From: Prevotella melaninogenica | GTDB lineage: Bacteria; Bacteroidota; Bacteroidia; Bacteroidales; Bacteroidaceae | NCBI RefSeq assembly: GCF_018128065.1 | Contig: NZ_CP072359.1 | Span: forward strand, 62,001-126,000 | DNA: 64,000 nucleotides | Direction of reading: 5' to 3' | In this document: piece after piece, positions 1 through 64,000 of the stretch | How positions within the stretch are numbered: the first letter of the stretch is position 1 | Layout: the number at the start of each line of letters is the position of its first letter | Position numbers and translations under genes: made by a program | The notes under the pieces: model-generated | Told to the model about the DNA's origin: nothing | Databases searched by the model: none | The model's input: the letters and a program-made list of their open reading frames with translations, nothing else

Positions 1-599
1 GATATTGGAACAGGGACGGGACTCGTTGCCCTTATGATGGCACAACGTTTCCCATCAGCAAAGATTGATGCTATTGAGATAGATAAAGATGCTTGTAAAG
101 ATGCCCTCTTTAATGTTTCACAGTCTCCATTTAGCGATAGAATAAATATTATCAACAGCTCATTGCAGGATTATAAACCATATAACGAGATGCAAGAGGA
201 AGGGGTATACGATGCTATCGTTTGTAATCCACCTTACTTTATCAACTCCCTTAGAAATCCTTTACAACAAAGAACGACTGCAAGACACACAGATTATCTC
301 TCTCACCAAGAGCTTATCTATCATTCACAAAGACTTCTTAAAGCAAACGGAACACTATCAATTATCATTCCTTATGACAACAAAGATTTGCTTGAAGCAG
401 AAGCTATATTCAACGGATTATCAACACAGAAGATAATATATATAAAACTAAACATTCAAAGCCTGCTAAACGTTGTCTGATTGAAATTGGAAAGGATTTT
501 ACTACACCATATTGTTGCGAAGAACAAATACTAAACGATGCAGATGAAGCACGTACAAAATGGTATCAGAATCTGACAGATGCGTTCTACATTAAATAA
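1..599 (+). pseudogene. trmN6: tRNA1(Val) adenine-N6 methyltransferase, 5' cut off and frameshifted
   Basis: The window opens inside a class I SAM-dependent methyltransferase. The first codons read DIGTGTG, the SAM-binding glycine motif, and CNPPYF near codon 73 is the NPPY catalytic motif of N6-adenine methyltransferases. This matches the TrmN6/YfiC family, which modifies A37 of tRNA-Val. The first frame stops at 480. The typical C-terminal end of the family (HSKPAKRC, then LIEIGKD, ending DAFYIK) continues in another frame to a TAA at 597-599. One extra A in the A4 run at 444-447 would restore one continuous gene, so either the gene is broken or one base was lost in sequencing. The family is fairly sure; the state of the gene is open. 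Confidence 0.75.
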
Positions 600-990
600 G
601 AATAGTAGATTTAAACATCACCTTTTATTGTAGTGTGAAGGCTTAACACGTATGGTGCGAATACTCAGCACGTATGGTGCGGAGCCCCAGCACCATTGCT
701 ATGTGCTATTTGAGCAAACATAAAAGATTATTTAGTAAACACCATACTACCCTAAGTAAATATGCTTTAGCTTGTTAGTTAAAGTCTTGTTGAACCAAAG
801 ACCAACAGACGTCGTTTATTTCACAGAGATTATATATTGGCATGTTAGCTATTAATTCTTATCAAGCAGCCATAGTTAAGAGATAGCACATAAAAACAGT
901 TCTTCTTTACAATACCATGCAATTTATCACCAGCTTCATACGCTCATATCCTCATCTTTTTACAAGATAGCCAATTAAAGCACAATTATT
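600..990. other. Intergenic stretch before lon
   Basis: This AT-rich stretch holds no open frame with coding character. Its only visible structure is the GTGC-rich repeat at 651-682 and a related half-site just after it (CAGCACCATTG near 689). The lon promoter follows at its right end. Confidence 0.5.
651..682. repeat. Dispersed intergenic repeat, copy 1
   Basis: The core is atggtgcgaatactcagcac followed by a second atggtgcgg. A copy in the opposite orientation lies at 28863-28893, differing at only a few of 31 positions. Both lie in gene-free DNA, so this looks like a dispersed repeat family of this genome. Confidence 0.55.
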
Positions 991-991
991 C

Positions 992-1023
992 TTTCAGTCT
1001 TTCGGTTTTATTTTGTAACTTTG
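992..1023 (+). promoter_or_regulatory. Promoter of lon (Bacteroidota type)
   Basis: TAACTTTG at 1016-1023 fits the -7 consensus TAnnTTTG. TTTC at 992-995, exactly 20 bases upstream, is one base off the -33 TTTG. The start site would be near 1030, giving a leader of about 20 bases before the ATG at 1052. Confidence 0.65.
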
Positions 1024-1051
1024 CAGGCTAAAAGTAGGTATAAAAAACTTT

Positions 1052-3517
1052 ATGAAACAAGATAGCTCTATACAAATGATTACAGACTACGAAGGTGACA
1101 TGCCAAACTTGGATGTACAAGTTGATGGCGAAATCCCCATTTTCGTAACTCGTAATCTCGTAATGTTCCCAGGAATACTCTCTCCTATCCTTGTTGGTAG
1201 AAAGCCAACTTTGGCTCTTGTTAAGCATTTGGAGGAGAACCCGAACACGATTATAGCAATTGTAAGCCAGAAGGATAGCAACATTAACGACCCTCAAGTA
1301 GACGATGTCTACATGACGGGTATCTATGCACGTTTCGTACGTGCCTTTGACATGCCTGGCAATTACGAAGGAAACAACCGCACTGTCATTTTACAAGGAC
1401 TTGGTAAATGTAAGATAAAGAAAATTACAACAGTTTACCCCTATATGAAGGGATACACCGTAGCTTTACCAGAAGAAGCAGAACCAAAGAGAGACAAGGA
1501 ATTCTCTACGGCTGTTGAAGACATGAAATTGGTCGCAAAGGAATACATCCATGGTAGCGATGACATCCCAGATGACACACAATTTGCACTTGACAACATC
1601 AACAACCCTGTTGTTGCTGTCAATTATGTGTGTTCAACTATGCCCTTCTCTGTAACAGACAAGCTTCAGATGTTAGAAGAAAACTCTATCAAGGACCGAC
1701 TGTTTACACTGATGAAGGTGCTAAATCGTGAAATTCAATTCCAGCATCTTCGTCAGGATATACGCTCAAAGACACGAGAAGACCTTGACGAACAGCAGAG
1801 AGAATACTTCCTGCATCAACAGATTAAGAATATCAAAGAGGAGTTGGGCGATGGTGATTCTGCACCTGACAAGAAAGAACTACTCGAAAAGGCAAAGAAC
1901 AAGAAGTGGTCAGAAGATATTGCCAAGATATTCCAAAAGGAATTAGACAAACTTGAAACCTTGAACCCACAAAGTCCAGATTATAGTGTGCAGGTGAATT
2001 ACCTGCAGACTATGGTTAGCTTACCATGGAACGAATATACCAAGGATGACCTTGACTTGAAGCGTGCAAAACGTATACTTGACAAGGATCACTATGGTAT
2101 GGACAAGGTGAAAGAACGTATCCTTGAATACATTGCAGTACTTCAGTTGCGTGGCAATTTGAAATCACCAATCCTCTGTCTCTATGGTCCTCCGGGGGTT
2201 GGTAAGACCAGTTTGGGCAAGAGTATTGCCGAAGCAATGAAGCGTAAGTATGTACGTGTGTCATTAGGTGGTCTTCACGACGAGTCTGAAATCAGAGGAC
2301 ATCGTAAGACTTACATTGGTGCTATGCCTGGACGCATCATCAAGAACATCCAGAAAGCAGGTTCATCAAATCCTGTATTCATTCTTGACGAGATTGATAA
2401 GGTTACCCAGAACACAATTAATGGTGACCCTTCATCAGCATTATTAGAGGTTCTTGACCCTGAGCAAAACAATGCCTTCCATGATAATTATCTGGATATG
2501 GATTATGACTTATCAAAGGTATTGTTCATAGCAACAGCAAACGACCTCAACACTATCCCACGTCCACTACTTGACCGTATGGAACTCATTGAGGTCTCTG
2601 GCTATATCACGGAAGAGAAAGTTGAGATAGCAAAACGCCATCTCGTACCCAAAGAACTCGAAAATACAGGTTTAGACCAGTTAGAAGAGAAACCAAAGTT
2701 TGCCAAGGCTACACTGGAGAAGATTATTGAAAGCTATACACGTGAGAGCGGCGTGCGCCAGCTTGAAAAGCAAATCAACAAGGCTATGCGCAAATTGGCT
2801 TTCAAACAGGCTATGGATAAACAACTTCCTTACACGAAGATCACACCAGATAAGTTGGAAGACTTGTTAGGCAAGCCACCTTACACACGTGACATTTACC
2901 AAGGAAACAAATATGCAGGTGTCGTAACAGGACTTGCTTGGACCAGCGTCGGAGGTGAGATTCTCTTTATTGAGACCTCTCTTTCTAAAGGTAAAGCGGG
3001 TAAGTTAACACTGACAGGTAATCTTGGTGATGTGATGAAGGAGTCTGCTGTCATTGCATTAGAATATGTTAAGGCGCATATCAGCGCATTGAATGTAGAC
3101 TATCGCATCTTTGAACAGTGGAATATCCATATCCATGTACCAGAAGGAGCTACACCAAAGGATGGTCCTTCAGCTGGTATAACAATTGCAACAAGTATTG
3201 CTTCAGCTCTCACACAGCGCAAGGTACGTAAGAACACCGCTATGACGGGTGAGATAACGCTACGTGGTAAGGTTCTCCCAGTGGGTGGAATCAAGGAAAA
3301 GATGCTTGCAGCTAAGCGTGCAGGGATTACAGATATCGTCATGTGTTCAGAGAACAAGAAAGATGTTGAGGAAATCCCAGAGGTTTACCGCCAAGGACTT
3401 CATTTCCATTTTGTTGAGAACATTCAACAAGTATGGGACTTTGCATTAACTGATGAGAAGGTAGAACATCCTGTAGACTTTACGATTGCAGAAGAGAAGA
3501 AGGAGGAAGCAAAATAA
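1052..3517 (+). CDS. lon: ATP-dependent protease Lon
   Basis: This is a cytosolic AAA+ serine protease that degrades misfolded and regulatory proteins. The 821 residues contain, in order, the N-terminal LON substrate-binding domain (about 25-235), a helical linker, the AAA+ module with Walker A GPPGVGKT near 379 and Walker B FILDEIDK, and the protease domain. The catalytic dyad is visible as Ser707 in DGPSAG and Lys750 in GGIKEK. Length is normal for the family (784 in E. coli) with an acidic/lysine-rich C-terminal tail. It has its own promoter, and its stop codon overlaps the tgt start by one base, so the two are probably co-transcribed and translationally coupled. Confidence 0.97.
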
Positions 3518-4644
3518 TGACATTTGAACTTCAGCATACAGATAAAGCCAGTGATGCGCGCACAGGTATCATCACAACCGACCATGGACAGATAAAGACG
3601 CCTATCTTTATGCCTGTTGGTACCGTTGGTTCTGTTAAGGGTGTGCACTTTGAGGAGTTACGCAAGCAGGTCAAGGCACAGATTATTCTTGGTAATACTT
3701 ATCATCTTTACCTACGTCCAGGACTTGATATTATCAAAGCAGCAGGCGGCTTGCATGGCTTCAATGGATGGGAGCGTCCAATCCTGACAGACTCAGGCGG
3801 CTTCCAAGTATTCTCTTTGACAGGTATCCGCAAACTGTCAGAAGAAGGCTGTGAGTTCAGAAGTCACATCGATGGATCTAAGCATATCTTCACACCAGAG
3901 AATGTGATGGACACAGAACGAATCATTGGTGCCGATATCATGATGGCTTTCGACGAATGCCCTCCAGGGAAGAGTGATTATCAATATGCCAAAAAGAGTT
4001 TGGAATTAACCCAACGATGGCTCGACCGTTGCATCAAACGATTCAATGAAACAGAACCACTCTATGGTTACAACCAAAGCCTCTTCCCTATCGTTCAAGG
4101 GTGTACATATAAAGACTTACGCTGTGAAGCAGCTAAGTTTGTGGCTGACAAGGGGGCAGATGGTAATGCTATCGGCGGTTTAGCAGTAGGTGAGCCGACA
4201 GAGGTGATGTATGAAATGATTGAAGTGGTAAACGAGATTCTTCCTAAAGACAAGCCTCGTTACTTGATGGGAGTTGGCACACCACAAAATATTCTTGAAG
4301 CCATTGAGCGTGGCGTAGATATGTTCGACTGTGTTATGCCTACTCGTAATGGACGTAATGCTATGCTCTTCACTTACAATGGTACGATGAATATGAAGAA
4401 TAAGAAGTGGGAAAATGACTTCTCACCAATTGATCCTGATGGCTGTGACATTGATGTCATCACAAGCAAAGCCTATCTTCATCATCTCTTCAAAGCTGGA
4501 GAACTGCTTGCTATGCAGATTGCCAGTATCCATAACCTCGCGTTCTATCTCCGCCTTGTTACGGACGCACGTACACATATTGAGCAAGGTGACTTCGTAC
4601 AGTGGAAAGCTTCCGTCATCGAACAGTTAGGAAGAAGAATTTAA
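3517..4644 (+). CDS. tgt: Queuine/preQ1 tRNA-guanine transglycosylase
   Basis: The enzyme swaps guanine 34 for the queuosine precursor preQ1 in tRNAs with GUN anticodons. Its 375 residues match the family. Asp92 in DSGGFQVFS and Asp271 in FDCVMPTRNGRN are the two catalytic aspartates, and GGLAVGEP is the base-binding loop. The zinc site is unusual: where most bacterial enzymes have CxCxxC, this one has Asp, Cys310 and Asp, although the later His in IHNL is kept. I think this loss is shared within Bacteroidota, but I cannot check it here. The start overlaps the lon stop by one base, and the permease gene follows after 11 bases, suggesting one operon. Confidence 0.95.
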   Translation: MTFELQHTDKASDARTGIITTDHGQIKTPIFMPVGTVGSVKGVHFEELRKQVKAQIILGNTYHLYLRPGLDIIKAAGGLHGFNGWERPILTDSGGFQVFSLTGIRKLSEEGCEFRSHIDGSKHIFTPENVMDTERIIGADIMMAFDECPPGKSDYQYAKKSLELTQRWLDRCIKRFNETEPLYGYNQSLFPIVQGCTYKDLRCEAAKFVADKGADGNAIGGLAVGEPTEVMYEMIEVVNEILPKDKPRYLMGVGTPQNILEAIERGVDMFDCVMPTRNGRNAMLFTYNGTMNMKNKKWENDFSPIDPDGCDIDVITSKAYLHHLFKAGELLAMQIASIHNLAFYLRLVTDARTHIEQGDFVQWKASVIEQLGRRI

Positions 4645-4655
4645 GAAGAAGCCAA

Positions 4656-5873
4656 ATGAGTAAGGTTAAAGAGATTGTTGATAAAGTTAAGAAACTGATT
4701 AATCATTTCGGACAACGCGTTATAAAACGATTTCCTATATTGAAGAGGGTTGGACATCTATTACAGATGCTCTCCCTTTCTCGCTATATAGGTGTTCTGG
4801 ACTGGTATATCATAAAGAAGTTCATTGGTACATACATCTATGCTATCTTATTGATTATCTCTATTGCTATTGTGTTCGACTTTAATGAGAACCTCTCGAA
4901 GTTCACACAATATCATGCTCCATGGCGTGCAATCATCTTTGATTACTATGCAAACTTTATCCCTTACTATTCTAACCTCTTCTCGCCACTATTTGTATTC
5001 ATTGCCGTTATCTTCTTTACTTCCAAACTGGCAGGAAACTCTGAGATTATAGCAATGATGGCAGCAGGCGTGTCTATCAGACGACTGATGCGCCCTTACA
5101 TGATATCATGTATTCTCATTGCAGGTTTGACATTCTATCTTAACAGCTTTGTAATCCCTCATGGCACTGTTATTCGACAGAACTTTGAATCACTTTATCG
5201 TAACTCAAAGAAGAATACATCAGCAGAGAATGTGCAACTGCAGGTCGCAAAGAACACTGTTGCCTATATACAGAATTATGACGATCAGTATAAGCGTGGT
5301 TATGGGTTCTCCCTTGTAAAGTTCAAAGACAAAAAGATTATTAGTCACATGACAGCCATGGAGATTCAGTATGATACTGTTGCAGACACAAAGTATCATT
5401 GGAAGGTTAGCAACTGGAAGATTCGTACACTCAAAGGACTGAAAGAACACATCCAAAGTGGTGCTTCAAAGGACACGGTCTTACTAATGGAGCCGACAGA
5501 CCTTGTCTACTCAAAGGGGCAGCAGGAGACCTTTACTTCCCCTGAACTATTGGATTATATCTCCAAACAAACCAGCCGTGGTTCAGGCAACGTGGTACAG
5601 TATGAAGTTGAGTTTCACAAACGAATAGCAATGTCATTCTCTTCTTTCATCCTCACCATCATCGGTCTTTCCCTCTCTTCCCGCAAGCGAAAAGGAGGAA
5701 TGGGACTTTATCTTGGAATTGGTTTAGCACTCAGTTTCGGCTATATTATGCTCCAAACCGTATCAGCATCCTTTGCCATTCAGGCAGATACCCCCCCAAT
5801 ATTGGCTGCATGGATTCCGAACATCATCTTTGCAGTTATCGCTTACTTCTGCTATCGGAATGCACCAAGCTAA
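4656..5873 (+). CDS. LptF/LptG (YjgP/YjgQ) family permease
   Basis: This is a membrane subunit of the type that, with LptB, extracts lipopolysaccharide from the inner membrane for transport to the outer membrane. The 405 residues have the family layout: N-terminal transmembrane segments (from about residue 52, with the typical start LDWYIIKKF), a central soluble beta-rich domain (about 170-310), and C-terminal transmembrane segments. I chose the ATG at 4656, preceded by AAGAAGAA, over an in-frame ATG at 4602 that lies inside tgt. It sits 11 bases after tgt, so it is probably in the same operon. Whether it plays the LptF or the LptG role cannot be told from this alone. Confidence 0.88.
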   Translation: MSKVKEIVDKVKKLINHFGQRVIKRFPILKRVGHLLQMLSLSRYIGVLDWYIIKKFIGTYIYAILLIISIAIVFDFNENLSKFTQYHAPWRAIIFDYYANFIPYYSNLFSPLFVFIAVIFFTSKLAGNSEIIAMMAAGVSIRRLMRPYMISCILIAGLTFYLNSFVIPHGTVIRQNFESLYRNSKKNTSAENVQLQVAKNTVAYIQNYDDQYKRGYGFSLVKFKDKKIISHMTAMEIQYDTVADTKYHWKVSNWKIRTLKGLKEHIQSGASKDTVLLMEPTDLVYSKGQQETFTSPELLDYISKQTSRGSGNVVQYEVEFHKRIAMSFSSFILTIIGLSLSSRKRKGGMGLYLGIGLALSFGYIMLQTVSASFAIQADTPPILAAWIPNIIFAVIAYFCYRNAPS

Positions 5874-5932
5874 TAAGGCGAATAAAACAAAATTAAGAAC
5901 AACCCTCATGATGAAGGGAAAAACTGTAAAAT

Positions 5933-7654
5933 ATGTATTTTGAAGATTTAGATTTAAACGATAAAGTACTTGACGCACTATATGATATGCGTTTTGATGA
6001 ATGCACTCCAGTTCAGGAGAAGTGTATTCCCGAAATATTAAAAGGAAACGATGTCTTGGGAGTAGCCCAAACAGGAACAGGCAAGACTGCGGCTTACCTC
6101 CTTCCTGTTCTATCCAAATTGGCTGATGGCGGCTATCCAGAGTCAGCAATTAATTGTGTCATCATGTCGCCTACGCGCGAGTTAGCACAGCAGATTGACC
6201 AAGCTATGCAGGGATTTGCCTACTATCTTAATGGTGTATCTTGTGTTGCTGTCTATGGCGGAAATGATGGGAATAGATACGACCAGGAACTGAAGAGCCT
6301 TGCATTAGGAGCCGATGTAGTGATTGCAACACCAGGACGTTTCATCTCACATATCTCTCTTGGAAACGTAGACTTATCAAAGGTGAGTTTCTTTATTCTT
6401 GACGAGGCCGATCGTATGCTTGATATGGGATTCGCTGATGACATTATGACAATTGCAAAGAAGTTGCCTTCAACTTGTCAGACAATTATGTTCTCAGCTA
6501 CAATGCCTACAAAGATTGAAGATCTTGCTAAGACGCTGCTAAAGAACCCTGTTGAAATTAAACTCGCTGTAAGTAAACCTGCTGAGAAGATTCAGCAGAC
6601 AGCATATGTATGCTATGAGACACAGAAGATGGGTATCATAAAAGATATCTTCAAGGCTGGCGATCTCAAGCGTGTCATTATCTTCTCTGGTTCAAAACAG
6701 AAAGTAAAGCAGATTGCAGCATCGCTCAATCGTATGCATATTAACTGTGGTGAGATGCACTCTGACCTTGATCAGGAGCAGCGCAACGACGTTATGTTCA
6801 AGTTCAAGAGTGGTCAAATTGACGTATTGGTTGCTACTGACATCGTTTCACGCGGTATTGATATCGACGACATTGCAATGGTCATCAACTATGATGTGCC
6901 TCATGACGCAGAGGATTATGTACACCGTATTGGTCGTACAGCACGTGCTGATCGTGATGGAAAGGCGATTACCTTTGTAAATGAAGACGAAATTTATTTC
7001 TTCCAACAGATAGAATCGTTCTTAGAAAAGGAGATTGAGAAGGCACAACTACCTGCAGAACTTGGCGAAGGTCCTGAGTATAAGAGCAACGGAAAGCCTA
7101 AGAAGGGGGGCAATAGTGCAAAAAGCCGTCGCCGTAAGGACCGTGACCATCAGAGTCATAAGGACAAAAAGCAGGGGAACAACAAGCAGCGCAACAGACG
7201 TCCTGCACCTCAGACTCAGAACAACACTGACGAGAACAACGCGAACCAACAGGAGCGTAAGGCTGGAAACAAACAGAACCATAGACCTCAAAAGCAGCAA
7301 GATAACAATCCTGCAGCAACTGAGGGTAAACCAGTAAACAAGAAGAATAATCGTCAGAATAAGGGTAAGCAGCAGGAGCGTCAGCCAAAAGCTGAGAACG
7401 AGAAGCGCAATGATAGAAAACCTGCTGACAATAAAGCTAATGCTGAAAACACTACCAATCAGCAGAACAAGAAGCCTAACAATAAGCGCAAGAAGCGTAA
7501 CAACCGCCAGCGTACACCAGAAGAGAAATCTGTAAGAAGAAGTACTAAGTATGATATTCGTGAGGAGTTGCCATCAACGTCCAAAAACGAATCTGGATTG
7601 AAGGCACTTATCAAAAAACCATTAAAGTGGCTTCGTGGACTCGGTAAGAAGTAA
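5933..7654 (+). CDS. DEAD-box ATP-dependent RNA helicase
   Basis: This helicase has a RecA-like core plus a long charged tail. The Q motif (CTPVQEK), Walker A AQTGTGKT at 45-52, PTRELAQ, TPGR, DEAD at 157-160, SAT, and HRIGRTAR all stand in family order within the first 370 residues. The rest (about 385-560) is a low-complexity tail rich in Lys, Arg, Asn and Gln, as in RhlE/CsdA-type helicases, and probably binds RNA. Such proteins remodel ribosome assembly intermediates or mRNA, often in the cold. It is followed by a strong terminator. The exact subfamily is uncertain. Confidence 0.93.
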   Translation: MYFEDLDLNDKVLDALYDMRFDECTPVQEKCIPEILKGNDVLGVAQTGTGKTAAYLLPVLSKLADGGYPESAINCVIMSPTRELAQQIDQAMQGFAYYLNGVSCVAVYGGNDGNRYDQELKSLALGADVVIATPGRFISHISLGNVDLSKVSFFILDEADRMLDMGFADDIMTIAKKLPSTCQTIMFSATMPTKIEDLAKTLLKNPVEIKLAVSKPAEKIQQTAYVCYETQKMGIIKDIFKAGDLKRVIIFSGSKQKVKQIAASLNRMHINCGEMHSDLDQEQRNDVMFKFKSGQIDVLVATDIVSRGIDIDDIAMVINYDVPHDAEDYVHRIGRTARADRDGKAITFVNEDEIYFFQQIESFLEKEIEKAQLPAELGEGPEYKSNGKPKKGGNSAKSRRRKDRDHQSHKDKKQGNNKQRNRRPAPQTQNNTDENNANQQERKAGNKQNHRPQKQQDNNPAATEGKPVNKKNNRQNKGKQQERQPKAENEKRNDRKPADNKANAENTTNQQNKKPNNKRKKRNNRQRTPEEKSVRRSTKYDIREELPSTSKNESGLKALIKKPLKWLRGLGKK

Positions 7655-7679
7655 AATTAGTATTTACACACACTTATAT

Positions 7680-7720
7680 AATGCCCGTAACCCATCAATA
7701 AGGGTTACGGGCATTGCTTT
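7680..7720 (+). terminator. Rho-independent terminator after the helicase gene
   Basis: The arms ATGCCCGTAACCC and GGGTTACGGGCAT pair perfectly over 13 bases with a short loop and are followed by a T-containing tract. It ends the DEAD-box helicase unit. Confidence 0.88.
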
Positions 7721-8255
7721 ATCCAGATTTATCAATTACCTCATCATCTTTTTAATCATAGTAATTGCCATAGTTTCTAACACATTAAATATGTGAATTT
7801 TCTTTACATTATTTCTTAACATCTTTGTAAAAATAGAGGATAAAAAAGCCTTTTTAATCACCATCGTAACCCGCTTATTATAAAACAGTTACAAAATCAT
7901 GTAAGAAAAGGTGCTTAGTTAGCTTTCAAAAGAGCCTTAGTAAGACCTCAAAAGAGCATCTTTTAGAAGTCAATTAAGCCTTAATTCAAATGCTATTAAG
8001 CCTCAATAAAAAATGAAGAGAGGAAAAAAGTTGACAAAATAGTATTCTAACTAACGAGATAACCTGAATTTATCCAGCTATTAGATTGTTAATATCAAAA
8101 AGAAAAACATGCATACACAGCTAAAAATAAAATAAGACTATATAGAATAAGGTGTAAGAATAAAAGATGATTTATATCGTACTACTGTTACTGACTTATT
8201 TACACTATTATCCAATATTTAGTGATAAAATGACAGATATTTAAGCAAATAACAT
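7721..8255. other. Long AT-rich intergenic stretch upstream of gdhA
   Basis: About 600 bases without a credible gene. It contains runs such as AAAAGAGCATCTTTT (a short inverted repeat near 7940) and two similar phrases, TTAAGCC(T)T(C)AAT, near 7975 and 7995. No RNA family was recognised. It may hold regulatory sites for gdhA. Confidence 0.4.
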
Positions 8256-8263
8256 TATCTTTG
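8256..8263 (+). promoter_or_regulatory. -7 element of gdhA promoter
   Basis: TATCTTTG followed by C fits the Bacteroidota -7 element TAnnTTTG. No good -33 TTTG is seen 20 bases upstream, which may mean an activator is needed. The predicted leader is about 60 bases. Confidence 0.5.
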
Positions 8264-8328
8264 CAATATAAATTAGAACAAATATAATATTAACATATCT
8301 CAGGATAGAACAAAAACATCAATTAATT

Positions 8329-9663
8329 ATGAAAGCAACAGAAGTCGTAGAGAGATTAAAGCAGCGTTTTCCAAATGAGCCAGAGTATATCCAGGCAGTT
8401 TCACAAGTATTAGAGACTATTGAAGATGAGTATAACCGACACCCTGATTTTGACCAGGCTAACCTCATTGAGCGACTCTGCATACCAGACAGAATCATCA
8501 AGTTCCGTGTAAACTGGGTTGATGACAAGGGAAATGTACAAACCAATATGGGTTTCCGTGTACAACATAACAATAGCATTGGTCCTTACAAAGGGGGACT
8601 TCGTTTCCATGCATCAGTAAACGACTCTATCTTAAAGTTCCTTGCCTTTGAGCAAACATTTAAGAACGCTCTCACAACACTGCCTATGGGTGGTGCTAAA
8701 GGTGGGTCAGACTTCTCCCCTCGAGGCAAATCAAATGCGGAGGTGATGCGTTTCTGTCAGGCTTTCATGAGAGAGTTGTGGAACTATATCGGTCCAGACT
8801 GCGATGTTCCTGCTGGTGACATCGGTGTTGGTGGACGTGAAGTCGGCTATATGTTTGGACAATATAAGAAATTGACCAACCAGTTTGTTGGTATCCTTAC
8901 AGGTAAGGGACAAGAGTTTGGAGGTTCCCTCATCCGTCCTGAAGCAACAGGATATGGCAATGTCTACTTCCTGCAAAATATGCTCAAGACCCGTAACATT
9001 GATATTAAGGGCAAGACAGTACTTGTTTCAGGTTCTGGTAATGTAGCGCAATATACGATAGAGAAACTTCTTGAATTGGGTGCAAAGCCTCTGACTTGTT
9101 CTGATTCTGATGGTTACATATACGACCCAGATGGTATTGATGAGGAGAAACTCGCCTATATCATGGAACTCAAGAACATTGAGCGCGGACGTATTCGTGA
9201 GTATGCAGAGAAGTATAACGTGAAGTATGTAGCAGGAGGAAGACCTTGGTCTGAGAAAGCTGATATCGCAACTCCATGTGCAACACAGAATGAGATCAAC
9301 GGAGAAGCTGCCGCAGAACTTGTAAAGAATGGTGTTATTGCTGTGACAGAAGGTGCTAACATGCCTTCTACTCCAGAAGCTGTAAAGATTTTCCAAGATG
9401 CAAAAGTTCTCTATTGTCCTGGTAAAGCGAGCAACGCTGGTGGTGTAGCAGTGTCAGGACTTGAGATGAGTCAGAACTCTGGACGACTAAAGTGGAGCCG
9501 TGTAGAAGTTGATGAGAGACTCCATCAGATAATGGATGATATTCATTCAAACTGCGTGAAGTATGGTACAGAGGCAGACGGATATATCAACTATGTAAAG
9601 GGTGCAAACGTTGCTGGCTTTATCAAGGTTGCTAAAGCAATGATGGCGCAAGGCATTATTTAA
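8329..9663 (+). CDS. gdhA: Glutamate dehydrogenase
   Basis: The enzyme interconverts 2-oxoglutarate plus ammonia and glutamate. In Bacteroidota it is a main route of ammonia assimilation. The 444 residues match the hexameric, usually NADP-dependent short form. Visible motifs are GPYKGGLRFH (substrate-binding Lys), the catalytic lysine motif LPMGGAKGGSDF near 125, PAGDIGVGGRE, and the Rossmann motif SGSGNVAQYT near 235. It is a single-gene unit with its own promoter, a long upstream region and a terminator after it. The coenzyme is inferred from the family and not read from a diagnostic residue. Confidence 0.95.
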   Translation: MKATEVVERLKQRFPNEPEYIQAVSQVLETIEDEYNRHPDFDQANLIERLCIPDRIIKFRVNWVDDKGNVQTNMGFRVQHNNSIGPYKGGLRFHASVNDSILKFLAFEQTFKNALTTLPMGGAKGGSDFSPRGKSNAEVMRFCQAFMRELWNYIGPDCDVPAGDIGVGGREVGYMFGQYKKLTNQFVGILTGKGQEFGGSLIRPEATGYGNVYFLQNMLKTRNIDIKGKTVLVSGSGNVAQYTIEKLLELGAKPLTCSDSDGYIYDPDGIDEEKLAYIMELKNIERGRIREYAEKYNVKYVAGGRPWSEKADIATPCATQNEINGEAAAELVKNGVIAVTEGANMPSTPEAVKIFQDAKVLYCPGKASNAGGVAVSGLEMSQNSGRLKWSRVEVDERLHQIMDDIHSNCVKYGTEADGYINYVKGANVAGFIKVAKAMMAQGII

Positions 9664-9698
9664 CCCCGTAGCACTTTTATTATCTGAAAACAAAAGAC

Positions 9699-9748
9699 AG
9701 GAGCACACAGGTTAAACCTTTATATAGGGTTTAGCTTGTGTGCTCCTT
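9699..9748 (+). terminator. Terminator after gdhA
   Basis: AGGAGCACACAGGTTAAACC pairs with GGGTTTAGCTTGTGTGCTCCT around an 8-base loop, with one or two mismatches. The arms are about 20 bases long. The T-tract is short, but the stem is very stable. Confidence 0.8.
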
Positions 9749-9903
9749 ATATTAAATTTATAATCAAAAATAATAGACTATGCATCTAAAAAACAAAACA
9801 TCTCATCAAACAACTCAACATCTAATCCGAAAACACAATCATCCACATCTAAGATTTGTTGACAAGAGAAACCTTGAGACAAACCAAAACATAACAAGAC
9901 AAG

Positions 9904-9935
9904 TTCGTTTATTTCCGTATAATTTAGTACTTTTG
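9904..9935 (+). promoter_or_regulatory. Promoter of the nucleotidase gene
   Basis: TACTTTTG at 9928-9935 matches the -7 TAnnTTTG. TTCG at 9904-9907, 20 bases upstream, is a near match to the -33 TTTG. The ATG follows at 9958. Confidence 0.6.
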
Positions 9936-9957
9936 TAGCAGAATATAAAATTAGATT

Positions 9958-11706
9958 ATGAAACTTTCAACAATAGTACTTTCCATTATGTTAGGACTCA
10001 GTTCTTCAACTATGGCGCAACAGAAAGAGATTACGATCAAACTTGTAGAAACATCTGATGTACATGGTTCTTTCTTTCCATACGATTTCATCACTCGAAA
10101 GCCTAAAAGCGGTTCTATGGCAAGAGTCTACACACTCGTAGAAGAACTTCGAAAGAGGAATGGAAAAGATAACATTTATCTGATGGACAACGGTGATATC
10201 CTACAAGGTCAGCCTATTTCTTACTATTATAATTATGTAGTTCCAGAGAAAACAAATATCGCTGCAAGTATCCTTAACTATATGGGATACGATGTGGCAA
10301 CTGTTGGAAACCACGATATTGAAACAGGACACGAGGTATATGACAAATGGTTTAAGGAACTGAAATTCCCTATCCTTGGTGCAAACATTATTGATACAAA
10401 GACAAACAAACCTTATATCTTACCTTATTATACCATCAAGAAAAAGAATGGTATTAAGGTTTGTGTCATAGGTATGCTTACTCCAGCAATACCAAACTGG
10501 CTGAAAGAGAGTATATGGAGTGGTCTGCGCTTTGAGGAAATGGTGTCTTGTGCCAAAAGAACAATGGCAGAAGTGAAGATGAGAGAGAAGCCTGATGTCA
10601 TTGTTGGATTGTTCCATTCAGGCTGGGATGGGGGTATAAAAACACCAGAATATGATGAAGATGCGTCTCAGAAGGTTGCAAAGGAAGTACCAGGTTTTGA
10701 TGTTGTCTTCTTCGGTCATGACCACACGCCACACAGTTCTATTGAAAAGAATACTGTTGGTAAAGACGTTATCTGTCTCGATCCTGCCAACAATGCACAA
10801 CGAGTAGCAATAGCAACATTAACGCTTAGACCTAAGACTGTCAAAGGGAAGCGTCAATATACAGTGACGAAAGCAATGGGAGAACTTGTTGATGTAAAGG
10901 AAATCAAGGCTAACGAAGCTTTCATACAGCATTTCCAAACAGAGATTGATGCCGTAAAAGCGTGGGGTGATCAGGTAATTGGAAAGTTTGAAAATACAAT
11001 TTATACAAAGGATAGTTACTTCGGTAACTCTGCTTTCAACGACCTTATTCTCAATTTGGAACTGAAGATTACGAAGGCTGACATTGCTTTTAATGCACCT
11101 TTGTTATTCAACTCATCTATAAAAGCGGGACCAATTACTGTAGCAGATATGTTCAATCTCTATAAGTATGAGAACAATCTTTGTACCATGCGTCTCACTG
11201 GTAAGGAGATTCGTAAGCATCTTGAGATGAGTTATGACCTATGGTGCAACACGATGAAGAGCCCTGAAGACCATCTGCTTTTACTTTCAAATACACAGAA
11301 TGATGCACAACGTCTCGGCTTTAAGAACTTCTCTTTCAACTTCGATTCAGCGGCAGGTATCGATTATGAAGTAGACGTAACCAAACCTGATGGAGAGAAG
11401 GTACATATTCTCCGCATGAGTAATGGTGAACCATTTGATGAGGATAAGTGGTACACCGTAGCTGTGAATAGTTATCGTGCTAATGGTGGAGGAGAGCTCT
11501 TAACCAAGGGAGCAGGCATCCCACGTGATGCCTTGAAGAGTAGAATCATCTGGGAAAGTCCAAAGGATCAACGCCATTATCTCATGGAAGAGATAAAAAA
11601 AGCTGGGGTAATGAACCCACTGCCAAACCATAATTGGAAGTTCGTTCCAGAAGCATGGACTATTCCTGCTGCTGCACGTGACCGCAAACTCCTTTTTGGA
11701 GAATAA
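9958..11706 (+). CDS. Secreted 5'-nucleotidase / 2',3'-cyclic phosphodiesterase family protein
   Basis: This is a two-domain metallophosphoesterase of the UshA/CpdB family that removes phosphate from extracellular nucleotides. The signal peptide (MKLSTIVLSIMLGLSSSTMA, cleavage near 21) points to the periplasm or cell surface. Metal-site motifs appear in order: ETSDVHGSF, DNGDILQGQP, VGNHDIE, and GHDHTPH near 253. The C-terminal 5'-nucleotidase domain runs from about 345 to 530 and contains FNAPLLFNS and NSYRANGGGE. Length (582) fits the family. It has its own promoter. Whether the main substrate is a 5'-, 3'- or cyclic nucleotide cannot be decided here. Confidence 0.88.
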   Translation: MKLSTIVLSIMLGLSSSTMAQQKEITIKLVETSDVHGSFFPYDFITRKPKSGSMARVYTLVEELRKRNGKDNIYLMDNGDILQGQPISYYYNYVVPEKTNIAASILNYMGYDVATVGNHDIETGHEVYDKWFKELKFPILGANIIDTKTNKPYILPYYTIKKKNGIKVCVIGMLTPAIPNWLKESIWSGLRFEEMVSCAKRTMAEVKMREKPDVIVGLFHSGWDGGIKTPEYDEDASQKVAKEVPGFDVVFFGHDHTPHSSIEKNTVGKDVICLDPANNAQRVAIATLTLRPKTVKGKRQYTVTKAMGELVDVKEIKANEAFIQHFQTEIDAVKAWGDQVIGKFENTIYTKDSYFGNSAFNDLILNLELKITKADIAFNAPLLFNSSIKAGPITVADMFNLYKYENNLCTMRLTGKEIRKHLEMSYDLWCNTMKSPEDHLLLLSNTQNDAQRLGFKNFSFNFDSAAGIDYEVDVTKPDGEKVHILRMSNGEPFDEDKWYTVAVNSYRANGGGELLTKGAGIPRDALKSRIIWESPKDQRHYLMEEIKKAGVMNPLPNHNWKFVPEAWTIPAAARDRKLLFGE

Positions 11707-11731
11707 AAAGAAAGAGATAATCGTTGATTAA

Positions 11732-11765
11732 ATAGAACTCACACATTAAGAGATTAGAGTTCTAT
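11732..11765. repeat. Inverted repeat after the nucleotidase gene
   Basis: ATAGAACTC and GAGTTCTAT are perfect 9-base arms around a 16-base loop. There is no strong T-tract, so it could be a weak terminator or a site upstream of nudC. Confidence 0.45.
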
Positions 11766-11802
11766 ATTAAACGAATTAGGCAAAGTTTTAACACTGAGAC
11801 TA

Positions 11803-12579
11803 ATGAAAAAATACTGGTTTGTTTTCTGCAAAACAGATATCATGCTTGAGAAAGTGGGTGAGCATTACTCTATTCCACTTTCTGAAGAGGCTCCTATATC
11901 ACTACATCTATGGACACATGTACTGAATGTCACACCAATGGAGGATGGTACAGAGGTGAAAGCTGTTATGGTTGACCAGCCTATAACAGACAATCCACAA
12001 TACGAAATGTGTGGTTTACGTCCTTCCTTTTATCGCCTTTCCAAGGAGTTTTATCTTAAAGCCGGCAAATGTCATGAGTTACTTTACTGGGATAACAACA
12101 CCAAGTTTTGTGGCGTATGTGGCGCACCAATGAAGATGCACACCGATATATCAAAGCGTTGTACAAACTGTGGGAAAGAGATTTGGCCACAATTAGCAAC
12201 AGCAGTTATCGTACTTGTGCATAGAGCAGATGAAGTTCTTCTCGTCCATGCTCGCAATTTTAAGACCGATTTCTATGGACTGGTAGCAGGCTTTGTTGAA
12301 ACAGGTGAAACACTTGAAGAGGCTGTACATCGTGAGGTGGAAGAAGAAACAGGAATAAAAGTGAAGAACCTTCGCTATTTTGGTTCACAACCTTGGCCCT
12401 ACCCTTGCGGGCTCATGGCAGGCTTCAATGCCGATTATGATGGTGGAAGCCTACACCTACAACGAAGCGAAATATCAAAAGGAGCTTGGTTCACAAAGGA
12501 CAATCTCCCAACAATTCCTGAACCATTATCAATAGCACGAATGATTCTTGATGATTGGATAAATAAAACTTCAATATAA
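11803..12579 (+). CDS. nudC: NAD(H) pyrophosphatase / RNA NAD-decapping Nudix hydrolase
   Basis: NudC splits NADH to NMNH and AMP and removes NAD caps from RNA. The 258 residues show the NudC layout: an N-terminal domain, a four-cysteine zinc ribbon (Cys103 and Cys106 in CGVCG, then CTNCGKE), and a Nudix box starting with GFVETGETLEEA near 163 with REVEEETG. The motif SQPWPYP just after it separates NudC from other Nudix enzymes. The next position reads C instead of the usual F/S pattern, a minor variation. The gene stands about 100 bases after the nucleotidase gene and 28 before the purine permease gene, so a nucleotide-salvage grouping is plausible. Confidence 0.9.
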   Translation: MKKYWFVFCKTDIMLEKVGEHYSIPLSEEAPISLHLWTHVLNVTPMEDGTEVKAVMVDQPITDNPQYEMCGLRPSFYRLSKEFYLKAGKCHELLYWDNNTKFCGVCGAPMKMHTDISKRCTNCGKEIWPQLATAVIVLVHRADEVLLVHARNFKTDFYGLVAGFVETGETLEEAVHREVEEETGIKVKNLRYFGSQPWPYPCGLMAGFNADYDGGSLHLQRSEISKGAWFTKDNLPTIPEPLSIARMILDDWINKTSI

Positions 12580-12607
12580 ACTAAAGTGCATTTTAAACCT
12601 CAAAACA

Positions 12608-13912
12608 ATGATGACTTTCTTAGAAAAAGCCCTCGGATTTGACTCCAAATCCATGAAGCTCCGCACTGAGATTATTGCTGGAGCAACAACATTCTTAACG
12701 ATGAGCTACATATTAGCTGTCAATCCAGCTATTCTTACCTCTACGGGTATGGACAAGGGAGCACTCTTCACCGGTACAGCTCTTGCTGCTGCTATTGCCA
12801 CATTACTATTGGCATTTATGGCGAAGCTTCCTTTTGCTCAAGCTCCTTCTATGGGTCTTAATGCTTTCTTTGCTTATACGCTCTGCGTGTCTTTACAATT
12901 CACATGGCAGCAAGCACTTGCTATCATGCTTATTGAGGGTATTCTCTTTATCATTATTACATTCTTCAATGTGCGGGAGATGATTCTCAATGCTATCCCA
13001 ACAAATCTACGCTATGCCATATCGGCAGGTATCGGTATGTTTATTGCTTTTATTGGTCTGAAGAATGCTGATATTATTGTTGACAACCAAGCAACTCTCG
13101 TTGGACTCGGAGCTTTTACTCCCACCTGTATTCTCGGTATTATTGCTATTCTGCTTAGTGGTGCTCTCATGGCAAGGAACGTAAAAGGCTCTCTATTCTG
13201 GGGTATTATCATCACAACCATCATTGGTATCCCAATGGGAGTTACTGTGTTTCCAGACAGTTGGATACCTGTCTCTGCGCCACAAGATATCACTCCTATC
13301 TTCTGCAAGTTCGACTTCTCTGGATTGATGAACCTGAAGACTGTATTAGTCGTATTCTCTCTTCTGTTAATTAATATCTTTGATACTATTGGTACATTAA
13401 TGGGCTTAGCAGATAAGACTGGTATTGTAGAACCAAATGGTAATATTCCTCATGTTAAAGAAGCCATGATGAGTGATGCAATTGGTACAACTTGCGGTGC
13501 AATGTTAGGAAGTTCAACCCTTACAACATACGTTGAAAGTGCCAGTGGTATTGCAGAAGGTGGTCGCTCAGGTGTAACAGCTTTTACCGTTGGTATATTC
13601 TTCATCATCTCGCTCCTCCTCTCTCCTATCTTCCTACTTATCCCAAGTGCTGCAACAAGCGGTGCGTTGGTAATGGTTGGTGTACTGATGATCGACTCTG
13701 TAAAGAAAATCAATCTCCAAGATATAACAGAATCATTCCCAGCTTTCATCACAATGATAACAATGGTACTTTGTTATTCTATTGCTGATGGTATCTGCCT
13801 GGGAATCCTCGCTTATGTATTCATGAAGACTTTCACACGTCAGTGGAAAGATTTGAATTGGACACTTGTAGTGTTGGCAGTCCTCTTTATCTTGAATTTT
13901 GTAAAAAGCTAA
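12608..13912 (+). CDS. NCS2-family purine (adenine/guanine/hypoxanthine) permease
   Basis: This inner-membrane proton-coupled transporter imports purine bases. The 434 residues form about 12-14 hydrophobic segments. The start MTFLEKALGFDSKS, TFLTMSYILAVNP and SMGLNAFFAYT are typical of the AzgA/PbuG branch. The later segment GTLMGLADKTG, followed by MLGSSTLTTYVESASGIAEGGRSG, is its substrate-site region. There are two consecutive ATG codons; the second (12611) gives the usual family N-terminus. It stands 28 bases after nudC and is followed by a terminator. The specific base transported cannot be read from sequence. Confidence 0.9.
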   Translation: MMTFLEKALGFDSKSMKLRTEIIAGATTFLTMSYILAVNPAILTSTGMDKGALFTGTALAAAIATLLLAFMAKLPFAQAPSMGLNAFFAYTLCVSLQFTWQQALAIMLIEGILFIIITFFNVREMILNAIPTNLRYAISAGIGMFIAFIGLKNADIIVDNQATLVGLGAFTPTCILGIIAILLSGALMARNVKGSLFWGIIITTIIGIPMGVTVFPDSWIPVSAPQDITPIFCKFDFSGLMNLKTVLVVFSLLLINIFDTIGTLMGLADKTGIVEPNGNIPHVKEAMMSDAIGTTCGAMLGSSTLTTYVESASGIAEGGRSGVTAFTVGIFFIISLLLSPIFLLIPSAATSGALVMVGVLMIDSVKKINLQDITESFPAFITMITMVLCYSIADGICLGILAYVFMKTFTRQWKDLNWTLVVLAVLFILNFVKS

Positions 13913-13932
13913 AAACATCTTAAGTAATAAAC

Positions 13933-13976
13933 AACTCCCTATGATAGATTAAGTTACTCATAGGGAGTTTTTGTTT
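13933..13976 (+). terminator. Terminator after the purine permease gene
   Basis: AACTCCCTATGA pairs perfectly with TCATAGGGAGTT around a 13-base loop and runs into TTTTTGTTT. Confidence 0.88.
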
Positions 13977-14054
13977 GTATCTCCAAAACGAATTAATCTT
14001 CAAAATGATATTTCAATGTCATATAAAGAAAAAGAACAAAAAAACTTGATAAAG

Positions 14055-14086
14055 TTTGCACAGTTAAAATAAAATGACTACTTTTG
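14055..14086 (+). promoter_or_regulatory. Promoter of the tRNA-Val/tRNA-Tyr unit
   Basis: TTTG at 14055-14058, exactly 20 bases, then TACTTTTG at 14079-14086: a perfect match to the Bacteroidota housekeeping promoter. It lies about 20 bases before the first tRNA. Confidence 0.8.
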
Positions 14087-14106
14087 CAACCGCTTACGAA
14101 AAGTAA

Positions 14107-14184
14107 GGGCGTTTAGCTCAGCTGGTTTAGAGCATCTGCCTTACAAGCAGAGGGTCGGCGGTTCGAATCCGTCAACGCCCACCA
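14107..14184 (+). tRNA. tRNA-Val (anticodon TAC)
   Basis: The acceptor arms GGGCGTT and AACGCCC pair. The D-arm contains TAGCTCAGCTGG, the anticodon stem loop CTGCCTTACAAGCAG gives UAC, and the T-loop is GTTCGAATCC. The CCA end is encoded at 14182-14184. Valine identity follows from the anticodon. Co-transcribed with tRNA-Tyr four bases downstream. Confidence 0.95.
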
Positions 14185-14188
14185 CCTT

Positions 14189-14270
14189 GGGTAGTTTCCA
14201 GAGTGGCCAAATGGGGCAGACTGTAAATCTGCTGCTTCTTGCTTCGGTGGTTCGAATCCATCACTACCCA
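14189..14270 (+). tRNA. tRNA-Tyr (anticodon GTA)
   Basis: The acceptor arms GGGTAGT and ACTACCC pair, the anticodon loop ACTGTAAATC gives GUA, and there is a long variable arm (GCTTCTTGCTTC region) as expected for bacterial tRNA-Tyr. The discriminator is A. No CCA is encoded. It shares a transcript with tRNA-Val and is followed directly by a terminator. Confidence 0.94.
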
Positions 14271-14271
14271 C

Positions 14272-14310
14272 AAAAGAGTTGTAATCAAATGATTACAACT
14301 CTTTTGCTTT
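14272..14310 (+). terminator. Terminator after the tRNA pair
   Basis: AAAAGAGTTGTAATCA pairs perfectly with TGATTACAACTCTTTT, a 16-base stem with almost no loop, ending in a T-rich tract. Confidence 0.9.
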
Positions 14311-14409
14311 TTATAACCCTACTACTATGAAATCAAGTCCTACTGGAACCTTGGCAAAAACGAAAAATATATTAAAACAAAATAGACTCTCAACACAGAG
14401 AGTCTTCTG

Positions 14410-14480
14410 AGGTGCCTAGCGGAATCGAACCGCTCTACATGGTTTTGCAGACCATTGCCTAACCTCCCGGCCCAAGCACC
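14410..14480 (-). tRNA. tRNA-Cys (anticodon GCA)
   Basis: Read on the minus strand, the acceptor strands GGTGCTT and AGGCACC pair, the anticodon loop TCTGCAAAA gives GCA, and the T-loop is GGTTCGATTCC. The discriminator is U, the known identity element of tRNA-Cys. No CCA is encoded. Confidence 0.94.
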
Positions 14481-14675
14481 ATTCTATAACAAATCATCAT
14501 TGTGATTTGCGAGTGCAAAGATAATCAATTAATTCGATTCAACCAAACAAATCAGAAACTTTTTTCGATAAACATTTTGTAAACTCTTCCCAATGAAAGA
14601 TTCCCATAGCCATTCGCCAAACAATGGATAAAGAGAAGAGATAAATGGCTCTATTGACAAATTTCTTTCCGATAG

Positions 14676-14861
14676 TTATTTGAAACAAACTGGCTTCCTA
14701 CGACCTTCTATCTTTTGCTTCTCTTTCAATTTATCATGAAGGGCACAACCAGAACACCCATGACACGGATCACTTGCTGCACGAAACGATTGCCACATAC
14801 GATAAAGCACATAGCCTATAGCTGATATAAGTATAACAACTATAACAACATATTGCCACAT
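14676..14861 (-). CDS. FeoB-associated Cys-rich membrane protein
   Basis: This 61-residue protein has one N-terminal transmembrane helix (about 4-22) and a short cytoplasmic part with CHGCSGCALH, a cysteine cluster, and a final Cys near the C-terminus. That layout matches the small FeoB-associated Cys-rich family found beside ferrous-iron transporters in Bacteroidota. No feoB is seen in this window, so the assignment rests on sequence shape alone. It lies 20 bases after the ykvA-like gene on the same strand and may be co-transcribed with it. Confidence 0.65.
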   Translation of the reverse strand: MWQYVVIVVILISAIGYVLYRMWQSFRAASDPCHGCSGCALHDKLKEKQKIEGRRKPVCFK

Positions 14862-14881
14862 AAAGTCCTCCTTCCTTTGTT

Positions 14882-15288
14882 TTAAACTGGTGTATCAGTA
14901 GTATCTTCTGTAAAAAGATCCTCTGCTACGTTTATCTCATCATCATCAAACCACTTTGATAGTTTCTCACGTGCCTGCTTCTTCATGTCATCATCAACAG
15001 AAGACCATACCTTATTTAATGCATAAAGCAGCACACCAAGATCGTCTGCGAGTCCCGCAATAGGAATAGCATCAGGCACAGCATCAAGTGGTGAGATAAG
15101 ATAACCCAACGCACCAATAATAATAGCCTTGTCCTTAAGCGATATCTTATCACTCTGCATCAAATAATATAGAAGTAGGGCTACATATACCAACTTAGCA
15201 CCAGCACGTTTCGCAATACGCTGTATTTTATCATAGAAACCCTGCTGAGTAAACTTATCTTTATATTTTGAAAGTCAGGTAATTCCAT
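14882..15288 (-). pseudogene. YkvA-like DUF1232 membrane protein, apparent frameshift near the start
   Basis: The body contains YLISPLDAVPDAIPIAGLAD, the core of the DUF1232/YkvA family (function unknown, small membrane proteins). Counting from the end, the frame is open past 15193 to a stop near 15277 but holds no ATG. The typical family start (FYDKIQRIAKRAGAK) lies in this part. An ATG at 15288 begins MELPDFQ in another frame, and one extra A in the A4 run at 15266-15269 (minus strand) would join the two into one gene. So either the gene is frameshifted or one A is missing from the sequence. The coding part as read ends at 14882. Confidence 0.65.
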
Positions 15289-15313
15289 TCTGCAATTAAA
15301 ATATTAATAATAT

Positions 15314-15742
15314 TTACTTGAAAGCCATAACACGATCTACATAAGCCTTCTCCTCAGGGTAATCCTTATTAGCACGACGAACCTTTTTTTGAACCAAGAC
15401 CTTCATCATTATTCTATAAAGGAAGAAGAGAAGCAAGCCTACCCCAATAGCTGCTAAAACATTCACTATACCTTTGAACGGGAGCGAATCGTCTGGAAAT
15501 GCAGACATAATCAATATAGGCAGGCAGAGAAGAAAACCTGCTATCGTATAGCGCGAACGTTCTGTCCCCTCGCTATCTAAAGCCGCTTGATAGTCGAAGA
15601 GGTAATTAGAAAGCCCCTCCTCACTAACATTATCGGGCAACTGAGGGAAACCTGCTTCATCCTTATGATTTCTTATTTTGTTTTCTACTGTATGTTGGAA
15701 ATCGTCTAACACAGTTACATATTGTTCTTCTAAATCGTTCAT
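15314..15742 (-). CDS. Hypothetical membrane protein
   Basis: I do not recognise this 142-residue protein. The N-terminal 60 residues are acidic and soluble. Two hydrophobic segments follow (about 65-82 and 88-110), then a basic end with KKVRRANK. It may form a unit with the DUF1232 gene 25 bases downstream on the same strand. No catalytic motif is seen. It is plausible as a real gene because of the clear transmembrane layout and its tight spacing with neighbours. Confidence 0.6.
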   Translation of the reverse strand: MNDLEEQYVTVLDDFQHTVENKIRNHKDEAGFPQLPDNVSEEGLSNYLFDYQAALDSEGTERSRYTIAGFLLCLPILIMSAFPDDSLPFKGIVNVLAAIGVGLLLFFLYRIMMKVLVQKKVRRANKDYPEEKAYVDRVMAFK

Positions 15743-15845
15743 GACTATCCAAATCTTATATATTAGTTAAAGTTCACACCCGCAACTCCTCTTCATCATT
15801 CCAATCAGAATGTGAAAAGATGGGCATGATATAAAAAAAATAAAA

Positions 15846-16227
15846 CAGTGTTCCTATAAGCCGGGTTCTGTTTCTTCCTCATCTTTCGATAATAGGAAGA
15901 TGCCTGTCATTTATCTATATTACAAGTTGCCCTGCAATTAAAGCATTCTACCCTCCGTTGTGCTTACGCTTGGGCGGGCTACCCTCAGACAACGGTTTAC
16001 ATGAACTTGCAGCTCCTGAACGGCACAGCCAGACGATCACCCGCCTGCTGGTAGTCTCTTACACCACCTTCTCATCCTTACCACACATTCCTGTATGGCG
16101 GTTATTTTCTTCTGCCTACATCTACTGTCACCAATAGCTCCTATTTTCGGAAGCAGGATGCCCTATGCTGCCCGGACTTTCCTCTCGCACCCATTATAGA
16201 TGCCAGCGACAGAGCCGGAACACTGCC
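15846..16227 (-). ncRNA. rnpB: RNase P RNA (M1-type)
   Basis: On the minus strand the RNA begins GGCAGTGTTCCGGCTCTG. It contains GAGAGGAAAGTCCGGGC, the conserved CR-I helix sequence of bacterial RNase P RNA, and ends near GGCTTATAGGAACACTG, which pairs with the 5' end (AGTGTTCC/GGAACACT). The length of about 380 bases is normal for type A. It is the catalytic subunit that matures tRNA 5' ends. Confidence 0.93.
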
Positions 16228-16865
16228 TTATTAAATGCAAAGATAATGGAAAACATGGAAAAGCCAAAATATTTCAATGATAATCTAAAGTTAGCCAAGA
16301 AAAGAAATAGCATAAAAAGACAGAAAGAAGTTATTGTGTGAACCTAAAAACATAGACATTAAGATAATTAGAACAACATAATAGCATATCAAGCTATCAA
16401 ACAAGATTCTTAAAGCTACCTTTACACCTATTATACCTATACTTTACATATTGTAAAACAATGCTTTACACACATTAGAGTACACTTTTACAAAATTATT
16501 TTCATGACAATAAATATTTCTTTTCATGAAGAAAAATATTTCCACTCGTGAACATAATTATTTCTTTTCATGAAAATAATCCCAACACACAGTGGTTTTA
16601 GCGTCTCTGCAGCACCTTAAAGTAGCTATAGATATTAAATAACGCACTCACCAAAAGTCCTCTTCTAAAAGCGGAATAACATCAACTACATGACACGATG
16701 ACTTACATTTCCTTTCATTTTGTCAACTTGCTAAAACAAAAAGATAACAAATAGAAATCAAACAACTATTCAAAACAAATAAATGCAAAATTTACATCAC
16801 ATCAGATTAATAGCCGTTAAGTATTAATTTTTAATTGTTAAAATCGGATAAAGATAACTGACAAA
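16228..16865. other. Intergenic stretch between rnpB and htrA
   Basis: About 640 AT-rich bases with no credible gene. The rnpB promoter should lie at its left end on the minus strand, although no clean TAnnTTTG was picked out. The repeat array at 16493-16580 sits in the middle, and the htrA promoter lies at the right end. Confidence 0.45.
16493..16580. repeat. Tandem array of TTTTCATGAA-type units
   Basis: About four diverged units of 20-22 bases each hold a TATTTC-n-TCATGAA-like core; two carry the exact ATTTCTTTTCATGAA. TTCATGAA is itself palindromic. A more diverged single copy may lie near 29640. No RNA function is implied. Confidence 0.5.
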
Positions 16866-16898
16866 TTGTCGGTTTTACAAAATTTGCTCCTATATTTG
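16866..16898 (+). promoter_or_regulatory. Promoter of htrA
   Basis: TATATTTG at 16891-16898 matches the -7 element, with TTG at 16866-16868 near the expected -33 position. The leader to the ATG at 16984 would be about 80 bases. Confidence 0.6.
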
Positions 16899-16983
16899 CA
16901 TACCAAAATATGTCAGCGAGACATTTATAAATAATGACGGATTGACACACATAAACGTAAATAACGAACAAATAATTAAGTAT

Positions 16984-18450
16984 ATGAAGAATTTATCAAA
17001 GTATTTGGTAGGCGCAGCATGTGTTACTGCTCTCGCCTTTTCTACTGGTGCTTTCATCAAAGTGTATGCTGCAGAAGCACCTATTGTAACTCCTGGTCAG
17101 CCAGTTGACCTCACATACGCAGCAGCGAAAGCCCTTCCTGCTGTTGTTCATATCAAATATGTACAAAATTCTAAGACACAGACCATAGATGTACAGGATG
17201 ATCCTTTTGGAGGCTTCTTTGACCCATTTGGTTTCTTTGGAAATCCTAACCAAGGTAATGGTTCACGTCGCCAGCAAGTTCAGACTCCTAAGAAGGAGGC
17301 TACTGGTAGTGGTGTTATCATCTCACCCGATGGCTATATCGTAACAAACAATCACGTTGTTGATGGAGCTGACGAACTTACAGTCACACTGAATGACAAC
17401 CGAGAGTTTTCTGCACGTATCGTTGGAACAGACAAACAGACTGACCTTGCACTGCTAAAGGTGAATGCAACAAACCTCCCCACTCTACCAATTGGCGACT
17501 CAGACAAGTTGAAGGTAGGCGAATGGGTAATTGCTGTAGGTAACCCATACAACCTCAATAATACCGTAACAGCTGGTATCGTAAGTGCTAAGTCACGTGG
17601 CTTAGGTGCTACACGCAACGGCATTGAGAGCTTTATCCAGACGGATGCTGCCATCAATCAAGGTAACTCTGGTGGTGCATTGGTGAACACACAGGGTGAG
17701 TTGGTTGGTATCAATGCGATGCTCTACTCACAGACTGGCGCATATAGTGGCTATGGTTTTGCCATCCCAACATCCATTATGAATAAGGTTGTTAATGACA
17801 TTAAGAAGTATGGAAATGTACAACGTGTAATGCTTGGTATCCAGGGTGGTGATGTATTGAACTACATCAACGCACAGAAAGAAGAGGGCAAGAACGTTGA
17901 CCTCGGTACAAATGCAGGTGTTTATGTAAGCGAAGTATCTGAGGATGGCAATGGTGCAGCCTTAGGTTTGACAAAGGGTGATGTTATCACTAAGTTTGAC
18001 GGACAGGAAGTAACACGTATGTCTGAGCTCCAGCAAGCACTTAACAGCAAGCGTCCTGGCGACAAGGCAACAGTGACCTATATCCATAACAAGAAGGAAG
18101 TTTCAAAGACTATAACGCTGAAGAATGCACAAGGAACAACCAAAGTAATTGAACAGGCTGATATTGACGTTCTTGGTGGTCAGTTCCGTCCAGTACAGGA
18201 TGCCCTTAAGAAGCAGTTGAATATCAACTATGGTCTTGAAGTACTGAAGGTTAATAATGGTGCTTTAAAGGCTGCAGGAGTCAACCGTGGTTTTATCATT
18301 CAGAATGTAAATGAAAACATGGTGAAGAGCATTGACGATCTGCAGAATATCGTTAAGAAAGCATCAACCAGTAAGGATCCAGTTCTCTACGTTCAGGGTA
18401 TTTACCCAACTGGCAAGAAGGGTTACTTCGCTATTCCTCTTACTGACTAA
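16984..18450 (+). CDS. degP: Periplasmic serine protease HtrA/DegP (Do)
   Basis: This periplasmic chaperone-protease handles misfolded envelope proteins. The chosen ATG at 16984 gives an N-terminus with a signal peptide (about 1-30, ending near VYAAEAP); an in-frame ATG at 16942 only adds a polar extension. The trypsin-like triad is His124 (NNHVVDGA), Asp154 (QTDLALLK) and Ser229 (GNSGGAL). Two PDZ domains follow (about 280-385 and 395-480). A Gly/Phe/Pro-rich loop (about 75-95) is the LA-loop that helps assemble the oligomer. Length (488) is normal. Single-gene unit with its own promoter and terminator. Confidence 0.95.
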   Translation: MKNLSKYLVGAACVTALAFSTGAFIKVYAAEAPIVTPGQPVDLTYAAAKALPAVVHIKYVQNSKTQTIDVQDDPFGGFFDPFGFFGNPNQGNGSRRQQVQTPKKEATGSGVIISPDGYIVTNNHVVDGADELTVTLNDNREFSARIVGTDKQTDLALLKVNATNLPTLPIGDSDKLKVGEWVIAVGNPYNLNNTVTAGIVSAKSRGLGATRNGIESFIQTDAAINQGNSGGALVNTQGELVGINAMLYSQTGAYSGYGFAIPTSIMNKVVNDIKKYGNVQRVMLGIQGGDVLNYINAQKEEGKNVDLGTNAGVYVSEVSEDGNGAALGLTKGDVITKFDGQEVTRMSELQQALNSKRPGDKATVTYIHNKKEVSKTITLKNAQGTTKVIEQADIDVLGGQFRPVQDALKKQLNINYGLEVLKVNNGALKAAGVNRGFIIQNVNENMVKSIDDLQNIVKKASTSKDPVLYVQGIYPTGKKGYFAIPLTD

Positions 18451-18486
18451 CAGCTGATGACTTTCAGTTAAAAAACTGATAATATT

Positions 18487-18537
18487 AAACTCTCCCTTTC
18501 TTGAGTTAACACGCAAGAATGGGGGAGTTCTTTTTTT
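18487..18537 (+). terminator. Terminator after htrA
   Basis: AACTCTCCCTTTCTTG pairs imperfectly with CAAGAATGGGGGAGTT and is followed by CTTTTTTT. Confidence 0.82.
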
Positions 18538-18765
18538 AACACAACCCAACAACATACTCTAAAACGCTATCTAAAGCCAATGTAAAATCACATCTAAGCC
18601 TCAACAAACCAAACGAAAAAAATCTAAATAAAAGACTATCAACACACACAAGCAATAGAAACAAATAAACATTCAGTTACTCAACAACAAACAGACAATA
18701 GTTTGAAAACTTAACATAGAACACGAAAACATTATAGAATCTTAGATGAGTTTTTTACTTATTTA

Positions 18766-18797
18766 TTTGTTCAACTCACTGATTTTGTGTAAATTTG
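18766..18797 (+). promoter_or_regulatory. Promoter of the primary sigma factor gene
   Basis: TTTG at 18766-18769, exactly 20 bases, then TAAATTTG at 18790-18797: a full match to the promoter class the sigma factor itself reads, which fits autoregulation by the housekeeping sigma. Confidence 0.75.
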
Positions 18798-18823
18798 CCC
18801 TCACTTTAAATAATGCTAAGCAC

Positions 18824-19687
18824 ATGAGACAATTGAAAATCACAAAATCGATTACGAATCGAGAGAGTGCTTCTCTTGACAAGTATCTGCAGGAAATCGG
18901 TCACGAAGAAATGATTAGTATCGAGGAAGAAGTTGAACTTGCTCAAAAAATCAGGAATGGTGATCGAAAAGCTTTAGAACGTCTAACCAAAGCGAACCTG
19001 CGCTTCGTTGTCTCTGTTGCAAAGCAATATCAAAATCAGGGACTCTCCCTGCCCGACCTTATCAACGAAGGTAATCTTGGACTCATCAAGGCCGCAGAGA
19101 AGTTTGACGAAACCCGTGGCTTCAAGTTTATCTCATACGCTGTATGGTGGATAAGACAAAGCATCTTACAAGCCATAGCTGAACAAAGTAGAATCATTAG
19201 GCTACCACTAAATCAAGTTAGCTCTGTCAATAAAATCAATAAGGTTTTGAGCCAATTTGAACAAGAAAACGAACGTCGCCCAAGTGTTGATGAGATTGCA
19301 CAAAATACTGACATTCCAGAAGAAAAGATTATTGATGCAATGAAAGTTAGTTCACGTCATGTTTCAGTAGACGCACCATTTTATGACGATGAGCAAAGTA
19401 GTTTGTTGGACGTCATTCCTAATGATAACACACCATCCACCGATAAAGAGTTGGTTGAGGAGAGTCTACGAGAAGAGATAGGAAGAGCCTTACAAATTCT
19501 GGAAGATAGAGAGAAGATGGTCATAGAGGCATACTTCGGAATAAATCAGCGTGAAATGACGTTGGAAGAGATTGGGAGTAAATACAATCTGACTCGCGAA
19601 CGGGTAAGACAGATTAAAGAAAAAGCAATACGTCGCCTACGCCAACAAACCAATAGTAAGGTTTTGAAGGCTTATTTAGGACAATAA
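18824..19687 (+). CDS. rpoD: Primary RNA polymerase sigma factor RpoD/SigA
   Basis: This is the housekeeping sigma-70 of Bacteroidota, a short form without region 1.1. The ATG at 18824 gives the typical start [14 protein letters not shown] and 287 residues; an in-frame ATG at 18746 would lie upstream of the promoter. Region 1.2 ([17 protein letters not shown]), region 2 ([25 protein letters not shown], and the -10-recognising [16 protein letters not shown]), region 3 and region 4 with its helix-turn-helix ([27 protein letters not shown]) are all in order. It heads a tight group of four more genes on the same strand ending at the terminator at 22091. Confidence 0.96.
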
Positions 19688-19715
19688 CATTAACACTGTA
19701 AGATAAGAATTTAAG

Positions 19716-20180
19716 ATGAAATTACGTCAGGTATTAATCATAGCAGTATTCCTGCTTGGATGGGTAAATAGTAGTAATGCAAAAGGATACAAGCCTGCAA
19801 AGGTATATATGTTTGGTTTTGCAGCCTCATTTAATGACTCAACGGTCTATATGACCAATATTCAGAAAGTGGATGCCTACCTTGCAAACGACCGTACAAA
19901 GTTCCTTGCTAATCGCGAGGACTACTCATACCAGCTCCGCTATTATCTTCAGAATAATGGTTTTGTAAGCTATCCAACCTGCGTTACGATGTATGCTGAG
20001 AACGAAAATAAGGCTATGAAGAAGTTCGCAGCTTTGAAGAATAAATACGAAAAGGGTAAGAAGAAATATAATGTAAAGTTTATCTCTGACGCAGAGTTCA
20101 GCTATAAGGCTATAACACCAGACAATTTTACTTCAAACGAAGAGACGCAAGTGAAAACAAAAAAAGTAAAGTCAAAGTAA
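19716..20180 (+). CDS. Secreted protein of unknown function
   Basis: I do not recognise the family. The 154 residues begin with a signal peptide (MKLRQVLIIAVFLLGWVNSSNA, cleavage near 23), so the protein is exported. The mature part is rich in Tyr, Lys and Asn, with one Cys, and ends in a Lys-rich tail. The YMFGFAASFNDSTVYMT stretch and the later run of aromatic residues look like a small mixed alpha/beta domain. It sits 28 bases after rpoD and 15 before the HprK-like gene, so co-transcription with both is likely. Confidence 0.7.
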   Translation: MKLRQVLIIAVFLLGWVNSSNAKGYKPAKVYMFGFAASFNDSTVYMTNIQKVDAYLANDRTKFLANREDYSYQLRYYLQNNGFVSYPTCVTMYAENENKAMKKFAALKNKYEKGKKKYNVKFISDAEFSYKAITPDNFTSNEETQVKTKKVKSK

Positions 20181-20195
20181 GAAGACAGGCTAAAG

Positions 20196-21083
20196 ATGGA
20201 AATACATAACTTCAGAATTGCTGACTTTGACACACAGATTATCTTCCGTGAGACAAATGTCAACGGAATGCACTTGTTAAGTTCATTTGAACCTTTCAGA
20301 ATCAAAGAGGTTTCAAACAACCTGTTTTTCAGACTAACTATTGACGATACGCTTCGCCCTATTCCTAAGGAGAGAAGACAACGTATTCGTGCTTTTGATA
20401 CAGGAAATGGTGATACTATCGTTGATCGTGTAGACGATGGCAGCTATCAATATATTATCAAAGATATCAATGGCGCAGACTGTTGTCTCTTACAGGGTAA
20501 TAAAGACTTCTCCGATTGCCGATGTGCACTCAATGGCAACATGAATATGCGCACCTTTGGTCTGAATAACGCCCTAATGCTTATATTTGCCTTTGCAGGT
20601 GCACATAAGAAGACGTTACTTATTCACGCATCTCTTGTTCGCAACAATGGCTATGGCTATGCTTTCATTGCTAAGAGTGGAACAGGTAAGTCTACACAAG
20701 TCAGTATGTGGTTACGCTATATTCCAGGTAGTGATCTCATGAACGATGATAATCCTATCGTAAGAATCATCGATGGTGAAACATGGATATATGGTAGCCC
20801 ATGGAGTGGTAAAACGCCATGCTATCGTAATGTTAAGGCTCGTTTGGGAGCCATCACACGAATTGACCGTGCAACAACGAACTCTGTTGAAAAGCCTAAT
20901 CCTATTGCTGCTTTCGCCTCACTCCTACCCTCTTGCTCCAGCATGAAATGGGATTCGGATATTTATAATGGCGTCTGTGATACCATTACGAAGATTGTTG
21001 AAACTGGAAGAATATTCACGTTACACTGCTTACCAAACCAAGAAGCAGCAGAGGTCTGCTATGAAACTGTAACGAAAAGATAA
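20196..21083 (+). CDS. HPr kinase-like P-loop protein
   Basis: The 295 residues carry the P-loop AKSGTGKST near 160-167 and the acidic motif DDNPIVR about 35 residues later, the arrangement of HPr kinase/phosphorylase and its paralogues. A full HPr kinase would also have a serine-rich N-terminal domain, which is not evident. Such paralogues often stand beside PqqD-like proteins and a signal-peptidase-like protein, as here, and in some clusters act on peptides. The next gene starts 5 bases after its stop. The substrate is unknown, so a function beyond the family is inference. Confidence 0.75.
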   Translation: MEIHNFRIADFDTQIIFRETNVNGMHLLSSFEPFRIKEVSNNLFFRLTIDDTLRPIPKERRQRIRAFDTGNGDTIVDRVDDGSYQYIIKDINGADCCLLQGNKDFSDCRCALNGNMNMRTFGLNNALMLIFAFAGAHKKTLLIHASLVRNNGYGYAFIAKSGTGKSTQVSMWLRYIPGSDLMNDDNPIVRIIDGETWIYGSPWSGKTPCYRNVKARLGAITRIDRATTNSVEKPNPIAAFASLLPSCSSMKWDSDIYNGVCDTITKIVETGRIFTLHCLPNQEAAEVCYETVTKR

Positions 21084-21088
21084 GACTT

Positions 21089-21574
21089 ATGTCAAAGACT
21101 ATACTTACTACTTCTGAAATTCAGTTTGCTAATGCTGAGTTCTTGCCAGAAGTTGTCAAGATGTTGAATGAAGGTCATACTGTTACATTGCGCCTTCGAG
21201 GATATTCTATGCGTCCTTTTCTTGAGAACGACCGCGATAAGGCTTTGCTCGTAAAACCTTCAACCATTAAAGTTGGCGACCCTGTCTTAGCAGAGATAGC
21301 CCCACGACACTTTGTCTTACATCGTATTGACAGAATAGAAGGCGACAACATTACCTTACGAGGTGATGGCAACCTTGGCGTTGAATATTGCAAAAAAGAA
21401 AACATTGTTGGGGCAGTCATTGGCTTCTACCGCAAAGGACGGACAAAAATGGACTTGACTGATGGTCGGAAATGGAAACTGTATAGCTTCTTGTGGACTC
21501 GACTTCTCCCTATTCGAAGGTACTTATTAGGTGTTTACAGACGTATATGGATTCCTATCTTCGGTCCCATCTAA
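21089..21574 (+). CDS. S24/S26-family serine protease-like protein
   Basis: The 161 residues match the signal-peptidase-like fold. Ser40 in RGYSMRPFL is the expected nucleophile, and GDPVLAEI and LRGDGN are conserved blocks of the family. The usual catalytic lysine position appears to be His78 in VLHRID, as in the Ser-His (archaeal/SipW-type) branch. No clear N-terminal membrane anchor is seen; a basic hydrophobic end (about 128-160) may attach to the membrane. It stands between the HprK-like gene and the PqqD gene and probably acts with them. The substrate is unknown. Confidence 0.75.
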   Translation: MSKTILTTSEIQFANAEFLPEVVKMLNEGHTVTLRLRGYSMRPFLENDRDKALLVKPSTIKVGDPVLAEIAPRHFVLHRIDRIEGDNITLRGDGNLGVEYCKKENIVGAVIGFYRKGRTKMDLTDGRKWKLYSFLWTRLLPIRRYLLGVYRRIWIPIFGPI

Positions 21575-21615
21575 TGTAACATAAATAATGATTATTATAT
21601 AAACTATCAACAAGA

Positions 21616-22020
21616 ATGAAAGTAAAGAATGGCTTTAACCTCCGTGAAGTATGCGGAGAACATATCATCGTTGCAGAAGGAGATGAGAATATCGACTTCA
21701 GCAATATCATATCTATGAACGAAAGTTCTGCATACTTGTGGGAAGAGGTGCAGAAGATGGTTTCCTTTACAGTAGACAATCTCGTAGAGTTAATCTGCGA
21801 CCAATATGAAATCGATGCAGATACAGCTCGTAAGGATGCTACAACCCTTGCTGCGCAATGGGGTACTGCAGGTATCATTGAAGGCGATGATATACCAGAA
21901 GATAACTCTGTTACAGAAAAAGAAGTTATCACAGACGCATCAAGCAACATAGAAACAGAGACTATGCCCAAAGAAGAAAAGCCAAAGAAGAAATGTTTCT
22001 TTAAGCGTCTCTTTGGATAA
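21616..22020 (+). CDS. PqqD-family peptide-binding protein
   Basis: The first 90 residues match the PqqD fold: an N-terminal beta-hairpin, NESSAYLWE, then helices with LVELICDQYEID and a C-terminal helix ending GIIEGDD. PqqD domains bind leader peptides of ribosomal peptide products in some pathways. The tail (about 95-134) is acidic, then basic (KPKKKCFFKRLFG). It closes the rpoD-led group and is followed by a terminator. No precursor-peptide gene was found beside it, so a link to peptide modification is only inference. Confidence 0.8.
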   Translation: MKVKNGFNLREVCGEHIIVAEGDENIDFSNIISMNESSAYLWEEVQKMVSFTVDNLVELICDQYEIDADTARKDATTLAAQWGTAGIIEGDDIPEDNSVTEKEVITDASSNIETETMPKEEKPKKKCFFKRLFG

Positions 22021-22047
22021 AAGAAAGTTTAGAAAGAAGTTAAAGAT

Positions 22048-22091
22048 AAAAACTCGGATACTGATTTACTTTAATCAGTGTCCGAGTTTTT
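22048..22091 (+). terminator. Terminator after the PqqD gene
   Basis: AAAACTCGGATACTGATT pairs with AATCAGTGTCCGAGTTTT (one mismatch) around a short AT loop and ends in T-rich sequence. It closes the rpoD-to-PqqD unit. Confidence 0.88.
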
Positions 22092-22393
22092 ACTTTATTG
22101 CTACTATTTCCAAAAGTTTAAGCAACATGCTTCCACCTTATAGGGACTCTTTTTAAGTGATTGATGAGCCTCAGAACAACGCTTATCAACAAGACATTGC
22201 TTAACATCTCATCAACACTTTGCATGGTGCATACCCTCAACACATCACGTGCTAAGCATCAACACATCACGTGCTAAGCATCAACACATCTGCAAAAGAT
22301 AATAAAAAGACTTCTTTATAGCCATTATAATATATGGTAAAACACCAAGATTTATTGCTTGCAGGACATTTATAACCTCCTTACAGAAACCTC
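22092..22393. other. Intergenic stretch with short tandem repeats
   Basis: No gene is seen. The one structured part is the tandem repeat at 22237-22290. The rest is AT-rich, convergent with the end of the minus-strand peptidase gene. Confidence 0.45.
22237..22290. repeat. 22-bp tandem repeat
   Basis: The unit atcaacacatcacgtgctaa plus gc occurs twice in full and a third time in part (ending at ATCAACACATC). CACGTG in the unit is a perfect palindrome. It lies between two convergent transcription units. Confidence 0.6.
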
Positions 22394-24583
22394 TTACAGA
22401 TTCTCGATGAACCATTCAGCAACCTGCCTCAACAGATGATGGCGTGTATTACCACCATAAATACCATGATTACGATTGGTATAAAGGTTCTCCTTGAAGT
22501 CCTTATCAGCTTGTACTAATGCCTCAGAGTACTCAAAGGCATTCTGTGGATGAACATTATCATCTGCTAAACCATGACAAACTAAAAGTTTACCATGAAG
22601 TTTTTCCGCACGTTGAATCGGATTAATAGCATAACCGTCTGCATTCTCTTGTGGTGTACGCATATACCGTTCTGTATAAACAGAATCATAATAACGCCAA
22701 TTTGTCGGCGGCGCAATTGCCACACCCGCCTTGAAAGCATTACGTCCTTCACTCATGCTCATCAATGTATTGAAGCCTCCGAAGCTCCAACCCCAGATAC
22801 CAATACGTGAAGCATCAACATAACTCTGCTTACCCAGCCACAATGCAGCTTCAACTTGATCCTTTGACTCTAAGTCACCAAGCTTCAGATAAGTGCACTT
22901 CTCAAACTCAGCACCACGTGCACCAGTTCCACGCCCATCTACAGTAACAACGATATAACCCTTCTGTGTCAAGTAGTAATCAAACAGAGCACCGCTACCC
23001 ATTGAGCCAACACTCCAGTTATCAACAACCTGCTGACTTCCTGGACCGCTATACTGATGCATAATAACAGGATACTTCTTGTTTGCATCAAAGTCTGCAG
23101 GCTTCACCATCCAGCCATGGAGTTTCACACCTTCAGAAGTTGTAAAGGTAAAGAACTCAACACCTGTGTTACCATATTTCGCTAACTTTACTTGCAATTC
23201 ATCATTATTGAGAACCTCACGTATCTCCTTACCCTTATTGTCATAGATGGCAAAAACGTATGGATGGTTACTATCACTCCATGTATTGAGGAAATACTTG
23301 TAGTCACCTGAGAAAGAGGCAACATTCCAACCAGCACGAGCAGAAAGACAAGTCAACTTGCCTGATTTATCAGCGACATAAATCTCTCGCTGCATTGGTT
23401 TCTGTGCTGCTGCTTGGAAGTAAGTGTTACCGGTCTTTGCATCATATCCATAAATCTCTGTTACATCATAGTTTCCCTTATCAATCTGACGTAAAAGTTT
23501 ACCATCTTTATTATATAAATAAAGGTGCATATAGCCATCACGATCTGAAGGTACAAGGATGTAATCTTTCATAATACTAATACCTTCCATTGCTTCTTCC
23601 TTCACATACTTAGGAACACTTTCCTTAATCAACAGTTTACAAGCACCTGTAAGAGGGTTAGCTGCATAGAGATGCAACTCGTCTTGATGTCGATTCATTG
23701 TATAGAGGATAATTCTGTTTGCATCAAAGGTTGACTTGATACGTGGAATGTAACCATCTGCAGCCAAAGGTAAATCATATTTACGCACAGCACCATCGGT
23801 CAAGCTATAAGACCACGCACTCACTTTCGAGTTTGCTTCACCTGCCTTTGGATACTTATAGTTGTAATCACCAGGATAGATATCAAACATCTCATATGTT
23901 GGGTGTGAACCTTTATAGAATTGCAGCGTATAAGTTTTTACCTCACTCTCATCATATTTAATCCAACTCAGCGTCTTACTATCTGCACTCCAAGCAAGTG
24001 CATTATTAAAACCAAACTCTTCTTCGTTCACCCAGTCAGGTAAACCATTGATAATCTTATTGAATTCACCATCAGTTGTAACCTGCTTTACATTCTCTCC
24101 ATCAGTAATATAGATGTTATTCTGATGAACATAAGCAACCTGTTGACCGTCAGGAGAGAAAGTAGGAATCTGCTCTGCCTCCTCTTTTGACAGCTTCTTC
24201 AACTGCTTCGTCTTCACATCATAGAGATAGAAGTCGGCTGTGAACGAACGCCTATAGATACGCTTCGTATTCGTTTGCAAAAGTAGTCGACTGCCATCAG
24301 CAGAAATCTGATAATCATCAAATGACTTTAATTGCTCACCCTTAGCGTCAGCAAGGTCAAAGATAACCCCCGTAGAATAACCCGTCTTAAAAGAATACTT
24401 TACCACCTGACGACCATCAGATGATATTTGAGCATACTCTGAAGTTCCCTCCAAAGGATTAACTCCCGAGATACGCTTAGCAGCAAAAGTGCCATTCGTA
24501 ATGTCTTTCAAAGAAATAGGTTCTCCTGCCATCAAATGAAATGCGGTTAGCATTGATACACAAAGAAATAATATACGTTTCAT
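22394..24583 (-). CDS. Dipeptidyl peptidase IV (S9B serine peptidase)
   Basis: This exported peptidase removes Xaa-Pro/Xaa-Ala dipeptides and helps asaccharolytic or moderately saccharolytic oral bacteria use peptides. I chose the ATG at 24583, giving 729 residues that begin with a signal peptide (MKRILFLCVSMLTAFHLMAG); the in-frame ATG at 24634 precedes the predicted promoter. A beta-propeller (about 40-480) is followed by the alpha/beta-hydrolase domain with Ser600 in GWSFGGF, the Asp in GLADDNVHPQN, and the His in NRNHGIYGG. It is transcribed divergently from the radical SAM gene. Confidence 0.93.
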   Translation of the reverse strand: MKRILFLCVSMLTAFHLMAGEPISLKDITNGTFAAKRISGVNPLEGTSEYAQISSDGRQVVKYSFKTGYSTGVIFDLADAKGEQLKSFDDYQISADGSRLLLQTNTKRIYRRSFTADFYLYDVKTKQLKKLSKEEAEQIPTFSPDGQQVAYVHQNNIYITDGENVKQVTTDGEFNKIINGLPDWVNEEEFGFNNALAWSADSKTLSWIKYDESEVKTYTLQFYKGSHPTYEMFDIYPGDYNYKYPKAGEANSKVSAWSYSLTDGAVRKYDLPLAADGYIPRIKSTFDANRIILYTMNRHQDELHLYAANPLTGACKLLIKESVPKYVKEEAMEGISIMKDYILVPSDRDGYMHLYLYNKDGKLLRQIDKGNYDVTEIYGYDAKTGNTYFQAAAQKPMQREIYVADKSGKLTCLSARAGWNVASFSGDYKYFLNTWSDSNHPYVFAIYDNKGKEIREVLNNDELQVKLAKYGNTGVEFFTFTTSEGVKLHGWMVKPADFDANKKYPVIMHQYSGPGSQQVVDNWSVGSMGSGALFDYYLTQKGYIVVTVDGRGTGARGAEFEKCTYLKLGDLESKDQVEAALWLGKQSYVDASRIGIWGWSFGGFNTLMSMSEGRNAFKAGVAIAPPTNWRYYDSVYTERYMRTPQENADGYAINPIQRAEKLHGKLLVCHGLADDNVHPQNAFEYSEALVQADKDFKENLYTNRNHGIYGGNTRHHLLRQVAEWFIENL

Positions 24584-24603
24584 AAATTCAAGTTTTAACT
24601 GCA

Positions 24604-24635
24604 CAAAAATATAAAATATTCTGTATATTTGCAAA
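24604..24635 (-). promoter_or_regulatory. Promoter of the dipeptidyl peptidase gene
   Basis: On the minus strand: TTTG (24635-24632), exactly 20 bases, then TATTTTTG (24611-24604), a perfect fit. The -33 TTTG is part of the palindrome TTTGCAAA, whose other strand holds the -7 element of the divergent radical SAM gene. Confidence 0.75.
24624..24631 (+). promoter_or_regulatory. -7 element of the radical SAM gene promoter
   Basis: TATATTTG matches TAnnTTTG, but the ATG at 24639 is only 7 bases past its end, so the transcript would start at or near the A of the ATG and lack a leader. The -33 match is poor. It overlaps the -33 of the divergent peptidase promoter. Confidence 0.55.
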
Positions 24636-24638
24636 GGA

Positions 24639-25550
24639 ATGGAACAATATTATTGCGACTTCGGAAACTGGCTGCGTTCTCAGTTCCCTTATAAAGTACA
24701 GAAGATATCGGTTAATGCAGGCTTTACATGTCCTAACCGAGATGGAAGGATTGGGCATGGTGGTTGTATCTATTGTAATAACCAAACGTTCAACCCAGCC
24801 TACTGTGACAATGGGAAAAGTGTTACCCAACAGCTTGAAGACGGTAAACGTTTCTTCTCTGGAAAATACCCAGAGATGAAATATCTTGCTTACTTCCAAG
24901 CTTATACCAACACATACGGCACTAATGACCACATAAAAAAACTCTATGAAGAGGCACTTGCCGTGGAAGATGTTGTGGGACTTGTGATTGGAACTCGTCC
25001 TGACTGCATTAATGACGACCTCTTAGACTACTTTGAAGAACTCAACCGCCGCACCTTTCTCATCGTTGAATATGGTGTTGAAACCTGTAATGATGAGACG
25101 CTACGGCTCGTCAATCGTGGGCATGACTTTGCTTGTGCTCGCAAGGCTATTGAGGAGACTGCCCGACGTGGTATCCGTGTTGGTGCGCATATCATCCTTG
25201 GACTACCTGGTGAAGATGCCAAAGAGAGCCTAAGACAAGCGCCAATCATCTCTTCGCTTCCACTAACGACGCTGAAGATTCATCAGTTACAGATCATTCG
25301 TGGAACTCGTCTTGCAAAGATGTACGCTGAGAATCCCTTTCATCTTTATACAGTTGAAGAGTATATCAAGCTCATTGCAGCATACATCCGCCTTCTTCGC
25401 CCCGATCTTGTACTCGAACGTTTCGTCAGCCAGAGTCCTCCCGACCTCCTCATCGCTCCAAAATGGGGACTGAAGAACTATGAGTTTACCCACCTTCTTC
25501 ACAACTATATGAAGGAGAATTTGAACAATAAGGCTCAACCAGACAAATGA
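24639..25550 (+). CDS. Radical SAM protein of the YtqA/TIGR01212 type
   Basis: The 303 residues show the unusual cysteine spacing of this family: Cys in FTCPNRDG followed by GGCIYCNN near 40-47, binding the [4Fe-4S] cluster that cleaves SAM. Conserved blocks FQAYTNTYG, IGTRPDCI, LIVEYGVET and GAHIILGLPGE follow in family order. The biological substrate of the family is not well known. I chose the ATG at 24639 because the preceding stretch is promoter; the start lies almost on the predicted transcription start. The next gene overlaps its stop by four bases (ATGA), so the pair is coupled. Confidence 0.88.
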   Translation: MEQYYCDFGNWLRSQFPYKVQKISVNAGFTCPNRDGRIGHGGCIYCNNQTFNPAYCDNGKSVTQQLEDGKRFFSGKYPEMKYLAYFQAYTNTYGTNDHIKKLYEEALAVEDVVGLVIGTRPDCINDDLLDYFEELNRRTFLIVEYGVETCNDETLRLVNRGHDFACARKAIEETARRGIRVGAHIILGLPGEDAKESLRQAPIISSLPLTTLKIHQLQIIRGTRLAKMYAENPFHLYTVEEYIKLIAAYIRLLRPDLVLERFVSQSPPDLLIAPKWGLKNYEFTHLLHNYMKENLNNKAQPDK

Positions 25551-25888
25551 ATAAAGCTGTATCAATATCTGTTTTCACTGTAATCTATATTCTTGGAGTA
25601 AGTTTTGTACAGAACACCTTCAGGAATGGTCACGATGTGGGAACAGGTATACTATACCTTTATAGCACCTTGCTCTATGTTATTAGTTTTATAATTTCAT
25701 TCTCAATATTCGGAGGAAACAAGAAACGAAAATACATCTTTTTAGCTACTTCCTCCTTATCTTTACTCTACTACATTTATCTTTGGATGCAACAATCGAC
25801 TATGCCTTATGAAAGAATTTTCTACATTCTTTGGGGCATTAGCATCTATGTCAGTGAGTTTATCTACCTAAAACAGCAAAAGAGCTGA
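25547..25888 (+). CDS. Small polytopic membrane protein
   Basis: I do not recognise this 113-residue protein. It has four hydrophobic segments (about 7-20, 32-52, 60-76 and 88-105) with short polar loops and a basic end (KQQKS). The start overlaps the stop of the radical SAM gene by four bases, which argues that it is translated. No motif suggests a role. Confidence 0.65.
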   Translation: MNKAVSISVFTVIYILGVSFVQNTFRNGHDVGTGILYLYSTLLYVISFIISFSIFGGNKKRKYIFLATSSLSLLYYIYLWMQQSTMPYERIFYILWGISIYVSEFIYLKQQKS

Positions 25889-26089
25889 GCGTAGAAAAAT
25901 TATTTTCCTACGTCCCCCCCTCTTCCTTTTCACAAAGTCAAAGACTGCCATTCTGTCCACAATAGATGCCACTTTGTCGCATACATAATATAGGCACAAG
26001 GTTTGAAATATAGCTTATAGAAATAAAATTAACAATAAGTTCCTAACCCTACTATCAAGAGAAACGAACTAAAGAAAGGAGATTATACG

Positions 26090-28678
26090 ATGACATTTGA
26101 GAAATTTACAATCAAAGCACAAGAGGCTGTTCAAAGTGCGATAAACATTGCACAGCGTAACGGACAGCAGACTATTGAGCCATTGCACATACTCGCAGGT
26201 GTAATGGATAAAGGAAAGGACGTAACAAACTACGTCTTCCAGAAATTAGGCGTGAACACTGTGGCTGTAGAGAATGCTGTTCAGAATGAGATGGGACACC
26301 TGCCGAAAGTTTCAGGCGGTGAGCCTTACCTCTCTTCTGAAACGAATCAGGTGATGCAACGCACAATGGATATCTCACAGAAGATGGGCGACGAGTTCGT
26401 TAGTATCGAACCTATGTTACTTGCCCTACTTGCTGTAAACTCTACTGCAAGCCGTATTTTGAAAGATGCAGGATGTACTGAGAAAGAGATGACAGCTGCC
26501 ATCAATGACCTTAGACAAGGACAGAAAGTGCAATCACAGAGTGGTGATGAGAATTATCAGTCACTGCAGAAATATGCACGTAACCTTATAGAGGATGCTC
26601 GTGCAGGAAAACTTGACCCAGTAATTGGTCGTGACGAGGAAATTCGTCGAGTACTTCAGATTTTGTCTCGCCGTACAAAAAACAACCCAATTCTCATTGG
26701 TGAGCCGGGTACAGGTAAGACTGCCATAGTTGAGGGATTAGCAGAAAGAATCGTCCGTGGTGACGTACCAGAGAATCTTAAGCATAAGCAGCTCTACTCA
26801 TTGGATATGGGTGCTATGCTCGCTGGTGCAAAATATAAAGGTGAGTTCGAGGAGCGTTTGAAGAGCGTTATTAAAGAGGTAACGCAGGCTGATGGTAACA
26901 TCATTCTCTTCATTGATGAGATTCACACACTGGTTGGTGCTGGTGGCGGTGAAGGTGCCATGGATGCTGCAAATATCCTTAAGCCAGCCTTAGCACGTGG
27001 CGAATTAAGAGCTATCGGTGCCACAACTCTGAACGAATATCAGAAATACTTTGAGAAAGACAAGGCATTGGAACGTCGTTTCCAAACAGTTATGGTGGAT
27101 GAACCAGACGAGTTAGATGCTATCTCTATCCTTCGTGGATTGAAGGAAAGATATGAGAACCATCACAAAGTGCGTATTCAGGACGATGCTTGTATCGCAG
27201 CAGTTAAGCTGTCTGAACGTTATATTACCGACCGCTTCTTGCCTGACAAGGCAATCGACTTGATGGATGAGGCTGCTGCAAAACTACGTATGGAGCGTGA
27301 TTCTGTACCAGAGGAGTTGGATGAAATCAGTCGTAGATTGAAACAACTTGAGATTGAGCGTGAGGCTATCAAGCGTGAAAACGATACAGAAAAGATTAAA
27401 CAACTCGACAAAGAGATTGCCGAGCTCAAAGAGCAGGAACATGGCTTCCGTGCTAAGTGGGAAGGCGAGCGTGGACTGGTGAACAAGATTCAGCAGGACA
27501 AACAGGAGATTGAACAGCTTAAGTATGAGGCTGACCGTGCCGAGCGTGAGGGTAATTACGAGCGTGTTGCCGAGATTAGATACTCACGGCTAAAGCAATT
27601 AGAAGATGACATTAAGAACATCCAGCAGCAGTTGCAGGACACGCAAGGTGGTCAGGCAATGGTTCGTGAGGAGGTTACTGCAGACGATATCGCTGAAGTT
27701 GTAAGCCGTTGGACGGGTATTCCTGTTACACGAATGTTACAGAGCGAGAAAGATAAACTGCTCCACTTGGAGGATGAACTGCACAAGCGTGTCATCGGAC
27801 AAGATGAAGCTATCACAGCTGTCGCAGATGCTGTTAGACGTTCACGTGCTGGTTTGCAAGATCCAAAGAAGCCTATTGCTTCGTTCATCTTCTTGGGTAC
27901 AACGGGTACTGGTAAGACAGAATTGGCAAAGGCGCTGGCAGAATACCTCTTCAATGATGAGTCAATGATGACCCGAATTGATATGAGTGAATATCAAGAA
28001 AAGTTCAGTGTAACTCGACTCATCGGTGCGCCTCCAGGATACGTTGGTTATGATGAGGGTGGTCAGTTGACTGAGGCTGTACGCCGTAAGCCATACTCAG
28101 TTGTTCTCTTTGATGAGATTGAGAAGGCACATCCAGACGTATTCAACATCCTCTTACAGGTATTGGACGATGGACACCTAACAGACAACAAGGGACGAAC
28201 AGTGAACTTCAAGAATACGATTATCATTATGACATCAAATCTTGGTTCACAATATATCCAGCAGGAGTTCGAGCATCTCAACGATACAAACCGTGAAGAG
28301 GTGATAGACAAAGCTAAACATACCGTAATGGATATGCTGAAGAAGACAATTCGTCCTGAGTTCCTCAACCGTATCGACGAGACTATCATGTTCTTGCCAT
28401 TGACAAAAGAGCAGATTGGTGATGTCGTTCGCCTGCAGCTTGAGAGAGTTAAGGATATGTTAGAGCCACAGGGTATTGAACTTCAGTGGACCGACCCAGC
28501 CATCAATTATCTTTCAGATGTTGGCTACGACCCAGAGTTCGGTGCGCGTCCTGTCAAGCGTGCTATCCAACGTTACGTATTGAACGACCTCAGTAAGTCA
28601 TTACTTGCAGGCACAGTCAATCGTGACAAGCCTGTCATCATCGACAGCTTCGGTGAGGGCTTAGTATTCAGAAATTAA
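26090..28678 (+). CDS. clpB: Disaggregase chaperone ClpB
   Basis: ClpB works with DnaK to dissolve protein aggregates after stress. The 862 residues hold the Clp N-terminal repeats (about 1-150), the first AAA+ module with Walker A GEPGTGKT near 204, the long coiled-coil middle domain (about 400-530) that separates ClpB from ClpA/ClpC, the second AAA+ module with Walker A GTTGTGKT near 602, and the C-terminal D2 small domain. No C-terminal processing is evident and no IGF/L loop for ClpP is seen, as expected. It has a strong terminator. No CIRCE or HrcA-type site was noticed upstream. Confidence 0.97.
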
Positions 28679-28682
28679 TATA

Positions 28683-28717
28683 AAAGGGAGTGTATCATTT
28701 GATACACTCCTTTTTTG
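28683..28717 (+). terminator. Terminator after clpB
   Basis: AAAGGGAGTGTATCA pairs with TGATACACTCC plus TTT around a three-base loop and continues TTTTTTG. It marks the last clearly chromosomal unit before the phage region. Confidence 0.9.
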
Positions 28718-28862
28718 TTTCATCCGACATTTCGAATGATACTACTGTACATTTTTATGACGTAAACCTCTGTTCTCCTTGAGGCTTCTTCGTAACCAAC
28801 AAGTTTTCTTATCTTTAGTGATTTTACGTGTCATAACCGTCCGCACTATTGGTGTTCACCAA

Positions 28863-28893
28863 CCGCACCATTGGTGCTGAGTATCCGCACGAT
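28863..28893. repeat. Dispersed intergenic repeat, copy 2 (inverted)
   Basis: Its reverse complement reads atcgtgcggatactcagcac and continues caatggtgcgg. It differs from the copy at 651-682 at only a few positions and lies in the opposite orientation. Confidence 0.55.
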
Positions 28894-29006
28894 GATATGA
28901 CATGATAAAAAGGGCTATTGTGGCTCATCCACTATGGAGAAAAATGAGTCTTCAGGATTTTGGAGTGATAAAGTTTGCCACTTGTGTTTAAAGTTTGAAG
29001 TAATGT

Positions 29007-29242
29007 CACACGAAGGGACGGAGAGGACGGAGGATTATTAAAACAAAGCAATGGAAGTAACAGAGGCACCGTTGGTGCATAGAGCAACGGAGATTGTTTG
29101 CCAATTCTATTAGCAATTTATATACAAAACGTTTACCCCAAAATAGCTATCAAGAATATGTACGATACACCTCCGTCGCTCTTTGTGCCACTGGCACCTC
29201 CGTGACATTGCATTACCTCCGTCCCCTCCTTGACTCCGTGTG
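29007..29242. repeat. Long imperfect inverted repeat
   Basis: The left arm (29007-29094: CACACGAAGGGACGGAG, GAGGCACCGTTGGTGC, GCAACGGAG) pairs with the right arm (29168-29242: CTCCGTCGCTCTTTGTG, GCACCTCCGTG, CTCCGTGTG) with several mismatches. The loop is about 73 bases. Each arm holds three GGACGG/CGGAGG-type blocks. It resembles a mobile miniature repeat or a structured intergenic element. Confidence 0.6.
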
Positions 29243-29839
29243 CCTATTATATAAGACTTTTAGTTTATCACTCCATATTTCGGAAGAACCGAAAAATAAG
29301 ATGTATCATAACTGTACCCCTCTCTAAAATCCTTACTGTCAAGAACAAATCCGTTTTAGAATACGCCTTTCCAACATTCATTCCAATATCTCTGATTTTC
29401 TACAATGAAAGAAATCCTCAATATGAAAGTTCCTGTCACTCGTGTCACAAAAGAACAGCGTATAACCTACTGACTTATAGCACGTTTACATGAAGTGTTA
29501 AAAGTGACAGCAAAATAAAATAAAAAAACTACAGTTATATCGTTACATTTTTAAAAGAGCTAACAACTTTTTATTACTCAAAGAACAACATATAAACAGA
29601 ATTATTAGACGTAACCAACTCTTACGTTAGTAAGATTAATATTTCTTCTCGCGTAAAAATAATTCTATTCATAAATTAAACATAGTGTATAGCACTAAGA
29701 GTCTTCTACACATAGTAAAAAGAAGCTGTAAATAGTAGAGAACGAATATAAAAAGCGTTGCTTTACACTTAACTATAAAGGTTCAAGATTGCATATTACA
29801 TACTTCTTGCTATGTTTTAAAACATAGTTTATAAACAAA

Positions 29840-30091
29840 CTATCTAAAACAAATCCTGCATGGACTAAAGCCTTTTGACTTTGCAGCACTCACAGAAAGG
29901 TCTTTTATACTGCCAGAGCATCTATTAAGACCACGACAATTTTGACTTGAATGATACTTTCTTGCCTTTGGACCCGTACAAATGTAAACCGTTCCAGACT
30001 GGATATCCGTATTTCTCTTTGTAGAAGCAGTCGTTCCTCCTATCGTAGAGAACAATGCAAGTGCTATAAACACTGATTTAATAAATTGCAT
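29840..30091 (-). CDS. Small secreted Cys-rich protein
   Basis: The 83 residues begin with a signal peptide (MQFIKSVFIALALFSTIGGTTA). The mature part shows VYICTGPKARKYHSSQNCRG, then a Cys, a Ser/Ala-rich helix, and a final PCRIC. The H-x4-C, C and CxxC spacing suggests a small metal-binding or disulfide-bonded domain. Similar short secreted proteins occur in Bacteroidota genomes and prophages, but I know no function. Whether it belongs to the phage or to the host chromosome is unclear because it sits near the presumed phage edge. Confidence 0.65.
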   Translation of the reverse strand: MQFIKSVFIALALFSTIGGTTASTKRNTDIQSGTVYICTGPKARKYHSSQNCRGLNRCSGSIKDLSVSAAKSKGFSPCRICFR

Positions 30092-30532
30092 TTTGGTATA
30101 AAGTAAGATTGTTGTAAAGAACTTAGTAAATTAGAAGTGAGAGTGAAAGGTAAAGACTCTACCTCTTTTGGATATACATTTACAAAATATAAAAAATAGG
30201 CAGTATACCTACGTAAAAACATGGTATACCGCCTAAAAAATATATTTCTAAGAAATTACTTCATTTCTTCCACTGCTGCTTGTGCCGCAGATAAATGTTG
30301 CTTAAAATAAAGCAGTTAGACGGCTTGTGTAAGTAAACCATGTTTTCTATTGTTTTTTATTATTTTATTCATCTTGTTTAGTTTGATTATGGTGCAATGG
30401 AACTGATACATTAAAATCGCTTATTTGGCTGTTTATTTTCGTTCTGACGGCTTTAAATGCAAAAGATAATACCTTTATCATAAAGAGATATTTAAAGGCT
30501 TAAAACGAATTAATTTAAACTTTAGTTTTATA
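30092..30532. other. Gene-free AT-rich stretch
   Basis: No credible gene. A terminator-like hairpin stands at 30198-30234. The remainder holds short T-runs. A phage attachment site could lie here, but nothing in the sequence proves it. Confidence 0.4.
30198..30234 (-). terminator. Terminator-like hairpin downstream of the repressor-side genes
   Basis: AGGCAGTATACC pairs with GGTATACCGCCT (one mismatch). Read on the minus strand it is followed by ATTTTTT, fitting a terminator for the leftward genes starting at 30778. Confidence 0.6.
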
Positions 30533-30778
30533 CTACAAGTTGAGTTCATCTTTTATTTCATCTATTTGAGATTTGCTCTCTTCTACAGAAGTTTCCAAAT
30601 CACTTATTCGAGAACTGTTTTCTTCTACGGTTTGTTCTAACTCCTCCACTTTCACTTCTACTTCATCTAAGCGAGATGAAAGAGAACTTACCCAAAACAA
30701 TAACGTAACAATCCCTATAAGCAAAATAATTATAAACCCTTCTGCAAGTCCTAATCGCTTTTTATCGTTATCAGACAT
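30533..30778 (-). CDS. Small membrane-anchored coiled-coil protein
   Basis: The 81 residues hold one N-terminal transmembrane helix (about 13-32) and then a heptad-repeat coiled coil (VEVKVEELEQTVEENSS, continuing to the end), very acidic. This topology is common in small phage membrane proteins, but I cannot name it. It stands 2 bases after the next leftward gene (30781-31332), so the two probably share a transcript. Confidence 0.65.
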   Translation of the reverse strand: MSDNDKKRLGLAEGFIIILLIGIVTLLFWVSSLSSRLDEVEVKVEELEQTVEENSSRISDLETSVEESKSQIDEIKDELNL

Positions 30779-30780
30779 GA

Positions 30781-31332
30781 CTATATTTCATCAGATGGAT
30801 TAACAAAGTTTACTGGTCCATAGCTCAAAGTTGTCCAGTATTTCATTTTTCCGCCCCTTGTTTCACCTTTTAAAGTTTTTATATTTATAAAACCATCTTC
30901 TCTATTATTGGGAGAATGGCCAAAAATGTAATATTTAAAACCATCTTCATCTGTACCACTCCACCTGAAATCGTATTTCTCCGAGAAAACTGTATATAGT
31001 CTATCTCTCTGCTGTTTAGCGTATTCAGCAGAACTTAAATTAAAACTACGTAAAAAGGATATATAATACAAATACGTTGCATTGCCTTCCACTTGAAACT
31101 CAAAATTCACATAATCAAATTGCTCGCCTGCGAACGAGATATCATAATACGTTAACATGGTTGGGGAATTTTGATAGCTATCTTTTCCTCCATTGAAACG
31201 TTGATCAAGTATAGTTTTACATGCGCTGTAGCGACTTCCGAACGTAACGCCCGCAACGGATGGCAACCCCTGTGCCCTACCAAGGCTTACAAAAGCTAAC
31301 ATTAAGATAATCGTAGAAAAAAATCTTTTCAT
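30781..31332 (-). CDS. Secreted protein of unknown function
   Basis: The 183 residues begin with a signal peptide (MKRFFSTIILMLAFVSLGRA, cleavage near AQG). The mature part is rich in aromatic residues and includes GVTFGSRYSACKTIL, ISFAGEQFDYVNFEF and TYLYYISF, suggesting a beta-rich domain. I do not recognise a catalytic motif. It lies between the coiled-coil protein and the repressor on the same strand, the place where prophages often carry genes expressed in the lysogen. Confidence 0.65.
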   Translation of the reverse strand: MKRFFSTIILMLAFVSLGRAQGLPSVAGVTFGSRYSACKTILDQRFNGGKDSYQNSPTMLTYYDISFAGEQFDYVNFEFQVEGNATYLYYISFLRSFNLSSAEYAKQQRDRLYTVFSEKYDFRWSGTDEDGFKYYIFGHSPNNREDGFINIKTLKGETRGGKMKYWTTLSYGPVNFVNPSDEI

Positions 31333-31390
31333 TTGTCTGTAAGTTTAATAGTTTATACTTTTGATCTTGGTTTACCTCAAGTCACCTTGA

Positions 31391-32053
31391 TTACTTCAAC
31401 GACATACACATCAACACACGATAGACGCCATATACGTCCTTCAGTCTGACTTCAAAAGGAACGTATTTCGAATTGATTGATTTGCAGGTTACGGTGTCTG
31501 GATGGTCTGATGGAAAAAGCTGTTTGATGACAGAGCCATTGCAAGTGTCTAATACATAGACACGTCCCCACTCAATGAACGCACGCTCGTTGATGCGTTT
31601 TGCAACGGCAATAGAGCCGTTGGGATATTCAGGTTCCATGCTGTCCCCTGTTATTGGAATCGCACAGTCAGCTCCTTTGATAGGAGAAACTATCTTCTCG
31701 CAGTCGTCAAACTTCACAGAAGCAACAAAATCATTCAGAGAACCTCCCTGAGCAGAGATTGGAAGCAGCGGAATGAGATGCACATCAGAGTCTGGTGCGA
31801 GTTGAGAAACTTCCATAGATGAATCATGAGCGGTAGAGTTCAGCATTTCACCTTCTCCTGTTAAAAGCCAAGTTCTATTAAGATCAGTATAGAACTTCAA
31901 TATATTTTCTATATTCCTATCAGATAAGTCTCTGTTTTCTTTACGAGATTTACCTAAGGTGCCAATAGAAAGACCGAGGCTATTCGTAACCTTATTATCG
32001 TTTAACCCCTTGTACTTCATGTATTTATCAAACCTTTCGATTTTCCTTTCCAT
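31391..32053 (-). CDS. Phage repressor, HTH plus S24 LexA/CI-type peptidase
   Basis: This is the likely lysogeny repressor. The 220 residues have an N-terminal helix-turn-helix (about 10-45: NKVTNSLGLSIGTLGKSRKENRDLSDR), then an S24 domain. Ser138 in TGDSMEPE and Lys177 in SVIKQLF are the self-cleavage dyad, so RecA-stimulated cleavage is expected after DNA damage. A likely cleavage pair SAQGG (about 100) precedes them. It is transcribed leftward, opposite to the early genes, with two near-identical candidate operator sites between (32083-32129). Confidence 0.88.
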   Translation of the reverse strand: MERKIERFDKYMKYKGLNDNKVTNSLGLSIGTLGKSRKENRDLSDRNIENILKFYTDLNRTWLLTGEGEMLNSTAHDSSMEVSQLAPDSDVHLIPLLPISAQGGSLNDFVASVKFDDCEKIVSPIKGADCAIPITGDSMEPEYPNGSIAVAKRINERAFIEWGRVYVLDTCNGSVIKQLFPSDHPDTVTCKSINSKYVPFEVRLKDVYGVYRVLMCMSLK

Positions 32054-32082
32054 AACGCATAATGTTTATAAAAGTTAAAATA

Positions 32083-32129
32083 TAGAAGAAAGTTCTACAA
32101 ATACTTGCTTTATATTGAAGAAACTTCTA
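32083..32129. promoter_or_regulatory. Two candidate operator sites for the phage repressor
   Basis: TAGAAGAAAGTTCTA (32083-32097) and TTGAAGAAACTTCTA (32115-32129) agree at 13 of 15 positions, and each is an imperfect palindrome. Their centres are 32 bases apart, three helical turns. The second touches the -7 element at 32128-32135, so binding there would block the rightward promoter. Confidence 0.6.
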
Positions 32130-32135
32130 TCTTTG
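32128..32135 (+). promoter_or_regulatory. -7 element of the early rightward promoter
   Basis: TATCTTTG followed by C fits TAnnTTTG and directly overlaps the end of the second candidate operator. The first rightward gene starts at 32216. Confidence 0.6.
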
Positions 32136-32158
32136 CACTGTAATAGTTTAGAAAACTA

Positions 32159-32175
32159 AACGCTATTATAGCGTT
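32159..32175. repeat. 17-bp perfect palindrome in the early leader
   Basis: AACGCTATTATAGCGTT has 8-base arms around one T. It lies just past the predicted transcription start, so it may be a protein-binding site or an RNA hairpin in the 5' leader. Confidence 0.55.
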
Positions 32176-32215
32176 ACTTAATAGTAAGTGTGCAAATGTA
32201 ATCATAAAAATCGAA

Positions 32216-32389
32216 ATGGCAAATAGAAAACCCATTAAATTGAAGAAAGGATGCAAAAAAAGGCTTGCTGAAATCCTTAGAGTAAGTGAGCTTACAGTGT
32301 ACAACGCTATGCATTGGAAGTGTGACTCTGACGTACAGAACTTAGTACGCCAAAAAGCAAAAGAATTAGGTTTCATTAAGCAGTTCTGA
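32216..32389 (+). CDS. Small HTH protein (Cro-like)
   Basis: This 57-residue basic protein has the pattern KKRLAEILRVSELTVYNAMH, a helix-turn-helix, with a Lys-rich start. It is the first gene to the right of the repressor/early control region, the usual place for Cro. I saw its ATG at 32216 by reading the sequence directly. Role as Cro is inference from position and fold. Confidence 0.65.
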   Translation: MANRKPIKLKKGCKKRLAEILRVSELTVYNAMHWKCDSDVQNLVRQKAKELGFIKQF

Positions 32390-32429
32390 CGTATGCAGTC
32401 AATGCAATTAATTTATAACAACAAAGAAT

Positions 32430-32618
32430 ATGGCAAGAAAAAGTAGTCTAACAGCTGAAATAAGGCAGTTGAAAATTGGATATTCAGCAATCTTCCCTAT
32501 CGAGAGACTTGCAACAGTACAAAGCTCCGCAAGCCGCGAGGGACTAATCAGCGGCAAAGTGTACACCACAGAGACCGACCGCGAGAACCGGACCATAACC
32601 GTAACGAGAAAAAAGTGA
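32430..32618 (+). CDS. Small phage protein of unknown function
   Basis: The 62 residues are mixed charge, with IRQLKIGYSAIFPIER, SSASREG and YTTETDRENRTITVTRKK. The last part looks like a small beta-hairpin. No family is recognised. It stands 40 bases after the Cro-like gene and 3 before the antirepressor gene. It is probably real because of its tight spacing with neighbours, but the evidence is thin. Confidence 0.5.
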   Translation: MARKSSLTAEIRQLKIGYSAIFPIERLATVQSSASREGLISGKVYTTETDRENRTITVTRKK

Positions 32619-32621
32619 GGT

Positions 32622-33395
32622 ATGCAGTCAATTCAAGTATTCAACAACCCCGCTTTTGGTAACATCCGTGTTGCTGGAACAGAAGAAAATCCGCAGTTCT
32701 GTCTTACAGATGTATGCAAGGCATTGAAGTTATCGGCAAAGGGTGTTAATCAGCGACTTGGAGATGAGGTAATTTCAAATTACCCCATAACAGACAAACT
32801 TGGAAGAGAACAGCAAGCCTTGTTCGTAAACGAAGATGGCTTATATGATGTCATTCTTGACAGTCGCAAGACAGAAGCAAGACAATTCCGTAAGTGGATA
32901 ACAAGTGAGGTTCTGCCAACTATCCGCAAGCATGGGGCGTACATGACGGAGGGTGCGCTACAGAAAGCTATTCAAAACCCAGACTTTCTTATTCAGTTAG
33001 CAACAGAGCTTAAGAATGAAAAGCAGAAGCGATTAGTAGCGGAAAAGAAAATCCAAGAAACTCGTCCACAGGTTATCTTTGCTGATGCTGTTACAGCAAG
33101 TTCTGACTCTATTTTAGTAGGAGAGCTTGCAAAGCTCATCAAGCAGAACGGAGTGGATACAGGACAGCGCAGACTGTTCAAGTGGCTTCGTAGTAATGGG
33201 TACTTGTGCAAGAAGACAGGAGAATGTTTCAACGAGCCTACTCAATACTCAATGGAATTGGGTTTGTTTGAAATTAAAAAGACAGTCATTCAGAAGCCAG
33301 ACGGCTCTGCTATCATTAACAAGACGGTAAAAGTTACTGGTAAGGGGCAGGTTTATTTTGTGAATAAGTTTCTAAACGGAATAGACAATGCCTAA
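32622..33395 (+). CDS. Phage antirepressor, BRO-N plus KilAC domain
   Basis: The 257 residues begin with a BRO-N DNA-binding domain (about 1-110: FNNPAFGNIRV, FCLTDVCKALKL, FRKWITSEVLPTIRKHGAY). The C-terminal part (about 150-255: DSILVGELAKLIKQNG, RRLFKWLRSNGYL, VTGKGQVYFVNKFL) matches the KilAC domain. Such proteins relieve repression or act on host regulators during induction. A purine-rich stretch GTGAGG lies just before the ATG. Its last codons overlap the next small gene by 8 bases. Confidence 0.88.
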   Translation: MQSIQVFNNPAFGNIRVAGTEENPQFCLTDVCKALKLSAKGVNQRLGDEVISNYPITDKLGREQQALFVNEDGLYDVILDSRKTEARQFRKWITSEVLPTIRKHGAYMTEGALQKAIQNPDFLIQLATELKNEKQKRLVAEKKIQETRPQVIFADAVTASSDSILVGELAKLIKQNGVDTGQRRLFKWLRSNGYLCKKTGECFNEPTQYSMELGLFEIKKTVIQKPDGSAIINKTVKVTGKGQVYFVNKFLNGIDNA

Positions 33396-33510
33396 TCAAT
33401 GTAAAAGTTGCACCGATGCTTATAACAGCATCAACGGACGATACTGTAAGCTGTATAAGGCGTATGTCGAGTACGCAAATTTACCAATCTGTATAAACAA
33501 GAAAATATGA
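33388..33510 (+). CDS. Small four-cysteine protein
   Basis: The 40 residues contain CKSC at 5-8, Cys20 and Cys35, with the spacing of a small zinc-ribbon-like fold. The start overlaps the antirepressor stop by 8 bases and the stop overlaps the next gene by 4 (ATGA), which supports translation by coupling. Found by direct reading. Function unknown. Confidence 0.5.
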   Translation: MPNQCKSCTDAYNSINGRYCKLYKAYVEYANLPICINKKI

Positions 33511-33728
33511 ACAAATCAATCTACCTTAACTGGCGTTTTCACGTTCTATTCCTATTAGCAATGGTTACTATCTTCTTGCTGTTTTCTGACAGCGAGGATA
33601 TTACAATATTCTTTGTTAGTAAGTTGATAGGTGCAATCCTTGGTTACATTTCTTTCCAATTATTTAAACATTGGAATAAAAATGAAAAACTCAATGGCAT
33701 TATGGAGTTCATTGAGGAAGAAGATTAA
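33507..33728 (+). CDS. Small two-helix membrane protein
   Basis: The 73 residues contain two hydrophobic segments (about 10-25 and 34-54) with a short acidic loop (SDSEDI) and an acidic C-terminus ending FIEEED. No family is recognised. The start ATGA overlaps the stop of the four-cysteine gene, so the two are coupled. Confidence 0.6.
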   Translation: MNKSIYLNWRFHVLFLLAMVTIFLLFSDSEDITIFFVSKLIGAILGYISFQLFKHWNKNEKLNGIMEFIEEED

Positions 33729-33915
33729 GAAAGTTATTACGTCATAACGTACGTCATGCGCTCTTTCTGCGCTGTGCATTTGGTTAACAACTGGGTGTAT
33801 GGATTGTGGAAATAAAGAGTTTTGCTACCTATAGTTTGGTTAATAGCTGGGCGTAGGCGGGCATCAGCAGATAAGGCAAACGTAAACGAAGTAAACAACA
33901 CTTAAAAGATAAACT

Positions 33916-34182
33916 ATGATGCAAATAGTATTCTCTGACAAGGTCGTTACCTACGATACATTTATGAATGACCTTGCAGCTCGTATAACATCATTTCTGC
34001 AGAATGATAAAAACGAGCCTGAGATGATAAGCCAACGACAAGCTTATAAAATATTCGGTCGTGGTAATGTTGATAGGTGGCGTAAAAATGGATTGATTAA
34101 TCCATGTGTGCGCCCTGGGAAAAGAGAGTACTCTACACGTAGATTGAGAGAACTCCAACGAACAGAACAGGACTATTTATAG
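33916..34182 (+). CDS. Small HTH (MerR/excisionase-like) protein
   Basis: The 88 residues end in a DNA-binding-type segment: MISQRQAYKIFGRGNVDRWRKNGLI followed by VRPGKREYSTRRLREL, the winged helix-turn-helix pattern of excisionase/MerR-like phage proteins. The N-terminal half is unrelated. Two ATG codons stand together; the first is taken. It stands 18 bases before the repeat/SMC-like gene. It may regulate this module or act with an integrase outside the window; the role is inference. Confidence 0.6.
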   Translation: MMQIVFSDKVVTYDTFMNDLAARITSFLQNDKNEPEMISQRQAYKIFGRGNVDRWRKNGLINPCVRPGKREYSTRRLRELQRTEQDYL

Positions 34183-34200
34183 AAACAAATAAATTCAACT

Positions 34201-37200
34201 ATGAAACAAGAAATTGAAAAGTTTAGAAAAGAGACGGGTGTTAATCTCGTTGTTGAAAATGGTAAGCCGTTTTACAGTGGCTCTCTTGACCTACGTGGCA
34301 CAGGCGTTACAGCACTACCCGACAATCTAACGGTAGGTGGATATCTTTACCTACGTGGCACAGGCGTTACAGCACTACCCGACAATCTGACGGTAGGTGG
34401 CTCTCTTGACCTACGTGGCACAGGCGTTACAGCACTACCCGACAATCTGACGGTAGGTGGCTCTCTTGACCTACGTGGCACAGGCGTTACAGCACTACCC
34501 GACAATCTAACGGTAGGTGGCTCTCTTGACCTAAGCGGCACAGGCGTTACAGCACTACCCGACAATCTAACGGTGGGTGGATATCTTTACCTACGTGGCA
34601 CAGGCGTTACAGCACTACCCGACAATCTAACGGTGGGTGGCTCTCTTGACCTTGAAAACTGCACAGGCGTTACAGCACTACCCGACAACCTGACGGTGGG
34701 TGGCTATCTTGACCTAAGCGGCACAGGCGTTACAGCACTACCCGACAATCTGACGGTAGGTGGCTCTCTTGACCTAAGCGGCACAGGCGTTACAGCACTA
34801 CCCGACAATCTGACGGTAGGTGGATATCTTGACCTAAGCGGCACAGGCGTTACAGCACTACCCGACAATCTAACGGTAGGTGGATATCTTGACCTAAGCG
34901 GCACAGGCGTTACAGCACTACCCGACAACCTGACGGTGGGTGGCTATCTTGACCTACGTGGCACAGGCGTTACAGCACTACCCGACAACCTGACGGTGGG
35001 TGGCTATCTTTACCTACGTGGCACAGGCGTTACAGCACTACCCGACAACCTGACGGTGGGTGGCTATCTTGACCTTGAAGACTGTACAGGCATTACAGAT
35101 GAAATAAAAGTAAATAAGAATCTTTCTTCTAAAGCAATAGCTGCAATAAACAGAGTTTCAAATATACCTATCTTCTGGAAATGGAATGACAGAAGCTATA
35201 TCAAGGTTGATGATATGTTTACAGCTATTGACTCACATCACGGGAATGTATATCGTGTTCATAAACTCAATAGTAGAGAACAGCTCTATCTTGTAACAGA
35301 TGGAGAAAACCACTGGGCGCACGGCAGTACACTCCAAGATGCACGTGCAGACCTTATCTTCAAAATTAACGACCGAGACACCTCGGTGTACAAGAATATG
35401 TCTTTAGATGACACACTTACCTTTGAAGAGGCTATTGCTGCATATAGGACTATCACAGGGGCGTGTGCAGCTGGTACAAGAGACTACATAGAGAACAGAC
35501 TTCCAAAACCACATAAAGAGAAGTATACCGTGCAGGAAATGATTACTCTTACAGAAAATGAATACGGAGGAAAGAAGTTTTCCGAATTCTTCAAAAATAA
35601 ATATATGAAACAAATTAAAATTAAGGAAATCACTCTCCGTAACTGGAGGGGAGAAAAAGAGAGAACCACAAGGTTTAACCTTGACACTCCTACAAGTATT
35701 TGCGGAGATAATGGGCTTGGAAAATCTCGACACTTCGATGCTTTCTGTTGGCTGCTCTTTGGCAAGGATTCTCAAGACAGAAAGGATTTTGAACTCCGCT
35801 CTTATGACGAGCAGCACAATGTTCTTCATCGTTGCGAGTGCTCTGTAGAGGCTATTTTGATTGTTGATGGAGAGGAATTAACACTCAAGCGTGAATACAA
35901 AGAACAGTGGGTTAAGCCACGTGGGCAAGTAGAAGAGGTGTTCTCAGGTAATGTCACTGAATGCATCTGGAATGGTGTGCCTATTAAGGTAAGCGAGTTT
36001 AAAACACGTGTATCTGAAAACATCATCGACGAGACGGTATTCAAGATGATTACTAATCCTCGCTATTTCACAGAGAAGATGAAATGGCAGCTTCAGCGTG
36101 AACAGTTGTTGCAGATAGCTGGTGTAAAGTCAGACGAGGAAATAGCTACTGACAACGAGGAGTTTAAGAAGCTACTCGATGAACTCAAAGGAAAGAGTTT
36201 GTCAGACTTCCGTAAAGAAATATCGTCTACAAAAAAACGCTTGAAGACCGAGTTATCAGAAATACAACCTCGCATCGACCAGACACAAAAGATGATGCCA
36301 GAAGTTGAGGATTGGAATGCTTTGCAATCAGAGATTGATAAGGAAGAGAAAGAGATTGCTGCACTCACGGAACAGGTTACAAACATCGAGAAGCGAAATG
36401 AGGCTGAACTGGAGAAAGACAAACAGACAGCAAAAGAGATTCACGACTTGGAGATGCAGCGCATACAGTTGGAACAAGACGAGCTTAGCCGTATGCGAAA
36501 GGAGGCTGACACTGCAAATGAAGAGCGTAGACAGATAGAGCGAAAGATTAAGGAGGCTCACGAACGTCTAACACAAGTGTCTATTGAACGCAAGCAGGCA
36601 GAAACACGTCGTACGCATCTTAAACAGCAGGTAACTAACATAGAAGTTAAATTAAACAGCCTGCGTGAGAAGTGGAGAGCAATCAATGCTTCAGAATATA
36701 ATGGTTCAGACATTTGTTCTTGTTGCGGTCAGCGTCTTCCTGAAAATAAGATTGCGGAGGCTCACAACATCTTTGCTCAGAACAAAGCAGAACAGCTTCG
36801 TGCAAACAACGAAGAAGGTAAGTCGCTTGCTGCACAACGTAATCTATTAACAGAAGAGTTGTCTACTATTGAAGCTGATGAGAAGTTTGCTGAAACTATT
36901 AATAGTATAGAGCAGAATATATCAGAGCTATATCAGCAGCTTGACCGTCATCCTCTTGTACAGGCTCCTACCTCATTAGAAGTCCCAACAAATGAAATGA
37001 AAAACCTTGATTTAAAGGTAAAAGAGTTGAGAGACCTTTTGGATAAAGCCGAAGCAGGAGATAACCCTGTTGTTCAAATAGAGAAAGAGCGAGATGCGTT
37101 ATATGATTCTCTTACGAAACTTAAAACACGTATGAGTCATCGTTCTACCATCGATAAGGCTATGAATGAAATTGCAGCCCTTGAAAACAGAGGACGTGAG

Positions 37201-37575
37201 TTAGCACAGCAGGTTGCGGAACTTGAGAAAAGAGAGTACACAGCTGTTAGTTTCATTAAGAAGAGAATAGAAGACTGCGAACAGCGCATTAATGCTATGT
37301 TTAAGTCTGTCAGATTTCAGTTATTTGATTATACGCAAGAAGGAAACGAGTTTGAAGTTTGCATTCCAATTGTGAATGGAACTCCCTACGGTGTTACTAA
37401 CACTGCTGGACAAGTAAACGCAGGTCTTGATATAATCAACACCTTATGTCAGTTCTACAATATATATGCGCCTGTTTTCATCGATGGTGCAGAGAGTGTA
37501 AATCACTATATGGGCATTCAGTCTCAAATGATATTATTACAGGTAACACAAGACAAACAATTAGTAATCAAATAA
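34201..37575 (+). CDS. Fusion of a LRR-like repeat phage protein and an SMC/SbcC-like ATPase
   Basis: Residues 1-468 are a phage repeat protein: 13 near-identical 20-residue units (GVTALPDNLTVGGSLDL type), then a domain with GNVYRVHKLN, GENHWAHGSTL and YRTITGACAAGTRDYIENR. Residues 469-1124 are a complete SMC-like ATPase: Walker A GDNGLGKS at 502-509, coiled coils from about 680 to 820 and 880 to 1010, a CSCC zinc-hook-like turn at 839-842, and the Walker B region VFIDGAES near the end. The second part begins with its own plausible Met469 (35605). One extra A in the A5 run at 35593-35597 would give a TAA and separate the two genes. It precedes recT, fitting a role in phage recombination. Confidence 0.75.
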   Translation: MKQEIEKFRKETGVNLVVENGKPFYSGSLDLRGTGVTALPDNLTVGGYLYLRGTGVTALPDNLTVGGSLDLRGTGVTALPDNLTVGGSLDLRGTGVTALPDNLTVGGSLDLSGTGVTALPDNLTVGGYLYLRGTGVTALPDNLTVGGSLDLENCTGVTALPDNLTVGGYLDLSGTGVTALPDNLTVGGSLDLSGTGVTALPDNLTVGGYLDLSGTGVTALPDNLTVGGYLDLSGTGVTALPDNLTVGGYLDLRGTGVTALPDNLTVGGYLYLRGTGVTALPDNLTVGGYLDLEDCTGITDEIKVNKNLSSKAIAAINRVSNIPIFWKWNDRSYIKVDDMFTAIDSHHGNVYRVHKLNSREQLYLVTDGENHWAHGSTLQDARADLIFKINDRDTSVYKNMSLDDTLTFEEAIAAYRTITGACAAGTRDYIENRLPKPHKEKYTVQEMITLTENEYGGKKFSEFFKNKYMKQIKIKEITLRNWRGEKERTTRFNLDTPTSICGDNGLGKSRHFDAFCWLLFGKDSQDRKDFELRSYDEQHNVLHRCECSVEAILIVDGEELTLKREYKEQWVKPRGQVEEVFSGNVTECIWNGVPIKVSEFKTRVSENIIDETVFKMITNPRYFTEKMKWQLQREQLLQIAGVKSDEEIATDNEEFKKLLDELKGKSLSDFRKEISSTKKRLKTELSEIQPRIDQTQKMMPEVEDWNALQSEIDKEEKEIAALTEQVTNIEKRNEAELEKDKQTAKEIHDLEMQRIQLEQDELSRMRKEADTANEERRQIERKIKEAHERLTQVSIERKQAETRRTHLKQQVTNIEVKLNSLREKWRAINASEYNGSDICSCCGQRLPENKIAEAHNIFAQNKAEQLRANNEEGKSLAAQRNLLTEELSTIEADEKFAETINSIEQNISELYQQLDRHPLVQAPTSLEVPTNEMKNLDLKVKELRDLLDKAEAGDNPVVQIEKERDALYDSLTKLKTRMSHRSTIDKAMNEIAALENRGRELAQQVAELEKREYTAVSFIKKRIEDCEQRINAMFKSVRFQLFDYTQEGNEFEVCIPIVNGTPYGVTNTAGQVNAGLDIINTLCQFYNIYAPVFIDGAESVNHYMGIQSQMILLQVTQDKQLVIK
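34279..35093 (+). repeat. 13-14 near-identical 60-bp coding repeats
   Basis: Units of 60 bases (one of 63) encode the GVTALPDNLTV-plus-9 repeat. Between units the DNA differs at only a few sites: SLDLRGT versus YLYLRGT, S/R at one codon, and AATCT versus AACCT. Such identity suggests recent expansion by slippage or unequal exchange. In frame 60 is a multiple of three, so copy number can change without a frameshift. Confidence 0.85.
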
Positions 37576-37582
37576 AAAAATT

Positions 37583-38347
37583 ATGAGTGAAATTCAGAAA
37601 GTAGCTGCAACGCAGCAAGTAGCACCTGCGCAGCAGGCAAGCATCGTTGACAAAATGGTTGCAACAATCAAGGGTATTGACGGAAACGATGTAAAAATCA
37701 ACAAGCGTATCCTTATGGATACTATATGCAAAGGCATGAAAGTGTCCGATAGTGATATGGCGCAATTCATTACGCTTTGCCAAGTTAACCAGCTAAACCC
37801 TTTCTTACGTGAGGCTTACCTTGTCAAGTATGGCGATGCTCCTTCACAGATGATTGTATCAAAGGAAGCATTTATGAAACGTGCCGATCGCTGTGCTGAC
37901 TTTGAGGGAATAGAGTCTGGTGTAATCGTTGTAAACAAAGAGGGTGTAGTTCAGAACCTCGTTGGTACTTTCTTTCCACAGGACTTAACACTTGTCGGAG
38001 GATGGTGTGATGTTTACCGCAAGAACCGTCGTCCATACAGACAGACAGTATCTCTGCATGAGTACGATAAAAAACAATCAACATGGAAGCAGATGCCAGC
38101 AACCATGATTCGCAAGGTTGCAGAGGTGCAAGCTTTGAGAGAAGCTTTCCCTAATACGCTCTCAGGACTATATGTACAAGACGAAATGCAGGAAGCTGAT
38201 GCTGTAGAGATTGTAGAGCACGAAAAAGCAACCCATGCTAACAAAGAATCAATTGCTTTCGGAGAGCCAGAGCCAAAAGTTGATAAAGACACTGGCGAAA
38301 TAACTTCTGCATCTTCTCTTCCCTCTGAGAAAGCTCCTGCCTACTAA
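37583..38347 (+). CDS. recT: RecT/Bet-family single-strand annealing protein
   Basis: The 254 residues match the RecT family: DSDMAQFITLCQVNQLNPF, YLVKYGDAPSQMIVSKEAF, a central FFPQDLTLVGGWCDVYR block, and ATMIRKVAEVQALREAFP near the end. The protein anneals complementary single strands during phage recombination and works with a nuclease, here probably the VRR-NUC or the SMC-like ATPase nearby. The last 60 residues are acidic and disordered. It is 7 bases after the fusion gene and 3 before the MBL gene. Confidence 0.92.
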   Translation: MSEIQKVAATQQVAPAQQASIVDKMVATIKGIDGNDVKINKRILMDTICKGMKVSDSDMAQFITLCQVNQLNPFLREAYLVKYGDAPSQMIVSKEAFMKRADRCADFEGIESGVIVVNKEGVVQNLVGTFFPQDLTLVGGWCDVYRKNRRPYRQTVSLHEYDKKQSTWKQMPATMIRKVAEVQALREAFPNTLSGLYVQDEMQEADAVEIVEHEKATHANKESIAFGEPEPKVDKDTGEITSASSLPSEKAPAY

Positions 38348-38350
38348 GTT

Positions 38351-39103
38351 ATGAAACTGTACATTTTAGGTTCATCTTCCAAAGGTAACTGCTACCTCCT
38401 CCAGTCTGAAAAGACTGGGGAGGTCCTAATACTTGAAGCTGGCATTAAGCTACAGGAGGTAAAGAAAGCATTAAACTTTAACATATCCTCTATTGTTGGG
38501 TGTTGCATCACTCATGAACACGGAGATCATGCAAAGTATGTTTTGCAATACCTCGAAGCAAGAATACCTGTAAGAATGTCAGAAGGAACGATGCACAAAA
38601 CGATTCCAAGTGATTATGCCAGTTTCTCACCTTTAATGTGTGAGGCAGGCTCTCGATTCAGCTTAGGCGGATTTGACATTATACCTTTTGATGTACAACA
38701 TGATGCAGAAGAACCTTTTGGCTATCTTATCAGACACGAGGAATGTGGGACTGTCTTATTTGCAACAGATACATATTATCTTAAATACAAGTTCCCTGGC
38801 CTAAACAATGTACTGATAGAATGTAACTATAGTTTGGATATTCTTAACCATAACACAGATACAGGACACATCTCCCCAGTACGTCGTGAACGCACCATCA
38901 AATCACACATGAGTTATAACACGTGTTTAGATACTTTGCAAGCTAACGATCTATCACAAGTGAATAACATTATTCTTATTCATCTTTCTGATGCTAATAG
39001 CAATGAGTCTGAATTTGTGACAGGGATAAAGGCTGCAACTGGTAAGAATGTAATTGCTGCACATAAAGGAATGGAAATAGAATTCAACAAAACACCATAT
39101 TAA
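38351..39103 (+). CDS. MBL-fold metal hydrolase
   Basis: The 250 residues hold the metal-binding motif THEHGDH near 55-61 and later His/Asp positions (DTDTGHISPVRRE region and LSD) of the metallo-beta-lactamase fold. The start LYILGSSSKGNCYLL resembles the YycJ/ exonuclease branch. In phages such proteins usually sit beside RecT, as here. Probably a phosphodiesterase or DNA exonuclease; the substrate is not readable. Gap to RecT is 3 bases. Confidence 0.8.
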   Translation: MKLYILGSSSKGNCYLLQSEKTGEVLILEAGIKLQEVKKALNFNISSIVGCCITHEHGDHAKYVLQYLEARIPVRMSEGTMHKTIPSDYASFSPLMCEAGSRFSLGGFDIIPFDVQHDAEEPFGYLIRHEECGTVLFATDTYYLKYKFPGLNNVLIECNYSLDILNHNTDTGHISPVRRERTIKSHMSYNTCLDTLQANDLSQVNNIILIHLSDANSNESEFVTGIKAATGKNVIAAHKGMEIEFNKTPY

Positions 39104-39115
39104 TAATTAAGAACA

Positions 39116-39388
39116 ATGACAAAGAACGAAATTATTTCAGAGGTGGTTTCAACAACTAACCTTACACGCTCGCAAGTTATAAAAGCTTATGATGCTATTT
39201 TTAAGTCTATTAAGAAGTCTCTCATTAATGGTGAGAGTGTTTCTCTTCGTAGTTTTGCAACTATTAAGGTGGTTAAAACAAAGGAAAGGATGTCTTACCT
39301 ACGTGGTAAGCAGGTTCCTATTCCAGCTGTTAACACTGCAAGGCTTAAAATTGCTGTAGAATTAAAGAAACAAATGAATAAGGTGTAA
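39116..39388 (+). CDS. HU-family DNA-binding protein
   Basis: This is a 90-residue histone-like protein with the standard HU/IHF fold: helical N-terminus (EVVSTTNLTRSQVIKAYDAIFKSIK), beta-arm (GESVSLRSFATIKVVKTKERMSY) and a basic end (RGKQVPIPAVNTARLKIAVELKK). It bends DNA and may serve phage replication or recombination. It lies 12 bases after the MBL gene and 7 before the nuclease gene. Phage HU copies are common in this class. Confidence 0.9.
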   Translation: MTKNEIISEVVSTTNLTRSQVIKAYDAIFKSIKKSLINGESVSLRSFATIKVVKTKERMSYLRGKQVPIPAVNTARLKIAVELKKQMNKV

Positions 39389-39395
39389 ATTTTAT

Positions 39396-39806
39396 ATGAC
39401 ACTTGAAGAATTAGTAGCTGCGCAAGTAGCTACAAAGCGTAAGCGTCCTTCTGATGAGGAACACCGCATACAATGTTCTTGTGTGCGGTGGTTCAACCTC
39501 AAACACCAAAGCTTAAAAGGTAGATTGTTTTCTATACCAAATGGTGGGAAGCGTGATGCACGTACTGCTGCTAAGCTAAAAGAAGAAGGTGTTGTCGCTG
39601 GAGTTGCTGATTTAATACTCCTTGCTCCTAATCGTTTCTATGGTGCATTACTTATTGAAATGAAGACTGCTTCAGGAAGACAAAGTGCTTCGCAAAAGGA
39701 ATGGGAGCGAATCGTAACAGATAAAGGAGAATATAAATACGTGGTTTGTCACTCACTTGAAGACTTTATTAATGAAGTCGATAACTACTTAAAGTATTAT
39801 TTATAA
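39396..39806 (+). CDS. VRR-NUC domain nuclease
   Basis: The 136 residues show the VRR-NUC core: IQCSCVRWFNLKHQSL, FSIPNGGKRDARTAAKLKEEGVVAGVADLIL, and the catalytic IEMKTASGRQSASQKEWERIV. This domain cuts branched DNA or ends in phage replication/recombination. It stands 1 base before the replication gene. Good length match for a stand-alone phage version. Confidence 0.9.
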   Translation: MTLEELVAAQVATKRKRPSDEEHRIQCSCVRWFNLKHQSLKGRLFSIPNGGKRDARTAAKLKEEGVVAGVADLILLAPNRFYGALLIEMKTASGRQSASQKEWERIVTDKGEYKYVVCHSLEDFINEVDNYLKYYL

Positions 39807-39807
39807 T

Positions 39808-40554
39808 ATGGGGCGTGCTATAAAACAAGGTCTTGAATATTTCCCTTTCGATATTGATTTCTTTCAAGACATCAAGATAAGAAAGTTAATTCGCTATCAA
39901 GGTGGTAAGGCTATAACGGTGTACACTCTCCTACTCTGTATCATCTACCGCGATGGGTATTACACAAAGTGGGATGAAGAGCTGCCATTTATTATCTCAG
40001 AGTTGTCTGGTTACGATGAGCAGTATATACAAGAGGTTATTAATTGCTGCCTGACTGTTGGACTATTCAATAAAACTCTTTTTGAAACCAATAGTATTCT
40101 TACCTCCAAAGGCATTCAAGAAAGGTATATGAATATTAATAGAACTTGTAAGCGTGGTGCCAGTGTCAGTGAGTTTAGTTGCCTTGAGAAAGATACAGAA
40201 GGAGTAACAACTCATATAAACAAAGTAAACATCATTAACAAGGAGCCTGCCTTAGAAGCACTCACTCTTGACGATGAGATAAACGAATTAAAGTCTGCTG
40301 AGGTTTGGATTGATAATCTACAAGCACTGCATCACATGACAGCAGAAGAAATAAGAGCAAAGCTTGATGAATTCAAATTACAATGTATCGCTGATGGGAA
40401 AATGAAACATGAAGATCTCTCTGATGCAAAAAAACATTTTAATAATTGGTTAAGAATAGTAAGCAATGATAAAGATAGAGCCAACAGTAAAGCTGGACGT
40501 AGAGGAAATATACTCAAAGCTGATGCAAAGAAAACGTATTCCGAGACGTTTTAG
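39808..40554 (+). CDS. Lin1244/Lin1753-type (DUF4373) replication protein
   Basis: The first 110 residues (GLEYFPFDIDFFQDIKIRKL, YQGGKAITVYTLLLCIIYRDGYY) match the Lin1244/Lin1753 N-terminal domain found in phage replication-initiation proteins related to DnaD. The C-terminal part is less conserved and basic at the end. Its last codons overlap the DnaC-like gene by up to 89 bases out of frame, the usual arrangement in this kind of replication module. Confidence 0.85.
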   Translation: MGRAIKQGLEYFPFDIDFFQDIKIRKLIRYQGGKAITVYTLLLCIIYRDGYYTKWDEELPFIISELSGYDEQYIQEVINCCLTVGLFNKTLFETNSILTSKGIQERYMNINRTCKRGASVSEFSCLEKDTEGVTTHINKVNIINKEPALEALTLDDEINELKSAEVWIDNLQALHHMTAEEIRAKLDEFKLQCIADGKMKHEDLSDAKKHFNNWLRIVSNDKDRANSKAGRRGNILKADAKKTYSETF

Positions 40555-41191
40555 ACTTCCTTACACAGCTAAACAAGTTTATACAATGTTATATGCATCA
40601 TGTAGAGTTGAGGTTACTACACGTATGAGGACGTTCAATGCAACTGATGAATACAAACAGCATATATGGGATATCTCACAATGGCTGGTGTCAAACGACA
40701 GCAAATTTGGCTTATTCTTGTCTGGCAACAAAGGTAATGGAAAAACAACCATGGTGTATGCGCTTAAATCTTTATATGCTTATGTTCACTCTGATAGTAC
40801 ATATACACCTGAAAGCAAAATGCACGAACTACCTTACACGGGCTTTAGAATAGTCACAGCAAAAGAGTTAGTGTTACTTGCAAAGGCGTATAATAACCCT
40901 ACAAAGGAAAATATTCAAGCTGTGGGAGAATACAAGTTCTTGCGAAATGTAGAAGTATTATGTATTGATGACCTTGGAGCAGAACCACGTGAGAGTATGA
41001 ACTACGGAGATATTATCACTGCTGTTACAGATATTATGATGTATAGATATCAAGAGCAGTTCTGCACAATCTCAACATCAAACCTCTCTGCTAACGAAAT
41101 CTCAGGTTATTATGACGAACGCTTTGCAGATAGATTAAGAGAAATGGCACATATTATAAACTTTGGAAACGAAAAATCCTTTAGAAACTAA
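40466..41191 (+). CDS. DnaC/IstB-like replicative helicase loader ATPase
   Basis: The 241 residues carry the P-loop SGNKGNGKTT near 86-95, Walker B VEVLCIDDLGAEP, and the later STSNLS and RFADRLREM sensor region of DnaC-type AAA+ helicase loaders. The N-terminal 25 residues overlap the preceding gene; an internal Met at 40523 is an alternative start that would reduce the overlap to 32 bases. It probably loads the host DnaB at the phage origin, working with the Lin1244-type protein. Confidence 0.85.
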   Translation: MIKIEPTVKLDVEEIYSKLMQRKRIPRRFRLPYTAKQVYTMLYASCRVEVTTRMRTFNATDEYKQHIWDISQWLVSNDSKFGLFLSGNKGNGKTTMVYALKSLYAYVHSDSTYTPESKMHELPYTGFRIVTAKELVLLAKAYNNPTKENIQAVGEYKFLRNVEVLCIDDLGAEPRESMNYGDIITAVTDIMMYRYQEQFCTISTSNLSANEISGYYDERFADRLREMAHIINFGNEKSFRN

Positions 41192-41197
41192 AAACTT

Positions 41198-41389
41198 ATG
41201 AACAACGAAATTAAAAATGATTACGCCTACTGTTCTGGTGTAGCTTGTAAACTCCGTAACCAATGCAAGAGATACTTGCCCGATCCTCCTGATACAATGC
41301 TGTGGTGGGTGCCTGTTGAATACAAAGAGAATACTAACACGTGTATTCATTTTGAACGTAAATATACGAAGTTGGCAAGGAGTATTTAA
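41198..41389 (+). CDS. Small Cys-rich phage protein
   Basis: The 63 residues contain YCSGVACKLRNQCKRY, a cluster of three Cys, and one more near CIHFERKY. Short proteins of this type are common in the early region of Bacteroidota phages; their function is not known. It stands 6 bases after the DnaC-like gene and 23 before the next small gene. Confidence 0.6.
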   Translation: MNNEIKNDYAYCSGVACKLRNQCKRYLPDPPDTMLWWVPVEYKENTNTCIHFERKYTKLARSI

Positions 41390-41412
41390 GGAACTAAAAA
41401 TAGAAAAGTAAT

Positions 41413-41598
41413 ATGAATAGTCGTGAGTTTTTTAGCAAGGTTGCTTTGATGCGGCAACTTCAACAAGAGTACTTTAAGACACGAAGAAAATCTGTGCTTA
41501 ATGAGTGTAAAACAGTTGAGAGAGAAGTTGATGCTGAGATAAAGCGTGTAAACGCTATTATCGGAAATCAACCAAAGGAACAAGAATTATTTAGATAA
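41413..41598 (+). CDS. Small helical phage protein
   Basis: The 61 residues are almost all helical and strongly charged (FFSKVALMRQLQQEYFKTRRKS, VEREVDAEIKRVNAII). No family is recognised. It is placed 6 bases before the next gene in a run of short early genes on the same strand, so it is likely translated. Confidence 0.55.
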   Translation: MNSREFFSKVALMRQLQQEYFKTRRKSVLNECKTVEREVDAEIKRVNAIIGNQPKEQELFR

Positions 41599-41604
41599 AT
41601 AGTT

Positions 41605-41916
41605 ATGAAAGCAAGAGTAAAAAATACAGGCGAAATAGTAGAGATTTCGCCAAGTGGAGTAACAACAGTACAAAGAACATGTACAAAGTATGCCACGAAA
41701 GATGGTAGAGAATTACTGGATATGGCTTTGGATTTTCTGCCTAATATCAACTGGGAACAACGACGTTACGAAATAGCAAAGTCGGCAATGATAGGGATTT
41801 TGTCTGCTCCTATTGTGGAGGGAGTTAACCCAAACCCAAGCTACAAAGATGTTGCAACGTTTTCTATTAGGCTTGCCGATGCGTTAATCAAAGAACTGAA
41901 AGGAAGCGAAGAATGA
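41605..41916 (+). CDS. Phage protein of unknown function
   Basis: The 103 residues begin with a small beta-rich part (KARVKNTGEIVEISPSGVTTVQ) and end in a helical part (FSIRLADALIKELKG). The layout resembles short phage proteins with an N-terminal SH3-like part, but I cannot name it. Its stop overlaps the tiny ORF that follows by 4 bases. Confidence 0.6.
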   Translation: MKARVKNTGEIVEISPSGVTTVQRTCTKYATKDGRELLDMALDFLPNINWEQRRYEIAKSAMIGILSAPIVEGVNPNPSYKDVATFSIRLADALIKELKGSEE

Positions 41917-41972
41917 CATATATAAAAGCAGCGGTAATGCAAGCGGATTTATTTAACTTAAAGGAAATTTAG
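41913..41972 (+). CDS. Possible 19-residue peptide
   Basis: An ATGA overlap with the preceding stop starts MTYIKAAVMQADLFNLKEI and stops at 41972, just before the next gene. Such tiny coupled frames are common in phages, but size gives little proof. Found by direct reading. Confidence 0.25.
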   Translation: MTYIKAAVMQADLFNLKEI

Positions 41973-41973
41973 T

Positions 41974-42420
41974 ATGGAAAACAGAATTGTACAATTAAGC
42001 GAGTATGAGTATAACAAACTTCAAGAAAAAGCCGAGTCAAACGATACGAAAATCCGTGATTTGGCAGAGAAGTATTACCAAGAACGTGGTGTGTTTCGAA
42101 TTGATATTAGAGTCGGATTTCAAGACAAATACAACGGAGATACTGTTTACAATACTCATGTTTTCTCACACGAGAACGGCTTGTATAAAAACGACGAATT
42201 TAGCCCAATCATCACGGAGAAAGGTCGTAGGAAGATAGAACGGATATTGTCCGATGCTTGTACGGAAACTTTTGAGAATAAATTTGGTGATGCTATTAAA
42301 TTCAAAAATAGCTATGTAAAAGCATTGGAGAGTTTTTCCATAGCAAGATGGATTACATATACGATAGCATTCAGTGGATGGGGAGTTGCGACCGTATTAC
42401 TAATAAATAGTATATTATAA
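41974..42420 (+). CDS. Phage protein with C-terminal membrane helix
   Basis: The 148 residues are soluble and mixed-charge until a hydrophobic segment near 126-145 (WITYTIAFSGWGVATVLLI). The N-terminal part contains RGVFRIDIRVGFQDK. No family is recognised. A tail-anchored topology would put most of it in the cytoplasm. It is followed by 79 bases and then the YopX gene. Confidence 0.55.
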   Translation: MENRIVQLSEYEYNKLQEKAESNDTKIRDLAEKYYQERGVFRIDIRVGFQDKYNGDTVYNTHVFSHENGLYKNDEFSPIITEKGRRKIERILSDACTETFENKFGDAIKFKNSYVKALESFSIARWITYTIAFSGWGVATVLLINSIL

Positions 42421-42499
42421 AGAACTAATTTTATTATCAGTGTTATCTTTTGTAGTTAGTTCTTGCGACTACGAGATTAGGAAAATACAAAGAAGTAAT

Positions 42500-42919
42500 A
42501 TGAACAGAGAAATATTATTCAGAGCAAAATGCTTTGGCAACTGGCGTTATGGAAGTTATGTACACTTTGACAAAAAGCCTATCTATAATTGCTATAATTG
42601 CAATTACAAAGATTTCATTGTAACTAATGAAGAAGACGGTGAGCATTATTATCCTATTACAGATCTTTCCTCTATAGGACAATACTGGTGGCTCAATGAT
42701 AAGAACGGAAAGAAAATCTTTAAGGGGGATGTACTTTTTCAAGAACAGGAACTTTTAGGGGTAGTCTGTATATCCAAAAGATATGGTGTATCTATCCTGA
42801 AAAAAAAAACTACTTGGTCTTTAATAAATTTTGTTTTAGATAGTGATTTTGATGCAGGTGTATTGTCTGATATAGAAGTTAGAGGTAACATCTACGACAA
42901 CCCCGAATTAATGAAGTAA
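42500..42919 (+). CDS. YopX-family phage protein
   Basis: The 139 residues from the ATG at 42500 begin NREILFRAKCFGN, then YGSYVHFD, KNGKKIFKGDVL and GNIYDNPELM, the standard order of YopX proteins. I prefer this start over one at 42440 because the extra N-terminal 20 residues do not look like the family and AAAGAAG precedes 42500. Function of the family is unknown; it is common in phage early regions. Confidence 0.85.
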   Translation: MNREILFRAKCFGNWRYGSYVHFDKKPIYNCYNCNYKDFIVTNEEDGEHYYPITDLSSIGQYWWLNDKNGKKIFKGDVLFQEQELLGVVCISKRYGVSILKKKTTWSLINFVLDSDFDAGVLSDIEVRGNIYDNPELMK

Positions 42920-42924
42920 AGCGT

Positions 42925-44061
42925 ATGGAACATACTCACGCAAGCCTCTTTTCGGGTATTGGTGGAGCAGAACTCGCTGCCTCGTGGATAGGCTGGACTA
43001 ATATGTTTCATTGTGAAATACAAGAGTTTCAGCGAAAAATTTTAGAGTATTGGTTTCCCAAAAGTATTTCTTATGAAGACATTACAAAAACTGATTTCAC
43101 CAAATGGAGAGGACGCATTGATGTCCTCACAGGAGGATTCCCTTGTCAACCATTCAGTGTTGCCGGTAAGCGAAAGGGAGCGGAAGATAACCGCTACCTC
43201 TGGGGTGAAATGTTACGAGCAATACGGCAAATTCAGCCCACTTGGGTTGTTGGTGAAAACGTTAATGGAATCCTCTCAATGGTACAGCCCTGTAATGCGC
43301 TTAAAGTGGGACGCACGGATGATTTATTCGAAGAGAATTACATATACAGAACAGAGCAACAATTCACTATTGATGTCATCTGTGAAGACCTTGAGCATGC
43401 AGGATATTCGGTCCAGCCGATTGTTATTCCGGCTTGTGCCGTCGGAGCACCACACAGAAGAGACAGAGTATGGATTGTTGCCCACCGTACAGACGCAAGG
43501 GCTGAAAGTTTGCAACAAGAAGGGCAAAACGGAATTTCTAAGTCCTCTATTGCTGCCAACACCGACAGCAATAGACAAAGGGTCAGGACGCATAAACAAA
43601 TCATTGAGCAAAAATGCAACAGAGCGACCAACATTGGCAAAATGTGCAAAGATGCAGCTTCTGCCAACACCCAATGCTTCGGAGGGAACGAAGTGGACAA
43701 CAAAGTACAATGCAAACAGTCAAATGGGGAAAGGACTGACGGCAATGGCATGTTCAGGATTTCTTTTAACACCAATGGAAAAGGATGGAATGCGCTCAGG
43801 TATGACGATGAATGCTCTGAAAAAACACGGCAAACCGAATGCCAATTTGGCAGAGCAGATTGCCCACAAGATTGGTGGCGGGACTTCCCAACTCAATCCC
43901 CTGTATGTAACGGAAATGATGGGATACCCTTTAGAGTGGCTGACCTTACCCTTTCTTTCGCAAAATGGCGAAGCAAAAGCATCGAATCGTTAGGAAATGC
44001 CTGGGTACCGCAAGTTGCATTTGAGATTTTTAAAGTGATAAATAACATAGATTATGACTAA
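42925..44061 (+). CDS. DNA (cytosine-5) methyltransferase
   Basis: This is a solitary phage C5-cytosine methyltransferase. Motif I (ASLFSGIGGAEL), motif IV with catalytic Cys74 (GGFPCQPFSVAG), motif VI (ENVNG), motif VIII (APHRRDRVW) and motif X (SLGNAWVPQVAFEIF) are all present in order in 378 residues. The part from about 190 to 320 is target recognition and is less conserved. No restriction enzyme is next to it, so it probably shields phage DNA from host restriction. A 306-codon frame is nested inside it (43073-43993), and its end overlaps the next gene by 8 bases. Confidence 0.92.
   Translation: MEHTHASLFSGIGGAELAASWIGWTNMFHCEIQEFQRKILEYWFPKSISYEDITKTDFTKWRGRIDVLTGGFPCQPFSVAGKRKGAEDNRYLWGEMLRAIRQIQPTWVVGENVNGILSMVQPCNALKVGRTDDLFEENYIYRTEQQFTIDVICEDLEHAGYSVQPIVIPACAVGAPHRRDRVWIVAHRTDARAESLQQEGQNGISKSSIAANTDSNRQRVRTHKQIIEQKCNRATNIGKMCKDAASANTQCFGGNEVDNKVQCKQSNGERTDGNGMFRISFNTNGKGWNALRYDDECSEKTRQTECQFGRADCPQDWWRDFPTQSPVCNGNDGIPFRVADLTLSFAKWRSKSIESLGNAWVPQVAFEIFKVINNIDYD
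43073..43993 (+). CDS. Nested overlapping gene within the methyltransferase, +1 frame
   Basis: A 306-codon frame runs in the +1 phase over most of the methyltransferase gene, without stops. Its product has sequence features beyond chance: repeated LLPTP (GLLPTVQT, LLLPTPTAIDKG, LLPTPNASEG) and QLNPLYVTEMMGYPLEWL, a phrase I recognise as a conserved block (LNPxFVxxMMGFPxxW) of phage proteins usually annotated near methyltransferases. Where this phrase is read, the methyltransferase frame reads TQSPVCNGNDGIPF, itself conserved in Bacteroidota phage enzymes. So both frames look selected. No function is known to me. Whether it is translated is the open point. Confidence 0.55.
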   Translation: MKTLQKLISPNGEDALMSSQEDSLVNHSVLPVSERERKITATSGVKCYEQYGKFSPLGLLVKTLMESSQWYSPVMRLKWDARMIYSKRITYTEQSNNSLLMSSVKTLSMQDIRSSRLLFRLVPSEHHTEETEYGLLPTVQTQGLKVCNKKGKTEFLSPLLLPTPTAIDKGSGRINKSLSKNATERPTLAKCAKMQLLPTPNASEGTKWTTKYNANSQMGKGLTAMACSGFLLTPMEKDGMRSGMTMNALKKHGKPNANLAEQIAHKIGGGTSQLNPLYVTEMMGYPLEWLTLPFLSQNGEAKASNR

Positions 44062-44611
44062 GAAGATAATGTTTAATGACAAGTACTGCCTTACGCAGGT
44101 GGTGCTGAACGGAACAAAGACAATGACAAGGCGAGTGTTGAAAAAAGATATACCGCTTGGCAATTGGGAAGAAACAAAGAAATATCTTCCTTATAAGGGT
44201 GGCGAAGTGATAGCAATAGCGCAGCCATATAAGGATATTATCGAATGTATGGCGGAATACAACGATATTATAATCAATGTAGATGGCTCGATAAATAGAG
44301 AATTTCAGGCTGGATGGAAGAATAAAATGTTTGTCCGTGCCGATTTGATGCCCCACCACATCAAGATTACAGATGTGCGTATTGAACGCTTGCAAGATAT
44401 ATCAGACGAGGATATTATGCGTGAGGGTGTTTGGCAATTTTATGACAATAAGGATTTGTTTTATGTTTCCAAAAATATAGGAGATGCCCACACTGTAGCT
44501 TTTCCAAGTGCATGTGAAGCCTTTGTCTATCTCATTGACAAGGTAAGTGGTAAAGGTACATGGGAAAGTAATCCGTGGGTGGTTGCGTATATTTTTGAGT
44601 TAGTAGACTAA
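44054..44611 (+). CDS. ASCH-domain-like phage protein
   Basis: The 185 residues start with IMFNDKYCLTQVVLNGTKTMTRRV, matching the ASCH/PUA-like fold often found in phages (VLNGTKTMTRR). ITDVRIERLQDISDEDIMREG and the end WVVAYIFELV are also typical. ASCH proteins probably bind RNA or modified nucleic acids. It overlaps the methyltransferase stop by 8 bases, so translation is likely coupled. Confidence 0.8.
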   Translation: MTKKIMFNDKYCLTQVVLNGTKTMTRRVLKKDIPLGNWEETKKYLPYKGGEVIAIAQPYKDIIECMAEYNDIIINVDGSINREFQAGWKNKMFVRADLMPHHIKITDVRIERLQDISDEDIMREGVWQFYDNKDLFYVSKNIGDAHTVAFPSACEAFVYLIDKVSGKGTWESNPWVVAYIFELVD

Positions 44612-44618
44612 CGAATCA

Positions 44619-44649
44619 TCACGGAAAAGTCACGGAAAAGTCACGGAAA
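44619..44649. repeat. Short tandem repeat (TCACGGAAAAG)
   Basis: Two full 11-base units and a partial third follow the ASCH-like gene. They lie between genes and may be a simple-sequence expansion or a protein-binding array. Confidence 0.7.
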
Positions 44650-44687
44650 TTATACGCTAATAAGGTGAAACGTAAAAAGTAAATATT

Positions 44688-44837
44688 ATGGATATAAATA
44701 CAGCGGAAAAAGCAAGAGGCCTGTTGGAAACCCTTGCAGACTTAAACAATGGAACTGTTTACCTTGATTTTGAGGGAAACGAAGCCGATATGTGGGAGGA
44801 AGAAGCAAAAGACTTGATACCCTGTCACGAGATTTAA
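44688..44837 (+). CDS. Small acidic phage protein
   Basis: The 49 residues (start MDINTAEKARGLLETLADLN, acidic end WEEEAKDLIPCHEI) are preceded by spacing usual in this region. Found by direct reading; it has good in-frame codon use. Function unknown. Confidence 0.5.
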   Translation: MDINTAEKARGLLETLADLNNGTVYLDFEGNEADMWEEEAKDLIPCHEI

Positions 44838-44858
44838 TTGTAAATTAAAAATTAGATT

Positions 44859-45074
44859 ATGCAAACAACAGTATTAAAAGAAGTGATTGCGTTCCTATTT
44901 GGACGCAAGTATTATGCGAACATCGTAGCAACAAAAGGGACTGACAAGACCGAGATTTGTTCGTACATCTTCACCTGCAAAGAAGATGCTGACAAGCATC
45001 GTGACGGATTACAGACTACACGGTCTTTTATTTTTATTGAGACAATATCGTTCCGCTCTCGCAAAGAGTATTAA
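44859..45074 (+). CDS. Small phage protein of unknown function
   Basis: The 71 residues (VIAFLFGRKYYANIVATKG, TEICSYIFTCKEDADKHRDG, ending ISFRSRKEY) suggest a small alpha/beta fold. No family is recognised. It follows the short acidic gene by 21 bases and ends just before a clear promoter, closing the early block. Confidence 0.6.
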   Translation: MQTTVLKEVIAFLFGRKYYANIVATKGTDKTEICSYIFTCKEDADKHRDGLQTTRSFIFIETISFRSRKEY

Positions 45075-45084
45075 AAGATAAACC

Positions 45085-45113
45085 GCACATAACCTTTATG
45101 TGCAATATATTTG
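45085..45113 (+). promoter_or_regulatory. Promoter with an inverted repeat upstream of the structural gene unit
   Basis: TATATTTG at 45106-45113 is a clean -7 element. GCACAT (45085-45090) and ATGTGC (45098-45103) form a 6-base inverted repeat just before it, in the place where a repressor or activator could bind. The ATG at 45118 begins 5 bases past the element, so the transcript would have almost no leader. Confidence 0.6.
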
Positions 45114-45117
45114 CAGA

Positions 45118-45525
45118 ATGATGAATATTCTCAAAAAGATACAGAACTGGTATTGGTCACTTAGATTATATGTAATCTTAGACCCTGCAGACAATTCTGT
45201 TACACTATCTAAGAAGCTTTTCAGCCATATCCGTAAATATTCGGATACGGCTGAGAAAGCCGTTGTATTCGTATTTTGTGTGTCTGACAGTGGACTGTTT
45301 GCTTTTATACCTAATCCAAATATTGAGAAGCCTACACAGCTTTGTGATATACAATACAACGATAAGTATAAATGTATAGGTTTCGAGACTCTCACCCCAT
45401 CGGTTGGACGTATTTTTTATGATTACAACTTACCTGCTGAAAGCAAGTGCAAATTGTCTGTATCAGTAAAAGAAACTAACAACAAACTATATTATCAGAT
45501 TGACAAGCCGTCTAAACATGAATAA
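45118..45525 (+). CDS. Phage protein of unknown function
   Basis: About 134 residues; the ATG at 45118 and the next at 45121 both lie right after the promoter. Sequence features are LRLYVILDPADNSVTLSKKLF, VFVFCVSDSGLFAFIPNP and CIGFETLTPSVGRIFYDY, suggesting a beta-rich fold. It overlaps the large structural-type gene by 8 bases. It may be a partner or chaperone of the next protein, judged only from position. Confidence 0.6.
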   Translation: MMNILKKIQNWYWSLRLYVILDPADNSVTLSKKLFSHIRKYSDTAEKAVVFVFCVSDSGLFAFIPNPNIEKPTQLCDIQYNDKYKCIGFETLTPSVGRIFYDYNLPAESKCKLSVSVKETNNKLYYQIDKPSKHE

Positions 45526-48250
45526 AGAGATAAAGTATAACGGACTATCAACAGTCCCACCTGACAATACGTGTCAAGATGGAGACTCTGCTATGTTGTT
45601 GAACCTCATTCCTGAAGATAGTGCATTAAAACCTATGTCGGCTCCAAAGATGGTATTCAACCTTGGAGAAAACCACAGTGTTGTATATGTGCATAAGGCT
45701 ACAACCTATACACATTATATCATCATTAATACTGCTAACAAGAAACTGCTGTGGACTATAGACGGTAGCAACTTCACAGACCTGTATAGTATAGGTGACA
45801 AAGAGTTGTATCAAGTAGTTGGAGTAGGGAACACTCTTATAGTCCTTACAGATGCTGGTATGTTCTACTTCCTTTGGAAAGGTGATACTTCTGGTTATCT
45901 ATTCCTCGGCAATGATATTCCTGAATTGCCTATTTCTTTTGGTTTGCAGGGTGAGATGCAGCGTACTGATGAATTTACTCTTGAGTTTGATAACCTTAAC
46001 TGGGAGACAAAGACAAAGGGAGATGGAGGTAGCTATGTTAGCTACAATGAGTTCTCCGATGAAAACAAGAAAAAAATAACTTCACAAGTGTTGGCTAAAG
46101 TAAACAAATTCATAGCTGACAGGTCAACTAATAAAGGTAAATTCATATTTCCTTTTCTTGTAAGATATGCCTATCGTCTCTATGATGGTAATCTCATCAG
46201 GCATTCTGCACCAGTCCTCATGGTATGTTCTACAAGTTGCGCTCCTATTGTCATGTGGCGACATCTGTATGGTAAGAATGGTTTGAACAGAGCTGATGTT
46301 CGTGTTGTAGGAATGTTACACTCTTTGGACTATGCTGTCATCAAACAGAGTGATTTAGATTTACTGAAAGACTGGACTGATATTGTCAAATCTGTTGATA
46401 TATTTATTTCAAAGCCTATCTATACGTACGATCAGAATGGCGAATGTGATAAATTCTTTAATTACGACGAGTACGGTGATGATACTTGGGGATATAGTAT
46501 TTGCAAACATATTAATCAAGCTGCAGATAAAACCAAATATCCTTTGCGCTATCAAAAGAAAGATATGGGCTACCTATATCAAATGACATTTGATAAAGAT
46601 AATCTCGGCACACGTCCTGGCGGTATACTTGGACTACCACGCAAGGACACCTCTACCGTAAAGGAAAATATCCGTAACTGCTCAAATTTCTACTTTCTCG
46701 AAAGTATCAAGATAGAACAGCTTACTACAACACGCACGCTTCTCAATATAGAAGAAGACTATTTGCAGTCCTTAGTCAATAGAGAGGTGATGACAGATGA
46801 CTACGACAGTCATGATAAGATTATACCTAAGTACGCATTTGAGTATAACTCACGCATCAATATCACCAGCATCAGAAAGAAACTATTTGAGGGATTCAAT
46901 GCTGGAGCAATGATGCCATTTACTGATGGATATATAAAGCATTGGTCTAACGCAGAATCTACAATGTCAGATAGAAAAATATCAATTTCCGTATATGTAT
47001 ATATCAAACAGGATGGAAAAGATATTGTCGTAAATGGTACAGCAGGAGTGTTTGGTGTAAATAATCCAGTGCTATTCATTTACTATCCAAATGCAAATGC
47101 TTACAAAGCGGTTGTTAATTCTTGGGATTACTTTGGAACTTTCTACGAAGTGCCACTTGAACGGCATGCCTTTCTTAATGGTTCTTTTTATTATGGTGGT
47201 TGGAATGACTTAGAAGAAAAGGTGAACAACTTACCATCTGTTTCTACTGATGTAGAAAGGACTGTTGAAAAACCTAATAAGATATACACCTCCGAAGTCA
47301 ATAACCCTTTCTACTTCCCTGTCACAGGCATTAATACTGTTGGAACAGGTAGGATTTTAGGAATAGCAACCGCCGCAAAAGCTCTATCGCAAGGTCAGTT
47401 CGGGCAATTCCCACTATATGCTTTCACAGATGAGGGAGTATGGGCTTTGGAAGTCAATTCTACTGGTGGATACTCTGCCAAACAACCTATCACACGTGAC
47501 GTGTGTCTATCATCAAAGAGTATCACGCAGATTGATTCAGCTGTTCTATTTACAACTGATAGAGGTATAATGCTTCTGCAAGGTTCACAGACAATGTGCA
47601 TCTCTGATATTCTCAATGGAGAAAATGCAGTATCAGTAACGATGTTACCTAAGATAGATAAAATCTTAGAACACGCAGACTTGTCGAAAGGAACTCTAAG
47701 AATATTACCTTTCATGGATTTTGTACGTGATTGTCGAATGATATATGACTATGAGCATCAACGAATCATCGCTTACAACAATAGTAAAGAGCATAATTGC
47801 AATTATGCTTATATATTCTCACTAAAGTCAAAGCAGTGGGGAATGATGCAATCTAATATTGCAGACAACGTAAACTCCTACCCTGATGCACTTGCTGTAC
47901 TTAATGATGGCAGCCTTGTTAATTTCTCTGATAAAGCCGACGAGGTTTATAAAAGTATCGTTGTGTCACGCCCAATAAAACTTGATGCTTATGACATTCA
48001 TAAGTCTGTTGATACCATCATACAGCGTGGTGTATTTAAGAAAGGACATGTGAAGTCTATTCTCTATGCTTCTAATGATTTGTATAACTGGGTTCCAGTA
48101 TGGTCATCCATAGACCATTACTTACGTGGGTTTAGGGGAACGCCTTATAAATACATTCGTATAGTGCTACTTGCTAACCTTTCAAATGATGAAGGAATTA
48201 CTGGTTGCTCGGTGCAATTCACACCACGATTTACCAACCAGCCGAGATAG
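45518..48250 (+). CDS. Large phage structural protein, probably beta-propeller type
   Basis: The 910 residues begin NGLSTVPPDNTCQDGDSAML followed by LNLIPEDSALKPM, a start that resembles the tail-nozzle/tail-hub (T7 gp12, P22 gp10) group with a DGxxxxLxNLxP...LRP phrase. The rest is beta-rich with many repeated aromatic-glycine strands and no enzyme motif. I chose the ATG at 45518, which overlaps the previous stop. It is the only structural-type gene on the early strand and converges on the late region at a shared terminator. The role is inference; a tail or head-tail interface protein is most likely. Confidence 0.65.
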   Translation: MNKEIKYNGLSTVPPDNTCQDGDSAMLLNLIPEDSALKPMSAPKMVFNLGENHSVVYVHKATTYTHYIIINTANKKLLWTIDGSNFTDLYSIGDKELYQVVGVGNTLIVLTDAGMFYFLWKGDTSGYLFLGNDIPELPISFGLQGEMQRTDEFTLEFDNLNWETKTKGDGGSYVSYNEFSDENKKKITSQVLAKVNKFIADRSTNKGKFIFPFLVRYAYRLYDGNLIRHSAPVLMVCSTSCAPIVMWRHLYGKNGLNRADVRVVGMLHSLDYAVIKQSDLDLLKDWTDIVKSVDIFISKPIYTYDQNGECDKFFNYDEYGDDTWGYSICKHINQAADKTKYPLRYQKKDMGYLYQMTFDKDNLGTRPGGILGLPRKDTSTVKENIRNCSNFYFLESIKIEQLTTTRTLLNIEEDYLQSLVNREVMTDDYDSHDKIIPKYAFEYNSRINITSIRKKLFEGFNAGAMMPFTDGYIKHWSNAESTMSDRKISISVYVYIKQDGKDIVVNGTAGVFGVNNPVLFIYYPNANAYKAVVNSWDYFGTFYEVPLERHAFLNGSFYYGGWNDLEEKVNNLPSVSTDVERTVEKPNKIYTSEVNNPFYFPVTGINTVGTGRILGIATAAKALSQGQFGQFPLYAFTDEGVWALEVNSTGGYSAKQPITRDVCLSSKSITQIDSAVLFTTDRGIMLLQGSQTMCISDILNGENAVSVTMLPKIDKILEHADLSKGTLRILPFMDFVRDCRMIYDYEHQRIIAYNNSKEHNCNYAYIFSLKSKQWGMMQSNIADNVNSYPDALAVLNDGSLVNFSDKADEVYKSIVVSRPIKLDAYDIHKSVDTIIQRGVFKKGHVKSILYASNDLYNWVPVWSSIDHYLRGFRGTPYKYIRIVLLANLSNDEGITGCSVQFTPRFTNQPR

Positions 48251-48291
48251 TTTAGGTTTTTAGTTTATAGGTTAAGATTGATTTTTAACAA

Positions 48292-48324
48292 AAGGGCAGT
48301 TCTACGTGATGTAGCGCTGCCCTT
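48292..48324. terminator. Bidirectional terminator between the two phage halves
   Basis: AAGGGCAG pairs with CTGCCCTT around a loop that itself contains TAC/GTA pairing. Convergent genes end at 48250 on the plus strand and 48330 on the minus strand. Confidence 0.8.
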
Positions 48325-48329
48325 GATTA

Positions 48330-48872
48330 TTACCATGGTTTCAACTTCCTCCTAACTTTACCAATTCTCGACATAAGAGAAGTGCGTATTTTTATTTTTG
48401 TATCTCTTAATTTACTTTCCCAACGCTCTGCGCTTTGTGGAAATGTTATGCTTAACCAATCTGACAGAACACTACACACAAGAAACTCATGTATGTACTC
48501 TTCCAACATCTTAACCGTAGTCATTGAAAAGTTGTAAGGAAGCATAAGTTTAATAGTGTAGGTATCTGGTTCTTTCAAAATATCATCAAGCACTTCTTCT
48601 GTGTCAGGTATTTCTTCTTTTGCGTATGGATATAGTAACTCCACGCATTCTGCATGAGCTAAGTTAAGAATACGAGTAACACGATCTATATTGCCATCTT
48701 GAACGATGTCAAACACTTGATGTTTGGCATGTTCTGTATCTTGGGGCATAATATCAGCCTCAACAAAAGAATAGTTACTGGCATCATATAACAATTCTTT
48801 GCGCTTGAAAGTCAGCGTTACAACCTTTTTCTGCTGCTCTGCTGCATATTCTTTACAACAAGTCATAAGCAT
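48330..48872 (-). CDS. Phage protein, member 1 of a tandem related triplet
   Basis: The 180 residues hold IHEFLVCSVLSDWLSITFPQSAERWESKL and a basic end (SRIGKVRRKLKPW). The block IHEFLV...WLSIT...SAE aligns by eye with the two genes to its right. The N-terminal part (VVTLTFKRKELLYDASNYS) is different. No family name is known to me. It is first in a leftward group; the order of transcription runs from right to left, so it is the last of the triplet. Confidence 0.65.
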   Translation of the reverse strand: MLMTCCKEYAAEQQKKVVTLTFKRKELLYDASNYSFVEADIMPQDTEHAKHQVFDIVQDGNIDRVTRILNLAHAECVELLYPYAKEEIPDTEEVLDDILKEPDTYTIKLMLPYNFSMTTVKMLEEYIHEFLVCSVLSDWLSITFPQSAERWESKLRDTKIKIRTSLMSRIGKVRRKLKPW

Positions 48873-48878
48873 CTTTAC

Positions 48879-49391
48879 TTAATAAGTTGGGCGTGTTGGT
48901 CGACTCCGCTTATATAGCGCACGTTTTACATTCTCAAGGCTAACTGTTGAATGCCCTGCATACACCTCTGCATCTTCTTTGTTAGTAATAGCAAACCAAT
49001 CAGCAAGTGTCATATCAACTAAATAGGAATGTATACCATTACCAAGGCTATCCGCAGAAGCGTTATTGTAATTTGAAGGTAACTTAAAAGCTAAAGTCAA
49101 TTGCCCATTATTATCAATTTCGCTAATCATACGATTGTTACTCGTACTTCTATCTTCGTAGAGATATTCCCCTAAAAGACTCTTGAGGGAAGAGAAAGCA
49201 TTTGCAAGGGAACGTCGTATCTGATAACTGTTCTCATCATCATCACTTGCCTGCATATTTGATGCAGCCTGATACGGTTTCTTACCTTCTGCTTCTCTTG
49301 CTTGTCCTGTCAGATAAGCCTTGTTTTGAACATCATAGATAAGCTCTCTTACTTCTTCGGTGACCGTTAGGTCTTTCTTGTTTTCTGCCAT
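48879..49391 (-). CDS. Phage protein, member 2 of a tandem related triplet
   Basis: The 170 residues end IHSYLVDMTLADWFAITNKEDAEVYAG and SLENVKRALYKRSRPTRPTY. This agrees with the C-terminal part of the third member (IFTNKNEAEGYATSAATDMEDV, YYKKKPVRPTY). The N-terminal half is acidic. Tandem duplication is the likely origin. The function is unknown; a structural or head-completion role is plausible from the position only. Confidence 0.65.
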   Translation of the reverse strand: MAENKKDLTVTEEVRELIYDVQNKAYLTGQAREAEGKKPYQAASNMQASDDDENSYQIRRSLANAFSSLKSLLGEYLYEDRSTSNNRMISEIDNNGQLTLAFKLPSNYNNASADSLGNGIHSYLVDMTLADWFAITNKEDAEVYAGHSTVSLENVKRALYKRSRPTRPTY

Positions 49392-49411
49392 ATAGTTTAT
49401 TTTTAATATTA

Positions 49412-49864
49412 TTAATCGTATGTTGGACGTACTGGTTTCTTTTTGTAATAAGCCTTACGCATAACATCTTCCATATCCGTAGCCGCTGATGTTGCATAAC
49501 CTTCTGCTTCATTCTTATTTGTGAATATATACCACTTGCTTGTTATATTCATAACAAAGAAGCTGAACAAACTACGCTGCATACTTTCCTTGAGGTTGTC
49601 ATCAAAGGAATTAGACACCTCAAGTTCTAATATGTATTCATCATTCTCTTCACGCTCTGAACTTAGTAGTTTTTTTAGACTACCAGCAATCATATTCTTA
49701 CTCTCATTCCAGAAGCGTTCGAGCATTGTCTTGTCCTCATCAGTTGTAAAGATACGATCGTATGCGTCTTCGTCATTATCCATCTTTGCCCCTGTGTATG
49801 AGGTGGTCTTTGCGACCTCTTGGTAAACATCGTTTTTGCCAACTTTAAAAACAACCGTCTTCAT
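49412..49864 (-). CDS. Phage protein, member 3 of a tandem related triplet
   Basis: The 150 residues include FSFFVMNITSKWYIFTNKNEAEGYAT and MEDVMRKAYYKKKPVRPTY, matching the second member closely at the C-terminus. The N-terminal half is a separate segment (FKVGKNDVYQEVAKTTSYTG). It begins the triplet in transcription order and stands 5 bases after the Rz-like gene. Confidence 0.65.
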   Translation of the reverse strand: MKTVVFKVGKNDVYQEVAKTTSYTGAKMDNDEDAYDRIFTTDEDKTMLERFWNESKNMIAGSLKKLLSSEREENDEYILELEVSNSFDDNLKESMQRSLFSFFVMNITSKWYIFTNKNEAEGYATSAATDMEDVMRKAYYKKKPVRPTYD

Positions 49865-49868
49865 ACTT

Positions 49869-50366
49869 CTACCATCTGAATATGTTATAATTAACTCCTA
49901 TTCCTATATAAGGACGCAACTCTTTACCAGTACACCCATAGCCAATCTGCAAGCCTATCCCCCAATGTTTTGGTTTTTCTCGTATATAATGATTGATTAC
50001 TTGTGTCTTCTGATAAACAAATATACTGTCAAGTTGAGGCTCATATCCACTTACCCACGCCTTATAGGTACTATCTTCGTACACCTTTTGTGTTATCGGA
50101 ACCTTCACCTCAACGCTATCCATCACCGTGCGTACAAACTCTTTTGTAATTGTATCCTGACGTACCACTGGTAAGACTGCTGTCCTATACTTAACTATCA
50201 AGCTATCTTTTACTATGGGTGTACGATAGATTAACGTATCGTGACGAATAATGGTATCCGTTTTTATAATGGATTTTATGTCAATTGATGATTTGCGTTG
50301 TGAAACGTAAACGCAAATTGCGATAGTGAACGCTACAAATAGTAGCAAGGATATTTTCTTTCTCAT
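49869..50366 (-). CDS. Membrane-anchored phage protein, possible spanin-like
   Basis: The 165 residues have an N-terminal transmembrane helix (about 4-20) and a long periplasmic part with repeated DTI/DSL phrases. The C-terminal part (YIREKPKHWGIGLQIGYGCTGKELRPYIGIGVNYNIFRW) looks like a beta-rich segment that could touch the outer membrane. A spanin-like role is suggested by position next to the amidase gene and topology, but this is inference. It overlaps the amidase gene by 4 bases. Confidence 0.5.
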   Translation of the reverse strand: MRKKISLLLFVAFTIAICVYVSQRKSSIDIKSIIKTDTIIRHDTLIYRTPIVKDSLIVKYRTAVLPVVRQDTITKEFVRTVMDSVEVKVPITQKVYEDSTYKAWVSGYEPQLDSIFVYQKTQVINHYIREKPKHWGIGLQIGYGCTGKELRPYIGIGVNYNIFRW

Positions 50367-50806
50367 AGTTCGCTATACTCCTCTTTGGCATTAAAACACG
50401 GACAAGCTTTCATCCATTCGTTAGGGGTTATCTTTCCATCCTTATTCAAGTCTGGAGAGAAATCACGATGTCCCTGAATAACTGCTGTAGGGTACTTCTT
50501 ATGTAGCATCTTCAACAGCGAGCGCAGACTTGCTTTCTGTGCATCTGTGCGGTTATCAGTGGGTTTGCCATTGACATCTATACCACCGATATATGCAACA
50601 TTAATCGACACCGAGTTAAATCCCCTCACACCATTGCTTACTTTGTCTTCATCAAGAAGCTGTGTAATCTTGCCGTCAGGAGACACTACATAATGATAGC
50701 CAGGGTTAATCCAACCCTTACGTTTGAACTCCTGCTTTAAGCCCTCAATCGTCTGTGACTGATGGCTTGCGGTGCAGTGAACCGCAATGTATTGTATATT
50801 TCTCAT
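50363..50806 (-). CDS. Phage N-acetylmuramoyl-L-alanine amidase (endolysin)
   Basis: The 147 residues match the type-2 amidase (PGRP-like) fold. Zinc ligands are the His in AVHCTAS (position 9) and the His in QGHRDFSPD, with Cys in ACPCFNA as third. GYHYVVSPDGKI contains the Tyr of the site. A calcium-binding-like loop DLNKDGKITPNEW sits near the C-terminus. It degrades cell-wall peptide links to release progeny. Spacing to the next small membrane gene is 1 base. Confidence 0.9.
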   Translation of the reverse strand: MRNIQYIAVHCTASHQSQTIEGLKQEFKRKGWINPGYHYVVSPDGKITQLLDEDKVSNGVRGFNSVSINVAYIGGIDVNGKPTDNRTDAQKASLRSLLKMLHKKYPTAVIQGHRDFSPDLNKDGKITPNEWMKACPCFNAKEEYSEL

Positions 50807-50807
50807 C

Positions 50808-51038
50808 TTACTTCTCTCTTGTTAATTTTGCTACAGCTGCCATACCTGCTGCTGCCCCTACGAGGTATGGATAAATCTTTATCCACCATTCTGGAGGTGT
50901 AGCCGCTGCTGCTGTCATAGCGGTATGAATAGCAACAGCAACAATACTGACACCTGAACCCAATACAACAATATTCTTAAAGAACTTCGGTGTTGTTGCT
51001 CTCCACCTGCTTATAATACTTTTAAATGATGCTTTCAT
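50808..51038 (-). CDS. Small membrane protein, holin-like
   Basis: The 76 residues hold two hydrophobic segments (about 19-42 and 51-70, IYPYLVGAAAGMAAVAKL) and a basic end. Position directly upstream of the amidase in the same unit suggests a holin. No diagnostic motif is seen. It overlaps the next gene by one base. Confidence 0.55.
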   Translation of the reverse strand: MKASFKSIISRWRATTPKFFKNIVVLGSGVSIVAVAIHTAMTAAAATPPEWWIKIYPYLVGAAAGMAAVAKLTREK

Positions 51039-51313
51039 TATTCACCGCCTTTCTGTGTTATATGACTATCCATGTTAGGTCGGTCTGCCTTGATGTCGTT
51101 AAGGTGCGATACCTTAATGTTTATCTCACCAAGCATCGACTTTATTTCTTTCATATCCTCTTGAGAGCCTACGAACAATTGGTGGTCGTTCATAACCTGT
51201 ACCTCGAGTATTGATATGCGTTGATTGAGCTGCACCCATGAGCCTGCAACGGCTACAATGATTGAGCCAATAACACCTATCATAGCGTTTCTTATGCCTT
51301 TATCCATTGCCAT
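51038..51313 (-). CDS. Small membrane protein with coiled coil, lysis region
   Basis: The 91 residues start with one transmembrane helix (about 7-26: AMIGVIGSIIVAVAGSWV), then a coiled-coil stretch (ILEVQVMNDHQLF, EDMKEIKSMLGEINIKV). This is like XhlA-type hemolysin partners that help holin activity in Gram-positive phages, but the match is only in shape. It shares the unit with the amidase. Confidence 0.5.
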   Translation of the reverse strand: MAMDKGIRNAMIGVIGSIIVAVAGSWVQLNQRISILEVQVMNDHQLFVGSQEDMKEIKSMLGEINIKVSHLNDIKADRPNMDSHITQKGGE

Positions 51314-51314
51314 A

Positions 51315-51557
51315 TTATAGAAGTTTTACTAACGTTCTTACTCCGAAGCCTATAGCTACACCCCCGACTGTCAGCCCCCAATCAACGATATCTGTCTTTC
51401 CGCCCCACATCTTATCTTTCAGTTCTAATGCTGTCGCAACGCCTATACCAGCATACGCTGCGCAATATAAGCTGTTAGCACCAGCACCGATAAGTACACC
51501 GCCGATAAGGTGCTTATACCTGTTACTTTCTTTTAGCCATTTAATTACTTTCCTCAT
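51315..51557 (-). CDS. Small membrane protein, lysis region
   Basis: The 80 residues hold two hydrophobic segments rich in Gly and Ala (about 18-40, GGVLIGAGANSLYCAAYAGIG, and 63-80). No family is recognised. It lies 1 base upstream of the coiled-coil gene, so it is in the lysis operon. A weak -7 element (TAATTTTG on the minus strand at 51580-51587) precedes it. Confidence 0.5.
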   Translation of the reverse strand: MRKVIKWLKESNRYKHLIGGVLIGAGANSLYCAAYAGIGVATALELKDKMWGGKTDIVDWGLTVGGVAIGFGVRTLVKLL

Positions 51558-51579
51558 TATGATGTATTTTTGTTTTTTG

Positions 51580-51587
51580 CAAAATTA
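51580..51587 (-). promoter_or_regulatory. Possible -7 element upstream of the lysis genes
   Basis: On the minus strand TAATTTTG followed by C fits TAnnTTTG. No matching -33 is seen, so this is weak. It would drive the lysis genes from 51557 leftward. Confidence 0.3.
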
Positions 51588-51623
51588 ACACTGCATTGTT
51601 TTCTTTGAAGTTTATCTTTGTAT

Positions 51624-52097
51624 TCACGCCAATAGAGACACAATAAGACTGACGACTAATGTAAGGTAACATATTGCCTCAGCAATAAATGTAGCATTCT
51701 CTTTCCAATCCTTACGAATGAAGACAAGTGGGAACAGCACCCACAAGATGAGTAACCACGGCGTGAGTAATGCTACCACAACCTGACTTGCCAATCCGAA
51801 GAGATAACCGCCTACATAGTGTAGTACTTTGTTTTCTGTCCGATAGCAAGGAGAAGCTGCTACCATCAACAAGCCTACACTCATCAGTCCTGCAATATAA
51901 CCCTGCTTAGGCGGCAAAGCAAGAAGAGAAGAGAACAACAAGACTGCTGCTGTCATTGTTGCCCACAACGAAAAGCGAACATCACCTACATAATAGCTGA
52001 AACTACTCACACTATCTGGCAACTCCTTTGCTTTCTTTGCTGCAACTATTGCCATTGCAACTGAAAGTGCTACTGAGAAGATGATTAAGTAAACCAT
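51624..52097 (-). CDS. Polytopic membrane protein
   Basis: The 157 residues contain four or five hydrophobic segments spread along the chain (about 2-18, 45-62, 68-85, 98-115 and 138-156). No family is recognised. It overlaps the upstream gene by 13 bases. It may have a role in the membrane during lysis or lysogeny, but nothing in the sequence decides. Confidence 0.55.
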   Translation of the reverse strand: MVYLIIFSVALSVAMAIVAAKKAKELPDSVSSFSYYVGDVRFSLWATMTAAVLLFSSLLALPPKQGYIAGLMSVGLLMVAASPCYRTENKVLHYVGGYLFGLASQVVVALLTPWLLILWVLFPLVFIRKDWKENATFIAEAICYLTLVVSLIVSLLA

Positions 52098-52591
52098 GAC
52101 TGCATATCCTTTTTATAAACCATATCCTTTTCTGCCCACCCCTCTGCAAGCGCATTGGTTACAAACGAAATCGCAGATAAATAAAAGTCTTTCAATTCCT
52201 CCTTTGTGTTAAACTGGCGATACTTGGGGGCGCTCTCTTGCCCGAACTTGAACGTTACAGGTAGATTGCCTCCATCCGTAAGCATACACAAGTCAAAAGC
52301 TGCTTTGTAATTAAACTGATTCTCTGCGGATAGATAAACAAGGCTTCCTTCGTAGGTAAATCCTGTGAGTATCTTCGCATCAATTAGCTTGTTGACATGT
52401 GTTGTTATATCGCCCTTTAATTCTTCTTCTGTAGGCTTGTGCCCATAGTCCTTACGCCAGCAGTAGCCGCTTTCGTCGTTGTCTTTGTCTTTGCCAAAGC
52501 CATAGAACAACACGTAATGGTCATCGGACAGCCGTAATAAACTGTCATTGCGTTCTTTCGCTCCGTACACTTTGAAAAATTCTGTATTCAT
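52085..52591 (-). CDS. Phage protein of unknown function
   Basis: The 168 residues from the ATG at 52591 (start NTEFFKVYGAKERNDSLLR) contain KDYGHKPTEEELKGDITTHV and SLVYLSAENQFNYKAAFDL, which suggest an alpha/beta fold. I chose this ATG over one at 52627 because the extra residues (RRGRNLKYKT) lack a family look. No motif is recognised. Its stop region overlaps the membrane-protein gene. Confidence 0.6.
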   Translation of the reverse strand: MNTEFFKVYGAKERNDSLLRLSDDHYVLFYGFGKDKDNDESGYCWRKDYGHKPTEEELKGDITTHVNKLIDAKILTGFTYEGSLVYLSAENQFNYKAAFDLCMLTDGGNLPVTFKFGQESAPKYRQFNTKEELKDFYLSAISFVTNALAEGWAEKDMVYKKDMQSWFT

Positions 52592-52652
52592 AACTGTTTT
52601 ATATTTTAAGTTCCGCCCCCTCCTCATGAAGAGGAGAGAGCGGAGGGCAGGG

Positions 52653-53114
52653 TTAAGCTTCTACCGTAGGACCTGATGGAGATTCAGAGCCGCCGCTTTT
52701 CTTCTTCTTCTCGCTTGGACGTGGCTCGACACGCTCATACGATACGTCCGTCAGCGTGAAGTAACGCTTTGAGGGACGGAGTTTCACCACGGGGCGAGTG
52801 ATATGCTTCTGAGCGTTGAAATCGGCAGCCTTTTCAACAGCCTTCGACTTGAAGGATGGGGTCAGCGAACCGATGTCGCCAAAGTCAACCGACTCACCGC
52901 TCTCAACATGTTTCTTAGCCGTCTCGGCAGCCAGGCGCAACACGGCTTCCACCTCTGCACCCGTGAATGTTGTTGCACGTGCCACCTCCTCGCAGAAGCT
53001 ACGGTGTGAGATACGTCGACGGTCGGTAGGTGTTGCGATGAATACCTTCTTACCCTTCATTGGTCCGACCATCATTTTCTGTTCTTTTAGAAGAAAACTT
53101 AAATTCTTTTCCAT
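52653..53114 (-). CDS. HU-like DNA-binding protein (HU-HIG type)
   Basis: The 153 residues hold an HU-like core (ISHRSFCEEVARATTFTGAEVEAV, VESGESVDFGDIGSLTP, HITRPVVKLRPSKRYFTLTDV) as in the HU family with an extended N-terminal part common in Bacteroidota. The C-terminal tail is Lys/Ser/Pro-rich. GC content is about 55% over 240 bases (52741-52980), well above its neighbours at roughly 42%, so it may be of different origin. It is placed next to the tail gene, an odd spot for a DNA-binding protein. Confidence 0.75.
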   Translation of the reverse strand: MEKNLSFLLKEQKMMVGPMKGKKVFIATPTDRRRISHRSFCEEVARATTFTGAEVEAVLRLAAETAKKHVESGESVDFGDIGSLTPSFKSKAVEKAADFNAQKHITRPVVKLRPSKRYFTLTDVSYERVEPRPSEKKKKSGGSESPSGPTVEA

Positions 53115-53200
53115 AATAAATTGAAATTAAAGGATTATACATAACGCCAGAGGATTGTCCTCGTGGCTTTTTCTCTTGCTATTGATGTGATAGTTTTTTA

Positions 53201-53250
53201 CTATGGTGTAACAACGCTGTCATTATAGTGTCACGATGCTGACACCATAG
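53201..53250. repeat. Inverted repeat downstream of the giant tail gene
   Basis: CTATGGTGT and ACACCATAG are perfect 9-base arms around a 32-base loop. Inside, TATGGTGTAACAACGCTGTCA and TATAGTGTCACGATGCTGACA also repeat imperfectly. It sits 9 bases past the tail gene end, so it may act in termination or be a recombination site. Confidence 0.55.
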
Positions 53251-53258
53251 TGAGCGCT

Positions 53259-56200
53259 TTATTCGCTTATCTCAACTTTTCCACGGAAGGCAAGCCGAGA
53301 ACAGACGCTCGAACTCGACCGCGATGATGTGGTTAGCGCATCCGCAAAGACGAGACCGCCATCCGCCGACGCACCGCGACACGAACGCCCGACAACACGG
53401 CTTCTTGCATGATTATACCATTGTCCATCGGCATAGTTGGATGCCCATCTGCTATCATCAGAGCTTACTCTTGAAGCGATAATGTCACAATAGCGTCCAT
53501 GTCTTACACGTGCTATACAGTAACTGCTGTCTTTAGTCCCTTGCACAAGTCGTTCTGTCTTGCTGATTGGGTCATAGATATGCCATACAGCGTCTGTCGG
53601 ATAAGTGTTAACCTCTACCGTCTTGTCTTTCATATATTGACGATAAGACGGTATATTCACGGCAACATTATCTTCCCACTCATAATAAACACCAAAGAAA
53701 CTCTCAAAACCTAAGCACTTTGTTCCTCTATTATCTTCACGTCTACTATCAGAGTTGCCAATATCATCACGATAGCCTGTAACATCACTACTACCATAGC
53801 CATAACCACAAATCAACTGTGAATCACGTGTTCCTGACAATGAGAACCAGAGAACAGCCATCAGCTTAGACATATCATAGTCTATCATCTGATAGCCATT
53901 ACCTCTGCGGTGTGCAAGATTTTGGAAGTCTTTATAGGTAAACTCCATCTTGCGTACAGGTGTGTTAGTTGCATAACCCTCCTCGTCGTATAGCCATTCA
54001 GAAGATGTACGGTTATTATTACTACCTCTCTGCACTGTTGCTCCAGATACAGAACGCAGTCTAAGTAGACTATCTACTGATGCTTGATAGACACCCAATA
54101 ACCATGGCTCATTGCGTACCCAATCAGGCTCAACGGCTTCTATCTCTGCACTGTCTACTGCAATAGCCTCTAATTCAGCGTTTACATTACTTGACGAGAA
54201 TACAAACTCATTAGCGCCTTGTGGCACATCTATAAAGACGTAGTCTCCATCGATGAAGTCAAAGGCGGTATTGCCTATTGCAAGATTGTACTTCGATATG
54301 ATAGTGCCTGCTGCATTCAGAAAACATGCTCCTACTGTGGCATTATTCATACCTGGCCATCTGACCTGCTTCATTCCTGCAACATCAATCTTGTAAACAT
54401 CTACATTTGACACCTCAGCAAGGATACCAGCACTATCCAAGGTACTTTCGTTTAATCTGATTTTTTCAGACATCACGCCAGTATTAGCTTTCAGCAGGAT
54501 ATCTTTCAGCTTCTTTCGTGTGACACGCTTAGCAGTAGATAATGGCTCCGTTGTCAGACTACTCCATGCAATATATTTCTTCTGATTCTTGAAGTCATTG
54601 ATACCTTTGTACCACATTGCAGGACAACGCATCATCACGTCAAAGCCGTCGGCAGCCTTATCGGTATAGTCAAATTCAACTCCGTTAGCAAGGTTGTGAT
54701 AATTCGTTTCTGAAACCTTAACGCCCTCCCACACGTTTCTTTCCGTGTTGAGTTTTCCCTTAACTGGTATAAGCTGCTGTCTAATCTTGGCTACATGTGC
54801 GCTTGGCACAAAGTCATTAGAAAACATCTGACCTGTCTCATTGTCGAGGTTACTGATATTAGCAGGGTCATCAACAGTATCGTCAAAGACTATCAGTGAG
54901 TATTGCGACTGATGTATTGTCAAGTTTGGATAATACTCTTTCAAAGCTGCAAGCTTGCTATCTTCAACATACTTCGTAAGCGTCCATGTTCCACTTAGAC
55001 CATCGCAGATGTTAGTGTGTTCCGAGTTAATACCACGTGTACCCATTTCTTTCATTGCAGATAGTGCGGTATCTTTCTTAGAACAATCAACGTCTTTTAT
55101 CAAAATGGTACTAATCGTAGCACCGGCAGCAACAGCATCTTCTAATATTCTTACTGGGTCTATATTCGAACATCTGTGTATACGCACGCTACTTACATTA
55201 CTCAAGCCCTCGTAGGTCAAGCCTCCATTAGGATAAGTAACTTTTGGCATACCTACAAACACAATGTCTGTCATACTTGCAGGGAACTGTGCTACTTCTA
55301 AAGGACAAGCCTCAGCTGGAGTAAATGTACGCAATGTACTACCCTTAGCAAGGAATGTCTTTAAGCGTGGGCAGTTTTCTGCTCGCACACTAAGCACCTT
55401 GGTGTGTTGTATGTCAATCTTCTTTAAGAATGGCATTGCAGGAAGATTGAGAGAAGTCAGAACGCCTGTTGTGTAGGCAGGCGTATAGCTTTCTCCGCCA
55501 ACAATCAATTCTTCCAATAGTGTGCAAGTACTGATGTCGAAACCCTCTTGCTTTGGTGTGCAAGCCGAAATATCAAGCACCGACAATTTGTCTGCACCAA
55601 ACACATACACCATCTTGCCACTCTCCTGTGCTGCGTTGGCTCTTAAGGTGTAAGTCTCACCTGCTCTTAGGTAACAGCTATCTGTAACCGTATCCGCACG
55701 GTCTTCACCTAATCCAAAGAAGCCATCTTGCGCTGCTGTTATCTTGATTGAGATTTCTCCCATCATACGTGCTTTGAATGGTGCAGTATATAAGTCGCCT
55801 ACTTGATAATAGCCGTCACGCAGCTTAAAGCGTTTACGCTGGTAGTCAGGTAAGTCCTCTAAACGCAAACCGTGAAGTGCATAGAAGTAGTTGGCTGCTG
55901 CTGTAGAGTTCTGAATATACTTACGTTCACCATCGAAAGAACTGATAACCTTTGCCCAACGTGACAAACGCTTTGTAATCCAATAGTAATAGCAGCCATC
56001 AGCACTGAACACTTTTCTACTATTGCGCTCTGTCTTACGCATAGCAGCTGCTACTTCATGTAGTGTAATGGTTGTTGTACCACTATCGTCTATCCATAAG
56101 TTTGGTGCTGCATACGTCTGTACGAATGTTACACTATCCCAACCTTGATATAGATGTGAAGTAACGGCATCCATATCCCAAGGAATTGTAAGGCCACAAT

Positions 56201-59200
56201 CATTATCGCTACGATCTACACAGTCTCCATCGTACCAATGATTAAAGTAGGCTCGTATCGTTCCATCTGGCTCCAAATAGAAGGCAATCATCATATTCTT
56301 ACTACGCTGGTCTACTGCTGCCTTGTAATCGGACGCAATTGTGTAGCAACACAATGAATATGGATTGGCGTACTTATGTACTTCTTGCTGCCATTTCTTT
56401 AGTCGATTTTCCTTTGTTCCTGGTACTGACACACCACCAAGTGTAATGTTCCCATTTGCTTCTGTCTGATGTTGGTTACATTGCTGTGAGAACACAAGCC
56501 ACTTGTAAAGGTTATAAGGGACCTTCTTGCCGGCTTTGTAAAACTCTTCAAGATTGTCATCATCAGGATATCGAGTTTCATAATAACTCATCCAGATGGG
56601 TGCTCCTGTTGCAGGGTCAATACGCATCATGTCATCAAGACTGTTCACGCCCTGACCCCAACATAGGCTATCATACTTTAAGTATTCGTAGCACTCTGTT
56701 GGATTTACAACTCGTCCTATAACACTCCATTTCTTAGTAGCCTTGTTAAAGGTCATACTGCCAGTAGTGTCTATCCAGTTGCCACCTTGATACTGTACAT
56801 AGTGGTCATCACTGGTCTTGTACACATTCTGCCAAGTGTAGTTCTTAACATCATCTGCAAGGACTTCTGCAAGCGTTTTGTCGACTGCAACAGGCTTTTC
56901 TACAGCCTGTACCTCTCGCATAGCACCCTTACCGTCATTCTCTATTACAAAATGCTTATTACCACAATACTCACTAAGAACATAGATATTTCCTGCAATT
57001 AATTGGGTAGTGTCTGCTAACACTTGCGACTTAAAAGCTGTTAGTGCTTGATTCTGTGCTGCTACGAGTTCTATAAAGTCACCATAGTTGAGGCACTTCT
57101 TACTATATCCGTTTACCCCCTTGAAGCCAAAGAAGTCGGCATCACCTTTATCGGCATTGAAGTTTGCCTTAGCATGGAAATACGCCTTGGTAGGGTTCTC
57201 GGCATCGCTGTGGTTCATTCGGCTATCGGTGCGGAACAAAGCGCATGGAACGCTATCAATGCTGGTGTGTATCTCATACTCACCCTCATTGTACACCTGT
57301 GCTGGTGTCATGTACTTTTCACCCAGTGCTATTTGAGTCTCGTTCATCAATTCCATCATAGCACCGTTGTGTGCACCGCAACTATCGGAATAGTCCACCT
57401 TAATACAGATGATGTTAGTAAAGTTTCCACCCTCCACAACTTGTATGCGGTTCTTAGCAGCCATTTTCACACACTTATCATACTTGCTAAGTGCATCAGC
57501 ATTGCCAGGGAACATAGTCTGAATTTCTTCACGTGTATGCAATAAGGTGACAATGGCTATCTTCATCTTACCTTTCTTATTCTTAATAGGTCGCCATGAT
57601 GATGTTGTGCCTTGATTGGTCTGCGTGATACCGATTATCTTGCAGTTCTGCCAAGGGCGGTCTGGGAAGTAGCAATACCAGTCAACTATCTGTTTTGTTT
57701 TCTTGTCTCCATCTTTCGTTTCAAGATAGTCAGGATAGTTTGCTGCAATATCTTCTGCATCTGGATTCTTACAGATAGCACATACCATCAGACCTGCGTC
57801 AAGACATTTCTGCATCGTTGGACGGTCTTTGGTCGTTCCCTCTGCGGTAATACTTGCCATAACATTGTTCTGCTCATACTCTCCAATCATCGCTGTGGTA
57901 TCTGTCAAGCCAACAAGATAGTTATAGCATGCTTGAATATAGTTGTAGTAAGTATTCCATGCTGTCAACTCGTAGAGGTACACATCTGCTTTGTGTCCAT
58001 CGAAATGAATAGTTGAGCTATGATTTGCTAACTCACCAGCTTTATATGCGACAGCACCAGCCTCATCACCATTTAAGAACACCTTAATAACACCAATACC
58101 TCCGTATGGTGCAATCGTAGATGGTTCAAACACAATATCGAAGCGTGTTGGCTTATCATTGACGTATGGCACAAGTGCTGTTGTTGCCGCATCTGTAAGA
58201 GAGCCATTAGTCGCTACGATGAGTTCTTCTCCTGTCAGAACAAAGCCCAACTTCTCACCCATACATTTAATAAGGTGTGCATTGCGGTCTGCAACATTCT
58301 TGGTCATGACGGTGAATGAGAATGCCAAGCCATTCGTTTCGATAGCGTTCGAAGCAAAAGGTTGATAAGTACACTCTGCTGTTACATCTTCTGCAATACG
58401 TAATGCCATACGTCCTTTGTCACCAGCTGTACCATAATCGCTTGTACCGAAGCTATCTTTTACAAAGCCATTAGTTGTGTAGTTTGCACCATTTACATTA
58501 ATACTTACAGGCAGTCCATCTGATGTGACCGTCTTTATCGTTTTATCACTATCAGCATTACTACGCTCTGCCATACTGAATTTAAGTACAGCACCTTCGG
58601 TTTCACTGATAGGAAGTAACGTACCACTAATAGTAACCTTATACGATTCTTTTAATGTGGAATCACCGCTATTAACACTAAAGAGTAGGTTGTCTCCGTC
58701 GTGGTAGCCGATAAGACGTCTGTTTATCACCTGTGTAGTATCACGAGCCATCACCTGTCGTGTGATTATCTCTGTCTTGCTTGTTGTCTCGTTGGTAAGT
58801 GAAATAACAGCCTCTGGACGTGATGTGCTACGCTGATAAACTGCCACATCAAAAATGACTGTAGCATATAGTTTCTTCTTCCCCTCACTGTCATCACTCC
58901 AACGTGCCACTACAATAGGCTTGTCGTAGTCATCAAGGCTACTATCCTGCTGAATGACCATAACGGCAGTATGCAAGATATTACCTTTCACACCAGACGC
59001 AACATCTTGACCTTGTATGCGAATAGGATAAGCACCATGCGCTAATCCTGTCGGGTCTATTCTTACAGAGTGTGAATACGTATCTGTAATAACAGTAGTC
59101 TCTAACGGCTGCCACGTGCCGTCTCTGAATAATTCAATTGTGGTACGGATACCTTTATCGCTACTATTCTTTGGGAAAGAATACATCAAGATGTTCTTTG

Positions 59201-61349
59201 CGTTTCCTCCCACTTCAAGGCTTGTGTCTTTGGTGTAGTGTAGGGTCTGCACACTCACGCAAGTTACATCTACGGCTACTACAGATAGGTTCTTGCTTGC
59301 AGTATTACCACTATCGTCTACAACTACCATCTGCAAGCTGCCTTGTCCTGCATTTACATAGAGTGGACTCAAATCAAAGACAAAGCTATAATCTTCCAAG
59401 GTTGAAGATGATGGTTTCTTTGTGTCGAATGTTGCAACGACTTTCTTTGTGGTACGATCTACAAACTGTACGTTTGTAATACTATTACTTGTTTCTTGAT
59501 TTCCTGCCTTTGTGATACTCAAGATAGAAGCATGTACGTTGAATAATCCACCAGCTTTACCATACAAAGGATTCTCTTTGAATGCAATAGCTATGGTTGT
59601 ACCACCAACAGAAGAGCCAGTACCGACAACGAACTGCTGCTCGTCACCTATACTTTCTCCTGCTTCATTCGTCATCTGTAGTTTTACAACACCCTCTGTT
59701 TCTGTGTTAACCTTTAGATTGGTTGGGATGTGCTTGTACGCACCTGCACTTGAAAAGGCTTTCTCTTCATTGTTCCTTGGTGTGCCTGTTAACTCCACCT
59801 TTGCTGTGCCTCCACCTCCAAAGGCAACCCATGGCTTCAAGTCTGCTGGATTGATGTCTGGTACTTCACGAGTAAATTGGAATGTTGCCCATACGTGTGC
59901 TCCATTGCTATCTTTCTCGGCCGTCTTGAAAGTAAGTACTGCTCCGCTTCTGAAATAGGTAAAACCGCTTGCTTGTTCCAAATCTTGGACTGCCTTAATA
60001 GCTGTACTCAATGTATACTCAACGTCTGGGCAAAGCGTATTGACGTTGAGGGTGTTTCCTATATTCGTGCCGTTTGCGCCAAAATCTTTCCAGTTACCCT
60101 CTTTGTTCCAACTCTCTGTATTGACCCACTGCTTAGATACCCAACCATTATTAGGTGTGTTGAATGTAAGGACGATACCAGGAATCATTATCTTCTCCTT
60201 GCCCTTGTACTCGCTAATCTTTTCCAAAGCAACAGAGAAAGTCATGTCTCTATTCTCCATACCTAATAGCTTGTTGACATTCACAACGCCACGAGCAACG
60301 GCTGCCTTCTCATCGTCCTGCAATGCTTCAATATCTCTTTGCGAATTGGCAAGGTTCTGTTTTAGTTCTGCACCTTCATTACCAGGAAATGCTGTCCCAG
60401 CTGTATAGCCCAATGCAAGGTCTGAACCAATAGGGGCTAATTTCGTCCCACTCCACCTATAGGTAATATTGTCAGAAGAATCAATATATACCTTACCACT
60501 TGCAGGGGTGCGACCATCTTTAGAATCAGTACCGTAATTGTCCGCATCAGACCAATCAGCATAATATGTGGTTGTACTATCTTCGTCCGATGTTACTGCT
60601 AATACAAACTTATTCTTAGCTCTGTTATAGATAACCTTAGCATGTTCGTCTTTTGATGACTTCTCTGTAGCTTGCTGCTGTGCTGTCAAGCTATCCATGC
60701 AACCATCAAACTCTATGACATCATCAACATAACTTGGCAAGTGAACAGCTGGTACTTTGCCATCTTCATCTAAAGGAGCAATACCATTTGCCTTGCCTTT
60801 CGAGTCTTTTATAGTGGTTAATTCAGCATTTACATCAGATGCAGCTTTCTTAGCATTTTCGGCAGTCTGCTGTGCTGTCTCAACGGCTGTGCGAGTTTGG
60901 TTCACACTATCGCCTTGTGTCGTTACTTGTGTTTTGAGTGCCTTTACATCATCTTTGATACCCTTAACATCTGTCTTCGTAGCGTTAAGGTCACCCTGCA
61001 ATTCAGATATGTTGCTATTATATTGCTCACTATCCACTGTAGGGTTTCCGCCATTCTCTCCTGTTGCTACCCATGCACCACCATCAGCTACATAAATAGG
61101 ACTTGGCAAGCTACGTCCAACAATAGCCCACCAGCCGTCATGTGGACGTGGGTATGCCTCACGAAGTTTCTCGACAGTAGTAAAAAGACCCTTGTTGGCT
61201 GACTTGACATTCTTAGCCTCAAGCCAACCATCTACTTTACAATTGCCTTTTATATGAGTATTTCCTTGAACAGTAGCATTGCCACCTATGGAAGTATTAC
61301 GACCTACTGATACGTCACCGTCTAATTGCGTTGTCTTTACAGAACTCAT
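53259..61349 (-). CDS. Giant phage tail protein with variable-type lectin-like C-terminus
   Basis: The 2696-residue protein is the longest in the window. In order: a repeat-rich head (about 1-50), a coiled coil (about 113-180), a lectin/LamG-like beta-sandwich (about 1000-1130), a leucine-rich-like region (about 1900-2080), and a C-terminal domain (about 2440-2696) of the lectin/FGE-like type ending WYNHARSRVVGRS, GGLVFADA and SRLAFRGK. Such ends are found in tail tips and in diversity-generating targets of Bacteroidota phages. It is probably the receptor-binding tail spike/fibre. The start ATG overlaps the stop of the connector-like gene (ATGA). Confidence 0.75.
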   Translation of the reverse strand: MSSVKTTQLDGDVSVGRNTSIGGNATVQGNTHIKGNCKVDGWLEAKNVKSANKGLFTTVEKLREAYPRPHDGWWAIVGRSLPSPIYVADGGAWVATGENGGNPTVDSEQYNSNISELQGDLNATKTDVKGIKDDVKALKTQVTTQGDSVNQTRTAVETAQQTAENAKKAASDVNAELTTIKDSKGKANGIAPLDEDGKVPAVHLPSYVDDVIEFDGCMDSLTAQQQATEKSSKDEHAKVIYNRAKNKFVLAVTSDEDSTTTYYADWSDADNYGTDSKDGRTPASGKVYIDSSDNITYRWSGTKLAPIGSDLALGYTAGTAFPGNEGAELKQNLANSQRDIEALQDDEKAAVARGVVNVNKLLGMENRDMTFSVALEKISEYKGKEKIMIPGIVLTFNTPNNGWVSKQWVNTESWNKEGNWKDFGANGTNIGNTLNVNTLCPDVEYTLSTAIKAVQDLEQASGFTYFRSGAVLTFKTAEKDSNGAHVWATFQFTREVPDINPADLKPWVAFGGGGTAKVELTGTPRNNEEKAFSSAGAYKHIPTNLKVNTETEGVVKLQMTNEAGESIGDEQQFVVGTGSSVGGTTIAIAFKENPLYGKAGGLFNVHASILSITKAGNQETSNSITNVQFVDRTTKKVVATFDTKKPSSSTLEDYSFVFDLSPLYVNAGQGSLQMVVVDDSGNTASKNLSVVAVDVTCVSVQTLHYTKDTSLEVGGNAKNILMYSFPKNSSDKGIRTTIELFRDGTWQPLETTVITDTYSHSVRIDPTGLAHGAYPIRIQGQDVASGVKGNILHTAVMVIQQDSSLDDYDKPIVVARWSDDSEGKKKLYATVIFDVAVYQRSTSRPEAVISLTNETTSKTEIITRQVMARDTTQVINRRLIGYHDGDNLLFSVNSGDSTLKESYKVTISGTLLPISETEGAVLKFSMAERSNADSDKTIKTVTSDGLPVSINVNGANYTTNGFVKDSFGTSDYGTAGDKGRMALRIAEDVTAECTYQPFASNAIETNGLAFSFTVMTKNVADRNAHLIKCMGEKLGFVLTGEELIVATNGSLTDAATTALVPYVNDKPTRFDIVFEPSTIAPYGGIGVIKVFLNGDEAGAVAYKAGELANHSSTIHFDGHKADVYLYELTAWNTYYNYIQACYNYLVGLTDTTAMIGEYEQNNVMASITAEGTTKDRPTMQKCLDAGLMVCAICKNPDAEDIAANYPDYLETKDGDKKTKQIVDWYCYFPDRPWQNCKIIGITQTNQGTTSSWRPIKNKKGKMKIAIVTLLHTREEIQTMFPGNADALSKYDKCVKMAAKNRIQVVEGGNFTNIICIKVDYSDSCGAHNGAMMELMNETQIALGEKYMTPAQVYNEGEYEIHTSIDSVPCALFRTDSRMNHSDAENPTKAYFHAKANFNADKGDADFFGFKGVNGYSKKCLNYGDFIELVAAQNQALTAFKSQVLADTTQLIAGNIYVLSEYCGNKHFVIENDGKGAMREVQAVEKPVAVDKTLAEVLADDVKNYTWQNVYKTSDDHYVQYQGGNWIDTTGSMTFNKATKKWSVIGRVVNPTECYEYLKYDSLCWGQGVNSLDDMMRIDPATGAPIWMSYYETRYPDDDNLEEFYKAGKKVPYNLYKWLVFSQQCNQHQTEANGNITLGGVSVPGTKENRLKKWQQEVHKYANPYSLCCYTIASDYKAAVDQRSKNMMIAFYLEPDGTIRAYFNHWYDGDCVDRSDNDCGLTIPWDMDAVTSHLYQGWDSVTFVQTYAAPNLWIDDSGTTTITLHEVAAAMRKTERNSRKVFSADGCYYYWITKRLSRWAKVISSFDGERKYIQNSTAAANYFYALHGLRLEDLPDYQRKRFKLRDGYYQVGDLYTAPFKARMMGEISIKITAAQDGFFGLGEDRADTVTDSCYLRAGETYTLRANAAQESGKMVYVFGADKLSVLDISACTPKQEGFDISTCTLLEELIVGGESYTPAYTTGVLTSLNLPAMPFLKKIDIQHTKVLSVRAENCPRLKTFLAKGSTLRTFTPAEACPLEVAQFPASMTDIVFVGMPKVTYPNGGLTYEGLSNVSSVRIHRCSNIDPVRILEDAVAAGATISTILIKDVDCSKKDTALSAMKEMGTRGINSEHTNICDGLSGTWTLTKYVEDSKLAALKEYYPNLTIHQSQYSLIVFDDTVDDPANISNLDNETGQMFSNDFVPSAHVAKIRQQLIPVKGKLNTERNVWEGVKVSETNYHNLANGVEFDYTDKAADGFDVMMRCPAMWYKGINDFKNQKKYIAWSSLTTEPLSTAKRVTRKKLKDILLKANTGVMSEKIRLNESTLDSAGILAEVSNVDVYKIDVAGMKQVRWPGMNNATVGACFLNAAGTIISKYNLAIGNTAFDFIDGDYVFIDVPQGANEFVFSSSNVNAELEAIAVDSAEIEAVEPDWVRNEPWLLGVYQASVDSLLRLRSVSGATVQRGSNNNRTSSEWLYDEEGYATNTPVRKMEFTYKDFQNLAHRRGNGYQMIDYDMSKLMAVLWFSLSGTRDSQLICGYGYGSSDVTGYRDDIGNSDSRREDNRGTKCLGFESFFGVYYEWEDNVAVNIPSYRQYMKDKTVEVNTYPTDAVWHIYDPISKTERLVQGTKDSSYCIARVRHGRYCDIIASRVSSDDSRWASNYADGQWYNHARSRVVGRSCRGASADGGLVFADALTTSSRSSSSVCSRLAFRGKVEISE
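53280..53400 (-). other. Candidate variable region at the 3' end of the tail gene
   Basis: These 120 bases (codons about 2650-2690) are about 64% GC (77 of 120 counted from 53281), while the 60 bases just before them in the gene are 43%. Many codons end in C or T with Ser, Arg, Gly and Asp, the usual look of a diversified repeat. No template copy or reverse transcriptase is seen in the window. Confidence 0.45.
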
Positions 61350-61984
61350 ATTAATGCTGATTTTGCTAAATCTGACAACGCCTTGCTTAAATCAGCATTG
61401 CCATAAGTTGTTAATACTAATGATGCTATAGTGTAAACTACAGCTTGGTAGCAGCGTTCGCAAATCTCGATACCATCATCTTCATCTATTACTGGATAAG
61501 GAAGATAGACAGCTCTACTTACCATAGCATCCTCACTCTTACAAGAATAAAATTCCAAAGCTCTACCCTCTGGGCGAATAGCTATTGCACATACAGGCTT
61601 CTGAGGAGTACCACGTATGCCCTTAAAGCGGCTACTTTGCTTTTTGTATTCTGCATCGTCCTCACTGATAGCATTATATACAGCACGCTCCCAGTCATCC
61701 ATTTGGAATACTACAAGACGCATGAAGTTCTCAGGAAGCAAACACCAACCGCTTTCAAGTTCTTTCCAGTAGATGGCGTCTCCAAAGTTGTTACCTCCGT
61801 CAAGTAGGTATGCAGGAGCCGTACTATGTATTCTTTTTACAGCATCTGTAACCTTTGACTTGATAATATCGTTTAAGGAAAGAGTGTCCACATCATCAAA
61901 GCCTATCAGTGTTTCACTGGACATATTTTGGTCTATTGCTATGCGAACGTCTTTTGCTATTTCATCAAGACGATATACTTTCAT
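61346..61984 (-). CDS. Phage structural protein, possible connector
   Basis: The 212 residues carry helical segments (DEIAKDVRIAIDQNM, LNDIIKSKVTDAVKRIH), and later FYSCKSEDAMVSRAVYLP and CYQAVVYTIASLVLTTYG. Position between the capsid and tail genes suggests a head-tail connector or adaptor. No family name is known to me. It shares 4 bases with the tail gene (ATGA), so translation is coupled. Confidence 0.6.
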   Translation of the reverse strand: MKVYRLDEIAKDVRIAIDQNMSSETLIGFDDVDTLSLNDIIKSKVTDAVKRIHSTAPAYLLDGGNNFGDAIYWKELESGWCLLPENFMRLVVFQMDDWERAVYNAISEDDAEYKKQSSRFKGIRGTPQKPVCAIAIRPEGRALEFYSCKSEDAMVSRAVYLPYPVIDEDDGIEICERCYQAVVYTIASLVLTTYGNADLSKALSDLAKSALI

Positions 61985-61996
61985 TGTATAGAACTG

Positions 61997-62413
61997 TTAC
62001 TTATCCAAACCCTCGAATTCAATGTTATTAGCCTTTGCAACTTCGAGGATAGTCTTAAGGCTACGAAGTGACGTACGACTAATACCCAATGTGTCTGCAA
62101 GGTAGTTCTTAGCTTCTCCCAAGTCATTCACAGCAATTTTCTGAATATTGCCGTCCTCTCTCTCTCCTATGGAGGTATACTCTTCACCATCAGTACCTGT
62201 TTCTGATGTATTCTCAGGTTCCTCAGTATGGTCAAGTGAAAATAAATCTCCGAAACGATAGTGTCGTTCGATAGCATTCTGTAATTCTTCACTATCAGTT
62301 GAAAAGACGCTGCCACCATTTGATAATGCAATAAAGGATAGATGCATGCTTTCTCCACCATCAAGAGTAACGTTAATTGCGATATGCGAATCTGATATAT
62401 AATGCTTTGTCAT
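61997..62413 (-). CDS. Phage protein, possible head-tail region
   Basis: The 138 residues from the ATG at 62413 (TKHYISDSHIAINVTLDGGE) contain an acidic middle (TEEPENTSETGTDGEE) and a helical end (DLGEAKNYLADTLGISRTSL). An in-frame ATG at 62455 adds residues that lie on the terminator hairpin, so I prefer the later start. It is placed after the capsid gene, where connectors and decoration proteins stand. Function unknown. Confidence 0.6.
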   Translation of the reverse strand: MTKHYISDSHIAINVTLDGGESMHLSFIALSNGGSVFSTDSEELQNAIERHYRFGDLFSLDHTEEPENTSETGTDGEEYTSIGEREDGNIQKIAVNDLGEAKNYLADTLGISRTSLRSLKTILEVAKANNIEFEGLDK

Positions 62414-62425
62414 GTCTTTATAAAT

Positions 62426-62462
62426 AAAAAGGGATGGGATGTACGAGAATCCCACCCCTTAG
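62426..62462 (-). terminator. Terminator after the capsid gene
   Basis: On the minus strand GGGGTGGGATTC pairs with CATCCCATCCC (one or two mismatches) around a 5-base loop, then TTTTTAT. It lies between the capsid gene and the next gene, so transcription past it may be reduced, which suits a highly made capsid. Confidence 0.75.
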
Positions 62463-62484
62463 TGTTATTAATTATTATTTGCTG

Positions 62485-63909
62485 TTAGGCGTGTGCAAGT
62501 TTCATACGTGCATGTGCTTTAGCATAGCGCAAGTACAGACAACTAACTTCCTGAATAACTACAGCATCGGTGTTACGAATACCGGCTTTCTTTAAGTCAA
62601 GAATATTACGAGCCCAAGATACGTGTGTTTTCTTAGACAAATATTCTGGATCAAGAGCGAAGCCACAATCACTCATACCGTTAACATCAAACAACTCATG
62701 ATGAACCGTGAGCACCTCGCCAAAGTCTGTATCCCATGACTTAAACTTCAAGTTCCAAACTTCAACGGTGTCCTTCAGACGGAACTTGTCACTCTTAATC
62801 TTAGAGAATGCAGAAAGCATGTCTGAGCCACAGAGAAGAATCTTACGCTTATTTCCAATACCAGTACCAACAAACAAATCCTTGGTGATATCAACAAGGT
62901 CTTCATCTGAAATAACAGCACAATTCTTTGCCGCATCCCACTTTCCAACCTCGATATCCTTTCCTGCCATCCACCAAATACCACCAGTGAACCAAGTATT
63001 CATACCTTCCTTTGCGATATGCTTGATAACATTCTTAACACCAAACAGGTAAGTGTTCTCCATTGCAAGGCGCATGTCGTAGATACCATCCTCTTCCAAA
63101 TCAGAGAAGTTCCAGTTCACCTCCTTTGAAGCAATCTTATCAAAGGTTGACTGTTCTACTTGAATCATGAAATTCTGACAGTACTGGGTCTCTGGCATTG
63201 GAATATTATTGAAACGTCCAGTCTGAACATCCAACTCTCCACAAGCCTTACCCATTCTAACAAGCGTAGCTCCACTCTTTATCTCTGGAACAAAGATTGG
63301 CTGCTTAGAGGTGTTATCCATAGAGCCATTAACAGCATATACTGTAGGGACGTTTGTTGAAGCATCCTTACCACATACACACAGCACAAGGTCAGGAATA
63401 TTACTACCAGTATATGCCTTGCCAGTATTAGGGTCTGTTACACCCTTAACGCCAACTACACGAATAGTATCGTCAAGTGTAAACATATTGGTGTCGCTCA
63501 CAGGAAGTGACGTGCTGGCACCACTGGTCATAGCCTCAACCTTCTTTGTAGTAGTACACTTAATCTCACGTGTTCCAACAGAATAATACTTCACCTCAAA
63601 TGAGTCACAAGAACTTGATTTAGCATAGCGACTAATCTGGTCCACTGGCGTAGCCATAGGACGAATCTTAACGATACGCTGGTCTACGTCGCTCATGTAG
63701 AAGTTTTCGTCACCATCTGTACGTCCCTGCGTTTCTGTCGCAATACCATCAGTGCCACCAGTGCCCTCTGCGCCTGCATTTGTTTTTCCTGCATCTGGAA
63801 GTGCGGAGGCGTTAGCCATCAGCACGCCGTTTGACGCTCCCATCACAATAGCCAACAATGTTAGCATAATGCGATAGAGAAAACTCGAACTTTTCTTAAT
63901 TTTCTTCAT
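62485..63909 (-). CDS. Major capsid protein, SU10/DUF5309 type, with hydrophobic N-terminus
   Basis: The 474 residues match the SU10-like capsid family: RIVKIRPMATPVDQISRYA, GRFNNIPMPETQYCQNFMIQ, EDGIYDMRLAMENTYLFGV, then HHELFDVNGMSDCGF and CLYLRYAKAHARM at the end. The first 36 residues (basic start, then hydrophobic FLYRIMLTLLAIVMGASNG to about 31) look like a signal peptide, which is odd for a capsid. Residues 37-70 are Gly/Thr-rich, the likely scaffold or delta region. No stop or break is seen. Confidence 0.85.
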   Translation of the reverse strand: MKKIKKSSSFLYRIMLTLLAIVMGASNGVLMANASALPDAGKTNAGAEGTGGTDGIATETQGRTDGDENFYMSDVDQRIVKIRPMATPVDQISRYAKSSSCDSFEVKYYSVGTREIKCTTTKKVEAMTSGASTSLPVSDTNMFTLDDTIRVVGVKGVTDPNTGKAYTGSNIPDLVLCVCGKDASTNVPTVYAVNGSMDNTSKQPIFVPEIKSGATLVRMGKACGELDVQTGRFNNIPMPETQYCQNFMIQVEQSTFDKIASKEVNWNFSDLEEDGIYDMRLAMENTYLFGVKNVIKHIAKEGMNTWFTGGIWWMAGKDIEVGKWDAAKNCAVISDEDLVDITKDLFVGTGIGNKRKILLCGSDMLSAFSKIKSDKFRLKDTVEVWNLKFKSWDTDFGEVLTVHHELFDVNGMSDCGFALDPEYLSKKTHVSWARNILDLKKAGIRNTDAVVIQEVSCLYLRYAKAHARMKLAHA

Positions 63910-63949
63910 TCTTCCTTTTGTTTTGAATTATTAATAGTAAAATTTGTAC

Positions 63950-64000
63950 TTATTTGTAGGCTGTACGTTTTTCGCCACCTCGCTCCCAAATAGACTGAGC
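63950..64000 (-). CDS. C-terminal end of an upstream phage gene (cut by window)
   Basis: On the minus strand the last 16 codons (AQSIWERGGEKRTAYK) end at a TAA at 63950-63952. The gene runs past the right edge of the window. A head protein before the capsid gene (for example scaffold or protease) is expected, but nothing shows its identity. Confidence 0.4.
   Translation of the reverse strand, partial: AQSIWERGGEKRTAYK

Follow-up and report, generated by a model that had tools for sequence, protein, structure and literature searches.

A gene nested in a phage cytosine-5 methyltransferase gene, and its possible role as the recognition subunit of a two-frame enzyme

In a prophage-like region of Prevotella melaninogenica, two frames of the same DNA probably encode a heterodimeric DNA cytosine-5 methyltransferase (C5-MTase), a reading to which we give a probability of roughly 0.8. 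The inner of the two open reading frames (ORFs), here called beta, is real and is kept by selection, and its conservation, which spans Bacteroidota and Bacillota, exceeds what is forced by the methyltransferase (MTase) protein, alpha, in which it is nested. Selection acts on both frames. Judged from its sequence, beta is most likely the half of the enzyme that chooses the target sequences.

Results

Two overlapping genes in a prophage-like region

The window, as we call the whole stretch of 64,000 nucleotides that was analysed, carries an MTase ORF that entirely contains a second ORF in its +1 frame. A preliminary description had reported this 306-codon ORF, and it is present at 43073-43993 (+) with an ATG start. 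The phrases quoted there were also found, namely the LLPTP blocks and QLNPLYVTEMMGYPLEWL in the nested frame and TQSPVCNGNDGIPF in the host frame. Codon positions 1, 2, and 3 of beta are positions 2, 3, and 1 of alpha, respectively. The main features are as follows.

42925..44061 (+): alpha, DNA cytosine-5 methyltransferase ORF of 378 aa, putative catalytic subunit (PF00145, phrog_363)
42940..42981 (+): alpha motif I region (ASLFSGIGGAELAA), by alignment with canonical MTases
43073..43993 (+): beta, 306-aa gene inside alpha in its +1 frame, with an ATG of its own; putative recognition subunit
43132..43167 (+): alpha motif IV region, which includes the PCQ nucleophile (GGFPCQPFSVAG), by alignment with canonical MTases
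43444..43485 (+): alpha motif VIII region (GAPHRRDRVWIVAH), by alignment with canonical MTases
43486..43977 (+): alpha linker from motif VIII to motif X; open, with relaxed constraint on the alpha reading apart from the stretch close to the motif IX-like end
43889..43948 (+): beta motif IX-like segment (QLNPLYVTEMMGYPLEWLTL), for which the best hhalign match is canonical motif IX
43978..44034 (+): alpha motif X region (SIESLGNAWVPQVAFEIFK), by the alpha profile on template columns 293-327

Upstream of the MTase lie a CI-like repressor, an anti-repressor, a RecT-like annealing protein, a replication initiation protein, and a DnaC-like loader, and a viral contig, IMGVR_UViG_2600254995_000002, encodes a nested protein identical to that of the window. 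The MTase also has as neighbors a YopX-family protein (42440-42919, +) and a phrog_874 protein (44054-44611, +) that starts within the last codons of alpha. Downstream of the MTase region there is an ORF of 2696 aa (53259-61349, -).

The nested frame is open and conserved beyond chance

We shuffled the synonymous codons of alpha while keeping its amino acids and codon usage fixed. In the permuted sequences, 8.2 nested stops are expected over the 306 codons, and the nested frame was open in none of 20000 permutations, the minimum being 1 stop. The +2 frame of the same stretch has 28 stops in the real sequence. Because the 171 loci to which the permutation was extended had been chosen for open nested frames, their zero stops hold by construction, and the informative figure is the mean probability of an open frame, which was 0.0007.

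Conservation was assessed with a distant nested profile made from four loci (two Lactobacillaceae phages, one Paenibacillus phage, and one gut phage contig with the host unstated). The nested protein of the window scored 109 bits with this profile, compared with a mean of 24 bits (sd 8.9, maximum 54.7) for 500 permuted versions. In the reverse test, with a profile of nine other loci, each of the four distant loci scored higher than all of its 300 permutations.

Codon permutations and position-specific rates were used here in place of FRESCo or OLGenie to assess constraint. The ratio of third- to first-position differences in alpha codons was obtained from 57 of 64 independent pairs, the other seven being without motif anchors, with alignments built on the alpha protein, a bias that favors alpha. 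The ratio was 3.65 before the overlap (CI 3.23-4.18), 1.85 in the catalytic part of the overlap (1.70-2.03), 0.52 in the linker (0.42-0.64), 1.27 at the motif IX-like end (1.05-1.57), and 2.99 after the stop codon of beta (2.54-3.59). In the linker, differences at third positions were fewer than at first positions in 43 pairs and more numerous in 8. Narrower anchors, available for 29 of the 64 pairs, gave the same picture, and the recognition region of canonical MTases gave a ratio of 2.34 from the 3 usable pairs of 4. These values agree with a prediction made in advance, by which the third position of alpha should change fastest outside the overlap, about as fast as the first within the overlap, and more slowly than the first in the linker. 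Alpha third positions, which are the second positions of the nested codons, change less across the overlap than at the two ends of each gene that lie outside it. Substitution at nested nonsynonymous sites is therefore not free, whereas the preliminary description had named free substitution there as the mark of a by-product.

Since the ratio flips in the linker despite alignments that favor alpha, the nested frame is the conserved one between motifs VIII and IX, where alpha is a relaxed spacer. Alpha is also kept open there: with the nested residues fixed, only 2.7 of 182 alpha linkers would be expected to be open, and the zero stops observed in this test are partly due to selection because loci with an interrupted alpha were excluded. 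The cassette, tyrosine-codon, rate, and openness analyses excluded twelve loci at which several alpha ORFs were hit; in nine of these twelve, alpha is interrupted. The earlier proposal of a genuine overprinted gene acting on the MTase or a partner is thus supported by the selection on the nested frame, and the role that the sequences favor for it is that of a missing part of the enzyme.

A probable division of the C5-MTase motifs between the frames

Alpha matches phrog_363 (1.5e-68) and PF00145, the latter with 143 bits over profile positions 4-227 of 324. Because the Pfam match stops at position 227, the previous statement that the host frame has all expected methyltransferase motifs was overstated; it holds for motifs I-VIII and X of a C5-MTase, and motif IX is unrecognizable. 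We compared profiles of 169 alphas or 169 nested proteins with 23 canonical C5-MTases over 414 columns using hhalign. The alpha profile covers canonical columns 13-186, corresponding to motifs I-VIII including PCQ (E 1.7e-43), with a second match at columns 293-327, corresponding to motif X (E 6.3e-5). Motif IX has no counterpart in alpha in this comparison. A canonical motif IX profile, with which all 23 training sequences score above 8 bits, reached at least 5 bits in none of the 169 alphas. A motif IX pattern was found in none of 80 MTase-selected alphas, but a similar pattern caught only 15 of 32 ORFs, and we place no weight on that negative.

The best canonical match of the nested profile (169 proteins) is to columns 279-295, the location of motif IX (P 0.0096, Prob 4.3). 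Only one of 200 column-permuted nested profiles scored as high, at a different position, and the reversed profile did not. Among the single nested proteins, none of the 169 reached 5 bits with the canonical motif IX profile (median 0.1; window -4.3), and 159 of 166 best hits fell on the xMGFP segment. The end of beta accordingly has a modest and divergent likeness to motif IX, which convinces by its place more than by its score, and our confidence in the two-subunit reading was lowered slightly for this reason. The nested profile matched no solved structure up to E 10. Two weak hits of the nested protein, one to His_biosynth in Pfam (E 0.05) and one to hisA-trpF in NCBIfam (E 0.17), fell below the cut-off and were discarded.

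Tandem cassettes in the C-terminal half of beta

LLPTPxAx(D/E) blocks with a median length of 42 aa sit between the N-terminal half of beta and its motif IX-like end, and they may be the elements that recognize DNA. The window has four of them.

43475..43549 (+): beta cassette 1 (LLPTVQTQGL...), with a variant start missed by the cassette pattern; resembles the family LLPTPQTQGLKVC...
43550..43657 (+): beta cassette 2 (LLPTPTAID...)
43658..43762 (+): beta cassette 3 (LLPTPNASE...)
43763..43888 (+): beta cassette 4 (LLTPMEKDG...)

The cassette set included 298 of 321 nested proteins, after 23 without a recognized end had been dropped and P0062 and P0034 had been excluded earlier. Closely similar database proteins make up 115 of the 298, and the remaining 183 loci are the safer set. 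Counted with a pattern that misses variants such as LLPTV, each of the 298 proteins has 1-7 cassettes, with different modules in tandem ahead of the motif IX-like end. Clustering at 55% identity or more gave 231 families, 52 of them with at least 3 members, and the cassettes are combined into 208 architectures in all, with 178 among the 183 fetched loci. Many of the families are small, and part of this variety is therefore divergence.

Twelve pairs of cassettes are at least 70% identical between genes with catalytic domains less than 55% identical. In one such pair, from a Paenibacillus locus and a Flammeovirgaceae locus, the cassettes have 75% identity and the catalytic domains 46%. The same cassette family occurs twice in none of the 298 proteins. 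Position-preserving shuffles of the 183 loci led to an expectation of 6.1 proteins with repeats and never gave zero in 2000 trials; over all 298 proteins the expectation was 29.3, a figure inflated by near-identical database proteins. Weaker likeness between cassettes within one protein was seen in 4 pairs (42-49% identity). Exchange between backbones together with the lack of repeats would be expected if every cassette adds another target.

The start of the nested gene

In many relatives, the nested ATG is formed by a tyrosine codon of alpha and the following G. The tyrosine codon that makes the ATG is TAT in 54 cases and TAC in 5, compared with 499:584 for the other tyrosines. Shine-Dalgarno sites upstream of the nested starts were scored at 18 loci, 16 from Bacillota and two phage contigs with the host unstated (L009 and L072; L160 is absent from the set), and wherever a locus had more than one candidate start, the highest-scoring one was used, for the real and the permuted sequences alike. 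The total was 98 compared with 64.6 for the permuted sequences (sd 8.7, maximum 84 of 200), and sites of at least 5 bases were found at 15 of the 18 loci compared with 8.0 expected. The 23 loci from Bacteroidota had no Shine-Dalgarno excess (48 compared with 48.9 permuted), and the beta start in the window is without a Shine-Dalgarno site. Bacteroidota use Shine-Dalgarno sites weakly. The result for the 23 loci is consistent with such weak use in the phylum, and the start in the window gains no support from it.

Distribution of the two-frame arrangement

Searching with tblastn, we found that the nested frame of the window matched 67 of 50,697 phage records; with L009, a relative from a gut phage, as the query there were 74 matches, and with L207, a relative from a Salmonella phage, 227. 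At E 1e-3, 2900 predicted proteins match the nested protein, of which the best 120 were inspected, and the nested protein matches phrog_1008 (1.1e-23). Relatives with 82-92% protein identity exist. The nested frame was confirmed on 282 genome contigs, and the 80 that were kept have labels of Bacteroidota, Bacillota, and Proteobacteria. The same 80 include uncultured bins of Planctomycetes, Nitrospirales, and Omnitrophota, in which stray phage contigs are possible. Within the phylum of the window, phrog_1008 was detected in 2 of 148 genomes, one of them being the window's own, and a phage trait therefore fits better than a core gene.

We fetched 173 loci via the nested frame, four of which (L001, L010, L171, and L173) are copies of the window itself. 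An MTase overlaps the nested frame in all 173, and 185 of 187 overlapping ORF pairs are in the +1 phase. Free-standing nested genes were considered as well, and none of these 173 nested-selected loci lacks an overlapping alpha, a count that is no census. Among the viral loci selected by alpha, which are the best 80 of 560 confirmed and of which 29 have an alpha gene that also occurs in the viral set selected by the nested frame, the nested profile matched in the +1 frame in 80 of 80, and the frame is open for at least 150 codons in 78. The two exceptions below 150 codons (L271 and L276) have a short alpha ORF as well. The preliminary description had taken stops in the nested frame of homologous genes as the mark of a by-product, and such stops are not the rule at these loci.

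With the first 49 residues of alpha, which are not overlapped, as the bait, 5 of 100 genomes of the same genus were positive, including the window's own. The nested frame is present at all four other loci and is open for 325-495 codons. By comparison, the nested profile had no match among 34 canonical C5-MTase ORFs of relatives in the same genus or order, some of them repeats from overlapping loci, and in these ORFs the +1 frame is never open for more than 125 codons. Across the loci examined, from phages and prophages in several bacterial phyla, the nested ORF has a length of about 180-500 codons.

Discussion

In the two-subunit reading, alpha would be the catalytic subunit, with motif I, the PCQ nucleophile, and the motifs up to VIII, followed by a long polar linker and motif X. 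Beta would start at an internal ATG, with an N-terminal half that overprints the catalytic domain of alpha and a C-terminal half that would be the main coding frame of the recognition region, consisting of the LLPTPxAxD cassettes and then the motif IX-like segment. Alpha and beta might assemble into one enzyme, in which the small DNA-recognizing domain comes from beta. The arrangement probably originated when the recognition region and motif IX segment of an ordinary MTase shifted to the +1 frame while both ends were kept in frame, and the start codon of beta could have been gained upstream after this displacement. The enzyme would methylate the phage DNA, most simply as protection from host restriction. 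The translation of beta, its assembly with alpha, target recognition, the origin, and the protection from restriction are steps that we infer.

The alternative that survives best is that a beta protein is made but works on its own in an accessory role, for example as a regulator, an inhibitor, or an anti-restriction factor, outside the MTase. We consider this unlikely, even though single nested sequences resemble motif IX only weakly and the nested profile has no match among solved structures up to E 10. Alpha is without a recognizable motif IX or Pfam coverage past position 227 of 324, and the best canonical match of the nested family is exactly the motif that is absent from alpha. Moreover, each frame is accompanied by the other at all loci fetched, both the 173 selected by the nested frame and the 80 selected by alpha.

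It is less likely still, and by a clear distance, that a ribosomal frameshift leads from alpha into the nested frame and that the product is an alpha-beta fusion, with no separate beta. Metagenome proteins that join alpha motifs I-VIII to the nested frame could be taken as such products. However, all eleven of the fusions that were inspected end past the motif IX-like segment without motif X, and their junctions differ. A frameshift also leaves unexplained the nested constraint over the catalytic domain, the bias toward ATG-making codons, and the internal Shine-Dalgarno sites. The inspected fusions are the database proteins P0062, P0034, P0123, P0124, P0128, P0133, P0142, P0160, P0169, P0209, and P0220, and they look like deletions or frame errors between the frames.

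That the nested ORF is a by-product of MTase codon use and conserved motifs, with no product made, is very improbable: some of the nested sequence is indeed dictated by the MTase motifs near the C-terminus, as the 24 bits still averaged by the permuted window indicate, but no permutation was open or came near the real score, the overlap holds down change at alpha third positions, which in the linker falls below that at first positions, and canonical C5-MTases do not have the nested frame.

Some loci do not have both frames intact. A stop interrupts the alpha linker while the nested frame is open at six Bacteroides/Parabacteroides loci (L103, L104, L106, L107, L108, and L114) and one viral locus (L090), and these seven count against the two-frame enzyme. 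At L172, the nested frame is broken and alpha is open. Loci with one broken frame may be decaying copies. On two viral contigs (L056:2494 and L077:2545), a two-codon insertion with an in-frame stop lies in alpha directly before the catalytic PCQ, with TAA in one and TGA in the other at the same site, and the nested frame stays open across the insertion. If this were random decay, the two unlike stops at a single position would be odd. On the phage-like plasmid 28 of Bacteroides finegoldii (L205), the gene table has no MTase entry at the MTase region; the N-terminus and the rest of alpha share a frame but are broken apart, and the nested ORF is open for 303 codons.

The closest known system is M.EcoHK31I, which was reportedly described by Lee, Kam and Shaw in 1995. 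Its subunit genes overlap in different frames. M.EcoHK31I (YGGCCR) is a natural two-polypeptide C5-MTase with motifs I-VIII and X in the larger polypeptide and motif IX in the smaller, the same division as is proposed here for alpha and beta, going by the published description (PMC3404938). In M.EcoHK31I, the target recognition domain was predicted in the larger subunit (PMC3404938), whereas here the constraint is in the nested frame, with a linker ratio of 0.52. M.AquI is another two-subunit C5-MTase that resembles the pair proposed here in sharing the motifs of one MTase between two polypeptides; its motifs are split inside the recognition region, and its smaller subunit carries motifs IX and X (PMC3404938), whereas here alpha retains motif X and most of the length of the two putative subunits is encoded by shared DNA. 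Unlike M.EcoHK31I, the family described here has variable tandem cassettes as its putative recognition region and is found in phages and prophages of many phyla.

The recognition domains of the MTases of Bacillus phages SPR and SPbeta are all in one polypeptide. These phage-encoded C5-MTases are multispecific and have several tandem recognition modules between the catalytic motifs, in which they resemble the present family with its putative recognition cassettes (PMC8936443). M.BatI was considered as a possible characterized relative (PMC8936443). The difference from the single polypeptide of SPR and SPbeta is that the putative recognition cassettes here are in a second, overlapping frame.

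The nested family itself has been recorded before. In GenBank, DIVA_50 of Paenibacillus phage Diva (KP296791) is a "g49 internal gene" of the same family inside an MTase gene, and phrog_1008, "DNA methyltransferase", is the same family collected as a phage protein family; neither annotation assigns a subunit role. In other records, the nested frame is without its own annotation or stands under another methyltransferase label. A table in a 2018 survey of P. larvae phages has DNA-cytosine methyltransferases gp62 and gp63 (PMC6070908), which are probably a pair of the alpha/beta type. Our literature search, which most subscription papers lay outside, found no paper that treats the nested gene as a phage MTase subunit. 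New are the breadth across phages of many phyla and the recognition apparently located in the overprinted frame as exchangeable cassettes. The family is apparently a broad variant of the split C5-MTase kind with recognition in an overprinted frame. We think it somewhat more probable than its opposite that it forms a phage-wide class of two-frame C5-MTases, in which recognition resides in an overprinted gene of exchangeable, never-repeated cassettes and a divergent motif IX.

Long same-strand overlapping ORFs in bacterial viruses are usually dismissed as artefacts. If the two-frame reading is true, these genes would be among the longest and most widespread same-strand overlapping genes of bacterial viruses, and phages would alter the set of protected sequences by the gain and loss of cassettes that have to be kept open in both frames simultaneously. 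The supposed recognition region of these MTases would then currently be read in the wrong frame, which would affect the prediction of specificity for thousands of phage MTases. The family would also allow direct tests of how a recognition module evolves when it is encoded in a second frame.
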